In this document: in pieces, positions 1-64,000 of the stretch
Layout of the letters: every line of letters starts with the position of its first letter
How positions within the stretch are numbered: position 1 is the stretch's first letter
Assembly: GCA_034670405.1 (NCBI GenBank)
Contig: JAXDDX010000005.1
Location: 9,368,501-9,432,500 of the forward strand
Direction: 5' to 3'
DNA length: 64,000 nucleotides
Origin: Hoplostethus atlanticus
Taxonomy: Eukaryota; Chordata; Actinopteri; Trachichthyiformes; Trachichthyidae
Notes under the pieces: generated by a model
What the model saw: the letters and a program-made list of their open reading frames with translations, nothing else
Databases searched by the model: none
What the model was told of the DNA's origin: nothing
Program-made: the position numbers and the translations under genes

Positions 1-3000
1 GCTCTTGTTTTGACAAGTCTGTCCTAACAGTTATATGAGAAAAGCTTTTAAGGTCAGTAGTAGGCTATGATGGTGACAGTGTCACGATAGGTGTGTGTGT
101 GTGATAGGTCTGCCTGACAGTATTGGTGGTAAGCTGGGCAAAAACAGGAAGGAGGATATTAGGAGGATGTTTTTCAAAAAAGAAAGGCAAAAAAGTCTGA
201 GTAGGGAGACGCAGTGTTGCATGCCTAACAAGGAACAGTTAGCATGGGTCCTTATACTGTATATTATGTTCATGATGCATAAATGGATTATTTCTGCAGG
301 AGTTTGAGGGAGGTGGAGCAACAACAGTGAAGCTCAAAATGGCACATTAAAAATGAAAAATGAAATCGACATCCCCCAACCTTTGACCCTCAGTGGGACC
401 AAGGAAAAACTCCCACGAAAACCTCATCAGGAAAAAAAATGGAAGAAACCTTGGGAAGGACCACACAAAAAAGGGATCAATGTACAAAGACAATCTCCAT
501 TAACAAAATTGGTGTGTCAAAATCAAAGTACTAAGTAGTATTGGGAGGCTGGGCCCTCTTACTCTGAAAGGCATGAAGAACACACAGACTATTCCTCTTA
601 GCATGGTGACCGGTCCGTTTCAACGGAGGGCTTAAAATACCCAAGCAGGCTAATACAATGCTAATACGCCACCAGACCTTTTCATTTAGCCCTGGTTATT
701 GACAAGCAGCACACATACATTTTTCATAGCTTTTGCATTATTGAGTGCATGAAGAGGTATGAGCGTGTGCGTGTGTGTAGTCAATAGTGTGTAGGCAATC
801 AAGCCAGCTTCACATTCATTCCCGCTGGACTCATTCATTCATTTCACTGATACCTGAAGAAGTACGTTTTCTTTTCTCCTCAATGGCAAATGAGATGAAA
901 GACTACTGAGGTGAAGCAGTGTGAGACAGCTAATGGACCATTTCCATAATCCCCCATATGGCACAAAGCTCCTAAAACACATAGAGTACAGTACAGGTGC
1001 CAGTCAACAGTCTCTCTCTGTGGGTCACTGTTAATTAATACGGCTTAGACGCCGCAGTCAGAAAGCAACGATGGCACATTAGCCTGATATTTTCAGACGG
1101 TGAAAGAGGCGGGTGAATGGAATGGTGTATGAATCAGTGAATCTCTAGCTCTAGACACATCTCTTTTGTGAGATGTCCATGCCAGACATCTATTTTATCA
1201 AGTATTATCAAAAGAGCTACATACAGTATGGCCCCCAGAAAGACTTGTCTAGGAAATCCAAGGTACAAGGAATGGTCTGGGAAATGTTGTGTTATAATAT
1301 GTACATTATTTCTGCATAACCTCACTGCACTAAGACAACTTTGGTAAAGGTTAGGGTTAAGGTCTTGGCTTGGGCAACTAAAACTTTGTTCAAGGTTACG
1401 CAACACCAACAATTTGGTCAAGGTTAGGTTAAGGTTTTGGTCCTGGATAAAAAAAAAACTTTGCTGAAAATGAAAACTTTGATGTATTAGTCCAGACTTG
1501 AACCCGGGTTCTGTTTCACACAATATTATATGAAATTATGGTGCATTACATTTGGTGACGAATTTGATAAGAGAAGAGGCTGAACAGAGAAGAGGCTGCA
1601 CTCTAACTATAGGCAAACTGGTCAAACCTTTATGCAGCCAACATGTCCAGTCATCCTCAGGACTCTTGATAAATGCATGCCGAGAACTCATCTATTGATT
1701 GACACAAAACAGTTTCACACAGCACATCTGCTCGGCTTCATTTACAGTGCCTGATCTATTTTTTCACCAATGCGATACCGATATGATCTGTTCATTGCTT
1801 TCTAATCAAAGGGAAATTAGATTCCATGTGGTTGGCTGCATGCATCTATGTGAGTAATCAGATCTCTAACACACACCGTGATGGCCATCAAGTCGATATC
1901 CTTCCCTGAATTGGTGGGGGGGGGGGGGGGCGCATCAGCACAGCAGCAGCATGTATACAAGACAGTACGAGAAGCTTCTTGGTGGCTCACTGGACTAAGG
2001 CGCATAGCCTGCATTCACATCACTGGAGTGGTTCACAACCTTTTCATCTGTCATACCCTCACACACCCTCATCATATAGAATAACCTAAGAAAAAACAAG
2101 CCTTGTAACACTGTGAGGGTGAGGAAATCAACTGGCACCAAATACAATATGTATACACTTGGCAATTTGGACAAAATAGTCCACCAAATGGCATAGAGTA
2201 TATTGTTACATACAGTTTGAACAAAGCGTTGCCGGCAGCCATGCAGGCATCATAGAGCCAAAGAGGTTTAGCAACCTCTCACTCAATACCGCAGAGACTC
2301 CAACCTTCAGGGTCTTCTTTTGTGCTGCCTCTATTGTTCCCTCTTCCATTGAAATCAATGCTACGATTTTCTTCATTTTCCAATTTCTTTCTGACATCAG
2401 AGGGTTCAATACGAACAACTGTTTCAATGGCAAACCTCTGATTAGACTGGTTTATCACTGAATTTCAATGTCTACCCCTTTTTTCATATTCTATGACATT
2501 GTCTGATTGTATGAGGAATTAATTTGATTTAATTAATTGTTTGTTTGATAAACTGCTTTGAGAAATTCAATAAAGTGCTAAATAAAATGTAATAAATGAC
2601 ATATGAACACATATACAATAAGCTTAGAAGGGTCAGGAGTCTCAGGACCAACTGAATCTGTCTAGGAAAAACATTTTAATGGCAGCGAGCCACATTCATT
2701 TATTTTTGGGAAAGCCATTGAAAATGAAAATCAATAATATTTTGGAATTAAAGAAATAAACCATTAATGTTTGTGAAGACAGTGAGTGGTTTAATGTTTA
2801 TTAGTGGAGTGTATTAGTTGAGAAAGCCCTACTAGCTGCTGGCCATGTTGTGGAAACTAGAGTTACCCCCAACCTAAGGTTGTAAAAAAAAACTGCAATG
2901 GCTCTATGATCAATAATCATAATATATATATTTTTTTGTTTTATAATATTATTTATATAATATTTGGTGATTGACAATGCAGAAGCCTGATATTTACGAT

Positions 3001-4099
3001 ACATCATCATGATCATGATGGTTTATAATCTTTTCTTGCCTAATTATTTTATTTATTTATTGAAGATGGCCAGGCTTTTATGATATTGGTTTCATTTCTG
3101 TTAATACCATTCTGACCTTGATCTCTAGAGCCCTTCATTAAAACTTTTTAAATGTCAGGCAGTGATTCAGGTCAAACAAGAAAGAAGAGGTGGGGGAAAA
3201 AAACAAAACACATGATGTAATGCGGCGTAATACCCAAGCAGGGAATGATCAATCCAAACTTTAAAAGAGAGCTTGATTTAGAATATAGGACAGGATTTAT
3301 GAGAGATGAAATAAAGAGTGAAGCCACAGGAGATTTGCTTTTCATTTTCTAGGCCATCTGAATCCACATCTCTCGGTTCACATGTATCCAAGTTCATTAT
3401 AACTAGACATCGGATCTCTCCTTTTTATTGAATTTGGAGCAGTCGCTCACGTTTGGCTATGTATAGCCAGTAGGTAAAAGCCAAGTCGAGCAGAAAAGAA
3501 AACGAGTGAATAAAAGCCAAGTCAAATCTCCTCTTGCCAGATCTCACGCTGTCTCTGGCAATCAGGAAAACGTTGTGAACATGAAAATGTGTCATATTTG
3601 TACCACTTGTGAAGAAATAAATATGTTTCATTAAAGTGGATATCATTAAATTGGATTTCATTAAAGTGTGAATATGGCTGGGGTTAGTTGGGTAACTTTC
3701 ACGAAATATGAGCTCTCGAGAGCAACAAAATCTCCTCAGATGTCCTTCACCCCATGAGACCATGAAAAATGGCAAGGAAGTGAATGGAGGATCAGTAACA
3801 TCCCAAATCAATTGCAACATAGATTGATGTCATATTGTTTGTTCACTTAATGGTTTGCTGAGGTACTGTGAAGCATTTCAGCAGGAGGAGCATCCTTTGG
3901 CCCAGCAGGCTAAGGCAACGTGGTCAATTCAACTTGTCTCGTTGCCTACCATTCCCTTTATCTCTCTCTTCTATCTCACTTGTGACTCCACTTTATATTA
4001 TCTAATATAAAAGCAGGAACATGACAACAAAAAAAACATAAGCTCCACCACAGAAAATGTACAAAGTCAACCTTCGAGGAGAGCCTCCCCGCGGCTTAC
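1..4099 (-). other. adcy2 intron 2 (partial), no further gene seen
   Basis: This stretch lies downstream of the exon 2 donor of adcy2, so it should be intron 2, with exon 3 beyond the left edge. I looked on the minus strand for the next membrane-spanning segment of the cyclase and found none. It holds a short G run (1916-1930), AT-rich sequence, and at about 1340-1510 a stretch with several 'aaggttagg' repeats like those common in fish introns. The short open frames here have no recognisable domain. Confidence 0.6.
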
Positions 4100-4297
4100 C
4101 TGATCCCACGGACAGATGATCCCGCCAAAAAACATGAAAAGGTAGCCCATGGCAACCAAGCAGGCCCAGATGACCAGGGAGAAAACACGCAGGAGCTTCT
4201 TGAAGATGGACTCGATACAGACCAGCACGAACACAGCCAGGAAGATCGCCAGCGCCGTGGGCACAGTGATAACAAAGGCTACGTGGTCCTCGACGTT
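4100..4297 (-). CDS. adcy2: Adenylate cyclase type 2, coding exon 2
   Basis: This exon codes for 66 residues of the first six-helix membrane domain of adenylate cyclase 2, the plasma-membrane enzyme that makes cAMP from ATP and is stimulated by Gs-alpha and G-beta-gamma. Recognisable stretches are VEDHVAF, ALAIF, VCIESIFKKLLR and LVAMGYLFMFFGG, covering two hydrophobic helices joined by a basic loop. The minus strand has a polypyrimidine tract and TAG acceptor just before 4297 and a consensus donor (CAG|GTAAGC) at 4100/4099. The phase is 0 on both sides and fits exon 1. The catalytic C1 and C2 domains lie outside the window to the left. Identification is from close similarity to ADCY2 as I know it; an ADCY4/7 paralogue is less likely because exon 1 also matches type 2. 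Confidence 0.93.
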
Positions 4298-5967
4298 CTA
4301 GGGGGGGAAAGAAAAGAACCGACAGACAAAATTAAAAAGGCTGCGAGAGAAAGAAAGAAGAGAGAGAAAAATAGAGGTGGAGTGAAAGATAGAAAGGAGG
4401 GATAATTAATTAGGGAGAAAAGAGACAGGGTTTGCGTGAGAGAGAGATAAATAAAGAACAAGCGAGTTAGATGGAGTAGCCTCTCTTCTGTTTCCCCTTC
4501 AGTTACTGGAAAAATACAAACAAAACCAAACGTGACTCAGTGAACACTGAGTGAAACAGATTCTTCTCTGATTGTCCTGCTTCTTCGAGCAGTCACTATA
4601 AAGACAAGCCTCTTCGATGAATCCAATCTGAGAAAAAAAAAATCATTTTAACACAAGATGCCTTTCTGCTCTGTATGTTCTTCAATAGATTTCACTTTCT
4701 ACTTGAGCAGCGAGAAACCGCGGAGAGGCTCGGGCCTGAAGGAAAACTCAGCAAACAGACAGAAAACATTCTCACAGCGATTTATCATGATGTCGCTGAA
4801 CACAAAGCACAGGGAAGGGGTGAATTGATGGAGGATGAAAAGGGAAAAGACACAGATTATTATGTGCATCAGCCTTACTTCAGCTCCTTATTTGAGCTAA
4901 AATAATGTGTTCCTTCCTTACCGTTGCCCTTATTTACATTTGCACAAATCTGTTCAAACCGCTGCGTGAGGTTTTACATTTGAAAGAGCTGTCCTTCCCC
5001 GCAGCTCCACTGTCAGTCAATTGAGAGAGAGCGTAATCTGATAATGCTGGAGGCTGCGGTGCCACTCATGCTGTCTGAACCACAGGCTCTTCAGGCAGAG
5101 AAGAGGAGGAAGGCAGGGATTAAGACATGAATATGTTTTTTTGTTTTCTCTCTCTGTCTGCCTCTGTCTTTCTCTTTGCTTTGACTTAAGACTTATTTGA
5201 GGTTGAGATAAAAAACAAGCCCCCTCCCTCGCTCCTTCCTTGTTTTGGGTGTAGGCTGTTGATTGATCTTGTTCGCTAGGGACTAAAATAGCAAAAACAT
5301 CAGACGAATCCGGCTCCTAGAAAACTAGACCATAACAAAATATTGGAACACCATAATGAAATCATGAAGTATAAACCCAGATAGTACAGTCAAAGCAAAA
5401 CCCAGCAACCCATATATCATTTCAACTTGAATATACAGGCAGACTACAGTATCACACTAACTAATGCAGCCATTCATATTTCCCCATAACACGGGGCTTC
5501 TCTAAGAGTGAAAGACACTTCAGAAAGATAGAAATCGAGAGAACATCTCATAGAGTGAGGAAATATCCTAAAAAGCCACTAGTGGGGACCTGTAGCAAAG
5601 CTGAAGCCACATCCATAATGGATTTGCTGCTGCTGCCTTTCTGAAACCCACTAAGATCTGAGAGTTCTAATAAAAATTTCAAGAGCTTCTTCAAGGTGGA
5701 TGTAGAGGGACAACGCAGCGGAATGACTAGTTTGCTCGGCCGGCCACCACCGCACTTCATTCCTGTGATGCTTTTCCACTGGTGCGACTGAGGATGGGAA
5801 AGGGTCAGAAGTTCTCAGCCAGGATTTAAACGCAAAAACTGCACCACTTTCCGCACCCCCACCCACTACGAACAAATGTGAAGTGGGTGCTGAAGATGGA
5901 TGCTAAGACAAATACTATTCTGACAATACTGCGACCAGGTACCAGGTGGGTGCACTATGATTCTTTT

Positions 5968-6085
5968 TATCTATCTATCTATCTATCTATCTATCATTCT
6001 TACTCCCCCTGCATCCCTTTTCCTTTCCTTTCCTTCCTCTCTCTCTCTCTTTCTTTCTCTCCCTCACTCACACACACACACACAC
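5968..6085. repeat. TATC/CT/CA compound microsatellite
   Basis: About seven TATC units are followed by CTTTC/CT-rich sequence and a short CA run. It is simple sequence within adcy2 intron 1. Confidence 0.9.
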
Positions 6086-7764
6086 AGAGTTGATGGGGTG
6101 GGACAGGAAGGGATGTGTGTGGCTGCGGAGAGCCACGGAGAGCTCTGTCTCGCCCCGAGCAGAGCTCCAAAACAGCACCGGATTTAGGTCACCCAGCCGG
6201 CAGGATAAGGGGATGGCATGATAGAAAGAAAGAGGGAGAGACAGCGAGAGATATGGGGAGGCGATGAAAGCGAAGGGCATGAGAGAATGGATAGAGAGAC
6301 AGAGAAAGAAAATAGACAGAGACAGCAGTGAGATACAGATAGCAACAGCCACGCTCGCCCACCCCAGGGATGGAGGAGAAAGGAGGGACGGGGGGGTAGA
6401 TAGACCCAGCAGTGGCCCTGATAGGAGAAGGCATTTACTGGGATGCTCATTCATCGTGAAGCCAGCAAATCATTGTTATCGGAGACCGGCGGATTAATTT
6501 CTTTCACTCAGATTGGGCATTGTGACATTTCTTTCCACCCCCCAAATACTGAAAATTTCAAAGGCATTACTGTTTGGTCCAAATTCTACAGCATCAGCGC
6601 AATATAACTCAATGTGACTATTTCTTGCTGCTCATGGCTGAAGGTTAAAAGATGCTTTCACACTTTGACACAACAATATAGTTTTTTTTTTCCTTTGGAT
6701 ATGCAAGCAAGAAAACCAGCTTGATATGATCATAGAAGTAATAGGTTTAAAATCAATTCAATTGATCAAATAAAGCTGTTGTTCAGTTAATGACCTGGAT
6801 AAAATGACTGGTAAATGATGGTTGACCTGCAAAATGTTTCCTCATGACAAACACAGTGCTTTTCAGGGGGTTATTAAAATGCAATCTACTATCTGAAAAG
6901 TTGCCAGATTAAATATTATGTATCAAAAGATTGTTGTCTCTTCTAATTTTTATTGATGAGGCATTTGATCTGGTTTGACTAATTAGCTGGAACTGATTCT
7001 GTTGATTTTGTGGATGTGCACATTCTGCCTCTCCAACCATCGATATTGACCCTACCATCTGTCGGCTGCATGAGAAGGTGCACGAATACCCTCTCCCATC
7101 CGTTGACAACTTTTTAAGAAGATCTGTTTTGTTTTTTGTTTAAATATAGAAAACAGAAATGTTCCCATTAATTAAGTGTGCCCTGGTGAGTCTTGTGACA
7201 TGCAGCGCTGGTGTTCTGTGTGGAGGCAGTGTTTACCTTTGTGTGTGTGTGTGTCTGTCTCTCTCTTTCAGTGTAATCCTTTCTCAGACTCAGCAGAGAG
7301 AGGGAGTGGAAGAGGCGTGATACTGATGACTAATACAAAAATAGTGTATTAAGCTGTAAAAATATGGTTATATTATATGATCTATAATAAACCGTTAGAT
7401 AATAATACATCATAAAAGGTTACAAAACATCCTTTTCCTATAACATATATTTCATGAGGCATGAGGCATTTCAGAATGAAATCACAACCAGTCAAAACAT
7501 GCATTTGCAAATACATGTCTCATTCAGAGCACCATGCCTCCTCCAGTCAATGTTTTTTTTGAAGTTTTTGAAGCACAGACAACCCCTTCAAAACAGTGAC
7601 AGAGGGAAAGGGACCGTGGCTCTTACGCTCCAGCTCTCTCTACAGCTCTTTCTGTAGTTTAATCAACCATGAGCTCAGACAATAACTAAGCCCCCTTATC
7701 CCCCCTGCTTTTATCTCATACCTTGTCTTCTCTTCACATTAGTGCTGCAATGAGGACCGCATGC

Positions 7765-7833
7765 TGTGAGTGTGTATGTGTGAGTCTGTGTGTGTGAGTG
7801 TGCATGCATAAAGATATTTGGCAAGCTTGTGTA

Positions 7834-7871
<38 letters not shown>

Positions 7872-8098
7872 AGGGAGTTCATGTATGTCAATGTTTGACA
7901 AGCCAGTTTGTGTGCAAGTGTGTATTTGTGTATCTGTGTGCATGCATGCGTGTGTGTGTGTGTGTGTGTATGTGTGTGTGTGTATATGCACTCTTGTGTG
8001 TACAGGTTTGGCAAGCCAGTTTGTGTGTGAGTGTGTTCCTATTTATATGCATGTGTACAGTATATGCCTATGTAAGCAAGTATATACACATAAGAGAG

Positions 8099-8137
<39 letters not shown>
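7765..8137. repeat. GT-rich and TATC microsatellite block
   Basis: There are long GT runs at about 7838-7869 and 7940-7984, with imperfect GT-rich sequence between and after them. A run of about nine ATCT units follows at 8099-8137. It lies about 130 bases inside intron 1 from the adcy2 exon 1 donor. Confidence 0.92.
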
Positions 8138-8272
8138 AGTTATTTCCTATACATATGATCATTAAAATCAGTAAACAAGCAAGATGCACGCAACATATTA
8201 TGCCATCATATGTGTGTATGGTCCAGCATGTGTTTGTTTATTTGCACACGTGTGTGTCGATCAGCAGCTTAC

Positions 8273-8491
8273 CAGTCCTGAAGCAAAGAAGACAGCCAGC
8301 AGAGCCAGGCAGGCTCCCATCACTATGAGCAGCAGAAACACAATGAGGGGATGCTGCTGGCTCATACAGTAGTACGACTCATACAGCCAGTCCGGGGACC
8401 TGTTCCTCCTTTGCTGCCCTGCTCCTCCTCCTCCGGGCTCCCCTGCCCGGTCCAGGAGGTACGTCTTCCTCCTTATCGCCTCCTGCCACAT
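8273..8491 (-). CDS. adcy2: Adenylate cyclase type 2, coding exon 1 (start codon)
   Basis: This is the first coding exon: 73 codons from ATG at 8491 to the donor CTG|GTAAGC. It begins MWQEAIRRK, a start shared with mammalian ADCY2. A basic cytosolic segment and the conserved DWLYESYYCMSQQHPL follow, then the first membrane helix (IVFLLLIVMGACLALLAVFF). The segment between them is richer in Gly and Arg than I recall for mammals. I chose 8491 because family members start there, but the frame stays open upstream to an ATG at 8806, so an extended N-terminus cannot be excluded. Phase 0 at the donor joins exon 2 in frame. It is the enzyme's N-terminal anchor, with no catalytic residues. Confidence 0.94.
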
Positions 8492-8990
8492 GGATCTGGG
8501 AGTCGAGAAGGAGGAAGAGGAGAGCGGGAAGCTGGAGGAGGAGGAGGTGGTCGTGGCAGAGATAGTAGTAGTTTCCACCACAGATGAGGAGCAGTTGCCT
8601 TGTTTTGCTCTCCTGCTATTGTTGTTCCTGTTGGACCCCCTGGTGCGAGAGCTCCTGATCTCCAGCGTATCCTTGGGTTCCTCCTCCACCTCCTCTCCTA
8701 AGTCCTTCAGGCGGAGACAACTGACAGCAGAGTCTGAGGCTGAGGCTGAGGCAGTGTGCGCCGGCCGGAGAGGTGGCAAGAACGCACCGAGGGTAGAGCG
8801 CAGCATCCTCCTCTTTCTCCTCCTGCCAACATGTTGGAGCAGGGAATGAAGGGGAGCGCAGACACTGAGCGCTCTTTAGAGAGAGAGAAAGAGAGGGGAA
8901 AAGTGGGAGGGAAGTGGAGGGAAAGGGGAGGGAGGGAGGGCCAAGGGGGAGGGGAGGAGGAAGCAGAAGGCGCAGCAGCAGCAGCAGCAA
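8492..8990 (-). other. adcy2 5' UTR / promoter-proximal region
   Basis: The sequence directly upstream of the adcy2 start is GC-, CpG- and trinucleotide-rich, unlike its AT-rich surroundings. This fits a 5' UTR and CpG-type promoter. It is open in the adcy2 frame for 105 codons from ATG 8806, coding for a low-complexity Ser/Thr/Glu-rich string. That openness probably follows from base composition. No TATA box is obvious. A transcription start cannot be placed from sequence alone. Confidence 0.4.
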
Positions 8991-9002
8991 GAGAAGTCAG
9001 CA

Positions 9003-9131
9003 AGTGAGAGAGAGAGAGACAGAAAAAAAGCGAGAAAGCGAGAGCGGGGAAGATTGAGCTGGAAAGAGAGCGAGAGAGAGCGAGGAAGAAAGAGAGAGAG
9101 AGAGCGAGAGAGAGAGAGAGAGAGAGAGAGA
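9003..9131. repeat. GA-rich microsatellite
   Basis: Imperfect GA dinucleotide repeats lie just upstream of the adcy2 5' region, on the probable promoter side. Such tracts can bind GAGA-type factors, but nothing here shows that. Confidence 0.9.
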
Positions 9132-9291
9132 TTACTACACCAGCACTAATGCATGATGCAATTAATGCAGTAAAATATTATATATAATTACAAATGAGAA
9201 GCAAAGATAAATAAACAGCTTGAGACCTGTATATTGCAGCTGTGACCCGGATGATGAGTCAAACCAGAGTTGAGATGACATCCCCCATGCC

Positions 9292-9292
<1 letters not shown>

Positions 9293-9334
<42 letters not shown>
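9293..9334. repeat. CA microsatellite
   Basis: About 20 uninterrupted CA units, followed by CCACC-rich sequence. Confidence 0.95.
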
Positions 9335-9336
<2 letters not shown>

Positions 9337-11280
9337 CACCACCACCCACACCCAGCCCACTCTGACGCTCTTCGATCCTTCCCTTCCCTCCCTCCCTCCA
9401 CACAGTCAGACAGCAATTTGCCTAAATGCCAGATTTGTTGAAGCGGCTTTCACTGGTCGAAGGTGAACTAGTGGCAATTGCTGCCTGATGAAGACGCACA
9501 AAAATATAGCGTAGGAAGGAATCATCCACCAATGGATATCGGTCTGAAAACAGGGCTATCCTGTGAAAAATATAATAAAGTAGCACATCGAAACTGGTGT
9601 GTTGTATTTTCATTTTACTGTCTGGATTTTGTGTCATATAGTGGTGTTAAAAAAAAAGACTCTTATTCTTCTCTCGAGAACAGGCAACACAGAGAGTGTA
9701 GCACTAACACAAAAAGACACGCACATTCAGAAACACACACACACACACACCTGCACGCACTCATAAAAACTAGGACTAAATTCTGCTAAAACATAATAGA
9801 AGGGGTGCTGTCCAAAGTGGTGCTTTTATTTTGATAAATAAATAATGCTTTCCAGATTCCTTTAAACCTAACCAACCCCTTGTCGTGTAACAAACCCTAT
9901 AGAGCGTTATGTCCTGCGGTTGTCGATGCTGTGCCAGTTAGTTTTGCAGAATCGTTCATGTTACAGGTGGCCCAGCGTGTCATTCACAAGCTGCCAACCA
10001 CAGGCACACCCTGCTTGTTTACACCAGGGTGCTCTTGTGTTGTTGGTGACTCTGTGGGTGAGCGGCTGGGAGTGTGTTCGGCGATATTGTTTTTCCTACT
10101 GAAGTATAAAGAAACAGAGGGGAATAACACAACCGGGAAAAGAGATTCCCCCTTTACACCGAGGTTAAAATTCACTTTTTCTGCCTCTTCTTACTGAGGC
10201 TGTCATAACTTTTCCAACAATAAGTAAGCATCTTTCTGTTGTCCTCTGTCGTGTATTTTTTACAGCGTTATTTTTGAGAAACTGCATGACCATTAAAATC
10301 CACCTGTCTTAAAACTGCAACTAGTGAAAGCTGGTTGCATGTGTGATGTAAGCAAATATTTTCCGACACTGTTTTTGGAGAGTTTTGTGTATTTGTAGGG
10401 CAGATAGCAACGGTTTGGCATTTTCAAAACCCTCATATTGTTACCAGCAGCTAACGTTGCTAGCCTGTTAGCAGTTTGTAACTTTTTTGTGGTTGTACAG
10501 CTGTCTGACAAAAGAAAAAGAAAGATATGTCAATGTACGACAATATTACAGTAACAGCAAAAAAACAACTGCTTAAACACCAAATTCATAGGTGCAGTAT
10601 GGCGCCCCCTGCTGAAACATTTTCACCCCAGAGCTGATTTGGTTTTAGATATAGTTTTTATTTAGATAGTGTTTTTAGATATATATCCTCAGTTCGAGAT
10701 AGCGTTGGTCAAAAGCACAAAGCTCTGACAGCTGCGACAATCCTGTAACTACGTTGGCACTTCAGAAGAGCCAACAATACACATTTTGCGTATATGCTGT
10801 CCCTTGAAGATCTGCAACCTGCAAACTTCTCAACAGATAAACTTTATCTCCATTCATTTGTTGTGTTATCTTCAATATGTTCTTTTGCTGTAATTATTTG
10901 TTGTGTTATCTTCAATACTACTGCATTTGTTCTGTTCTTATCTGGAGCCTGGTCTCTGCTGATTTAATGACCCATTTTCCCCACGGGACTCATTTAAACT
11001 CCATCTAATCTAATTACTAGAGAACTTCATTCTGTGGTTAAATTATTGCCCATTTAGCACTGAAGGAAACTCAAAATGTGTGTTCATTATCATAATCTAT
11101 GGAGTAGGAAGGGAAATAATTGTGATGTAGCAGATAGCTTTAAAAGCATTATTGGAATATTGATTGCTTCAAAACAGTTTTTCCGCTAGTGGAGGTGATG
11201 GTAGTGATGTGTTGATTATAGAGGTGAGGGTGGAGGTATAGTGTTTTCATTAGGGCTGGTGGGCTGGAGTTAATAAGATT
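9335..11280. other. Intergenic, no gene seen
   Basis: Mixed-composition sequence with a short CA run near 9735 and a small direct repeat (ATTTGTTGTGTTATC) at about 10857-10918. The open frames, up to about 105 residues, have no recognisable domain, start context or splice pattern. Confidence 0.55.
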
Positions 11281-11825
11281 CCCTACTCCTGCACCTCCTC
11301 CTCCTCTCCTCATCGCTCCCTGCTCCTCATTGCAATCCTCTCTCCCACCTCCTTCTTCATCCTTCTCCAGCTCCATCGTCTTTCTTCCTCCACATTTTCT
11401 TCCCCTATTTCTCCTCTAGCATCCTCTCTCTCCTCTCCCAATACAATCCTCTTCCTATTCCTTCCTTTAATCCTTACATCCTTCCCTCCTTTCCTTGTCC
11501 TCAATTCCCTCACAACCCTCCCACCTCACATCCTTCCTTTCACCTTCTCTCCTTCACCATCCTCCTCCTCCTCAAGCTCTCCCTCTGACTCCTCCACATT
11601 TTCCTTCTTCTTTTTTTCCCCCATCCTCCTCCAGGTCCATGCCCTCCCGCTCCAATTTATTTTCCTCCCATCATCCATTTCCTTCCTTTCCCTCACTCTC
11701 ATCCTCCACCCCTGCCTGCTCATCCCATCCTAAGCTGTATCCTCCACTCTGCCATCTTCCCCCTCCTTCTCTTTCTCCCCTCTTTTCTACTGTGCCTCAC
11801 CGTTCTCCTCCCCACCATCCTGAGG
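11281..11825. repeat. Polypyrimidine tract (TCC/CT-rich), about 545 bp
   Basis: The plus strand is almost entirely C and T, with repeated TCCTCC, CTCC and TTCC words and very few purines. The open frames in both directions here are low-complexity (Ser/Pro-rich or Glu/Arg-rich) and are not genes. Such a mirror-like homopyrimidine tract could adopt a triplex under supercoiling. Confidence 0.85.
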
Positions 11826-13207
11826 GCTAGAGATAGAGATGTCAGTATGTCTAGCGAAGACAGTATGTTCACCTCAATGCGGAGACATTTACATTGTATC
11901 TTACATAGAGATACATTTTTGTTGTCAAATTTGAAACTATTTGATTATTTCATGAGAAAAGCGAGGCTAAATTGAGAGTAAAATGACACTGAATAGGATA
12001 TTGACTCATGAATGGAGTATAAGGAGCTTACAAACGTATTTCATTACATACATTCATTACATTTTTTTCATTACATATACTCTAAGCCAATAACCTGTCT
12101 TATGCCTGCTCTCATTATGTGCCAACTTAATCTTCTTTCTTGTCTGACATGACTCCGTCTGGTTTGAGTCCCTGTCTGGGAGATTGTTCTGATGTCTAAG
12201 CCAGCAGTAATATCTACTACACAAAGTAATGCATCCATTTAAACATCAGCTCATTCAGAAATCCCAGTATGTTAACAGGAAGCTTTGTTGCTCTCAGGAC
12301 TTTCAACTTTATCCACCCTCCTCTCTTCCCAGGTCTGGGACCAGCTACTACTGAGTACAAATGGGTATTTGAGAGTGTAACAAACTCGCTACTTGACAGA
12401 CAGACGGAGACAGGATGCGGGGGAATACGGTTTTGCCCTTTTATTTAAACACTAACCATGAACCAACTCAGGCCACTCTGCTTAATAACGTCTCTCGCTC
12501 TCTGCAGCTTTTCAGCCCAGTCTTGCGGCGGCGTGCTCTCTCCCGTCTCGTTCCCACTCACTGGAAAAAGACACACGCATTGTTACATCAGTCCCAGGCT
12601 GCTATTATCCAATTAGTCTCAACTGGTGGCAGACAGTGTCGGATGAGGGGAGAACCAGCCTTACCAGCCTGATTCCTTCCCGCATCCAGCCATCCACCCA
12701 CACCCCCTCCTTTCTGCACATGGGTATACTTGCCATACTACTGCTGAGCAACGACTTTATATTGACTTTAAAAAAAACACTTCCCAGCACCCATCTAACT
12801 AGACCCATCCCTCATTACATCCCTATGTACATGGAGCAACAACACACACACACATTCGCTGAGAGCTGTGGTGGTAGCTGTCTAGTAAGTGGCGCATGGT
12901 TGTGAAGGCATGAGCTTTTCTGGGTGAGATCCTGTTGGCAGCATCCAGTTGAAGCATCTGTTGTCTACACATATGCCCACACAGCATCTACTTCTGTCAC
13001 ATGTGCCACCTTCAGGCCGGGCTGAATTTTGAGACGACAAAAGCGTGGTCAACGTCAGCTCCCGTCAAAACCGCGGCTTCCTCGCTCGTGGGAATCCAAC
13101 CAATGAGCAGGTCTTCATTCATTTGCGTCCTCTGTGCAGTAAGAGTACCCCAGCCACCTCAGTCAGGTCAATCAGATTGAATAAGAAGTTACAAACATTT
13201 GAGACAC

Positions 13208-13490
13208 AGAGGGGTGGACAAAATAATGGAAACACCTAATAATACTTGTCCCCATCATTACTAAAACATTTTTCTTGACACTAGCTGTCAAGAAAATTCA
13301 ATTCAACATTTGACGAGAGCCATTCGTGCATTTGTCCTAACTTTCTCAGCTGCTCATTTAGAGCAATGAAAACTGCAAACACATACCGAGGAGCAATGTC
13401 AATAGAGCCCGCCTGTATAAAAGAGGGTGTAGGGCAGAGACAGGAGAGACAGGAACGGGTAAGCCAAAGTCAGTTAGCTTTACCCTAAAG
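13208..13490. mobile_element. Tc1/mariner-like terminus fragment
   Basis: It starts with 'ggggtggacaaaataatgg', which I recognise as similar to a terminal sequence of fish Tc1/mariner-type repeats. AT-rich sequence without a transposase frame follows. A matching second terminus was not located, so the right limit is only the start of the next element. Confidence 0.35.
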
Positions 13491-14830
13491 CAGGGCTACT
13501 CAACTTTACATAGCTCAAGGGCCACACAGCAAGATACAGCTGTGTCAAAGGGCCGCAACGCAAATTTCTTGGTCATATAAAACTATTCTGTAGTGTTATT
13601 TCAAGCCACATGGATATCAAATGATTAAATGACAATAAGGCTTTATTCATTAAATGTAAAAGTGTTAGATTGCTGTTGCAATAAATCACAAGAATGTTTA
13701 ATAAAATAAATATAGGCATATTAAATTGAAATCAGGTCTGAGTATATCAAATTATTCCCAGATGGATATGTAATTCCAAGTCACCGTGATAGCTATCATG
13801 GTGACATGAACGTTTGCCCGTTTTGGTACTACTATTGTTCTCTAGCAAAGAAGGCACATTGGTTTGTTATTTACCTCAACAAAAGCGAATTCTTCCTCCC
13901 ATGTTTTTTGAAATACCCTGTGTTCATCAGAAATGTTACGTTTTGCCGGTTTTGCCATGACTTGAGAGTAGGCGAGGCTAGACTTCCTGCACAGTTCAGG
14001 GCTTTCACATGATCCATGCAAAGCGTCGGCGTCAACACCAGGTTGAGCGCGACCCCTTCACGTGATCAGCGCCAGGAGAATTACATTACATTCATTACTT
14101 TCACACTGTCGAGCTTTTAAAATGACAGCATTCAGGAAAGAATAGAGTGGAGTTCAATTTCGGACTACAGCCGCATCAGCCGTAGCTAACCACACCGCCA
14201 ATGATCATACTAGCACAGCCATAGAAGTGAATATAGACTGGCTGCATATACGAACCTGTACTAAGCTGTCAACCAACCTGGTAGTCTCATCTGAAAACCA
14301 ACATCATTCCATGCCAGACTTTTTAGTCAGATCGTGGTATGATTTAAGCGTCATGTTGTATAACTCGGGATGCTCCTACACACATAAAACAAGTTTCTTA
14401 TTTCGCGGTTATGATATCAAACTGTGCTGTGATTGGTTTCGCGTCGCAGAGATCAGCGTCGCGAATGTCAAAGTTGATTATAGTTGAACTTTGAGCGCAG
14501 CGCCAGGGGCTCACCCAGCGTCTGTGCCCAGGTGCACAACGCCGAGGGCGGCAGCGATGCTTACCAAATAGGAAATCAATGGCAGTGCCAGCGCCGTGCG
14601 TTTTTGTCGCTGATCATGTGTTGTTTTATCTTTGTTGATCCCACGATTGCTAAATAAGCACAGTATGCACGATCGCCATCTTGTGGTCATTAAGAATTTA
14701 GTTTAGAAATGGTTTGTGTTCATTGAAATGAGAATATTATATTTTTGACCTGTGGCCCGCGGGCCGCAATAATAATAACCTCGGGCCGCATGCGGGTTGT
14801 CGCAGATGGTTAGCCAGTATGACGCTATCT
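13491..14830. mobile_element. hAT-like non-autonomous element (probable)
   Basis: The left edge, CAGGGCTACTCAACT, followed by 'gggccgca' words resembles the start of hAT/Charlie-type repeats. The right part (about 14745-14800) carries inverted 'gcgggccgca' and 'cgggccgcatgcggg' words. A second imperfect inverted pair (about 13985-14060 and 14520-14625, both with 'catgatc' at the tip) suggests another small element inside. No transposase frame is visible. Exact ends and target duplications are unresolved. Confidence 0.35.
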
Positions 14831-17244
14831 GGCTCTATGCTCCTCTTAATGTTAAACAACAGTTAAGTTTAGAATTGATTTTTAAGTTTTGACAGTGATA
14901 TTTTAACACAAGGCATATACTGTTTCCATAGTGTTACTGTTGCCATAAACACCTGTGATTTTGGACATTTCTATTTCACAGATGACATCATGTTTGTCTA
15001 AAAGCAACTCGATGCTGATTCCATCTCATTATATAATAGTTTCGGGAATGTGATATTGTGACAAAAATGTGGTGGTGCTGTTGTTTGTTTCAGTGCTAAG
15101 GTGACAAGAGCAGTCTTAAAATAGACTGCGAGGGAGGCTGAGGGAGGTGAGATGAATGCAAACACACGCACAGACACACACACACACACACACACACAAA
15201 AAAGAGGTAGTGAAGCAGCTGGCAGATATTGGGTTTAGTGGAGGTCAAGAAAACACAGACTCTCTTTCCCTATGGACACACACATACACACATTAGTAGC
15301 ACTTGTATTAATTGCTTTTGATTTATTGGTAAAAAGCTTCTAGTTGTCAATACATTACTCCATGTTGATCATTATTCCTCTGCTGCAACCTGAGAAATCT
15401 GCAGGTAAACTTGATTGGAGATGGAAAGGATGTAGATGAATCTTTGTACTGTTACCATCACAAATGTAGCCATCAAATCCCACTTTGTTTGCTTTGCCCA
15501 ATAAATAAATCTTTTCAGCAAGCAATGATCTAGCAGCCAGCCACTCCAGTGACAATACACACAATATGCCTATTGTGTAGCAATAGGCCTATTCACACTT
15601 CCTTTTTACAACATTTTGGAAAGAAGAGGTCACAGTAGGACGGAGGCGGGGTAGGAGGAACTTTCATGTATTTTGCTCTTCCTGGTAGCAGTTGTTTTCT
15701 TCACTGCCAGGACCTAGTGTCTGCATCCTCTGCAGGGACCCTCCTCTTCAAGGAACAGCTCCAGCAATAGCATGTGGCGTAGATCTAGCGGTTCTCTCAC
15801 TACCCAGAAGCCAGTGGGGCACAATGTAATGTGTACTTCCTTTTTGCAGAATTGCCCCTACCCAGAAAACCTCCCAGGTCAGCAGCCCTACATAGACGGG
15901 ATGATTTGGGGGATGGCATGCACTTCAATAGCATCATTGATGTCACGTGAGCTCCTCAAATTAGGGATTAATTCAAATAAAACCTTGATTTAGCCCATGA
16001 AAAAATTCCCCTTGTTGAATTTGAACAAATTTACCACTGCACACAGGGAAGCGTTGTGCAGCCTAAAAGCAGGGTAGGTTTACAAACATTTCAACAATTT
16101 GCTTGCTTGATTACATTTGCTCATGAACATAATTACTGTTGCTGTTAAGCTGAATCCATTGATGAGTATCAAGGAGAAGTAAACGGTTTATGGATTTGGC
16201 TTACAGACAATTTACAGATACTATTATCATCACAGTGGAAATGATCATATAAATGTTTGACACCATGGATAATGGATAATAGAGTATTGGTGTCCATGTA
16301 AACGCATAAAGTTGAATGCAAGATGATGCAGGGTGTATATGCAGCAGCATCACAGGAGAGAACTGGAGTATATACTGTATTTCTGTAGACATGGATACAA
16401 CATACAGCCAACAGTGGGATTCACCAACTAATCGAAGGATCTGTGTGTTGTAGGGCATCTTGCTCATGGACTTGGGCTTTATATTTATTGTCCTGCCCTC
16501 TTGTTACTTCCTGGTATGTGAATGTACAGCGCACCAAACTCGTGTTGGTTGATGCTTGTTTGGCTTCTACCGTACTGCCTGGTGTATGAGCGCACACTAC
16601 ATTTCCCTTGTCCGGGGTTCTTGGGGCTAAAGAGTCCATACGGTCATTCCACTAAGCAGTGCGCACTGCAAAAAGCGTTACACACAAAGAAATGCACACA
16701 CACAGAGCCCGGTGCCTAATAAAGCATAAAAGCCATGAATTAATGTTTCCCCATTTCACCCATTTTCATAATCATTTAATTTAATTATGTCACTCACGTC
16801 TTGTATCTCATTTGTATTCCAGAACATACCGTGGTCCACACAGCCTCGTCTGTTTCTGGCTTTCAAATCCTCTGGAATAACCTAGATTTTAAGATAGGCC
16901 TGGATACTTTCAGCCACCACAGTGTGTTAAAGATATCATTTTAACCCTTCACTGTCTATGCATAGTTATTGAAGTAAATCGTTTTAACCTGTCAGTGTGT
17001 CTCACTGGATATTAACTACACTGACTTTTTTAACCCTCTTGGTCTCTGGATAGAAACTAAATTGATTACAGTATTTTAACCTATTATTGTTGATGCATGA
17101 TAAATGATTGTAATCCATCATTACTAGTGTGAAATTGCAAAGCCTTCCATGTAATGGACGGTGTCATTATTTTAATTTCCTCTCTCTCATTATTTTCCTT
17201 TCCTCCCATACACATACACCCATGGGTGTGTGAGTATTCACATG

Positions 17245-17296
<52 letters not shown>

Positions 17297-17519
17297 AGGT
17301 GAAGTAGCTTGATTCAACTGAAGCACAAAATGTAATCATGCAAATGGTTGTAAGACTATTATACTTATTTGGAAGATTGACCAACCATGTGCACTGAATT
17401 TCCCCGAAACTGAAGAGACACAGAAGAAAAGCTTAAATTTTAAACTCTTAAACTTTTAAATCTTTTTTCATATAACCTTTTGTCTACGTTTAGTTGGTTG
17501 GCTATCATGTTTGGATCAA
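14831..17519. other. Intergenic, no gene seen
   Basis: AT-rich sequence with a CA run at about 15175-15198 and a CA/GA compound repeat at 17250-17296. The short frames have no family resemblance. Confidence 0.55.
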
Positions 17520-17832
17520 ATCAATGCTGAAAATGGCATTGATTCAACATCAATTTTGCACCCTGAAATAATGTTGATCCAGCATCAATGTTCAAAGTTA
17601 TTTCAATCAATGTCACTCAACCCTTGATTTAACATCAAATGAATATTGAGACAATATAAATCATATAAAATATGATGTCAATCTCAGCTCCTTTCAATCT
17701 GAGACTAAGTGGGGCTGCAGTTGATTTTCAGCGATGACAAGTCGTGAAACAATTCTGCTGCTTGATATATATAATACATAAGGAGAGAGAGAGGGAGAGA
17801 GAGAGAGAGAGAGGGAGAGAGAGAGAGGGAGA

Positions 17833-17875
<43 letters not shown>

Positions 17876-18890
17876 GCCACCACCAGATCGGGACGCGGCA
17901 CGACGCATGCTAGACATGCTAGACTGAGAGACATAATGGAGAGCAGGCAGACAGCAGCACTACACAACTGAACTCAGGTCAGATCAGATAATCCCAGAGA
18001 GTAGGTGAGTGGGACAGAGGTAGTAAGCTTGAGAAATGCAGTAACTCCCCTCTGTTAAAGTTAGCTAACATTAGCTAGCTAGCTACAACACTCACTAGCG
18101 TTGTAACTTGCTAGGTATAAAGTTAGCAAAAAATACTGAAATGTCAGCTTCTCTCATGATGGCCAAAAAAGTATATATAACAAAGATAGCCTACAAATAA
18201 ACCTGTTTCTCCCATAGATGGACAGAAGAAAGTATGATAATACGCGCTTACTTCTCATTTTTCTTTTTTGCATTCTAGTTTCATGTCAAACCATTTCTTT
18301 TTTACCTCAGCAATGGTGTGTGTTTCTGCTGAAACAGCATTGACAGCGTTAATAATTTCTTGCCATACTTTTATCAGTTCTTGTGACTCCGCTGCTGATG
18401 CTTCTGAAAACTCTGCTGTTTTTTTTCTCATTCACACATGCACACAACACTTCCATTTCGGACTCCTCAAAGTTCTTCTTTTCCCTCTTTTCCCCTGGTT
18501 TACTTGCACACGACCCTTCAGTCTGCAGCCTTTTACGGTGTCAGCCCCCCCAGACCTCATGTCCTAAAATCGCCCCTGTCAATATACATACCCATGCTAT
18601 AGTGCAATAGCACAATACTAATAAAATGATATTTTAATTAATGTCTGGTTGAAAGAAGTTGTATTCCCTTTTCTTGAGTTGGTGACTTTCTCGCTGAAAA
18701 CCATGTCAAATGCTACCCCACAGATTGACATGGTATTTTACACAAAATCCTGCTGTACATCAAGCAGGGTTAAATTTAGATTGTTTCAATGTTCATTTGA
18801 TGTTAAATCAATGATTGAAATAACACTGATGTTGGATCAACATTACTTCAGGGTGTTGAATCAATATTAATTGCATTGACGCATTAGTAT
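17520..18890. mobile_element. Inverted-repeat element with internal GA tract
   Basis: A segment at about 17520-17665 recurs in reverse complement at about 18770-18890. Shared words include 'caccctgaa', 'taatgttgatcca' and 'gatttaacatcaaatgaa'. Identity is imperfect but runs over about 120 bases. Between the arms lie a ~95 bp GA microsatellite (17781-17873) and sequence without a transposase frame. This fits a non-autonomous foldback or MITE-like element of about 1.4 kb. Confidence 0.55.
17781..17873. repeat. GA microsatellite
   Basis: Long GA/GGGA repeat. The low-complexity frames on both strands here are artefacts of it. Confidence 0.95.
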
Positions 18891-19098
18891 AGATTCTATA
18901 TTGATACAATGTTCTTACTATTGGTTGGCTTATGTTATGGCTTGGTTAAGCTTTTCATATTTGATCTCCTTCCATTCTTCTATGGGATACATGTTTGTAC
19001 AGTGATATCATTTCTGTTTATACCATGTCTTGGTCATTTCTCTATACACATCCAGATTCAGCCAGAATTTTAAAAAGAAAACTCTGTTTCAGAGCACA

Positions 19099-19099
<1 letters not shown>

Positions 19100-19154
<55 letters not shown>
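19100..19154. repeat. CA microsatellite
   Basis: About 27 perfect CA units. Confidence 0.95.
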
Positions 19155-19157
<3 letters not shown>

Positions 19158-20215
19158 ACGACCATCATGACCACCTTACCACTGAAACACAGAATTCTTT
19201 CCTCAGGCTTTGCATGCATCCTTCCCCTGTTGCCCATTTTCGTTGACACGGCTGAGTATATAGCACAGGATGTGTAACAGGAGCCCTAAACCTAATAAGG
19301 CCCTCAAGGACTTTCCTCCCCCACCGCAGACTTTTGCTGTTGGTTGCCTGATAAATGAAGTGAATCAAGTGTCCAGTTTTGTCTCATCAATGAAATGACT
19401 CTGTAAGAATGTTAGAAGGGAAGGGGAGAAGATAAGAAAAGAAAAGAAACTAAATTTTATAAAATGTACTATGGGACATATATGCAAGGTATGACTATTT
19501 CAGTAGGAGGGAGAGCATAATTTTCACACTGCTTCTCTCAGAAAATGACTTCAATTATTCACAGCTTCACTAGAGCATCAAGTCCAAATGTGCCCTTCAT
19601 TCACAGTTCACAAGGTGTGACATATTTCACCTCCAACCCTGAACCACCTTGTGTTATGTCATTTTCCCTCAACAGCTAATAAGAAGCCCCATTTCCTTCC
19701 CATACTACCTGTCTAGAATTTTGATTACATTACCCCCTGGCAGGCTGAGGCTTGGCATTGACATTATTCACGATAGAACAAATAGACCAAAATGAGAGTT
19801 AGAATAAGAAAAAAGAGCAAAAACTTCAAATTAAAACGAGGACAAATCAAACAGCATATCCAGAGTCTATATGAAACAAATGAGTGGGGAATGTGTGAAA
19901 TGTAAGACAAATGTGTGGGGGAATGTGTGTGTGCTGCTTTGTATTGTCTTTGAAATGGTAAGAAGGCAATGTGACAGGTTGAGGCACCAGCTCCGCGGTG
20001 TGTGCATGTGTACGTGTGTGTGTGTGTGTGTGTGTCTTGACAGAATGAGAACAGCTGGAGTGTGGTCATGGGACTTCTCTCTCTCTTTCACTCTCACCAT
20101 CTCCAAGCCAGCAGTGGAGATGGTCTTTGTCTTCACTCCTTTTTTTTCCCTGCACAACCCTGCTCTCAGGGAAAGGCAATCAGCTGCTGCCATTCACATT
20201 ATTTTTCCAGTTAAA

Positions 20216-20565
20216 CCCAAGGCTGGATTACAGACCGGGCAAGATGGGCAAGTGCCAGGGCTGCCAAGGGCTTGACTTGTTTGGCTATCAGTATCTAGGA
20301 GTGAGGGTTTTTTTTTTCTGTCAGGACTTGATTGATTGTAACTATTGCTACTATCTGTGCTGTTGGTGGCACACAAATCTGTCATGTCTGTCATGATGAT
20401 TGCATTTAACCTATCAATTTGCTATTATAATCCTGCGCAGAATAAGTGCATCTTGAACATGATCGATGTGACGCGATAACATTTCAACATCACATATGAC
20501 TGGTTGGGGGGGCCCAGGGGATGTGCTTGCCCCAGGGCCCCCAGCTGTGTGAATCCGGCCACGGT
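20216..20565. mobile_element. Possible hAT-type MITE
   Basis: The left end reads 'aaggctggattacagacc' and the right end, in reverse complement, 'cgtggccggattcacacagc'. The GGCTGGATTACA / GGCCGGATTCACA termini are similar. Both flanks carry a 'gttaa' word, which could be part of a target duplication. There is no coding capacity. Confidence 0.35.
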
Positions 20566-23500
20566 TAACCACATCTCTATCTCTTTTTTCTTTCTCTCTC
20601 TGTCTATCACTTACACTTTTTCTACTTCTATCTCCGTCACCTTTCTCTCCCCATCCCTCTCTCACACACTTTGCATCTCTTTCTCTCACCATCCTCACGC
20701 ATTCTCTCTTTTCCTCGCTCTCTCCCATTTTCTCCCTCTCCCCTCCCTCCTCTTTTGCTGTCTAATTTTCACTATGCAACCCACTTTGGGAACAGCAAGA
20801 AAAGGGAGAAAAGGCATGCAGGTGGGTCTACCAGCCCTTTTCTGCCTGGAAATGAATGCCAAAGGGAAGGCAGCGACGCTGAACAGAACAACGATTGCGG
20901 TGGTGTTGTATAATCTTTGGTTGCCTACATTGTCTTTGCTTAATGGGATGAGAGTGGGAAGTGTTTAATAAAAAAGTTGAAGGCACTTTTTGTGCTTCGG
21001 GCACATAGCCATAATAATGGAGTTCATGTTATCAGCGAGCATGGGTCTGCTTATGAGTGAGGAATGTGTGTGTGTGTGTGTGCCTGTACACTGATGTATG
21101 TGTGAGCTAACCATAATTAGTCATTAGACAAAGTGAGATTAAATGATGGATGAATAGTGACTGATTATTGATCCATCTGTGATTCATTCTTAGTCATCAG
21201 GTGAAATAAACACTTTTTGCCTACTGATCCTCTTTATCTGCAAAACTGTCTCACAAAAGTTTGTGAAATGAGCACAAACTCTGAAATGTAGATTACATGT
21301 TGTGGATCGAATAACATGAACATTACATTCCTCCACCACGAAAGAGCAGGAAGTCTTCTTCTCTTCTCACTGCTATACTTCTGCTGCTGCCTGATTGGTT
21401 GCTGCTTGCTTGCTACGCGTGCTTGGCTGCTTTTGTTGTTAGTTTTTTGAGCCATCTGATTATGTTTTGGATACCCCAGCCTCCTCTCTGTTGGGTCTGC
21501 ATCAACCCGGTGAGGATGAGGACGGAACGGGTTTATCTTCTTACCCTCGTTTGGCTCAAAAGAATCCCATGATCTCCAATTGTCTTGTGCATACAATTCT
21601 TGAGAACCTATTCAACCGGTGTGTCTCATCAAGATCTCTTTCAGTTTTTCCTGTCAACCTTAGATGGTGATGCTAAAATCCCGCTTCTGCTGCTGCTTCG
21701 GTCTGTCCTGTTCAACTGTCCAACATATCAAGCCTAATTCATCGTCTTTAAAAACAAATCCTGTTTCTCTCTCTGATAACAACCGCTTTATGAAACAGGT
21801 GAATTATTTACCAGGCTCTAATCATCCAATTTGTATTAATTTAAATTAATCTTTGCAGTCTTTGTGCCGCCAGTCATCCCAGGGCAGTTTGCCAACGCAG
21901 GTCCCGTCCGGCCCCTGCAAGGCTGTAGAACAGTTGATTAAATGGCCTTCAACTCCATTCAACGTGCCTGAAGAGTTTATCTAATCATCCTAATAGATCT
22001 TATTACTGGTTTGATTCAGGGCTTCGTAGCTGGTCTTAGTTATCTCCCCTCCCAGAGGTACCCGTGTGTGCAAGAATCTGCTCTCTGCTCTCAGGGAACC
22101 CAATGTTGTGGACAGCTTGATGGAGATAGAGGATGAAAAGGGATTGTGGTCCTCTGTCCTCTGACCTCTGTCATCACGTTGGCTAGCAGGGGTTAATCAG
22201 GATATCAATTTGGACTTCCTGGTCCTCTTCCAGTTGGTTAATTGTACACATAGCTTTAACTTCACCAGATGCTTAAGCCTCACGCCCAATTAGTCACTCC
22301 TCACATAATTCCAGTTTGCATATGGATGTTGGTTGGTCCTCCTTTCAAACAGGAAATGGCATATGGTTGACATAGTTAGATATGTGTACGGCACATCTGC
22401 TCACCTGCCTCCATCTCATGTACCACCTGCTCAGATCTTCTATGTATGGGAGGTTCTAGTGTGCTCCATGATGGTAGGGTGTAATGCACTCACTTATAAT
22501 ATCAGAAAGCCAATCAGCTGGACAGTCTGAGACCAGGCTGACGGCAGTGTGTTCATGTATGTCTGTGTATGTGCATATAGCTGTTGATTTCTAACTGTGA
22601 GTGTGTGTATGTGTGTGCACATGTGTACTGTAACCAGGGCTACATTTATTACTGTTACATATTTGTTTCATAAATAACTATTAGTACTGTGTCTTCAATA
22701 GCTCACTTTGTGTGGGTTTGGTAATGCCACGTTCCATGAACACTTATTTTCATGAAACTGTGTAGTCATAGATAGAATAGATTTGATCCTTTCTCTAAGA
22801 GCAGTGTATGGGAGGTATTTATCATTGCACACATACAACATACCGCTCACCCTTTATATGCTAGTTACCTTGGCAACACTAATTTATAGTGCTTGTTCTT
22901 GTGGCTACACAACCATATTGGTGGGTGGGAAAGGAAAAGGTGTCTGTTAGAATCAAACAGGTGTAGGGAAATCGAATGCCAGGGGTTCATGCTTAAATGT
23001 CAGCTACAGCCAATGGATAGAGTTTAAGGTCATAGATATGGCGGGAAACGCACAAAACATCATGAGGATACCATAAACATGCCATACCCTAGGAACAAAG
23101 TTCAGAGATGTCAGCTCAAGACACGCCACCAATAAAGAAAGGCCAATCACACTCAATAGGTCAGAAACACTAATGCTCTGTGGCCAAAGCACACAAAACA
23201 ACCTGTATTCCAATAAGGGCTACGGTAGATGAAAACCACTATGTTGTAGATGCTATGAGATTTCACCATCAACAACATTAACCTCATGAGCCTTGGTGGA
23301 AGGGTCATGAAGAATACTTAACACATACTTCTCGCCTTAATGACTAAATGAGTATGAGTAAATCCACCTGCAATTCTCCATAGATGTGAAAATGGGTTAA
23401 GTTGGGGTAGGAAGAGCTTTGTAGGCACTACTTGATTTAGTCAAAAACCATGGGAGACAAGAGCAGCATGGGAACATTTCATTTTTCCATTCCAGCTATA

Positions 23501-26500
23501 TAGCTTCCTCACTAAAGCATTAACTGGTGGCTCAGTTGGCTGGAAAGCACACTATTTAACATTCTGGGTTTGAATCAAGCTCAGGATAATAAAAATATCA
23601 TGTCACTACTAACAAAGATCAACACAGTCCATGCAGAGTACGTAGTTAGTTAGCTAAAGATAGACTTAACTTTTGCAATGATAAGATAATCACAGTATTG
23701 GTTTCTTTCTTACTGATGAGCTACACTTTACCTAAGCTAATCTTCCATTAGACACATGTAAAATGTTGCTATGAATTCAACAGAAATGTCAAATTCTTCA
23801 TTGGAATTGCATTTTGAAAATACAAATTATACATATTTTAAATAAATACTTCTTGACATCAGTATTTTGTAATTAATTTTGATACATTTGATGAGCAAGT
23901 ATTGGTCATTTGCAAGAAGATACCTTTTGATGTATTTTTGCTCATCTCTGACTATTATTTAAGGTACACTGAAATATGATGATAGAACCACAACTCACCT
24001 CCATTACACCACTGCCAGAGCCTGGCACTGATCCTGAATAAATGTTATTGTATTATATGGCACAATATAAAAAATAATAAGATAATAATATATATCCAGG
24101 GGCTGGTTAAAGACAAAGGCAACATACTGTCGTGACATCTTCAACACAAAGCAGTTTAAGTGGAATTGAGTTTTGTCGGCTGTGATCAAATGTGCTCCAA
24201 TCACAGCAAACCATGTTAAGCACTCAGTGACAGTGAGGCATCGATCCAGCAGCTGGGCATAGCAATCGAGGAGAACTGTGGCGCAAGGTTCTTTTTGAAA
24301 GACTATCTTTAATGGCATTGCTTCTTTAGTAGAGAGTATAAAGTGGAGAATGCTAGAAATGATGAGCAAGTGGATAACCTTCAAAAAAGGCATGAAATAA
24401 ATCCAAGCCCACAAAATTGCAAGCACTTGGTATTGTAATCTTTCTAAGCCTCTGAAGCTGCTAAACCAGCTGCATTGCGCAGATATCCTTGCTGTGACTA
24501 TGAATGAACTTGAATGACATAAATAAGCAGGCCAGCTCAGCTCATTTCAGTTTTATAGGACTCCAAACCATACCGTCTGCACTGATCTTTGGTCCTTCTC
24601 TCTCTCTCTCTATTTCTGCCAGCCTTCCCTCTTATCAGCCTTTTGTACGAGGACACCACTCAGACAAGCACTATTAAAAAAAGAAACCATTATTCTGTCA
24701 GTCCAGACTCGGACAGATACAGTATTTCCAGGTTGTATGCTTTACATTGCCAAGTCGGACAAGGTACAGACATTTCCTGTTTTGTTATTATACATTCACA
24801 CATTATACAGACACAAATCTATTGTAGCAAAATCTGAGTTCATCAATCGTGAGTCAGTCTGGCAACAAGTGAAATTATCTTAAAAGACGACAAAAGATCG
24901 ATATTTAGTAACATGTATGCCCCCATGACTCAGAAGAAGTGGTTCTCATCTTATCCACACATGTAAGTTATGTTATTGGCAAGGAAACCATGGAAATTGG
25001 ACCCCAGGTAGAATGGCTTCTTTGCTCAAAGAGAAGATCCTCTGTCTGGAGGACGTAATGCGATGAAGCTGAATTTTGAATACTGTATTCATACCTATTA
25101 TCAAGGCTGCATTTTTACTGTGGTTATACAGTGTCATCTTTTAAATCTCTTTTAAAAAACATTTTTTTTACCTGATTTCAACCCATTATGGAAATCATCT
25201 TTGATTTACTTTTACTGTCCAGCTTTAAATTACTTTCTCTTATATTTTGATTGTTTGATCCACCTTTCTGTGCTACAATGTTTTATGTGTCTTTTTGTAT
25301 TTAGTATACTATTATCATATTTATTTTGTTTTATCTCTTTATTCCTGATTCCTTTTATTTGCAATTTGCAACCATCCCCCTAAAATTGGGGAAATCACTT
25401 ATGAGATTGTCATCATAGAGACAAGACAGTATACCTAGTCACCTATCGTAACTGTGGGTTTTGTCAATGCCAATACTATTTATAGTAGGGAATGATAGTG
25501 AAAAAGTATTTTAGCAGGACAATCAATAACAAATTAAATTCAGAAAACAATTGTGGTGTAAAGCACTGTGAAAACAAGTCTGGTGTGTGTGTTTGTGTGT
25601 GTGTGTCCGTGTGTGATTGTAACTCTATCACAAACATTGTTAATCTGTTTAAACATAAAAAAATGATTTACTGCAATAATGAATTTAAGTATTATTCTTT
25701 GTGTTATAGTATAAGTTAAAATAGCACTGATAGAGAAAAGCAGGCTTTAACAGGGTGTGTGTGTGTGTGTGTGTGTGACTGTGTGTGGTAGTTTTACACG
25801 GATACCTGCCCATGTAGCGTGGATCACAGAGTCAGAAAAGAGAGAGAGAGAGAGAGAGCGAGAGAGAAATTGTCTAATCCTAAAATATCGCATTGCTAGC
25901 TGGCCTCAAGAAGCTGAGTGCGAAGCTGAATGTGTTAATGAAGGAGGTCTGTAATTAAAGCCTTGTGTTCATTAGAGGGGTACAGCTGCTTCGGTGTAGT
26001 GATAGACTTGACAACCTAGCTGTGGTGTCAGGCAGTGTCCAGAAAAAAGACTCCCTTAAACAGGAAATGATCTGAGGGGACCAGCCAGGTGTGAACAGAG
26101 AGTTCACACGACTGTGATGAGGCTGGAGTAGCGTCCTCTGCCCTGCCAGTCATCCATCTTTCCATGCATTCATCTAACTAGGCTGTTTGTCTTCTCACTC
26201 AGTTGTTTATTGTGTCTGTCAGTTTTTGTAGTTTTCTAGAGGGTATTTATAGAGGCAGGATTACTCCGTTTGGCAGATAACTTTAAAAATTAGCTGGAAA
26301 AAAAAACCATGTGGTGTTCATGAGGGGTAATTGACTAATATCCATGACTAATTGTTTATTTATTGTTCACTATTTTACAATGTACTGTTGGATACTGGCA
26401 AATTATTAGAAGGTCATGTAGTCATTGTTTCGCAGTTACCCTGGTCTAGCAACATGGATCCGTCCATCAACACAATCGCAGCTATCTACAATAGCACTGG

Positions 26501-27040
26501 TATATAGCTATATAGCTGGTATGTGAGCTTTTCTGACAACAAATCTAGTAAATTCGAATGACTTTGTCTTTTTAAAAATTAAAAGCTGCCCTCTCTTATC
26601 TTCCACAAACAGAGAAAGGCATGGCTTGGCACAATATGTTTGACGATATTTTGTTGATCTATTAATCTATTTCCTTGTAGCAAGCCAGGCTGAGACGCAA
26701 ATTAAGCAATTTAAAGTCACCCACTCCTGTCATAACAACCACTTCCCAATGACACTTGAAGAAGATCTGGATCTATGCCATGGAAAATTAATCATCCAAC
26801 AGTCAATTTACCTGTCACTCTCATCCTGTATGCTGGCACTGCGGGCTATATTCAACCCAGTTGTCAGACTAAAATATAATCTTCAAGCTTCTTTTATGAC
26901 ACCCCATAATGCCTTTCATCTTGTCTGAGACCTTATATTCAGGGGAGGATAGACCTAGCTGCAATATACAAATTCTGGTCCAGTGTTTGTTTGATTTTCA
27001 GTCCTTGTACCTGAATCTTGGATCCACAGGACTGCATTAG

Positions 27041-28590
27041 TTTTTTTTACAATTGCTAACAAGCGTTTACCTATACTTAAGATACTTTTTCTAAACTCTT
27101 AACACAGCAACACACCTACATCACACAATTAGCCAAATAGTTAATTTTGTGCTCAAAACCACATTTTGTTAATTAAACACCAACTCTACATTTCAAAATG
27201 CAAAAAAACTTTCTCTACATACACTAACTCAAAACACGGCAAACCCGACTCAATATCAAATCATTCTTTCAAAACACTAGCACATGTTTTCTATCCAAGA
27301 GGAACATATAGTCAATCATAGCACAATGACTTTAAACTTTTTAACAGTTGATGGCATTACAAAAACTGCATTACTTTTCATGTTTCAGTTCTAATTGCAT
27401 ACAATATTTATTTATTTATTTTGTATTTATTTATTTATTGAATTGGGACAGTGCACATTAATCAACATATCAGCATTACACATCAATGTAAATGTGCCGG
27501 AATTAGCACAATTGCTAAATTTCATCCGTATAGACAATATGAAATCCATTGTTTTTTATAATTCAGTTTCCTTTTACTGTAAACCACTGTTTTGGTTTAG
27601 TGTTGAATGTGTGCATTTTTGGCAACATACTATCTATAAGTGAATGAGTCATCTTTACTTACTTACTGTACAGTAGAAAAAAAGTGACAAGAAGTGACAG
27701 AATTGCTGCAGTAAAAGCTTTATTAGCAACATGAAATTGCTGCCAGTGATGAACAAAAAATCCAACATACATGGCCTTTGGTTCCAAATGTGTAAAAATA
27801 AAATACACAAATACAGTAAAAAAGGCACAGAAGGGAAAAAACACAAAAATGCAAAGTCCTGTTCTAATCTATACGATCTTCAGCATTTGGCCACATGTTC
27901 TCGTCCACATCACATCTTATGTCGTCTCTCGCTATGCACCTTGGATAGAAACGCTTGGCATGCACAGTATGTGTAAATGCTTTTCAGTATGGCCTACTGT
28001 ATGTACTGTAACCCATGTTTACATGTAGAGTAGCATAGTGTAAAACTCACTATAGAACAAGACATATTGGATAGACACCATACCTGGACGTATTGGTGCC
28101 GGTGCTGGTGACCCGCTCACTGTTCCTTTCAAAAGGAACTGTGTACAACTGTTTCATTCGAACTCTGTGTTTGGTCTACTTTACACAACTTAGATCAGCT
28201 ATTTCTCAATGTTTCAGTGATCTGTTCATTGAAAAATGCTTATCAGCTGTTTCAATAAAGCTTTTGAGCTGCTGTTGTTGCAGATGTAGAGGCTTTATAC
28301 TATATTTAAGGTTTTGAACATTAGGTTTTCATTTCTGGCATACTGTGTGCAAGCATTTGTAAATAAGACAAGAAAGATCCATCATTTTGGTATTGGGTAA
28401 GCTTGTATGTAAAGAAGATCTAAGCATTTTAGAAATGTGTTAATTGATTGCATATTCTGTGAAAACAACATGAATTGTGTTAATGGTACGGTCCACAACC
28501 GACGGATGTTGTGCTAATTGTGTTTAGAGCTTTGAAAATGTGACTACAGATTGGACAAAAGGATGTTAGCGATTGTAAAATTTTTTTAAA
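27041..28590. mobile_element. Mariner-like non-autonomous element
   Basis: The left end ('ttttttttacaattgctaac') and the right end ('gttagcgattgtaaaatttt') are inverted copies, bounding about 1.55 kb. A related terminus ('ttttttccaattgctaac') recurs at about 30470-30490, so the family is present more than once. No transposase frame survives. The internal frames at 27.7-28.0 kb are low-complexity. Classification as Tc1/mariner-like rests on the terminus type and is tentative. Confidence 0.45.
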
Positions 28591-28843
28591 ACAAATGTAT
28601 AGCCATACCACATATTATTAAATGCCAATATCAATATGATAACATGATCATGGCATTAAAAATCTAATCCACCAATCCTGACAGCCTGAACATTCACATT
28701 ATGGCATCACAAAGAATATTCTATAGAACTCCATCCAGTGTTGCAGAGTTTCTGATCTCAGAGGCAAAATCACAAACAACAAGACCTGAAACAGCGACAC
28801 TTGAACTGCCTTTGACTAGAAATACTTCTTTCTGACTGTAGAA

Positions 28844-28877
28844 ATGAGCCCCAACCTTTCATTAAATCCAGCGTATG
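28844..28877 (+). CDS. Poly-SIM protein, exon 1
   Basis: A short first coding exon of eleven codons plus one base, from ATG at 28844 to a strong donor (TATG|GTGAGT). It joins in phase 1 to the exon at 29018, giving ...NPAYVWYFEHPWENQ. The donor, the acceptor and the continuous frame together support a real spliced gene. Upstream non-coding exons may exist. I do not recognise the N-terminal peptide. Confidence 0.6.
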
Positions 28878-29017
28878 GTGAGTTTTCAACATTTTTATAT
28901 GTGTTTAATAAACTAACAACAAAAGGGGCAAAACAAATCAGAATACAACTGGGTGTGTGTGGCCCATCTAGCCATGTCTTCACTGGTGATGAACTAACTC
29001 TCTTTTTCTTCTTTTAG

Positions 29018-30218
29018 TCTGGTACTTTGAACATCCCTGGGAGAACCAACTACCGATCATAATCTCTGATAGTGAGGTAGAAGATGAATCTCCTGAGGTG
29101 ACTGATGAAGAGAACTCTCCATCAAACTCATCCTCAGAGTCAATAGAGGAGGAGGAGATAGTGGAGAATCATCTGGCCCCACCTGTCATCATCATAACAT
29201 CTGACAGTGAGGAGGAGGAGAAGGAGGAGGAGGAGTTAGTGGGGAAACATCTGACCCCACCTGTTATCATCATAACATCTGACAGTGAGGAGGAGGAGAA
29301 GGAGGAGGAGGAGTTAGTGGGGAATCATCTGGCCCCACCTGTTATCATCATAACATCTGACAGTGAGGAGGAGGAGGAGGAGGAGAGGGGGGGAAATGTC
29401 TGACCCCACCTGTCATCATCATAACATCTGACAGTGAGGAGGAGTTAGTGGGGAAACATCTGACCCCACCTGTCATCATCATAACATCTGACAGTGAGGA
29501 GGAGGAGGAGGAGGAGATAGTGGGGAAACGTCTGACCCCACCTGTCATCATCATAACATCTGACAGTGAGGAGGAGGAGGAGGAGTTAGTGGGGAAACAT
29601 CTGACCCCACCTGTTATCATCATAACATCTGACAGTGAGGAGGAGGAGGAGGAGATAGTGGGGAAATGTCTGACCCCACCTGTCATCATCATAACATCTG
29701 ACGGTGAGGAGGAGGAGGAGGAGATAGTGGGGAAACGTCTGACCCCACCTGTCATCATCTTAACATCTGACAGTGAAGAGAAGGAGGAGGAGGAGATAGT
29801 GGGGAAACGTCTGACCCCACCTGTTATCATCATAACATCTGACAGTGAGGAGGAGGAGGAGGAGATAGTGGGGAAATGTCTGACCCCACCTGTCATCATC
29901 TTGACATCTGACAGTGAGGAGGAGCAGGAGTTGCCAGAGTCACGTTGCCATCATACCTCTGAAAACTATGATGCTGATGATGAAGATGAGGATGAGGAGC
30001 TAGCTCCCCTAGAGTCTGATCTGGACTCTGACACGTCATACAACCCTGTTGTGAGCTGGAAGTCTCCCAGTCCCATGGCTGGACCCAGCAGAGGCATCTG
30101 CTCTGGACTGGCCAGAGTCTCCAGTAAGAGAAGCAGGGAGGAAGAGGAGAATGAGGATGAGGAGGAGGTGAGGCCCTCCTTCTCCAATACTGGACTACAT
30201 TTAGTAATAAATGAGTGA
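29018..30218 (+). CDS. Tandem SUMO-interacting-motif (poly-SIM) protein, exon 2, frame broken once
   Basis: The exon begins after a polypyrimidine tract and TTTTAG. A first motif (LPIIISDSEVEDE) leads into at least eleven copies of a 17-25 residue unit with core TPPVIIITSDSEEE. Three consecutive Ile plus a Ser-Asp-Ser-Glu acidic tail is a textbook SUMO-interacting motif with casein-kinase-2-type Ser sites. Copies differ mainly in the number of Glu codons and in His/Arg/Cys after GK. A one-base loss in a G run at about 29386-29393 ends the first frame at 29403; copies 4-11 continue in the next frame. The tail is acidic, with a basic patch (SSKRSREEEE), and ends at 30216-30218. A GTGAGG donor at 30168 could splice onward. 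By inference the protein would bind poly-SUMO in the nucleus. SIMC1 or RNF4-like proteins are distant functional analogues, not proven homologues. Confidence 0.6.
29173..29925 (+). repeat. Coding minisatellite, eleven ~50-75 bp units
   Basis: Each unit has the core 'ccacctgtcatcatcataa' followed by 'catctgacagtgagg' and a variable (GAG)n run. Lengths change in multiples of three except at the G-rich break near 29390. Synonymous and first-position changes (cat/cgt/tgt after 'gggaaa') are shared among non-adjacent units, which suggests unequal exchange or conversion. The antisense frame is open across the array only because of its composition. Confidence 0.9.
30206..30211 (+). terminator. Possible polyadenylation signal
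   Basis: An AATAAA hexamer overlaps the last codons of the poly-SIM frame. It is unusually early for a terminal exon. If used, cleavage would fall about 20 bases downstream, right after the stop. Confidence 0.25.
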
Positions 30219-30408
30219 AAACTCAAGTTGCATGTTGTGTGACATTGATTCAGAATTGGAGGATGATTGGAAGTGTGATCTTCCTTCTTCACCTATATAA
30301 CTATATAACTAGAAATAAGAAACACGGTTGGATGGCAAAGGCTGTGGACTTGAAGGAGAAGTTGAGGTATGGGATTAAGGAGTGAGAAATGCTTGCGGCT
30401 GGGAGGTT

Positions 30409-30410
<2 letters not shown>

Positions 30411-30447
<37 letters not shown>
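30411..30447. repeat. CA microsatellite
   Basis: About 18 CA units downstream of the poly-SIM gene. Confidence 0.95.
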
Positions 30448-30451
<4 letters not shown>

Positions 30452-30622
30452 CCTAGATAATTTAATTACAGTTTTTTCCAATTGCTAACTCGCATCGGTC
30501 AATACTGAAGCCACATTGTCAAAACTCTTCATACAGTCTGCATTACCAACATGCATCTTGGCCAAACAGTTAATCTCACATCCAAAACTCACTCAAACCA
30601 CCAAAACACTTCATACATAGAT

Positions 30623-30800
30623 GCACCACCTGAAGTTCAACCTCAACAAGACTGAGCTGGTGTTCCTCCCGGGGAAGGGCTGCCCGCTCTGAGGCCTGTC
30701 CATCGCCATTGACAATGCGGACCACAACCTCCCTTCTCCGATCTCTACACTGGCTCCCTGCATCCAGTTTAAGACTCTGGTGCTAGCCAATACCATAAAA
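30623..30800 (+). pseudogene. L2/Maui-type LINE reverse transcriptase relic
   Basis: Reading the plus strand gives HLKFNLNKTELVFLPGKG, then a stop, then GLSIAIDNA, and after a jump LAPCIQFKTLVLANT. These match conserved C-terminal RT/linker stretches of fish L2-type LINEs (the 'LNKTE' and 'FKTLVLA' motifs). Internal stops and missing sequence show a short, decayed fragment. Confidence 0.55.
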
Positions 30801-31061
30801 TTCTGTGTAAACCTCCCTATCTGCAGATTGAATAAACTGCAACTACATGTTCTAGCATTAGCTTTGTAAACTTGCAATACTGCTGAATTACAGTAAAAAG
30901 AAATAGGTATAGTGATTATTTAATGGCTGTGCTAGTAAAATGTTAAGCTTGCATGTGTACCATGCAGTGCACCATGCAGGGTGTATTATACAGTAGAGCA
31001 GAGAATAGCTGACTGCTTATTTAAGTCTATTTTTAGTCTAATTCCAAAGCACTGCCCCTGG

Positions 31062-31143
31062 GAATAGACAATCAATATCTTTGCAAGTTTATTAATATAG
31101 GAGTGAATAGACAATCGATATCTTTGCAAGTTTATTAATATAA
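31062..31143. repeat. Short tandem duplication (~43 bp x2)
   Basis: 'gaatagacaatcaatatc' plus 'tttgcaagtttattaata' occurs twice in a row with one or two differences. Confidence 0.85.
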
Positions 31144-31228
31144 ACAGAACCCCCTGTGACTTTCACTGTTTATTTGTTTTGTCAGCCACCAGAGGCTCTT
31201 GTAGGGTTGTTGGTGTGATGTGCATTGA

Positions 31229-31257
31229 GTGTGTGTGTGTGTGTGTGTGTGTGTGTA
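31229..31257. repeat. GT microsatellite
   Basis: About 14 GT units. Confidence 0.95.
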
Positions 31258-32218
31258 GGCATAAGTGGTTTATGAAACCAATTTTCAGGTTTACATACCA
31301 ACATTACAAGACCACTCGGGTTAGGAGACCACTTTTGATGGTCTCGTAATTCGGGGAATTTAAATTGTTATAATTATTGAATAATAATAATTTAAAGCAT
31401 TATTAATACATGTATGATTACTACATTACTGGTATTATTAATTAATATTGCCATTTGACTGTTATAACCCTCCCCACGCTTTTTATGACCTTTACAAATA
31501 TGGGCTTTACAAACCATGTGTATGTGTGAACTTCCAACAGTGCCACCAACAGGTGGGAATTGGTATTGCAAGGTATACACACTGGCGCCAAATTATACAC
31601 ATTTACCCGCCATATTTATGTCAAGAAGATTTTCCGTGCTTGGAGCAGTGTGGATATTAGCATTGGAGCTCCAACAATTCTTTGGGATCGAAAATCGAAG
31701 GTAAGCCCTTAATATTATATATTTTGTACATTAAATGAAAACTATATGTCTGATAGCCTCAACAAAGTAGCTTTACAACTTATTTAATTAATTGTGTTCG
31801 TTAGTTAACAAGATTACTCAGAAATACTCTCAAGACTGTCAATGCAGTGAGTTATTTGCTAACTACACCCACTTGTATACAAGCTTTATCATTTATTATT
31901 TTATTATTAAAACGTGTCCTCTCATTCGCTTCCATTCCATTCATCTATGGCGCATTAGGTGGCTGCGCCATGACCTGAAAATTACTGCTAAAATAAAAAT
32001 AGCTAAAAAATATCGCTAGCTAAAAATAGCTGCACACAAGCCAGGTTCATTCTCATCCAGAGGCCGCAGTGATTACATGTGTTTTCCCCTCTCCTTCACC
32101 TGGCCCTTTTTTATATTCATCCTTTGTGTTCTGGTGTGCGTGATTGACTACGTAAGTTATGACTGTTGTTAAGAGGGACATTATTAGTAGTTGAAGTTAA
32201 TATGTTTGTAGTTATGTT

Positions 32219-32395
32219 CGTCCATGGTGGTACCCCGCGACCGCCGGCTCTAGGTCGGCTTGGGAAGGCCCAGGGTGAAGGTGGCTTGCGGCTCTGGCCG
32301 TGAGCTACAGCACCCCTCGCCCGGCCGGACCTCGCCGCTTCCCAGGGCCGTGGACTTAGTGCTCGCTGCGCCCTCTCTCCCTGCCCGCAGATGAT
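32219..32395 (+). other. Possible 28S rRNA (expansion segment) fragment
   Basis: This GC-rich block includes 'gaccgccggctctaggtcgg', 'ctggccgtgagctacagc' and 'gggccgtggacttagtgctc'. It resembles a variable expansion segment of vertebrate 28S rRNA and is quite unlike the AT-rich surroundings. It would be a dispersed rDNA-derived fragment or the head of an rRNA-derived SINE, not a functional gene. Identification is from memory of rRNA sequence. Confidence 0.4.
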
Positions 32396-32540
32396 AACGT
32401 TAGCCTCGTTGGTGCTGCACACATGCCAGGTTCATTGTCATTCAGAGCCCGCAGTGATTACATGTGTCTTTCCCTCTCGTTCACCTGGCCCTTTTTTATA
32501 TTCATCCGTTGTGTTTTGGTGTGCGCGATTGACCACGTAA

Positions 32541-33073
32541 TGCCGGGGTTAGACTACACGATATTTTTGTCTTTTACGATGGTTACTGTGTAGTATTAGG
32601 CGATTATAGAGTGTCTCTCGGCCGTGACTTGGCCGAGAGACATGACAGACTACACGTTGGTCACTGACCAACGGCGTGCGTGATGTCATCGGAACAAGAA
32701 TGTAAACAAACAATGGCGTCCGAAGCGGTATGTATGATACTGGCTGTCTTGTGTTCCGCAACGCCGAAAAAAATTAAAGATAAAACGACTATGGACCCGT
32801 TCTTGGGTCGCACGAAGAGAACAGTATGAAACCTAGAAATGAAACCTAAATGTAGCTAGCTGGTTAGCCTCCACGGTGGTGTTAATGGGGGTGTTAATGC
32901 CAGAGCTCGGCAAACCTTTCCTCGGTTTCATAGTTCTACCTAGCGGCACCAACAACTTCATTCCTCTTTCGCTTCGCCATGTTTGTTTATGAGGCGTCCC
33001 AGATGCGGCGTCAGTTGTCGTGCACTGTCACACTACACAAGATAAAACGATCGATTGCAGTCTGACCCCGGCA
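32541..33073. mobile_element. MITE, 533 bp, TAA target duplication
   Basis: The left terminus TGCCGGGGTTAGAC and the right terminus GTCTGACCCCGGCA are inverted repeats with one mismatch. The 3 bp TAA on both sides (32538-32540 and 33074-33076) is a target duplication: removing the element restores the sequence of the neighbouring intact repeat copy. TAA target sites fit the PIF/Harbinger group. There is no coding capacity. Confidence 0.75.
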
Positions 33074-33324
33074 TAAATTATGACTGTTGTAAAGAGGGAC
33101 ATTATTCGTAGTTATTTCAATTTGATATGTTTGTAGTTATGGGAAGCTGACAAGCTAATGCATTTGCGAGTGCTTATGTTAACCGGCTTTCTGCTGTCGG
33201 CGTCAGTTTTGGAGCCAGGTGTAACTCCCGAAAGGGGTTATTACTATTATAAAGGGTTATTACTATTATACTGCTACTATTATCTGTGGAGACTGACTTG
33301 ACATAATATTTTGTAGTGAGCGTG

Positions 33325-33433
33325 ATGAGGAGTAGTACCAGGGGACTAAATCCTCTCCAAGATGCAGAACAAAACATCAAGTTGGGGAAAGATAAAGACT
33401 TCATTACATGGAGATACATCAATCACACCAAAG
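33325..33433 (+). pseudogene. KMT5A-like SET protein, N-terminal exon relic
   Basis: A 36-codon exon from ATG 33325 to a consensus donor (AAAG|GTAAGA). It contains RGLNPLQDAE and ITWRYINHTKG, which resemble the segment leading into the SET domain of the multicopy fish KMT5A-like (SET8-like) genes. Known members continue with the 'GYGVF' SET start, but the next ~300 bases contain no such exon, so the central SET domain is missing. Together with the broken exon at 33733 this marks a decayed gene copy. Confidence 0.5.
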
Positions 33434-33732
33434 GTAAGATTTTTTGTTTTAAACCTTGCGTTTGCTAATGCAAGTTAACCTCTGTTGTGTTAGATAAAGA
33501 ATGCTCCATCAGAGATACAGCTGTGACAAGTTAATATGCAAAACATGCAGAAATGAATGCATGCAATGAATCCAATAATGTGGATGACATGTTAGTGTCA
33601 GTGATGGGTGGATACATCTTGAAATAGACAAAGTCTGAAAGATCTAACATCAATACAGATGTGATCTAAGTTTCATCTAAATGTTTTTTATTAGTTATTT
33701 GATTTTCCTTTCCTTTCCAATCTCATTATTAG

Positions 33733-33877
33733 AAAATGTACTTTTGTATGCATATGTAAAGTGAAGTGGATGGTATGCCCCATCTTTGTTTATTTTCCAT
33801 TATGGACATACGGGAAGGTCAAGAGATTACGTATGAGTATGGAGGAGTTGGCTTGCCATGGACAGGAAATGTCCGAG
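33733..33877 (+). pseudogene. KMT5A-like SET protein, C-terminal SET exon relic
   Basis: After an ATTAG acceptor the frame reads a stop (TAA 33757), then SEVDGMPHLCLF and REGQEITYEYGGVGLPW, ending at a strong donor (CGAG|GTAAGT). The 'EITYEYG' and following 'PW' match the last conserved motif of SET methyltransferase domains, which in active enzymes helps bind the cofactor and substrate lysine. The in-frame stop and the missing middle exons argue against function. Confidence 0.55.
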
Positions 33878-34115
33878 GTAAGTAGTACCATTGACTTTTA
33901 TTGAATAATTAAAGTATTTTTTAAAGGGGGGGTATTGTACTCATTTTGGGCTATTTAAACTGTTCCTGGGGGTCTTTACAAGACGTTTGTGAAGTCTATA
34001 TCAAAAGAAATCCTAAAACCAGCTTCTGTGGTGTGTGTTTCAGTCGCTCATTTTATCCATTGTAAAGAACAGACTGTTTTGAGGGCGTGGAGGCCTCACG
34101 CCGTGAGTGAGGCGG

Positions 34116-34174
34116 CCAATCAGAGCAGTGCTCATTACATACAACCTACACGCAATGGCCTGGCGGGGGCGGCG
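34116..34174 (+). promoter_or_regulatory. CCAAT box and GC box
   Basis: A CCAAT pentamer in context GGCCAATCAGAG (34116-34120) and a GC-box-like GGCGGGGGCGGCG (34162-34174) lie 63-121 bases before an ATG in good context (ACCATGG, 34237). This is a compact NF-Y/Sp1-style promoter arrangement without a TATA box. Function is inferred. Confidence 0.45.
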
Positions 34175-34236
34175 AGCAGAGTGCTCATGCTGCTCAAGGT
34201 AAACAAATAAGCTTGATGCAGAAATCTACCATAACC

Positions 34237-34320
34237 ATGGCGGCCGCTCCAGAACCAACACTGAGACCGTACATGTTTGAGCCGGAGTCTGACCCAGAAT
34301 GGGAAGAGGCAGCTGAGGCG
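34237..34320 (+). CDS. Acidic small protein, exon 1 (hypothetical)
   Basis: A strong-context ATG opens 28 codons (MAAAPEPTLRPYMFEPESD...WEEAAEA). The 'RPYMFEPE' start resembles first exons of uncharacterised fish proteins. A weak donor (GCG|GTTCCA) would join in phase 0 to the exon at 35878. Without splicing the frame ends at 34401. The promoter-like sequence just upstream supports transcription. Function is unknown. Confidence 0.35.
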
Positions 34321-35159
34321 GTTCCACTTAGTTTCTCAATGATAACAATTCTGTGTAATATTGTACTTTCGTGCCTTGTGTTTGTGTATGTGGGTGTGTG
34401 AGCGACACTCTCTGCTGTAGCCGGTCTGTTTATGGCTCATGTCCATAAGCTTATTGAATACAACTTGCAGACAAGCTAGGATTGACAATTTTGTTGAGCT
34501 AGTTAGCCAATATATTATTGGATGCAATCTATTTGCATCCAAACAGCGCAGCCAAACAACCAAACGCGATTGTACTAATGGTGGCTAAAGTTTACCAAGC
34601 CTGACACGTTCGACAGACTTATAAAACAGACACTGGTCCCAACAAATAATTTTAAGATGAGTCCTGACTCCAACCAATAACTTTACTTTTACTTTACTTT
34701 ACTTTTAATGACTCCAGCTTTAGTTTTCTTACTTCTTCCACACCCAACAAGCCCGTGGCTAGCCCCGCTAGCTCGTTAGCTAACCAGCAGTCGAATATAC
34801 TAACCAGACTAATTTGGTAAATTAAATCAAAACATGGTGACACTTACAGATTCCAATTTTGCAGATGGGTCACGTACCTTATGAATTGCTCCATCTTTAA
34901 GCTTCAATTTAGATGCTAATCCTGCCGTTGCTCAAGCAGTCTGAGGACTGATCATCACACACAGAAAAAACTGTAGCCGTTGCCGTTAAAAATAAAATTA
35001 ATCCACTCTGTCCTGGCATTTTCGCTTGTTGGGAGACTGTGCGGGGATCTATGTTGCTGCCTGCATCCTACAAAATAATAACTGGAGAGTTGATATATCT
35101 CCTGATATGTTGTTTTAGCTTCACTCGTCGCAAAGTAATGGTGCATTCCAGTGTACTCG

Positions 35160-35269
35160 ACCAAATCATGCCCTCCTAAACCATGAGTAAGCTGAAGGCT
35201 AAGGTTGTATAAGCCTTGTGTGTGTTTATTGTGTGTGCTTACTCATGGTTTAGGGGGGCATGATTTGGT
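35160..35269. repeat. Near-perfect hairpin, 33 bp stem
   Basis: 35160-35192 and 35237-35269 are reverse complements with one mismatch in 33, separated by a 44-base spacer. The stem contains 'ctaaaccatgagtaagc'. It could be a minimal MITE or a transcribed hairpin. No target duplication is obvious. Confidence 0.8.
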
Positions 35270-35877
35270 ATATCAGGACCCAATATATAGCTTTCAGTAA
35301 ACTACAGTAGGTCACATCACAACTTGGCATGACTTGAAATATTGGGCTATGTGAAAAGATGGGCCTAGATATCCATCACTACTAGCAAGCTATCCATTGT
35401 ACTAGCACTCACTTAATAAAAATTCACAAGGTTTATATCAACTAATGTATTTTATTATCTAGAAAAAATAGTAAATATTGTGAGCCTGTACAGTAGAAGT
35501 CCTAGCCAAATATATTCAGATAATATTTGATTGACGTATGTGAGATTGTAGATCATTTATATGAAAGTTTTGAAGCCTCTATGTTACTTGGCAATGCCAG
35601 CGCTGAGCTCATCATGGGTTGACCACTTAAGTCTACATAGCATTGCTATGTTGATGTCATGACAGCCAGTGTCAGGAAAGAATACTACCCTTTATTCTTA
35701 TATATTCATGAACCTGTCTAGCTGCTATGTCACTTCATTTAAATTGTTATGTCATTTTGACTTAATGAGGTATGCACAGAACAGCAATCTCAATTTGTTT
35801 GTCGGTTTTCATGTAGTGCTTATGTAGGCGTTATGTATGCCTAATGTTTTGTTCTCTTTTCTTTGTATTTTAATCAG

Positions 35878-35964
35878 AATGAATCTGAAACCAGTGAAGA
35901 GGAAGAATCAGATGAACGTGATCCAGAATATGTTCCAGCCTCAGAAACTGATACAGAAGAATGA
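35878..35964 (+). CDS. Acidic small protein, exon 2 (hypothetical)
   Basis: After TTTTAATCAG the frame gives 28 residues (NESETSEEEESDERDPEYVP...) and a stop at 35962. The Glu/Ser-rich string with 'DPEYVP' resembles an acidic linker I associate with uncharacterised multi-domain fish proteins, some linked to KMT5A-like SET domains. It joins in phase 0 with the exon at 34237 but not with the SET exon at 33733 (phase 1). It may be a remnant of a longer gene. Confidence 0.35.
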   Translation, partial: NESETSEEEESDERDPEYVPASETDTEE

Positions 35965-35985
35965 GGTTCTGAAAAAGGAAGTGGT

Positions 35986-36648
35986 TCACTTAAAGTAAAG
36001 CAAAGAGCTAATGGTGAAAATAAAAACTATGAATATTGTATCCATTGCAGGGGTATCAGTGAGTGGTAGTAGTTTGGTTGGTTTGTTATATTTAAAATCA
36101 CCAATGGTGCTCAAGGCACAGTGTGATATGTACTCTGGCCACTTTGCCCGATAAAGCTTCTGTAATGCTTCTGAGGATTTAATTAGGTCCTCGTTTTCAG
36201 CCATGAGAGCATGGCAATGAATAACGTCACTTACTTTTAACAAGCCTTGCATTTTCAATGCAAGGCTTGGAGTTTTGTAACTGTTCTGATCCTTGTCAAA
36301 TCCTGCAGTCTCTATTACTGCCTCAATTACATTCATGAAATTTCTTGGTTTTATAGCATCCTCTAAGGTTAGGATTGGAGACTTTTTGCGCATGGTCTGT
36401 AGGAAACTTCCAAGCTGATGGATCTTTTGGTGGATATAGTCATGTTTTGAAGGATCATGTCTATGTTTGCTGTAAAGGGACTCGGCAAACCGTAGAAGGC
36501 AAAAGTCATTGCGAACTACACTTGCAATGTCATCCTCATGCATACGGCTTAACATCTTAAGCACCCCGTCTTCAACAGTGCTTGAACATGCTGACTTGAC
36601 CACTGATGCTTTGCCAAGCAAGCACTCTTTTTCTGCCTTGGTGTTCAT
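35986..36648 (-). pseudogene. Conserved fish domain of unknown function, partial, inverted
   Basis: A 220-residue minus-strand frame with patterns such as MHEDDIASVVRND, SLYSKHRHDPSKHDY, TPSLALKMQG and LSTIGDFKYNKPT. I recognise this as a domain repeatedly seen in large uncharacterised fish and invertebrate proteins, often with zinc knuckles and sometimes with KMT5A-like SET domains. Its enzymatic role is unknown to me. The upstream zinc-knuckle part is absent and the foldback element begins about 80 bases upstream, so it is truncated. It faces the plus-strand acidic exon, suggesting an inversion if both came from one gene. Confidence 0.45.
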
Positions 36649-36739
36649 GGTCCTCTGGCTTAGTACAACCCCAATGTGTTGTACATTTGTTTCAAAAGTT
36701 GTCTTCTATATAACATGTTTGTTGCGGGGGGGGGGGGGG

Positions 36740-36958
36740 CTGCGGCCAATTAAGGCTGATTGCAGCCGGGCCTTTTTAACCTGTGTGTGGATGTGTGAGC
36801 GAGCATGCATCAGTGTGAGAGGCTGACTGCATGGATGAGTCTGACAGGAGGCTGCACCTAGTACTGTATATAATGGAGTCGAGTCGGACTGTGGAGAGGG
36901 AGCTGTGTCCCTGCTGGCCAGTTAACTCAGAGACAGGCCACCTGCCTGTGTCTCTGTC
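36740..36958 (+). repeat. Left arm of foldback element
   Basis: This arm matches, in reverse complement, 41352-41925: 'ctgcggccaattaa', 'gagcatgcatcagtgtgaga', 'aggaggctgcacctagta', 'gagtcgagtcggactgtgga' and 'ggccagttaactcagagaca'. It lacks about 290 internal bases present in the right arm. A G run (36726-36739) adjoins its outer end. It contains a TATATAA box. Confidence 0.85.
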
Positions 36959-37255
36959 TGTCATGGACCCCTGTACGGTAGCAGTACCGGGACCGGATCT
37001 GTGACAGACAGAGACACAGACTGCCTCTGTCTGTCACGGACCTGGTACTGTACCGGGGTCCGTGACTCCTGCCTCTGTCTGTCACGGACCTGGTACTGTA
37101 CCGGGGTCCGTGACAGAGAGACACAGGCTGCCGCCTGCCTGTCTCCCTGTCTGTCACGGACCCCTGTACGGTAGCAGTACCGGGTCCGTGAAAGACAGAC
37201 ACAGGCAGGCGGCAGTCCGGGACCGGATCCGTGACAGACAGAGACTGCCTCCATT
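36957..37255. repeat. Array of four to five hairpins
   Basis: Units pair 'tctgtcacggacc' with 'ggtccgtgacaga' around a short 'tggtactgta' or 'tgtacggtagcag' centre, at about 36957-37008, 37027-37067, 37077-37118 and 37148-37200, plus a half unit at 37217-37240. Each is a strong cruciform/hairpin candidate. The array is subterminal to the left arm. Confidence 0.8.
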
Positions 37256-37289
37256 CTTTTACCAGTTATAAGCCTAATCCTGGGTAGTA

Positions 37290-38920
37290 CAATGCCTATA
37301 AAAAGTATTCACCCCCCTTGGATGTTTCACCCTTTTGTTACTTTTATACATGAAATCATGGTCAATATAATTTGGCTTTTTTGACAAGAATTTGCAAAAA
37401 AAACCCTCTTTAATATCAAAGTGAAAACAGATTTTTACAAACTAATGTCAATTAATTAAAAATATATAAGGTAAAGTAAATGATTGCATAAATATTCACC
37501 TCCTTCAGGTCAGTATTTAGTAGATGCACCTTTGGCTGCAATCACAGCACTGAGTCTGTGTGGATATGTCTCAATCAGGCTGGCACATCTGGACACTGCA
37601 ATTTTTCTCCATTCTTCCTTGCAAAACAGCTCAAGCTCTGTCAGGTTGCTCGGGGATCGGGCGTGAACAGCTCTTTTCAAGTCCAGCCACAAATTCTCGA
37701 TTGGATTGAGATCTGGGCTTTGACTTGGCCACTTCAGAACATTCACCTTGTTGTCTTTGAACCATTTCTGTGTAGCTTTTGCTGTATGCTTGGGGTCGTT
37801 GTCTTGCTGGAAAATAAATCTTCTCCCAAGTCGTAGTTCTCTTGCAGACGAGTCAGATTATCCTCCAGGATTTGGCGATATTTTTCTGCATTCATGTTCC
37901 CCTCTACCTTTACAAGCCTTCCAGGGCCTGCTGCTGAGAAGCATCCCCAGAGCATGATGCTGCCACCACCATGCTTCACGGTGGAGATGGTGTGTTTGTG
38001 GTGATGTGCAGTGTTTGGTGTTCGCCAAACATAGCGTCTAGTCTGATGGCCAAAAAGCTCAATTTTTGTCTCATCAGACCAAAGAACCTTCTTCCAATTG
38101 ACCTTGGAGTCTCCCACATGCCTTTGGGCGAATTCCAGGCGAGATTTCATATGAGCTTTTTTCAACAGTGGCTTTCTCTTTGCCACTCTCCCATACAGCT
38201 TCGACTGGTGAAGAACCCGGGCAACAGTTGTTGTATGTACAGTCTCTCCCATCTGAGCCACTGAAGCTTTTAACTCCTTCAGAGTGGTCATAGGTGTCTT
38301 GGTGGCCTCCCTCACCAGTCTTCTTCTTGCCCGGTCACTCAGTTTGTGAGGACGGCCAGCTCTAGGCAGATTTAAACAAGTGCCATACTCCTTCCATTTC
38401 TTAATGATGGATTTAACTGAACTCTGTGGGATGTCCAGTGAGTTGGAAATCTTTTTGTAGCCATCTCCTGACTTATACTTTTCAATGATCTTTTCTCTGA
38501 GTTGCTTGGAGTGTTCTTTTGTCTTCATATTGCAATTGTAGCAGGAATACCGATGAACCAGAGACTGGACCTCCCAGACACAGGTGTTTTTATACTACAA
38601 TCACTTGACACACATCAACTGCACTCTGGTGATCTCCATTTCACTAATTGTGACACTGCTGGCATCAACTAGCTGGACCTCTGTTGAATTAGGTCAGTCA
38701 CTTTAAAGGGGGTGAATATTTATGCAAACACTTATTTTACACTATATATTTTTAATTAATTGACATTAGTTTGTAAAAATCTGTTTTCACTTTGACATGA
38801 AAGAAGCTTTTTTTGCAAATTCTTGTCAAAAAAGCCAAATTACATTGACCATGATTTCATGTATAAAAGCAACAAAAGGGGAAAACATCCAAGGGGGGTG
38901 AATACTTTTTATAGGCATTG
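37290..38920 (-). mobile_element. Tc1-like transposon, 1,631 bp
   Basis: The element begins CAATGCCTATAAAAAGTATT and ends with its inverse, with TA target duplication on both sides (37288-37289 and 38921-38922). The inverted repeats are about 200 bp long, with the 'aaaaatctgttttcac' motif repeated near their inner ends, the IR/DR layout of fish Tc1 elements. It interrupts the LINE reverse transcriptase frame, whose last codons run into the inverted repeat. Confidence 0.95.
37510..38528 (-). pseudogene. Tc1-family transposase, one frameshift
   Basis: The frame from ATG 38528 gives a paired-type helix-turn-helix (REKIIEKYKSGDGYKKIS), a second DNA-binding part with the GRPHKLSDRARR linker, and the first catalytic Asp (WSDETKIELFG). 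A one-base loss near 37825 shifts the frame, ending it at 37743. The second Asp motif (about 37795-37815) and the C-terminal SPDLNPIENLW with the catalytic Glu, on to 37510, lie in another frame. The total length of about 340 residues fits a DD34E Tc1 transposase. One lesion and intact termini suggest fairly recent activity. The protein would cut and paste the element at TA sites. Confidence 0.9.
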
Positions 38921-38922
38921 TA

Positions 38923-40900
38923 CATAATCACTTGTGTTAACTAAATGTCTATCTTTCACTTGCTGGAACCTGCTTTTCAACAGTTTTGGCCTCTTTTTGG
39001 CCTGCAAGTTATAAAATGAATGAAGAACACTTATGGCTATTATATCCTTAATGGGTGACCATGCCAGTATTTTATGTCGTTCTTCAACAGGGGTGTCACT
39101 CGGACATCTAAGAATAATTCTTGCAGCCTTATTTTGTGCAATTTGGAGCCTACTGATTTCTCCAACTCCGGCATTACCCCAAGTGGCAGCACAATAGTTC
39201 ACCTGACTCCCAATTAGAGCATGAGTCACTTGTCTTAGTATTTTTATGGGTAAGTATTCAGCTATTCTACTAACCATGCCAGCAATCCTAACCAGCTTCT
39301 TACATAGATAAGATATATGTGATGTCCAAGACAGGCAACTATCAAGTTGGACACCTAACAGTCTGTTCTCATCTACTTGTTCAATCATTACACCATCTGC
39401 CATGAGCTGCAAGCAGGGGTGTGCTTGCCTTTTTCTCACAGAACCCATAAGCATTACTTTTGTTTTCTTCATATTCAGTAAAAGTTTGTTAATATCAACC
39501 CATTCTTTAATTCTTTCTAGGTCTTGTTGCAGTGATGTCTGTATGTCTACACTTGAATAACCTGGTGCATACACAGTTGTATCATCTGCAAAAATTGTAA
39601 TTTGTGATTGGATTAGTGCACACGAAATATCATTTATATATATCAAATAAAGGAGAGGCCCAAGACAACTGCCTTGAGGCACTCCGCACTCTATATTCAG
39701 AGGAAAAGAGAAAGATCCATTTATATAAACAGATTGTGTTCTTTCAGATAAATAGGAATTAACCCAATCAAGAGCGGTTTGTTGGAACCCATAATGAAAG
39801 AGCTTTTTCAGTAATATACTATGATCTACCAAATCAAATGCTGCACTAAAATCCAAAAATAATACACCAACATATTTTCCCAAATCAATTTGTTCTAACC
39901 ATTGATCTGTCATTTCGATAAGGGCTGTCCCTGTGGAATGGTCCTTGCGGTACGCATGCTGATTAACAGAAATTAAATCATTAGTTTCCATATATGACCA
40001 AATCTGTTTACTAATTATACTTTCCAATATTTTACTAAGTATAGGTAAAAGACTAATGGGGCGACTGTTCTCTGGTGAGAAAGGTTCTTTGCTATTTTTT
40101 GGAATTGGACATAGCTTAGCTTCCTTCCATGCCCTAGGGAACTGCCCAATTCCAATCGACCAATTATACAAATACCTCAAGGGGGCAGCAATCTGAGGAG
40201 CAGCATACCTCAATAACATGTTGTCCATTAAATCATAGCCTGTAGCTTTTCCGTCAGGAAGTGACTCTAGCAATTTCATAACCACTTCAGTTGTTACCAA
40301 GGATAGGGAAAATGAACACATTTTATTTAACATGATATTATTGTCAATCAGATTAATGAGAGATTCTTTAGAGTTAGAAGAATCAAACATTTTTCTTAAT
40401 CTGTTGATTTTGCTTTCAAAATAAGCGGCATAATGATTGGCAATGTCAGCAGGCTTTGTGATTATTCTTCCATTCTCTTCAACAAATGATGGGTATTGTG
40501 CAACATTTGTTCCCAGCAAGCCCCTAACTGTGTTCCATGTTTTTTTAGAGTCATTTCCACACTCCATAAATGCCATTTTATAAAATGAAGCCTTCTTATT
40601 TCGATTCAATTTCAATGCATGGTTACGTAGTTTTCTATAGATCTGTTGGTCAGATTCTAACTTTGATCTTAAAGATACAGCTTTTGCCTTATTTCTCTCC
40701 ATAAATACTTTATTAAGTTCCTCATCTATCCATGGAGCAGAACAGGCCTTAACAGTTTGTTTCCTAACTGGAGCATGCCGATTCATCACTTCGGTTAAAA
40801 GTTTTGTGAAGCATTCATAGGCATGGTCTAAGTTGTCCTCTAAATATATGAATTCCCAGGGAATTATAGCTAAATCCCTCTTGAATTCCTCACAGTTGAA
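38923..40900 (-). pseudogene. LINE ORF2, reverse transcriptase part
   Basis: About 626 residues open from 40789, with the in-frame sequence extending up to a frameshift near 40900. RT motifs are visible in order: SRPISLLPILSKILE, LDFSAAFDLVDHSILL (first catalytic Asp), GVPQGSCLGPLLYLIYIND, and FADDT with the paired Asp. The thumb/C-terminal region (LGVQLDSCLSWTSHI, VNYCAATWGN) is typical of CR1/L2/jockey-type elements. The frame is cut at 38922 by the Tc1 insertion. Target-primed reverse transcription would be its role if intact. Confidence 0.85.
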
Positions 40901-41352
40901 TCCTTAAAACTCCTCTTTACTATTACTCTGGGTGGTCTTTTTGGAATCTTGGTTATTTTAGTTATAAATACAATATCATGGTCCGACCAGCTAACAGGAA
41001 ACACACAAGCACTTGAACACTGTTGCAGTACACTAGTAAAAATCAGATCAATGCACGTCTCAGTACATACACCATTCCTTATTGAAGATCTTGTAGCATT
41101 TCTTACCATCTGTTTCATATTGCATCCCTCTGTAAATCTCAGTAATTTTGTTTTGTTAGTATTCTTGTTATCACTCCAATTAATATTCAGATCTCCCATA
41201 AAAAACACTTCCTTATTGTCATCAGTTGCATTATCTAGACTAGTACATAAATCATCTAAATAGTTCACATTTGAGCTCGGGGGTCGATATGCACATCCAA
41301 TTATTAGAGGTTTTTGATAAGGTAGATGCATCTGTACCCATATCATATCCAT
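40870..41352 (-). pseudogene. LINE ORF2, endonuclease part (5' truncated)
   Basis: About 160 residues with C-terminal APE endonuclease motifs: IIGCAYRPPSS, FFMGDLNINWSD and the catalytic SDHDIV. The first half of the endonuclease, with the metal-binding Glu, is missing, because the sequence switches to the foldback arm at 41352. A one-base shift near 40900 separates this frame from the RT frame. Confidence 0.8.
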
Positions 41353-41925
41353 AGAGACACAGGCAGGTGGCCTGTCTCTGAGTTAACTGGCCAGCAGGGA
41401 CATTTTATTTACACCACAGCAATAATACGACCTGGTATTGACGGCCGTGTGTAGTGCCGTCTCCCTCTCCCAAGACTGCCCCAGTCCACCAGGCTTCCAG
41501 GGGCATCCCGCCCCAACCCTGACTGGGCAGCCCTTCCAGGCTGCGCCTGGCCGCATCCTCCGCGGAGCTCGGTCGGTCATTGCAACCGGTGACGGCCGCT
41601 CTCCCACTCCGTCCCTCTCGCTCGCGCCCTCGCCTCCGTCCCGGCACCCCAGCCGCAGACCCCACTCAGACGCTGCTGGCTCAGCTCCCTCTCCACAGTC
41701 CGACTCGACTCCATTATATACTAGGTGCAGCCTCCTGTCAGACTCGGTCACTCACTCAGTCAGCCTCTCACACTGATGCATGCTCACTCACACATCCACA
41801 CGCAGCTATCAACTATAGCTATCAATAAAGGCATAAACAGGCCACAAAAAATATCTTAAAATAAAAATAAATAAAACAAAAAATAAATAAAAAAGACCCA
41901 GCTGCAATCAGGATTAATTGGCCGC
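41352..41925 (-). repeat. Right arm of foldback element (LTR-like content)
   Basis: This is the reverse complement of the left arm with an extra GC-rich segment (about 41401-41690). Read on the minus strand it contains a TATATAATGG box, then GC-rich sequence, then AATAAAATG, then the inner arm end. The order promoter, leader, polyadenylation signal is LTR-like, but no retroviral-type genes follow. The part from about 41822 outward is repeated in degraded form at 43880-43974. Confidence 0.75.
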
Positions 41926-42309
41926 GTGAGTCCAGCCTACGCCTTACCAACCCCCCTACCCCCAGTCTGCCACAATGTTTTACTTGCCACTTTATTTTAC
42001 TTGCCTAACAATGCAGTAAATAGACAGCATGTATTAGTTATTAACCATCTGTTATATACTGATTTTAACCTAATTTTTAATGCTAAATATAAAGGCTTGT
42101 CATTCAGTAACTACATTGAATAAATATAAACTGATGGATGTTTTAGAACTAGAACCCTTCAAATTAGTAGAAAATTTAGTTTTTTCTAGAAATAAATATT
42201 TTTAACTCCATATCTTGGAAAGGGTAATTTCTGCAATCATACTTACAATCCAAAATGTGCGTGTTGTGTGTAAACAGACGTCATAAATACAACTGCCCCC
42301 TTAGACCAG
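41926..42309. repeat. Repeat flank with one minisatellite unit
   Basis: AT-rich sequence whose end (from about 42257) is one copy of the 66 bp minisatellite unit also found at 52476-52740. This shows the region from 42310 to 52474 is an insertion into that minisatellite. The stretch recurs nearly identically at 43975-44348. Confidence 0.8.
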
Positions 42310-42804
42310 AGGGGTGTTCCACAAAGCGAGCTTACCACTTATCCAGGCTTATTTCGCTTAGTCTGGCTCATTTTCAGGCTTATTCGGTTCCACAAAGCAA
42401 GCTCAGCATAGTTCAAGCCAAGTTGCTGTGGCAACTTATGCTTCCAAACTAGCCTGCCTCGGGGCAGGCTAGATATCAGGCTAAACCACAGTTGAAGCTT
42501 AATCGGTACTCCCGTAACACTGATCCGACTGAAACCAATGATTTTCAAACAAGGTTCCGCCATCCTAATGTTCAACACTATTACCCTAGACCCTACACTA
42601 TTAGACATAAAATGTAACGTTAAGAGAAAATAAAAAATATAAAATGATGTAGGCTGTATCGGGGATACAGTCACGGTTCAGAGCGTTGTTAGGCAACCCC
42701 ATTTAACCATGAGTGTCCAGCGAGACCTCAAGTGCCGTATTGCTTTTAGAAAACGGTTACAACTTATAGAAATAATTATTTGATGACATAATATTATTTT
42801 ATTT
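42310..42804. repeat. Harbinger-like left part, copy A
   Basis: Nearly identical to copy B (44349-44842). The match breaks at 42804, after 'atattattttattt', where sequence of different character starts. Confidence 0.85.
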
Positions 42805-43879
42805 ACGCCACCCGAACTACCACCGGGCCCAACTTTAGTCGCTTGTAACCGGGCACCTTGGCCCCAATTGTTGCTCCTAAACCCAAGATAATTAGCTCGG
42901 GCCCTGTCCCATTTTTTAAAAACCCTTGCCCGTCACGTTATGCTAGCCGCAAAACGTTTTCCCCCTCCCATTGACGATATGCCTTACTTATTGCCTCCTT
43001 ACCCTTCAGTATAGACGCTTATTTGTCCACGTTATTTCGATCAACCAATTAAGGCATAGGGGCGTTTCAAACCCTTAATAAATAAACCAGGTTTTTTTAA
43101 AGAAAGGACCTTAATTATTAGGGAGTTTTTTATTGTTTAAAAATTTTTTTAACTTCCTACGTGGGAATTTCAAATATTACAGCCCCAAGTCGGTTTGGAA
43201 AGCGTCTTAACTGCCCTTTAGGCAGAAGTTTGTTCCCCCCACAGCTTACCCTACTATCCGGTTTATTTCCGCAAGGCGGCATTGCTGATTGGCCGGGAGA
43301 AAGCAGCTTGTAGTCCGACAAGGCTGGAAATGCCAAACTTTTCCCGGGAGCCAGATTTGGGAAATCCGGCAGACTTTTTTATCGCCCTATTAAACCACCA
43401 CCACCAATCCCCTTTACATTTCCCGAATCCATACACACTATTACCTACTCCCATTAACCAAATGGTTGTAAGAGGAATATAAAAAATTAATGGGAATGTA
43501 GGGGAGGGGAAGTACAGAGTTCAGGTCGCGGAGGAGAAACCCTTAAATTGGGGTCCCACTTTTGCCCGAAGCTTTAACCCACTTAATTTAGACTTTTTTA
43601 TGGAAAAAAATTTGGAAATTTAGACAGGGGTCAGCCATTTATATTAAAAGAGTCAATCCTCTTCCGTTTGGGAATAACTGCCTAACCCCCATATTACCAC
43701 TGACTCCTTAGCGAAATTCGGAATAAAATCGTGGCTAAATCTAGACCTGCCTCTCTTCATGTTCCTCTCCACAGGTGATCTACTAGGTTGTTTGTCCTCG
43801 TATATCGTCAGCCGTGATCGATGCAGAAGAAACTACAAACTGTGCCAAATTAGCAAATGTATTACGTTAGGTTTTATCA
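42805..43879. other. Unassigned, indel-rich looking sequence
   Basis: No gene or recognisable repeat. Homopolymer doublets and triplets are frequent (cccc, ttttt, aaaa, gggg), and the texture resembles uncorrected long-read sequence. The end (43880 onward) grades into a degraded copy of 41822-41925. Confidence 0.4.
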
Positions 43880-45039
43880 ATGAGGCATAAAATATAAAAT
43901 CACAAAAAATATTCTAAAATAAAAATAATACAACAAAATAATAAAACGGCCTCAATCGGTAATTTGGCCGGTGAGTCCAGCCTACGCCTTACCAACCCCT
44001 ACCCAGTCTGCCACAATGTTTTACTTGCCACTTTATTTACTTGCCTAACAATTTGCAGTAATAGACAGCATGTATTAGTTATTAACCATCTGTTATATAC
44101 TGATTTTTAACCTAATTTTTAATGCTAAATATAAAGGCTTGTCATTCAGTAACTACATTGAATAAATATAAACTGATGGATGTTTTAGAATAGAACCCTT
44201 AAAATTAGTAGAAAATTTAGTTTTTTCTAGAAATAAATATTTTAACTCCATATCTTGGAAAGGGTAATTTCTGCAATATACTTAAATCCAAAATGTGCGT
44301 GTTGTGTGTAAACAGACGTCATAAATACAACTGCCCCCTTAGGACCAGAGGGGTGTTCCACAAAGCGAGCTTACCACTTATCCAGGCTTATTTCGCTTAG
44401 TCTGGCTCATTTTCAGGCTTATTCGGTTCCACAAAGCAAGCTCAGCATAGTTCAAGCCAAGTTGCTGTGGCAACTTATGCTTCCAAACTAGCCTGCCTCG
44501 GGGCAGGCTAGATATCAGGCTAAACCACAGTTGAAGCTGAATCGGTACTCCCGTAACACTGATCCGACTGAAACGCAATGATTTTCAAACAAGGTTCCGC
44601 CATCCTAATGTTCAACACTATTACCCTAGACCCTACACTATCAGACATAAAATGTAACGTTAAGAGAAAATAAAAAATATAAAATGATGTAGGCTGTATC
44701 GGGGATACAGTCACGGTTCAGAGCGTTGTTAGGCAACCCCATTTAACCATGAGTGTCCAGCGAGACCTCAAGTGCCGTATTGCTTTTAGAAAACGGTTAC
44801 AACTTATAGAAATAATTATTTGATGACATAATATTATTTTATTTTCTAAATTATTTTTATTTAAGAAATTCAGTGAAATAATAAAGTACCTTGAATATAT
44901 GTCAAGATGTTTCCACGGTTGCTAGGAGACGCATTCACTGTTTCTGTATGGGATTTACAGTCACTGTAGAACACGCTTTCAACCGATCAATTTCCAGGAT
45001 GGAAACAACCGATTTCATAAAAATATAATGAAAGTAAGA

Positions 45040-45091
45040 ACCAGCCCGAACGGCATGAGACTCTCAGTCTTAAGGTTGTGAGTTCGATCCC
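45040..45091 (+). pseudogene. tRNA-Lys-like 3' half (first copy)
   Basis: 'gcatgagactctcagtctt' followed by 'aaggttgtgagttcgatccc' resembles the anticodon arm, variable loop and T arm (B box) of tRNA-Lys. The acceptor stem is not closed, so it is a tRNA-derived relic, probably from a SINE. The LTR abuts its T loop. Confidence 0.5.
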
Positions 45092-45253
45092 TGTTACGAC
45101 CCTTGGTCGTATTATGGAATGTATTTGTGAATATCCTTATGTTATGCATTTGTAAATGTCCTTGTTAGAGTGTGTGTGTATATATGTCCACATGAGAACT
45201 AGGTGCCAGGACAAGGTGGCCATTCCTGATTGGCCAAACCTCGATGACGGAGT
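45092..45253 (+). repeat. Truncated LTR copy
   Basis: Identical to the first 162 bases of the LTR at 46047, then joined to the Harbinger-like right end. Confidence 0.9.
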
Positions 45254-45324
45254 TGTTAGGTTAAATTTAACAGGCTTGCGAGTTAATCGCCCCTTTTCTA
45301 AGCTGCTTTGTGGAACAGCCCCAG

Positions 45325-46046
45325 AGGGGGTTCACGAGCGTTTACCACTTATCCGGCTATTTCGCTTAAATCTGGCCCCATTTTCAGGTTTATCGGTTCA
45401 CAAAGCAGTCAGCATAGTTCAAGCCAAATTGCTGTGGCAACTTATGCTTCCAAAAATGCCTGCTCGGGCGGCTAGATAAGGCTAACCACGTTGAGCTGGG
45501 AAACTGGGTATTTCCCCTAACACTGATCGACTGAAACGCAAAGTTTTCAAACAAGGGTTTCCCCATCCTAATGTTCAACACTATTTACCTAGACCCTACC
45601 CTATAGACATTTAAAAGTAACGTTAGAGAAAATAAAAATATAAATGATGTAGGTGTATCGGGGTTACAGGGCACGGTTAGAGCTGTTAGGCAACCCCTTT
45701 AACCATGAGTGTCCAGGAGGGCCCCAAGTGCCGTATTTCTTTAGAAAACGGTTACAACTTATAGAAATAATTATTTGATGACATAATATTATTTTATTTT
45801 CTAAATTATTTTTATTTAAGAAATTCAGTGAAATAATAAAGTACCTTGAATATATGTCAAGATGTTTCCACGGTTGCTAGGAGACGCATTCACTGTTTCT
45901 GTATGGGATTTACAGTCACTGTAGAACACGCTTTCAACCGATCAATTTCCAGGATGGAAACAACCGATTTCATAAAAATATAATGAAAGTAAGAACCAGC
46001 CCGAACGGCATGAGACTCTCAGTCTTAAGGTTGTGAGTTCGATCCC
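45325..46046. repeat. Harbinger-like copy C, host of the LTR retrotransposon
   Basis: The first ~420 bases differ from copy B by many small deletions (about 21 bases lost overall). From about 45750 to 46208 the two copies are identical at a constant 955 bp offset. The full LTR retrotransposon starts at 46047. Confidence 0.75.
45995..46046 (+). pseudogene. tRNA-Lys-like 3' half (second copy)
   Basis: Second copy of the tRNA-like piece, 955 bp downstream and identical. Its last five bases, ATCCC, are the left target duplication of the LTR retrotransposon. Confidence 0.5.
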
Positions 46047-46715
46047 TGTTACGACCCTTGGTCGTATTATGGAATGTATTTGTGAATATCCTTATGTTAT
46101 GCATTTGTAAATGTCCTTGTTAGAGTGTGTGTGTATATATGTCCACATGAGAACTAGGTGCCAGGACAAGGTGGCCATTCCTGATTGGCCAAACCTCGAT
46201 GACGGAGTGCCTGCAGCTGATTGGCTCCAACCTAATACACCGCCCTTCAAATACGGAGCCAACCCGCCTGCACTTGGACAGCATTTCCATCCCCATCCCT
46301 CAACCCGACCTTAGACTGTCTCAACTCTGTGTAACTCCGTGTAGCTCTGTGCAGCTCTGTGCCTGTGTGTTTCAGTTTACCATTAAGTTTTCTTTAGTTT
46401 TAGGAGCAGTAGGAGTGGACTGCCATTTACTTTGTAAGTCTCTTGTGTTTTGATGTAGGAAAGGAGGTAGACATAGCCCTCTGTATTTAAGTTCTTTTTA
46501 GTTTCAGATTGTAGGTAGGGATTACCTGAAGCAGCTTTGTTTTGTTTGTTGTTTTGGCCTTGGTCCACTCTGAAGCCTGTGCTTCCCGTTTTTGTTCATG
46601 ATTAAATATTCGCCCTTTGATTTATAGTACGTGTTTGTGGTTGGTTTTGGGAGGTGGAAACGGAGGGTCCAACTTGTGTTATGCCTTTAGCGACTCTCCT
46701 AGACGGGGCATAACA
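46047..46715 (+). repeat. 5' LTR
   Basis: 669 bases from TGTTACGACC to GGCATAACA, with short inverted ends (TGTTA/TAACA). It contains TTCAAATAC and GATTAAATATT-type AT-rich words, but I cannot place the TATA box or the polyadenylation signal with certainty. Confidence 0.93.
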
Positions 46716-46735
46716 GGCTCGTCCTCGTTCGTCCG
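46716..46735 (+). other. Possible primer-binding site
   Basis: The bases right after the 5' LTR start GGCTCGTCC, which matches part of the usual tRNA-Pro primer-binding site. The match is short and its offset is not ideal. Confidence 0.3.
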
Positions 46736-46811
46736 TCCGCGCAATACTGGTTTGGTAAGTTTTCAGTAAGTTCATTTTCTGAGTGGCAGTTTTCTTTGTG
46801 TGTAAAACAAA

Positions 46812-47606
46812 ATGGAGTTTAAAATAGATGTGTTTGCTACAAGTCCGTCTTTTGATAAATTGGAGCGTTGCAGAAAAACAGACTTATTGATTGTTGCCAA
46901 GTTTTTTGATATTGATGTGCCTTCTGGGTCGCGTAAAGCAGAGATACTTAAGGTGCTGTGTGACGTGCTGGTGGAGAGAGGAGTGCTGCCTGAACCTGCT
47001 GCCGGTGTTGCATTAGGTGAGGTGGATGCGACAGTAGGGGTTGCCCGCGCTGACGCACCAGCTCCAGGCATAGATCCGTGTGTGCAGGCAGGTATGTCCA
47101 CTGAGGACTTGCGACTGACTCTCCGTATCAGGGAGGTGGAGTCGCGGAATAAAGAGCTCGAGTTGGAGACGGCGCACTTGCGCCTGAAAACACTCGAGTT
47201 GGAGAGGAGACAGCCAGCTACGGCCGCCTCTCCTTTGTTTGCACGCCAGCCCTCTGATCCTGCTTCTGTTGGCTTTGATGTCAGTAGGCACATTGCGCTA
47301 GTTCCTCCATTCAGGGAATCGGAGGTAGATTCGTACTTTAACGCTTTCGAGCGTATTGCAGCAACGTTAAGTTGGCCGAAAGACGTTTGGTCTCTGCTTC
47401 TGCAATGCAAATTGGTTGGTAAAGCTCAAGAGGTTTGTGCAAGCCTATCTATTGAACAGAGTTTGAATTATGATGTGGTAAAAGCAACTGTGTTGCGTGC
47501 TTATGAGCTTGTCCCCGAGGCTTATAGGCAAAAGTTTAGAAATTGTGAAAAAAACTGCCACCCAGACATATGTCGAATTTGTGCGAGAGAAGGGAGTGCT
47601 GTTTGA
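46812..47606 (+). pseudogene. Gag N-terminal frame, frameshifted
   Basis: 264 codons from ATG 46812. The N-terminal part has an alpha-helical SAP-like start (MEFKIDVFATSP, DLLIVAKFF). The middle contains a charged coiled-coil-like stretch (about residues 95-135), and the C-terminal half begins a capsid-like/SCAN-like region. At an A run near 47545 the reading shifts by one base and this frame ends at 47606, while capsid coding continues in the frame of the next entry. In an intact element Gag forms the virus-like particle. Confidence 0.8.
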
Positions 47607-50184
47607 CAAATGGTGCCAGGCCAGTAAAGTTGACGATTTTGATAAACTTAGGGAACTTCTTCTGTTAGAAGAATTTAAGAAGTGTTTGCCAGACAACATC
47701 TCAGTTTATCTAAATGAACAAAAAGTCACGTTGATTGCCCAGGCTGCCGTTTTAGCTGATGAGTTTGTCTTAACTCACAAGAGTGTATTTTCATCGTCGT
47801 TTCACCGTGACACTATGCCAATGAACTCAGGTAAAAAGATGAGGTCTCCAAAATCTCCCCGCCGTATTACTTCTGTCTCTGCCGATAACAGAGAATGCTT
47901 TTACTGCCACGAATTGGGTCATCTTATTGCAGTCTGCCCTGCTTTAAAAAGAAAAGGCCAAGCATCAACCAGTAAAAGTCCAGCAGGTGTCGGCCTGGTT
48001 CAAACTATCCTTACCCCACAGTTGTTGACGGCTGACACTGAAACTGTCACAGATTATAGCCCGTTCATTTTCCACGGTTTTGTTTTGCTCAGTGGAGAGA
48101 AACGCGTTCCGGTTACAATACTTCGAGACACTGGTGCTTCTCAGTCGTTCATTTTAGATGCTGTATTACCGTTTTCAAACGAAACTTTGTGTGGCTCCGA
48201 TGTGTTAGTGTGGGGAATTAAGATGAGCATTTTAAAAGTTCCCTTGCATAATGTGCACCTCCACTCATCTCTGGTGTCTGGTCTTGTTAGAGTGGGTGTA
48301 CGCTCGCAATTACCAGTGAAAGGAGTGTCTTTCATTCTAGGTAATGACCTGGCTGGAGGGAAAGTGTTTCCTCCCCCTGAAGTCCCTACTTCTGACTCGC
48401 CTACCGCTGCACTCTGTTCTGCCACAGTGTTTCTTGCTTGTGCCGTTACGCGCGCACAGTCGCGTAAACTAGGTGAAATAGTGGATCTGTCAGATTCCTT
48501 CCTGATGTCACCTGGAGACTGTGGTGATGATCACCCAGTCCCCTCCGACAAGCATGGGGATACTGTTAGTGTTTCTGTAGCCCTACTGCCTGCTGATGCC
48601 AGTTTATCGTTGGATGTAGACAAAGAGATGTTTGTTAGTGCGCAGCAGCAAGATCATTCTCTGTCTAATTGTATGTCCGTGGCAACCACGCAGAATTGTT
48701 CTAGTAAACCTGTTGCATACTTTATTGATGATGGCATATTGATGCGTAAATGGATTCCCCCTAACACTGATGATTTGGGCTGGAATTCAGTCAGTCAAGT
48801 TGTGGTTCCCACCAGCTATCGCTCGCAAATTCTTGCTCTAGCACATGATAACCTTGCCGGTCATCTAGGGGTTAAGAAAACCTACCAGCGCATCCTACGC
48901 TATTTCTTTTGGCCAGGAATTAAGGGCGATGTCACCAGGTACTGTCGTTCATGCCACATATGCCAACTCGCTGGTAAGCCGAACCAAACTGTTCCGCCCG
49001 CCCCACTGCATCCAATTCCCGCAATTGGAGAACCATTTGAACATGTACTATTGGACTGTGTTGGGCCATTGCCCAAATCAAAATCCGGTAATCAATACAT
49101 GTTAACTATCATGTGCGCCGCTACTCGCTACCCAGAGGCCGTACCATTACGCACGCTCAAGGCCAAGCAAATAGTGAAAGCGTTAGTCAAGTTCTTTTCA
49201 ACTTTTGGTTTACCCAAAAGGATCCAGACTGATCAAGGGAGTAACTTTATGTCTAAGGTGTTTGCCCAGGTAATGGCAGAATTAGCTGTAAAACACCAAA
49301 AATCAAGTGCTTACCATCCTGAATCCCAAGGTGCCCTCGAACGTTTTCACCAAACTCTTAAGGTCATGCTGCGTAAGTACTGTCTTGAGTCTGGTAAGGA
49401 GTGGGATGAAGGTCTTCCACTTATTCTTTTTGCAGTTAGGGAAACTGCACAGGAGTCCTTAGGTTTTAGTCCTGCAGAATTAGTTTTCGGCCATACCGTG
49501 CGCGGTCCTTTAAGACTCCTCAGAGAAAAATGGCTGTCTAAAGAGACTAGTCCTGATCATAATGTGTTGGACTACGTTAGTTCGTTCCGTGAAAGGTTGC
49601 ATGCTGTGTGTGATTTGGCCCGAAAGAATCTGTCCGTTGCACAACATCAAATGAAGACCAGATACGATGTGAAAGCCGTTGAGAGAACTTTCCAGCCAGG
49701 TAATAAAGTTCTTGCTTTACTGCCCATCCTTGGATCTGCTCTTCAGGCTAGATTTTGTGGTCCATACACAGTTGATAGTAAGCTCAGTGACACTGATTAT
49801 GTAATCAGTACCCCCGATCGCAAACGGAAAACCCGTGTGTGCCATATAAATATGCTGAAGCCGTATTTTTCCCGTGATGTCGTTTCTCCTTCGCCCCCAG
49901 TTGTTCCCGTTGTTTCTATTGCCACGGTTCCCCCACAGTACTGTCCAGAGGTAGATGGTCTACGTGAAAGTAGTGGCTTGAAAAATTCTGAAGTGCTGAA
50001 CAACCTCAATTCCCACCTGTCCCACTTGTCTGACGCCGGTCGCACTGATATTACCGATCTTATCAATAATAACCTCACCTTGTTCTCAGACAACCCAACC
50101 CAAACTACCGCTATCTTCCATGATATCGATGTAAAGGGCCATAGTCCAATTAAGCAGCACTCTTACTTTTGTTACCCCGGATAA
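47497..50184 (+). pseudogene. Gag C-terminus, protease and integrase (pol part 1)
   Basis: An 895-codon frame. After the capsid end comes a CX2CX4HX4C zinc knuckle (CFYCHELGHLIAVC, 47896-47937). A retropepsin active site follows (LRDTGAS, about 48121-48145). An integrase follows with an HHCC zinc domain (about 48839-48966) and a D,D35E core: D in LLDCVGPLP, D in QTDQGSNF, E in GALERFHQ. A GPY-type module (FCGPYTV, about 49755) closes it. It then enters the start of RT (IFHDIDV) but loses frame at an internal deletion and stops at 50182-50184. Placing integrase upstream of RT is the diagnostic oddity. Confidence 0.9.
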
Positions 50185-50602
50185 CTTTTGTCAGTATACT
50201 GTGATGCCATTCGGTTTAAGGAACGCCCCAGCAACTTTCCAGAGGCTGATGAACAAAGTCCTGGCTGGTGTTCCAAATTGTGAGGCATATTTAGATGATG
50301 TGGTGGTCTACTCCGCTACGTGGTCTGACCACCTAGAATCTTTGTCAGTGGTGTTTGGACGTTTGCGCGCAGCTTCGCTCACCCTGAATTTGGCCAAATG
50401 TGAGTTTGGTAAGGCCACTGTGACTTCACTGGGTAAACCAAGTTGGTCAAGGGCAAGTGCGCCCTATCGCAACAAAAGTACAAGCCATACTAGATTACCC
50501 CGTCCCTCAGTCAAGACGCTCACTCCGCCGGTTTCTCGGTATGAATGGTTACTACCGAGGATTCTGCAAAAATTTCGCTGCAGTCGTCGCTCCCCTCACT
50601 AG
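50165..50602 (+). pseudogene. Reverse transcriptase, N-terminal half deleted
   Basis: Coding resumes in another frame with FVTPDNFCQYTVMPFG, then RNAPATFQRLM and the catalytic YLDDVVVYS (about 50284-50310). The sequence that should precede it, including the fingers and the first catalytic Asp, is absent: the RT start is joined directly to the mid-palm region. This is an internal deletion, estimated at roughly 300 bases from the usual size of the domain. A further one-base insertion near 50440 ends useful coding in this frame. Confidence 0.85.
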
Positions 50603-51098
50603 TCTGGTTAGTCCGTCTAAACCGTACGTCTGGTCATCGGCGTGTCAATCCGCCTTTGCATCCGCTAAAGCCCTTCTCTGTAACTCGCCTGTGCTCGCGG
50701 CCCCCGACTTTCTACACCCGTTTAAGCTGGAGGTAGATGCCAGTGCTTGTGGAGCAGGTGCCGTGCTCCTACAGGCAGACACACAAGCTATTGACCACCC
50801 AGTCTGTTACTTTTCAAAAAGATTCCACAAACACCAACTCAACTACAGCACGATTGAAAAAGAGGCCCTTGCGTTGTTGCTCGCGTTGCAACACTTTGAG
50901 GTCTATCTTGGCTCCAGTTCACTACCGATCACTGTGTATACAGATCACAACCCATTGGTGTTTTTCTCGCAGATGCAAAACTCGAATCAAAGGCTTGTGC
51001 GCTGGTCCCTGATGCTGCAAGACTTCAACTTGCACATCAAACATAAGAGGGGCGTGGACAACACTTTGGCTGATGCCCTGTCCCGAGCCGTTGATTAA
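50440..51098 (+). pseudogene. RT C-terminus and RNase H
   Basis: Third pol frame, ending at TAA 51096-51098. It holds the RT connection (RRFLGMNGYYRGFCKNFA) and an RNase H domain with LEVDASACGAGAVL (first Asp), STIEKEALAL (Glu) and YTDHNPLVF (Asp), ending DNTLADALSR. These residues are intact, but the upstream lesions prevent expression as one polyprotein. Confidence 0.88.
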
Positions 51099-51142
51099 CC
51101 CTATCTTAAGTACCAAGCATTTCTGGGTAATGCTTGATACTT

Positions 51143-51153
51143 GGGAAAGGGGG
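51143..51153 (+). other. Polypurine tract
   Basis: GGGAAAGGGGG directly precedes the 3' LTR, the standard plus-strand priming site. Confidence 0.85.
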
Positions 51154-51825
51154 TGTTACGCCCCTTGGTCGTATTATGGAATGTATTTGTGAATATCCTT
51201 ATGTTATGTATTTGTAAATGTCCTTGTTAGAGTGTGTGTGTATATATGTCCACATGAGAACTAGGTGCCAGGACAAGGTGGCCATTCCTGATTGGCCAAA
51301 CCTCGATGACGGAGTGCCTGCAGCTGATTGGCTCCAACCTAATACACCACCCTTCAAATACGGAGCCAACCCGCCTGCACTTGGACAGCATTTCCATTTC
51401 CATCCCTCAACCCGACCTTAGACTGTCTCAACTCTGTGTAACTCCGTGTAGCTCTGTGCAGCTCTGTGCCTGTGTTTCAGTTTACCATTAAGTTTTCTTT
51501 AGTTTTAGGAGCAGTAGGAGTGGACTGCCATTTACTTTGTAAGTTGTTTCTCTTGTGTTTTGATGTAGGAAAGGAGGTAGACATAGCCCTCTGTATTTAA
51601 GTTCTTTTTAGTTTCAGATTGTAGGTAGGGATTACCTGAAGCAGCTTTGTTTTGTTTGTTGTTTTGGCCTTGGTCCACTCTGAAGCCTGTGCTTCCCGTT
51701 TTTGTTCATGATTAAATATTCGCCTTTTGATTTATAGTACGTGTTTGTGGTTGGTTTTGGGAGGTGGAAACGGAGGGTCCAACTTGTGTTATGCCTTTAG
51801 CGACTCTCCTAGACGGGGCATAACA
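51154..51825 (+). repeat. 3' LTR
   Basis: 672 bases, about 99% identical to the 5' LTR. Differences include a 2-base loss in the 'ctgtgtgtttcag' region and a 5-base gain ('ttgtt') after 'gtaag'. Confidence 0.95.
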
Positions 51826-52069
51826 ATCCCCATATAGGGTCCAGTACAGTACGATGATTGTAATGTAGTAAGATGAAACCTTACGTACAGCCTTTACTAC
51901 ATCATTTATGGCGATAGATAGTACATTTACAGTCTTAAGGTTTCATATATGGCATGGTTTCATTTATAATATTTTTAGCACAGCTTTTCAGTTCTTTAAT
52001 ATTGTTGGAACACATGATATTTAATAAGGTCTATAGAATTTGTTCGTTTTTAATTCAACAATTACTTAC

Positions 52070-52241
52070 GCATTCAATCTAGCAGCAATTTGTTGCCAAT
52101 CTTTCTCTCTCCCTTTATTTATGGCAATCGTATTTCCCTTTTCATTGTAATATGGCTGAATTCTCCATAGACCTCCACTAAAAGTCGCTGTTCAGTGGCC
52201 GTGAACATTGCGGCTCTGTCTTTACCGTCATTTTTCACCAT
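52070..52241 (-). pseudogene. Harbinger Myb/SANT-like protein, exon 1 relic
   Basis: The minus strand from ATG 52241 reads MVKNDGKDRAAMFTATEQRL, then LLVEVYGEFSHI. After a one-base loss in an A run come the equivalents of NKGREKDWQQIAARLNA, up to a consensus donor (GC|GTAAGT). This is the N-terminal Myb/SANT-like (trihelix) DNA-binding module that PIF/Harbinger elements encode next to their transposase. Family members use it to bind element ends and import the transposase. Frameshift and lack of further exons mark it as dead. Confidence 0.65.
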
Positions 52242-52475
52242 GATGAATCGATCAGATCCATGATCGACCTCTCGGGCTGCTTAAATAAACTGTGTATAAA
52301 TGTGCACGCGCAATTATCTGGATTGCTTGAGCCTGGCTCGGTTTAGCCCGATCACGGTAGCTTGACTTGGGCTTTGTGGAACCGATTTAGCCCCGATTGA
52401 TTTGTTAGGTTAATTCAAACCAGGCTTGCGAGGTTAATCGCCGCTTTTCTAAGCCTGCTTTGTGGAACATCCCCC

Positions 52476-52740
52476 AGTAAGTGGCTAGATTTGTGTGTTG
52501 TGTGTAAACAGACCTCATAAATACAACTGTCCCCTTAGACCAGTAAGTGGCTAGATTTGTGTGTTGTGTGTAAACAGACCTCATAAATACAACTGTCCCC
52601 TTAGACCAGTAAGTGGCTAGATTTGTGTGTTGTGTGTAAATAGACCTCATAAATACAACTGTCCCCTTAGACCAGTAAGTGGCTAAATTTGTGTGTTGTA
52701 TGTAAACAGACCTCATAAACCCAGTTGCCCCCATACACCA
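52476..52740. repeat. 66 bp minisatellite, four units
   Basis: The unit 'agtaagtggctagatttgtg' ... 'cccttagacc' is repeated four times with a few substitutions. A single unit precedes the Harbinger-like element (about 42257-42309). The antisense open frame over this array is an artefact. Confidence 0.93.
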
Positions 52741-55700
52741 CAATTTGGTCCCGACCCCATAAACCTGTGAAATGTCTCGAATTTAATATATGTATGTTCT
52801 GAAAGTGAAATAATGTTTTTGAAGTGAGATTTGTCTTCTGCAGATCAAATGAAAATTTTTGACATGAATTTTAAGTTGACTGGATGATGGGAAAGGTGGG
52901 TCCCCGTAAACCACAGGCCTTTATATATCACATGCCACCAACATGCAACAGTCATGACACTGAACGTGTTACTGTGTGTGTGTGTGTGTGTGTGCCACTA
53001 ACTTGCAAGAACACATAATCACAGGTCACCAATACTTTTGCAGGTAGAAGTAGAAGTAACAGAACTGAAGGTAAATGTGATACTTTTCTAGCGGTACTTT
53101 TCTTTCTTTGAGCCTAATTTAATCAGTGTATTATACTATAGTCAAGGAATTGCATGTTTCACTCAGTGATTTATTGCCAAGTTATTGACTTAGTCAAAAA
53201 TATGTTGAAGGTTTAAAAATAAAATGTATTTAGATTTGGGATTGAATCCTGCCAGCGCTCCTGCATCAAGGTTAAGGGAAGTCCTTAAAAAAGATGAGTA
53301 ATTAAAAAGCAGTACCAACCAAAATGATATCCTACAGTACCAGATGCTTCAGGTCTCAAATATAAAGTACCAACCAAAATGACATCCAAATATAAATAAG
53401 TTCCAACCATAAAAATGATGTCAAACTATATGAAAATGACACCCTACAGGTGTTCCTCAATAAGGGTTTTATTTTGAAAGTTATGACCAGAAGTGCTGTT
53501 CTTTATTCTAGCTAGACACTGGTGGGTACCTTTGCCACCAGATCAAACAGGAGAGGTCATGTTAATGTATGAAATAATTTCTGTTAATAGCAAACCAAAA
53601 GGCTCCACCAGCATTGGTCAACCAGCTGGCTCAGGCCGTTGCCTGTTGATGAATGCCATGCCACTGTGGTGTTGCTGTTATTACAATGTTTGATGAGGCT
53701 CATGACATTCACATTCTCGCTGTGAAGGATGAAAAATGAACACCGGCTACCACCAGGCTGCTGGAAGGAGTATAAACAGGGGAATTAATGGGCTGCAAAT
53801 ATAGATGTGGCCTAGGTCTGTTCCGCTCTGCTCGATGGCCCTAAGTATATTTCTTAAAACTGCATAAAAAGAGGATCCATTATTCAAAGAAAATCTGTTT
53901 TGTGTGAATCACCTACATACTGGGGTCTATGGCCCATTAGTAGTTTTTATACTAGAGAGGCTGAATGGAGCAATTTTACCAGACCGAATACAGAACGGCA
54001 GCGATCCATCAGGCCTCTTTGACACAAAAGGAAGAAAGGATAACTGTAGATCCAACCATCAATGGGCATGAATCAAGGTCATTGAAGATATCTAGGCCAG
54101 GAGGCTATGGCTGTTAGCTAACAGAAGTAGTAATATGCTTTAACTTTAGAAATAAGTAAATAACATGAAATAAGCCATACAATAATTGGAACACAATTTG
54201 ACATGAATCAGGGTCCCTGAAGACACGTAGGCCAGGACACTATGGGTCACACACTACACTGCCATGTATCCACACTTAAGCTTACACCTAGCTCACAAAA
54301 TGGAACAAGATCAACATAGATAATATTGTGGAGTATATCACACAAAAGATAAATTAACTTAAATTCTTAATAATTGATGATAACATTTTGCATCTACATT
54401 GCCTATAACTATTGCATGTGTATGATGGGCCTTAGACATGCACGGACATAAATCAGAGATAATGGAGATATCTCAGTCAAGGTCGTTTTCTTTGTCTAGA
54501 GACGCAGGATAAAGTGAGATATACACTTTGATCACAAAAAATAAATGATGAGGTACTACATACACCATATGTCTGAGTGTGACTGAGCAAAATGGTAGAG
54601 GAGAAATACTGAATGAAGTGTAAAAGATGTCACAGATGCGTTCATTATTTTACAGCACTTAAATCACAGATACCAGTGATGCTGTATGTGGGTGAGAGCT
54701 ATTGAAAGAACTAATTGGCTATCGATCTGGGCTGGCTTTAGTCTCGGTGTTACAATCATGCACATGTTCCATGCGATGTACAACCATGGAGGATGAGAAA
54801 TATACTGAGTTTTAAGTCCTCAGCAGCTCTGATGATCCAAAGAAAGTGGAAAAATACTTTTTATATCAGATTCCTTTCTCACTTCTTTCTGGAACAAAAG
54901 TATGTCCATCATTTTCTCCATTTTCTCCACTTTGTGTTCTAACCTTATCACCTCTCACTTGGAGGCCCCATGCTGGAAATGGCATAATGGTACATTTGTG
55001 TCTTCCATACATCTTGAGAACACAACAAACAGAGGCTGTCAGTGGTTAAGGCAGGGGCTTTGATCACTTTTGTGTTTGTGTATGAGAAAGAAAGTCAGAG
55101 ATAGAGGGGAGACAAAGTGAGAGAGAGAGAGCATGCAATGCATTCCAGGAGTTACTTTGTGATGTGAAGTTTTGTATCCACTTTCCCTCAACCTGCCTTG
55201 TCTACTTCTACTTCAGTTAGTGATTTCATACATTTCCCAGAATGCCTTTCAACAACACCCAGAGAACAGGTGTAAAATCCATTTAGCTGTGAGCAGAGTA
55301 AGTGTGTATGTGTACGAGTAACGTTAGCTTGATATTGGATATTCTGTGGATACTTGTTTGTTACCTGCAATCATTTGTAAAGCAAACAAGCAAAAGCACA
55401 TTAATGAATATATTTGTGATTACTGAAAGAGGAAGAACAATTTACAACCCCATTTTTATCAATATTTGAGAAGAAACTTGTCTTGTTCATATGGAAAACA
55501 AGCTTGTGTTCATACAGTAGAACATTGTTTTTAAAATATTGAAACCAGTGAAATCAAACAATCAAATTGTTTTACCTCCAAATTATTTCCCTCAAAAATA
55601 AATGATAAAAATAGATGTGATGAAAATTCATGTCAAGTGAAAACTTGAGTGATAAATAATCAAGTGATTTGATACATTCAGATTTGATTTAAAATATTGA

Positions 55701-58700
55701 AATAGAGATGATTTGATTGAAACATCATTTATCACCACATTCTAGCATTCATAATTTATCAACAAAATTGGCATTTATCATTTAAAGTAAGCAACATTTA
55801 GTCTCTAGAAGGGTCAAAGTAACAAAAATGTATCTAGAGGTGATGAAAATAGATTGAACAAAAGAGGTAACAGGTGATTTCAAAGTTTCCTTTTCATTCA
55901 TCACTTGTACTACAAATTTGTGATTTTTAGTGTGTGCAGCATCAAGGTCGTTTATGAATTGGCATGAGTCATTTTTGTTACTTCCGCTCTCATACCTAAA
56001 TGTCAACATCAAAAACAAGCCCACTGACACTCAGGAAACTGCTCGACTCTCAATTATTCCTTTTAACAACCGACACATTATTATTATTAAAATATTGGTT
56101 ATTTTTTGTTACTTTCATCAGTTTCTAATTCTACATTTTGAATTATTTTTTGAGCGATAGCCAAATGTTTTTGTGTCTTTATCATGTATTTTGGTACTCT
56201 CTATTGTTGACGGATACTATACAATAGTGGTTCAACCAATACCCAGCTAATTAAAGCTTTTACATTTGATGATTTAAACGCCTATGAGCAGGTAGGTCTT
56301 TCCCGAGAAAAATCCTCTGGTGCACAGGAAGTGAGTGAGTAAAATAACAGGTAAACGTTTCACAGCTAATTACAATAATAGCAAATTGTTATCACATTGT
56401 TTCATAAAACATGTTTGATATATTTATATAGTGTAGATATTACCATCTCTGTAGACTTTGTACTCTGTACTCTTTGGCACCAGTCAAAGTCAATTAAAGT
56501 GAATTAATCAGAAAGATAATGTGTTAAGAAGTAGTAGTAACAGAAGTAGTACTAGCAGTAGTAGTAGCAGTAGTAACATAATAGCAAAAGTAGCAGTAGC
56601 AGAAGTAGTAGTAGAAGTAGTAGTAGTAGTACTAAGTAGTACTAATTAAATGGCAGTGGGGTCTACAACATAAACATGCACGTGTGCCAGGAATGAACAA
56701 CAATATTACCTCCATACTACCTGCATAGCGTTACTTACAACACTGAGGAAATATTTGATGTCAGTTAGCTAATGTTACCTAACTGACTGACCTCCTGCAG
56801 CAAGCCAACATTGTAATCTTTGATTAATGTTAGCTAGGTTAGTTGGTAACGTTAACTAACTGACATAGCTAGTCTGGTACTCTCTTAGCCTTACCTCTCA
56901 TTATCACTGATTTCTGTCCTGCCTCTGGCATCACCTCCTCCTCGCCCTTTACAGAACTTCTTTATGTTCAATCCACACAAGAAAATATTGTTTTGGTCTG
57001 ACTGAAACTTGGCAAATGGAGCAGAGGGCATCAAAGTCAATGAAAACCTGCATTTTCCTAACTTATTTTGAGCCATCTGACACCCATGCAACCAGAATGC
57101 GCCACAAAGACAAAGCTAAATAGTTTTGGTTGTCCAACCACTTGCCAGACAGGAATCATGGTCACTCACTTAAGACATAAGCCTTGCAGGTGGAGAAAAA
57201 GCTAGATCTAATACAGTTTCATTCTAAATACAGTCCCTTTGCTGTAGATAATGATGCAAAAACACAGCACAAACCACAGGGTCACTGTCTGTGGAGCATG
57301 TAGAGATTCATTGACATCATTCATTGACTTGCTCAAGGGCACTTGAGGAAGCTAGCCGACCCAGGGCTTTGACCAGGCTGTCTCTCTAACCACTAAGCCA
57401 CCTTGCCATCCCACATACAACATTGATTGTCTAAATCTGAAATTACACACAAACTAAGGTCTGATTTGTCTCTGTTTAGACAGTCAAGAAGAGATCACTT
57501 CTGTGCCACAAAGGATTATGAATCAGATTTTGTGTTTCAGTGTAATACAAACCAAGCCCTGAACGGGACTGTTCTACAGAGAATTGTCCTCTTTACTAAA
57601 TGCAGATCAATAACAGGATGCTGGCTGGAGGCTTCTTCTTTCCTCACTGAGGACGGTATATGCTTCATCAAGTGCAGATGCACATACACACACCACACAT
57701 ACACACACCAGGCTGCAAGTTCAACATTAGACCACTGTGGTGGTAGAAATTGGATTTCTCATCTGTTGATTGTCTGGATTGGACCCCAGGTCTGTATGTC
57801 CATGTGTGTTCTAGTCCAGTTAAAGAAACAAAAAACTGGTGCGGTAAGATTTTCAATACAACATCAATGCATCCCTGATTTGATTAATATGGCCTTCTGG
57901 AAGAAAGAGACATTTTATAGCAATATTACTACCTATAGCCAGTACCAAAGTATTACTGCTAATTATCGCCAAAGATATATTCAGTAAAGTGGATCACAAC
58001 ATGGCAGCAAGTTCCAATCCTCTACCACCTTCGTCAGCTAGTTTGAGTCAAGAGAGGGTAAAAGGGGTCTCAGAGTGGATAGATTTTAATTGGATTAGAT
58101 TGAAAATGGTTCCACCCAGCCACTAACCCTCGGGTGATGAGTGATTTTCTTGAAACCCTCTCCCCGTTCAAGGTCCCTGGACCCAGTGAAGAGCCTGACA
58201 AGTAATGGGTAGGATTTACACACAGCTATGCTTAGTGATGATCCAGGAGTGCCACCATCAGACATGATTAAGAATTACGTTTAGTGTGAACCTGGAACCT
58301 AGCTCATGCAGTACTCCAGTCATGTTAGGAATGATCAGAAGCTCCCCATGGACTCATTTTGGGTCCAACACAAGTTTGAGAAATACACATTGAGTTTGCA
58401 GTGAGGTTAGTAAGAGACTTCTTACAAAATCTGAAAATAATTGTAGGCAAAGAAGTCCCCCACAACTTTGTAAACACACCATGATCAAGCTCTCAAGTAA
58501 CAAATGATTGAGCTATTTAATGATGTGAAGTCTCAGCAGGTCTTTATTTTAAAGAATGATTAGGAAGAGTGAGTCAAGTTTCATTTCTGATTTTGTCTAT
58601 TGTGGCATGTCGCATGCCTTAGAACATCACATTCATTCAATAAGTTAGTGACTCATAGTTAGTGTCATGATACCCCACCGCCTCCCTTCTTTTTCAATGG

Positions 58701-58900
58701 TTGAGGCAAAAACCCATCAACCGTCTATGACTAAAGGGTGCAACAAACGTTTTCCCCATGTTTTTCATGATGTTAAGAGTCAGGCCACAAGGGGCCATCC
58801 AGCACAAATGTAGAAAATAAACATGACAACCCTCTCAGTTGTCAAAGGTTTCCTCACCTCAGTCTAGAAAGTCAACCTCATGGGAACTTTAAAGTTACAC
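52741..58900. other. Intergenic, simple and degenerate repeats only
   Basis: It contains a GT run at 52973-52994, degenerate 'accaaccaaaatgayatcc' repeats at 53310-53450, a loose ~155 bp repeat with 'taggccaggaggctatgg' near 54090 and 54225, and an AGT-rich tract at 56523-56643. A 186-codon plus-strand frame at 57427-57987 has no recognisable domain and includes CA-repeat-derived residues. I cannot support any gene. Confidence 0.55.
56523..56643. repeat. Imperfect AGT/AGC trinucleotide repeat
   Basis: About 120 bases of 'agtagtagtaacagaagtag'-type units. Confidence 0.9.
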
Positions 58901-58909
58901 ACTAAACCA

Positions 58910-61399
58910 GAAGTAGTTTTAAAATGTTTATTTAAAAAAATAGAAAACTTACATAAAAATGGTGCCCAGAAGGAAACACAAGATTTACATCCATATGTCA
59001 CTCATTTACACACAATCACAAACCAATCCTTTATAGAACAGACAGATGCTAGTTATGGATTTGGTTAATGACAAAATGGTTCATCATCCTCAGGCATGAA
59101 AAGGTGGACTGAAAACAGGAATATGCTGACACTATCAATATGGCGCATAAGGTGTTGCAATAATCACTCTCTCACTCACACGCGCGCACACACACACACG
59201 CGCACGCACACACACACACACACCAAAAACAATCCTCTCGATGCCACCAAACTTTGGTTTCTTAAAGAATCTACTTTGAACAGGAACCTGTTACAAAAAT
59301 GCATCTGTAAAATACCAAGCTCAGGTCCTACCTAATGGATTGCTGTGTAGTCTGTAGCTAGGCAACCTTGTCTCAGTAATACTGCCTTTAAAAAAAAAAG
59401 AAAAGAAAAAAAAAAGAATAACCCTGTGAAATGGTACAGACCTCTTATACAACATTGTCATGAAGTCAGTTATTGGATTTTTCTAAAAACAAAACAAAAA
59501 AAACAACAAATTAAAAACCCACATTGGAAGATTTGACATGATGCTGATAGTCATCAACTACAGTAGAAGTCTAACCCTGAAGCAAACAGACACGAACAAG
59601 CTGCATGTGAAAATAAAAGCCAAGTAAAACCGGCAGTGCTTACAGAAATCACGAATGTTGAGTAATACTGAACTGTACATACTGAAAGCTCTGGCTACAT
59701 ACATGACAAATTTGGTCATTTAAGAAGGCAGTTAAACTGTTGCTTTAACAGAATGAAAATAGATTATATAAGGCCTAAAACAAGCGCTTTGCTGGTAATA
59801 AGTAGCACCAACTATTTTTGAAACGAGTAAATGCTGCTAAAGGTTTATTTCCCCCAATACAGCCTACAGTCTATCAAGAGGAAATAAACCCAAAATCGAG
59901 GATAAGGTGATATGTTTAAAATGAGTGGTGAAGAAAGCATATTTGGACAGGTAGTTGGCAAAATTTCAGGTGATCGTAGTGCGATGGCAAATTAACACAC
60001 AAGTGTAAAACATTGGCATCATGATGGGGCTTTTTGGCACATTTCTAATGTTGCTATCCCACAGCTCCCCCTTCTGTTAGAAAGCTGGACCCAAATACAT
60101 CACTTCAAGGCCCTCAAATCCATCTATTGCACAGATCAAGGTAGTCTAGAAATAAAAAGCAAATGTCAAGTGGGGAAACCCCCTAAAATAAACCTAAAAT
60201 GTGAAATAAATTAAATAAAAGCATTATTGCACAAAAATGCAACAAACTAAAGTAAGGTGGCAATGTTTACAGTACAAAGCATAATGATAGTGCCTGTTTG
60301 AACAAAATAAAAATCCTTCAGTGACACAGAACAATGTTGCATCCTATTGATGCGTATCACTTCAAAATGGGTCTGAGAAGAAAAAAAAACAAAAACAGCA
60401 AAAACAAGAAGATAATGACCAAAACGTTCAACATACAAAAAAAATGTGTACATTCAAACAAGTCATCACAGTTTAAGCACTTGAGACGAGGCCCATCTTG
60501 TGCCATTACACCAAAAACATCAAGTCAGCATTGCGCTGCATAGGTAGGAAGGTAGTGCTTCGAGTCAGTCCAGACAGACTACAATTTGAAGATGACAGTC
60601 CAAGTCCAAGGAGCTCTGAATCAAGAACATAGACAATATAACCCCAATAAAGATTGCTCTTGTTCAGAAAGACAGATGGAACGTCTTGTTTCGGATACTG
60701 GAACACTGAAACCGTTAAATCAGAGATGCTTCCAGACAGAGCCTGGTCTCCTCTAGATGGTTTGATTCTAACAGGTGGGGTTTGAGGAACCAGTTCAATA
60801 CTATGGCACGTGACGTTTCCTTTCAGTTGTGTAGAAACCCGATCCTCGACCTGCTTCTTTAGCGACAGCCAGCGTGTTAAGCCACTGGAGAGTCACATCG
60901 ATGAGAAGTTTGGGCGTTGGCAATGCCTTTCCACGCAGCTCACTCAAGCAACTCAAGTCTTTGCTGGTGTGCATCGAATTGAAGGTGGGGGTGGGGTCAG
61001 ACTACCCTCTAATGACCTATGTGCGAGCTTTTCTTATCAACTGGCAATGGAAAATAAGTCACAACTGTGCGAGCTGTTAGACCATTTAGGCCTTTTACAC
61101 TCTGTGTTGGGGTGAGTCACTCACAACTTTCAACAATAAGAGCAGAGTAGCATCACTTCCAATCCATAATATTAGCAGAAACGGATCAGTCAACACCTTG
61201 TACAATGGGAGACAACTTGGATCATCAAGGACAGCGACATTGGTTCACTAAGGGCCTCCCACAATAATAGGTGTGTCGTGAATAGTGAAAATGAGTCGAG
61301 TTGTACCATTTAAGGCCTTCAGCAATAAGAGTCAAGTTGGATTGATTTAGGCCTTCAGCAACCCATAAGAGTCAAGTCAGATGATGCAGCTGCTGCCTT
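58910..61399 (-). other. Probable tent4a 3' UTR
   Basis: The ~2.5 kb after the tent4a stop on the minus strand ends at a candidate AATAAA (plus-strand TTTATT at 58927-58932). The stretch is rich in A/T runs and includes a CA/CG microsatellite (59171-59222). At 61080-61380 there are loose repeats of 'ttaggccttcagcaataaga' followed by 'gtcaag'. The UTR end is inferred; other AATAAA-like words occur within. Confidence 0.4.
59171..59222. repeat. CA/CG-interrupted microsatellite
   Basis: CA repeat with CGCG interruptions. Confidence 0.92.
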
Positions 61400-61846
61400 T
61401 CACCTGCTGTGGTTGAGAGGAGGAAGGCTGTCCCTCTTTCTCCGCCGCCAGGGGTTACGGTTGTACTGCTGCTGGTTCCTGAACCCCGGTGACGAGTTAT
61501 GACCTTGGGGCACAAAGCGACCTTGGGGACTGAAGTGACCCTCGGAGAGAATTTGACCTCGGAGGCTACCACCTTGGTTGTGTTTGAAGGTGAATTTGTG
61601 TGGCTCAGTGGAGCCGTGGTGGTTGGGTCTCCCGGTATAACCGTGGCTCTGCTGCCCTCCTGCCTGTGGGTGGTGGAGCTGGTGGAGGGGGCTGGGTAGA
61701 GGGCTCCTGGAGTCAGCGGGCTGGGAGACTTGCGCAGGTTGGGACGCCTGCCGGTGGACAGCATTGATGGAAGGTAGATTCTCGTGGTAAAAATGACAGT
61801 CAGGGAGGGAGGGGATGGCCATGTTTCCTAGGAGAGGCATCTGGAC
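61400..61846 (-). CDS. tent4a: Terminal nucleotidyltransferase 4A, last coding exon
   Basis: 149 codons including the stop, from an acceptor after a short pyrimidine tract (CCCCTCCAG) to TGA at 61402-61400. The protein part reads VQMPLLGNMAIPS, then a His/Gln/Gly-rich disordered stretch, then the C-terminal tail QQQYNRNPWRRRKRDSLPPL. That tail matches the basic end of vertebrate TENT4A (PAPD7), a nuclear non-canonical poly(A) polymerase. With TENT4B it adds mixed A/G tails to mRNA and supports RNA surveillance. The basic tail is an RNA-binding and nuclear-localisation candidate. It joins the preceding exon in phase 0. Confidence 0.85.
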   Translation of the reverse strand, partial: VQMPLLGNMAIPSLPDCHFYHENLPSINAVHRQASQPAQVSQPADSRSPLPSPLHQLHHPQAGGQQSHGYTGRPNHHGSTEPHKFTFKHNQGGSLRGQILSEGHFSPQGRFVPQGHNSSPGFRNQQQYNRNPWRRRKRDSLPPLNHSR

Positions 61847-62134
61847 CTGGAGGGGAATTCCAAAATTCTAAGTTGTCAAAATGCAAAAGGAGACACTTTC
61901 TTCTGAATGCAATAGTTTCCATAAACATAAAAACATGTACATTTTTTCAGAATTCTGTATGGTAAGTAACATCACAACACAATGTAAACAAATGTGTGTC
62001 CTTATGCAGGCAAACTTCATAGCATAGGTTAACATTTAGCCCTCAGTGTACTGGGTGAATGGGCTTTGCATGACTAAAAGGAAACATTTGTAAAGGTCCA
62101 TGTTTCCATGCGACCTGTGAAAAAGCAAACCAAC

Positions 62135-62272
62135 CGGTGGTGCGGCAGGGATGAAGCCAGCTGGATGTGTGGCCCTGAGGTCAGTAGCCATCTGTATTAC
62201 TGATGAGACAGAGGCCAGGGTGAGGGTGTGGAGTTGGATAGCAGCACCACTGCTGGGAGGAGAATCAGACTC
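62135..62272 (-). CDS. tent4a: Terminal nucleotidyltransferase 4A, penultimate coding exon
   Basis: 46 codons between the TTTTCCAG acceptor (62273) and a donor CCG|GTTGGT. It reads ESDSPPSSGAAIQLHTL ... FIPAAPP and continues the 'SGSDI' motif of the previous exon into 'ESDSPP', as in mammalian TENT4A. The donor is weak. I chose it because it is the only nearby GT that keeps phase 0 with the last exon; a GT ten bases further down would lead to an early stop. Disordered region, no catalytic residues. Confidence 0.75.
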
Positions 62273-62769
62273 CTGGAAAACATTACACAAATGCACAGAT
62301 ATTAATTAACTAGGTCGTTCAGACTCAGGAAGTAGAAGAATCGTGAAATGCACAAACGACGGTACGAGGAAATTAATTGGGGAAAAGAATACAGAGCGTT
62401 CATTCTGGATTATATTGACCCTGCAGGGGCTGTGAGCTCCAAGGCACTCTTAATTATCCACCATCTTTAAGAATGTATGATCAAACATTTCATTTCGATA
62501 CTGTGATACTTTTATTCTGACACATGAGGTCACGCTATTGTACACCAGTGATGTGTTGCAACACTGGTTATGAAACACTGCTCTGGGCAAATTTCTTCTA
62601 TTTTAATCTAGGCTGAATCATTGAACAGGAAGAAGGGGAGATTAGGATGAGACAAAAACACTCTTGTTTTAGGGAACAACGTTGAATTTTACACTGGGGG
62701 CAGCACAGATAACACATCACTGGAACAAACAGAACAGAAAATGGATTGAGTAATATCCTCGGGCCTTAC

Positions 62770-62969
62770 TATGTCACTTCCAGAGAAAGACGAGAGCGAG
62801 CACGCAGAGGACGAGGAGGAGGAAGAGGAGGAGGAGTGGTGCTGAGGGCTGGGGAGGGAGACGGGAGAGGGCGAGGGAGAGTCAGCACTGAGGGGGGAGG
62901 AAGAGTCTCTCTGATCCTCCATGGACGCCAACATCATTCTGGCAAGGTCTTGCTCACAGGATTCGACAC
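62770..62969 (-). CDS. tent4a: Terminal nucleotidyltransferase 4A, Ser-rich exon
   Basis: A 200-base exon with phase 1 at its start and phase 0 at its end, from TTCTAG|GT to ATA|GTAAGG. It codes for VESCEQDLARMMLASMEDQR, then Ser/Pro-rich low complexity with a ten-Ser run, then SFSGSDI. The Ser-rich block before 'SGSD' is also present in mammalian TENT4A. The poly-Ser codons form a short plus-strand AGG/GGA-rich tract that may vary in length. Confidence 0.82.
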
Positions 62970-63171
62970 CTAGAAGCAAACAGAAAAAAACAAAAAAACA
63001 CAACATTAAAAATCCAATATTCTTCACCTATCTTCTACAAATCTTTGACGGAAATCTTTTTGTAACTTTCATGAAGCAATCACAAAATACATTTCACAAC
63101 CTCAAGACGAATGCAAACTCATTTAGCTGCAAGTCCGCATATCAAAAGTTCAGAAGACACATTTTCAGAAT

Positions 63172-63193
63172 GGGGGGGGGGGGGGGGGGGGGG
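63172..63193. repeat. G22 homopolymer in tent4a intron
   Basis: A run of 22 G on the plus strand starts about 21 bases inside the intron from the donor at 63213. Run length is unlikely to be accurate. Confidence 0.9.
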
Positions 63194-63213
63194 AAACGTG
63201 AACACAACCGTAC

Positions 63214-63317
63214 CATGGTTCTCTAGCTTGGCATACTGCTTGGCGCCCCACTTCTTGATTGTCCAGTCCCTGTAGGCCAACACTTCTGGGCTGACCTTGA
63301 TGATGCGTCCCAAAGTG
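63214..63317 (-). CDS. tent4a: Terminal nucleotidyltransferase 4A, exon after the PAP-associated domain
   Basis: A 104-base exon from TCGCAG (63318) to CATG|GTACGG. It codes for (S)TLGRIIKVSPEVLAYRDWTI, then KKWGAKQYAKLENH. The 'LGRIIKV' and following Tyr/Trp positions match the conserved stretch just after the poly(A)-polymerase-associated domain of TENT4 proteins. Phase 1 at the donor joins exactly with the next exon (H-G-V-E). Upstream exons with the nucleotidyltransferase core lie beyond the right edge. Confidence 0.87.
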
Positions 63318-64000
63318 CTGCGAGGACAGAGAGGAGGGCAGAGTTAAACAGGACAAACTCCAACCAAATTGAGAACAAAAACCAAAAAGGGTAAAATGTG
63401 ATTAAATTGCACGTTTTTTGCATCCATTAGAAAGATTAACGCCAAATTGTTCCCAAGAAAAGGGCTTATATTATACTGCAACCCTTCTGTTGCTAAAAAT
63501 GGTTTGCAGAAGGTCATACACCAGGGTTTTGAATTCAACTTTGAGAGAACCTCCTGCAGGATAACAGCACAGGTTTTTGTATGCCTCTTTAAAAAAGGCC
63601 ACGGTACATTTACTGCAGAAACAAATTCCGGCAGCTTCGTACGGTCAAAAGGACACGCATGTGAGGGGAAAAACCAACAACGGCCCACATTGGCTGGCCG
63701 AACTAGTCAAATTCTTTGTACGCCAGTCCTAGCTGCCTGGCCGTCTGGTCTAAAGTATCATGTGATTGGTTGTGTTGCCTTGTGGGAAAAGCATCTTTAG
63801 TTTGTTTTCTGGTTCACTGCCCGTGTTTACATCTCCTTGCTAACATCTCGTGGTTATCTCGTCAAAAGGAATCATTTCGATGCTTGTTAAAAAGGATATC
63901 TGCACCCTTATACAAAAACAGTTTTGTCGAGTTAAGTTACAATACAGTTAAGTTGAAGCGCGTATACTTAAATTTGTATATATATATATATATGGCGCTA
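63318..64000 (-). other. tent4a intron (partial)
   Basis: Intron sequence with no further exon seen; it ends with a TA repeat (63977-63993). A 114-codon minus-strand frame at 63344-63688 has no resemblance to TENT4 proteins. Confidence 0.55.

Follow-up and report, generated by a model that had tools for sequence, protein, structure and literature searches.

Among the described proteins with SUMO-interacting motifs (SIMs), which bind the groove of SUMO, PML has one; multi-SIM poly-SUMO binders prefer chains to mono-SUMO. As published, a SIM has a core of four residues, at least three of them aliphatic (Val, Ile, or Leu); acidic and phosphorylatable residues contribute, and an early proposed pattern was Ser-X-Ser (PMC12751080). 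In PML and DAXX, a Ser adjoining the SIM is described as phosphorylated, with CK2 as the kinase (PMC4276917, PMC12295420); in SIM2 of DAXX, the modified stretch is pSer737-Asp738-pSer739, and CK2 phosphorylation is reported to raise SUMO1 affinity ∼30-fold (PMC12295420). RNF4 binds chains by avidity (PMC3901395) and is reported to need acidic residues between SIM2 and SIM3 (PMC4083429). SIMC1 (C5orf25) binds SUMO2 polymers, its tandem SIMs lying in a disordered N-terminal region (PMC9708086), and TOPORS is credited with five SIMs plus one putative atypical SIM (PMC11183266). Engineered poly-SIM proteins serve in studies of SUMO-driven condensates; one synthetic polySIM, in which (GGS)4 linkers connect 10 PIASx SIMs, phase-separates with polySUMO (PMC10859935). 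The excerpts of open-licence PMC papers among the matches listed contained no natural protein with at least 10 tandem SIMs and no fish multi-SIM array.

We analyzed a 64,000-nt window of the Hoplostethus atlanticus genome, in which an original prediction had placed a spliced gene coding for at least 11 tandem SIMs. The DNA itself shows the motifs, the signals of the intron, and the reading frame (Table 1). Chances are even, in our judgment, that the locus is a gene for a protein, comprising two or more exons with a recently expanded coding minisatellite in exon 2, and that its product would be a very high-valency SUMO binder.

TABLE 1 Features of the SIM array locus (positions are those of the window)
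Feature	Position	Strand	Details
Exon 1, coding	28844..28877	+	MSPNLSLNPAY + 1 nt, phase 1, starts at ATG
Intron, GT-AG, 140 nt	28878..29017	+	Splice-site scoring
Exon 2, ATG frame	29018..29403	+	First motif and repeats 1 to 3; TGA 29401-29403
Divergent first motif LPIIISDSE	29050..29076	+	Older copy outside array
Array of 11 repeats	29179..29930	+	Core PPVIIITSDSE followed by a Glu-rich tail; the usual linker is [IL]VGK[HRC]LT
Second-frame ORF, 283 codons	29367..30218	+	Repeats 4 to 11, then an acidic tail containing KRSR at the C terminus; stop codon 30216-30218
Lesion between repeats 3 and 4	29383..29399	+	G7 run 29387-29393, array frame lost
Possible 5' splice site GAG/GTGAGG	30168..30169	+	Phase 0, rank 9 of 3807 GT; alternative exon 2 end
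AATAAA, possible poly(A) signal	30206..30211	+	Overlaps ORF end

All 11 cores of the predicted array are present, starting at 29180, 29258, 29336, 29407, 29467, 29539, 29608, 29677, 29746, 29818, and 29887 (TRF score, 981 to 1025), but they do not share one ORF; the divergent first motif is also present. The cores read PPVIIITSDSE, except that Leu replaces the third Ile in two of them and Gly replaces the second Ser in one. Accordingly, the four-residue core is VIII in 9 of the 11 repeats, VIIL in 2, and PIII in the first motif, and SDSE is found in 10 repeats and the first motif, with SDGE in the remaining repeat. Every repeat and the first motif have at least three Val, Ile, or Leu residues in the four-residue core and acidic or phosphorylatable neighbors, and as candidate SIMs they match the published definition by sequence (PMC12751080). 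Within each frame, the cores lie 20 to 26 residues apart, and 44 residues separate the first motif from repeat 1.

Within the window, the motif patterns match at this locus only. A degenerate codon pattern for PPVIIIT had nine matches in the window, against none in 100 dinucleotide shuffles; it finds 9 copies and not 11 because the other two carry Leu. A SIM-like pattern with Ser/Thr-Asp-Ser/Thr had 11 matches in the six frames of the window, namely, the first motif and 10 of the 11 repeats (the Gly copy falls outside the pattern), whereas 30 mononucleotide shuffles averaged 0.03 matches and never had more than 1, a comparison in which the tandem copies are not independent. In all 11 repeats, the position at +3 from the first Ser of SDS/SDG is acidic, for the second Ser this holds in 9 of 11, and 27 CK2-like [ST]xx[DE] sites are spread across both ORFs.

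The clean GT-AG intron that had been proposed in front of the array was confirmed by splice-site scoring on the plus strand of the window with hand-written weight matrices. The acceptor ranks first of 4159 AG and the donor (TATG/GTGAGT) seventh of 3807 GT, and no other donor-acceptor pair 70 to 250 nt apart equals this one. By eye, the intron also contains a CTAAC branch-like site and a long pyrimidine tract. In-frame stops are present upstream of the ATG at 28844, and an upstream exon could still exist, since a fair acceptor (rank 99 of 4159 AG) lies at 28842, just 5' of the ATG. At the other end, the predicted span of 28844 to 30218 is right for the ORFs, but the strong donor at 30168 makes the 3' end of the gene uncertain. 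The AATAAA is weak by itself, because the plus strand of the window has 76 of them.

That one ORF encodes all of the motifs was not confirmed; the prediction had overlooked a frame break. The core-to-core spacings are 78, 78, 71, 60, 72, 69, 69, 69, 72, and 69 nt; as the spacing of 71 nt is the only one that is not a multiple of 3, the reading frame is broken after repeat 3. No single open frame runs through all of the motifs, the break falling at 29387-29393: four motifs lie in the ATG frame, and eight motifs with the acidic tail lie in the second ORF. The lesion reads AGGGGGGG, where other copies have ATAGTGGGG or TTAGTGGGG and the first copy has ATAGTGGAG. At the lesion we find GAGAGGGGGGGAAATGT, and repeats 8 and 11 have GAGATAGTGGGGAAATGT at the same place.

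Several ways around the break were considered. Exon 1 cannot be joined directly to the second frame, because a TGA (29364-29366) closes that ORF just 5' of 29367. Splicing is unlikely to rejoin the frames, since no internal donor within 29180-29949 scores above 5. The G7 run forms G_GGG_GGA, which we take to be the layout of a −1 slippery heptamer; we found no support for its use. A frameshift-promoting RNA structure was rejected: the 331 nt from 29370 to 29700 fold worse than shuffled sequences (z, +2.9), and none of the 100 shuffles was less stable. Nonsense-mediated decay is not expected for an early stop in a last exon. With exon 2 as the last exon, the literal prediction from the sequence as written is therefore a four-motif protein of 139 residues, encoded by exon 1 and the ATG-frame part of exon 2. 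For a form with 11 + 1 motifs to exist, the frameshift must either result from misassembly or be missing from other alleles.

We are evenly divided on whether the frameshift is a sequencing or assembly artifact in a G-rich repeat, with the genome encoding 12 motifs in frame. This possibility is about the lesion alone and does not conflict with the locus being a gene for a SUMO binder. About three changes (counted by eye) are clustered within 9 nt and create an unbroken G run, and the other linkers vary by just a few substitutions; minisatellites, however, also show clustered natural events. The plus strand has 8 G-runs of at least 7 nt but 1 such C-run (binomial P = 0.039), an excess that is not significant at a threshold of 6 (11 versus 6; P = 0.33). 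The plus-strand G-runs at 1916, 36726, and 63172 are 15, 14, and 22 nt long, and C-runs never exceed 7 nt; these long G-runs are possible assembly artifacts.

Alternatively, an ancestral SIM gene may have decayed, its array broken by a real frameshift, which would leave a pseudogene or a short four-motif protein. The break between repeats 3 and 4 is what decay would produce, and mobile-element remnants are abundant around the locus; at 33.7-33.9 kb there is also a SET fragment, KMT5A-like and incomplete. Yet the intron signals are still near-perfect, the 283-codon ORF continues 3' of the break with no further stop, and the cores are still nearly invariant, and we therefore regard decay as unlikely, albeit a serious contender.

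The coding potential of the locus was assessed from its composition and from differences among the copies. The nonrepeat C-terminal stretch is open for 99 codons (chance, ∼0.006 from composition) and the N-terminal part for 53 codons (chance, ∼0.04). That the repeat lengths are multiples of 3 carries little weight, because slippage of GAG trinucleotides keeps the frame without selection. Counting against a gene are the frame break, the lack of relatives in our searches, and the transposon remnants nearby. Among the 11 core codons, 2 vary in the amino acid encoded, compared with 5 of the 7 codons in the linker (Fisher P = 0.049, with the frameshifted linker left out and copies that are not independent). 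The cores have four replacement and two silent changes over 24.9 and 8.1 sites, respectively, and the linkers have seven and none over 15.2 and 5.8 sites, a tally too small to show purifying selection by itself. IIISDSE, common to the first motif and the repeats, differs between them by three silent changes and no replacement in seven codons, although this stretch was picked after the fact and leaves out the Thr codon found only in the repeats.

These differences bear on whether the repeats have anything to do with SUMO. An acidic hydrophobic repeat protein could act without it, for example, by binding histones or transcription factors through its Glu/Asp-rich tail, and the resemblance to SIMs would then be a by-product of the minisatellite. 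Both ORFs have a pI of 4.05, with long Glu runs and an acidic C-tail, as such a protein would have. We nevertheless consider it decidedly unlikely: the aliphatic core and Ser-Asp-Ser are less variable than the linker, and both are retained by the first motif, which is not repeated.

Database searches returned no relatives. Among the best 7989 candidates scored for the second-frame ORF, none had an E value of ≤0.001, and N-terminal residues 1 to 85 gave 348 candidates, none at E ≤10. The C-terminal region, together with the nearby SET and acidic pieces, gave 3761 candidates, again none at E ≤10, with short query pieces and a limited candidate length. As the latter search did not return even a fish KMT5A-like match, the protein database probably lacks fish, and missing relatives therefore say little. 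In viral contigs, a protein-based scan gave 600 pattern matches with no relative among them, and a pattern scan gave none. The repeat unit had no match at E ≤10 among PDB sequences in a set of chains of at least 20 residues.

Pfam matches within the ORFs were weak, had nothing to do with an Nse5-like domain, and were rejected as sums over repeats. For the second-frame ORF (E ≤1), FleQ reached 23.0 bits (cut-off, 22) with no single stretch passing, and Response_reg and five other families stayed under their cut-offs. For the first ORF, Response_reg, DUF7227, and FleQ were under their cut-offs, although one FleQ stretch passed at an E value of 1. When these frames were scanned at 5000 residues, no match of this kind appeared.

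The donor at 30168 raises the question of whether the array belongs to a larger gene, as the N-terminal region of a longer protein, through splicing to downstream exons such as the KMT5A-like SET pieces or an acidic one at 35878. Besides the high rank of this donor and its phase of 0, a phase-0 acceptor at 35878 opens NESETSEEEESDERDPEYVPASETDTEE. That piece, however, stays open for just 28 codons before a stop, and an AATAAA lies at the end of the second ORF. Among acceptors scoring ≥3, up to 45 kb, we found no convincing phase-0 exon 3' of 30168. For the SET alternative, the fragment at 33.7-33.9 kb (EVDGMPHLCLFSIMDIREGQEITYEYGG) has KMT5A as its best PDB match (E = 0.0004, 28 residues), but in Pfam it covers profile positions 73 to 105 of 105 and falls below the cut-off, and the possible SET exon at 33319-33432 has no PDB sequence match. 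We consider a larger gene improbable, and the SET fragment is taken as a separate remnant.

The KMT5A-like SET pieces span 33319-33878 on the plus strand, where the middle of the domain was not seen. One of them, RSSTRGLNPLQDAEQNIKLGKDKDFITWRYINHTKGK, has no PDB sequence match and is possibly an upstream exon of the same SET gene. The acidic exon-like piece (plus strand, 35878-36705 region) adjoins a 239-codon minus-strand ORF, which resembles a Crypton-like family present in multiple copies in fish; its Pfam match is subthreshold only.

Mobile elements and repeats occur elsewhere in the window. On the minus strand, 37743-38594 encodes a Tc1-like transposase (HTH_Tnp_Tc3_2, HTH_SB, and DDE_3), and 38909-41382 encodes a reverse transcriptase (RVT_1) that is presumably LINE-like. 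At 46806-51098 on the plus strand, ORFs of retrotransposon type occupy several frames; the matches there are SCAN, integrase H2C2, rve, and p58 C-terminal. A 66-bp tandem repeat at 52474-52719 (3.7 copies, 97% matches) lies within a 125-codon minus-strand ORF. Closer to the array, 27000-33500 contains 23 inverted-repeat pairs, of which 20 are CA/GT runs. One other pair, 27567-27582/30888-30903 (16 nt, 94%), lies on either side of the gene and was considered as transposon ends and rejected as probably due to chance, with no clear target duplication by eye.

Two further regions lie on the minus strand. In a frame read through stops at ∼18.2-18.5 kb, PF13873 (Myb/SANT-like DNA-binding) matches above its cut-off (E = 9e−6). 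An ORF end at 8264-8527 looks to us like the first exon of adenylate cyclase 2 (ADCY2); its 88 residues had no Pfam or PDB sequence match, and this label is unconfirmed because the PDB search was empty.

The absence of a RING domain from the prediction held up: in the three plus-strand frames of 20.0-35.0 kb, no RING was found in Pfam at E ≤0.1, where the subthreshold SET fragment was the only match. Several SIMs per chain, as in RNF4-like SUMO-targeted ubiquitin ligases, are present, with four in the ORF as written and eight in the second frame. Like RNF4, the array has clustered SIMs with acidic residues in the linkers, which are Glu-rich here; RNF4 differs in its RING and in its count of four SIMs, of which the two central ones are less widely spaced (PMC3901395, PMC4083429).

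The other described systems each share part of this organization. Like the repeats, DAXX SIM2 has an aliphatic core and then Ser-Asp-Ser, but DAXX is described with two SIMs, and the folded parts of DAXX and PML are absent from the array gene as seen (PMC12295420, PMC4276917). SIMC1 resembles the array in its tandem SIMs but has an Nse5-like domain, and an array of near-identical repeats is not among the features that the available part of its source describes (PMC9708086). TOPORS also has many SIMs in one protein, but it is a RING ligase, and the excerpts consulted do not present its SIMs as a repeat array (PMC11183266). The synthetic polySIM has about as many SIM-like motifs per chain as the array; it is engineered, with a PIASx core and neutral linkers, whereas the array linkers are acidic, and its phase separation with polySUMO was measured (PMC10859935).

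If the locus encodes a SUMO binder, each repeat, with four aliphatic residues, Thr-Ser-Asp-Ser, and a Glu run, would act as a phospho-SIM of the DAXX/PML type. The protein is predicted to be disordered and acidic and would most likely rely on avidity to bind either poly-SUMO chains or several SUMOylated proteins together, and the Ser residues after the core are likely CK2 sites that would strengthen SUMO binding. As no enzyme domain was seen in the parts examined, the product would serve either to scaffold nuclear bodies rich in SUMO or as a sink in competition with SUMO-targeted ligases. Transcription, disorder, phosphorylation, and role, like SUMO binding by the array, are suggested here by the DNA and its translation.

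Tentatively, we propose that this is a natural counterpart of the poly-SIM scaffolds, with 11 or 12 near-identical phospho-SIMs whose copy number changes through minisatellite mutation, which would make SUMO valency heritable and polymorphic; this idea is doubtful but worth stating. Should the frame truly be broken, the locus would be the record of a lost or shortened multi-SIM gene. If the proposal is true, valency would set the threshold for SUMO-rich nuclear condensates or for blocking SUMO-targeted ligases, and ∼12 uniform SIMs in a repeat-expandable array would open valency to study in a living vertebrate whose natural alleles provide a dose series.
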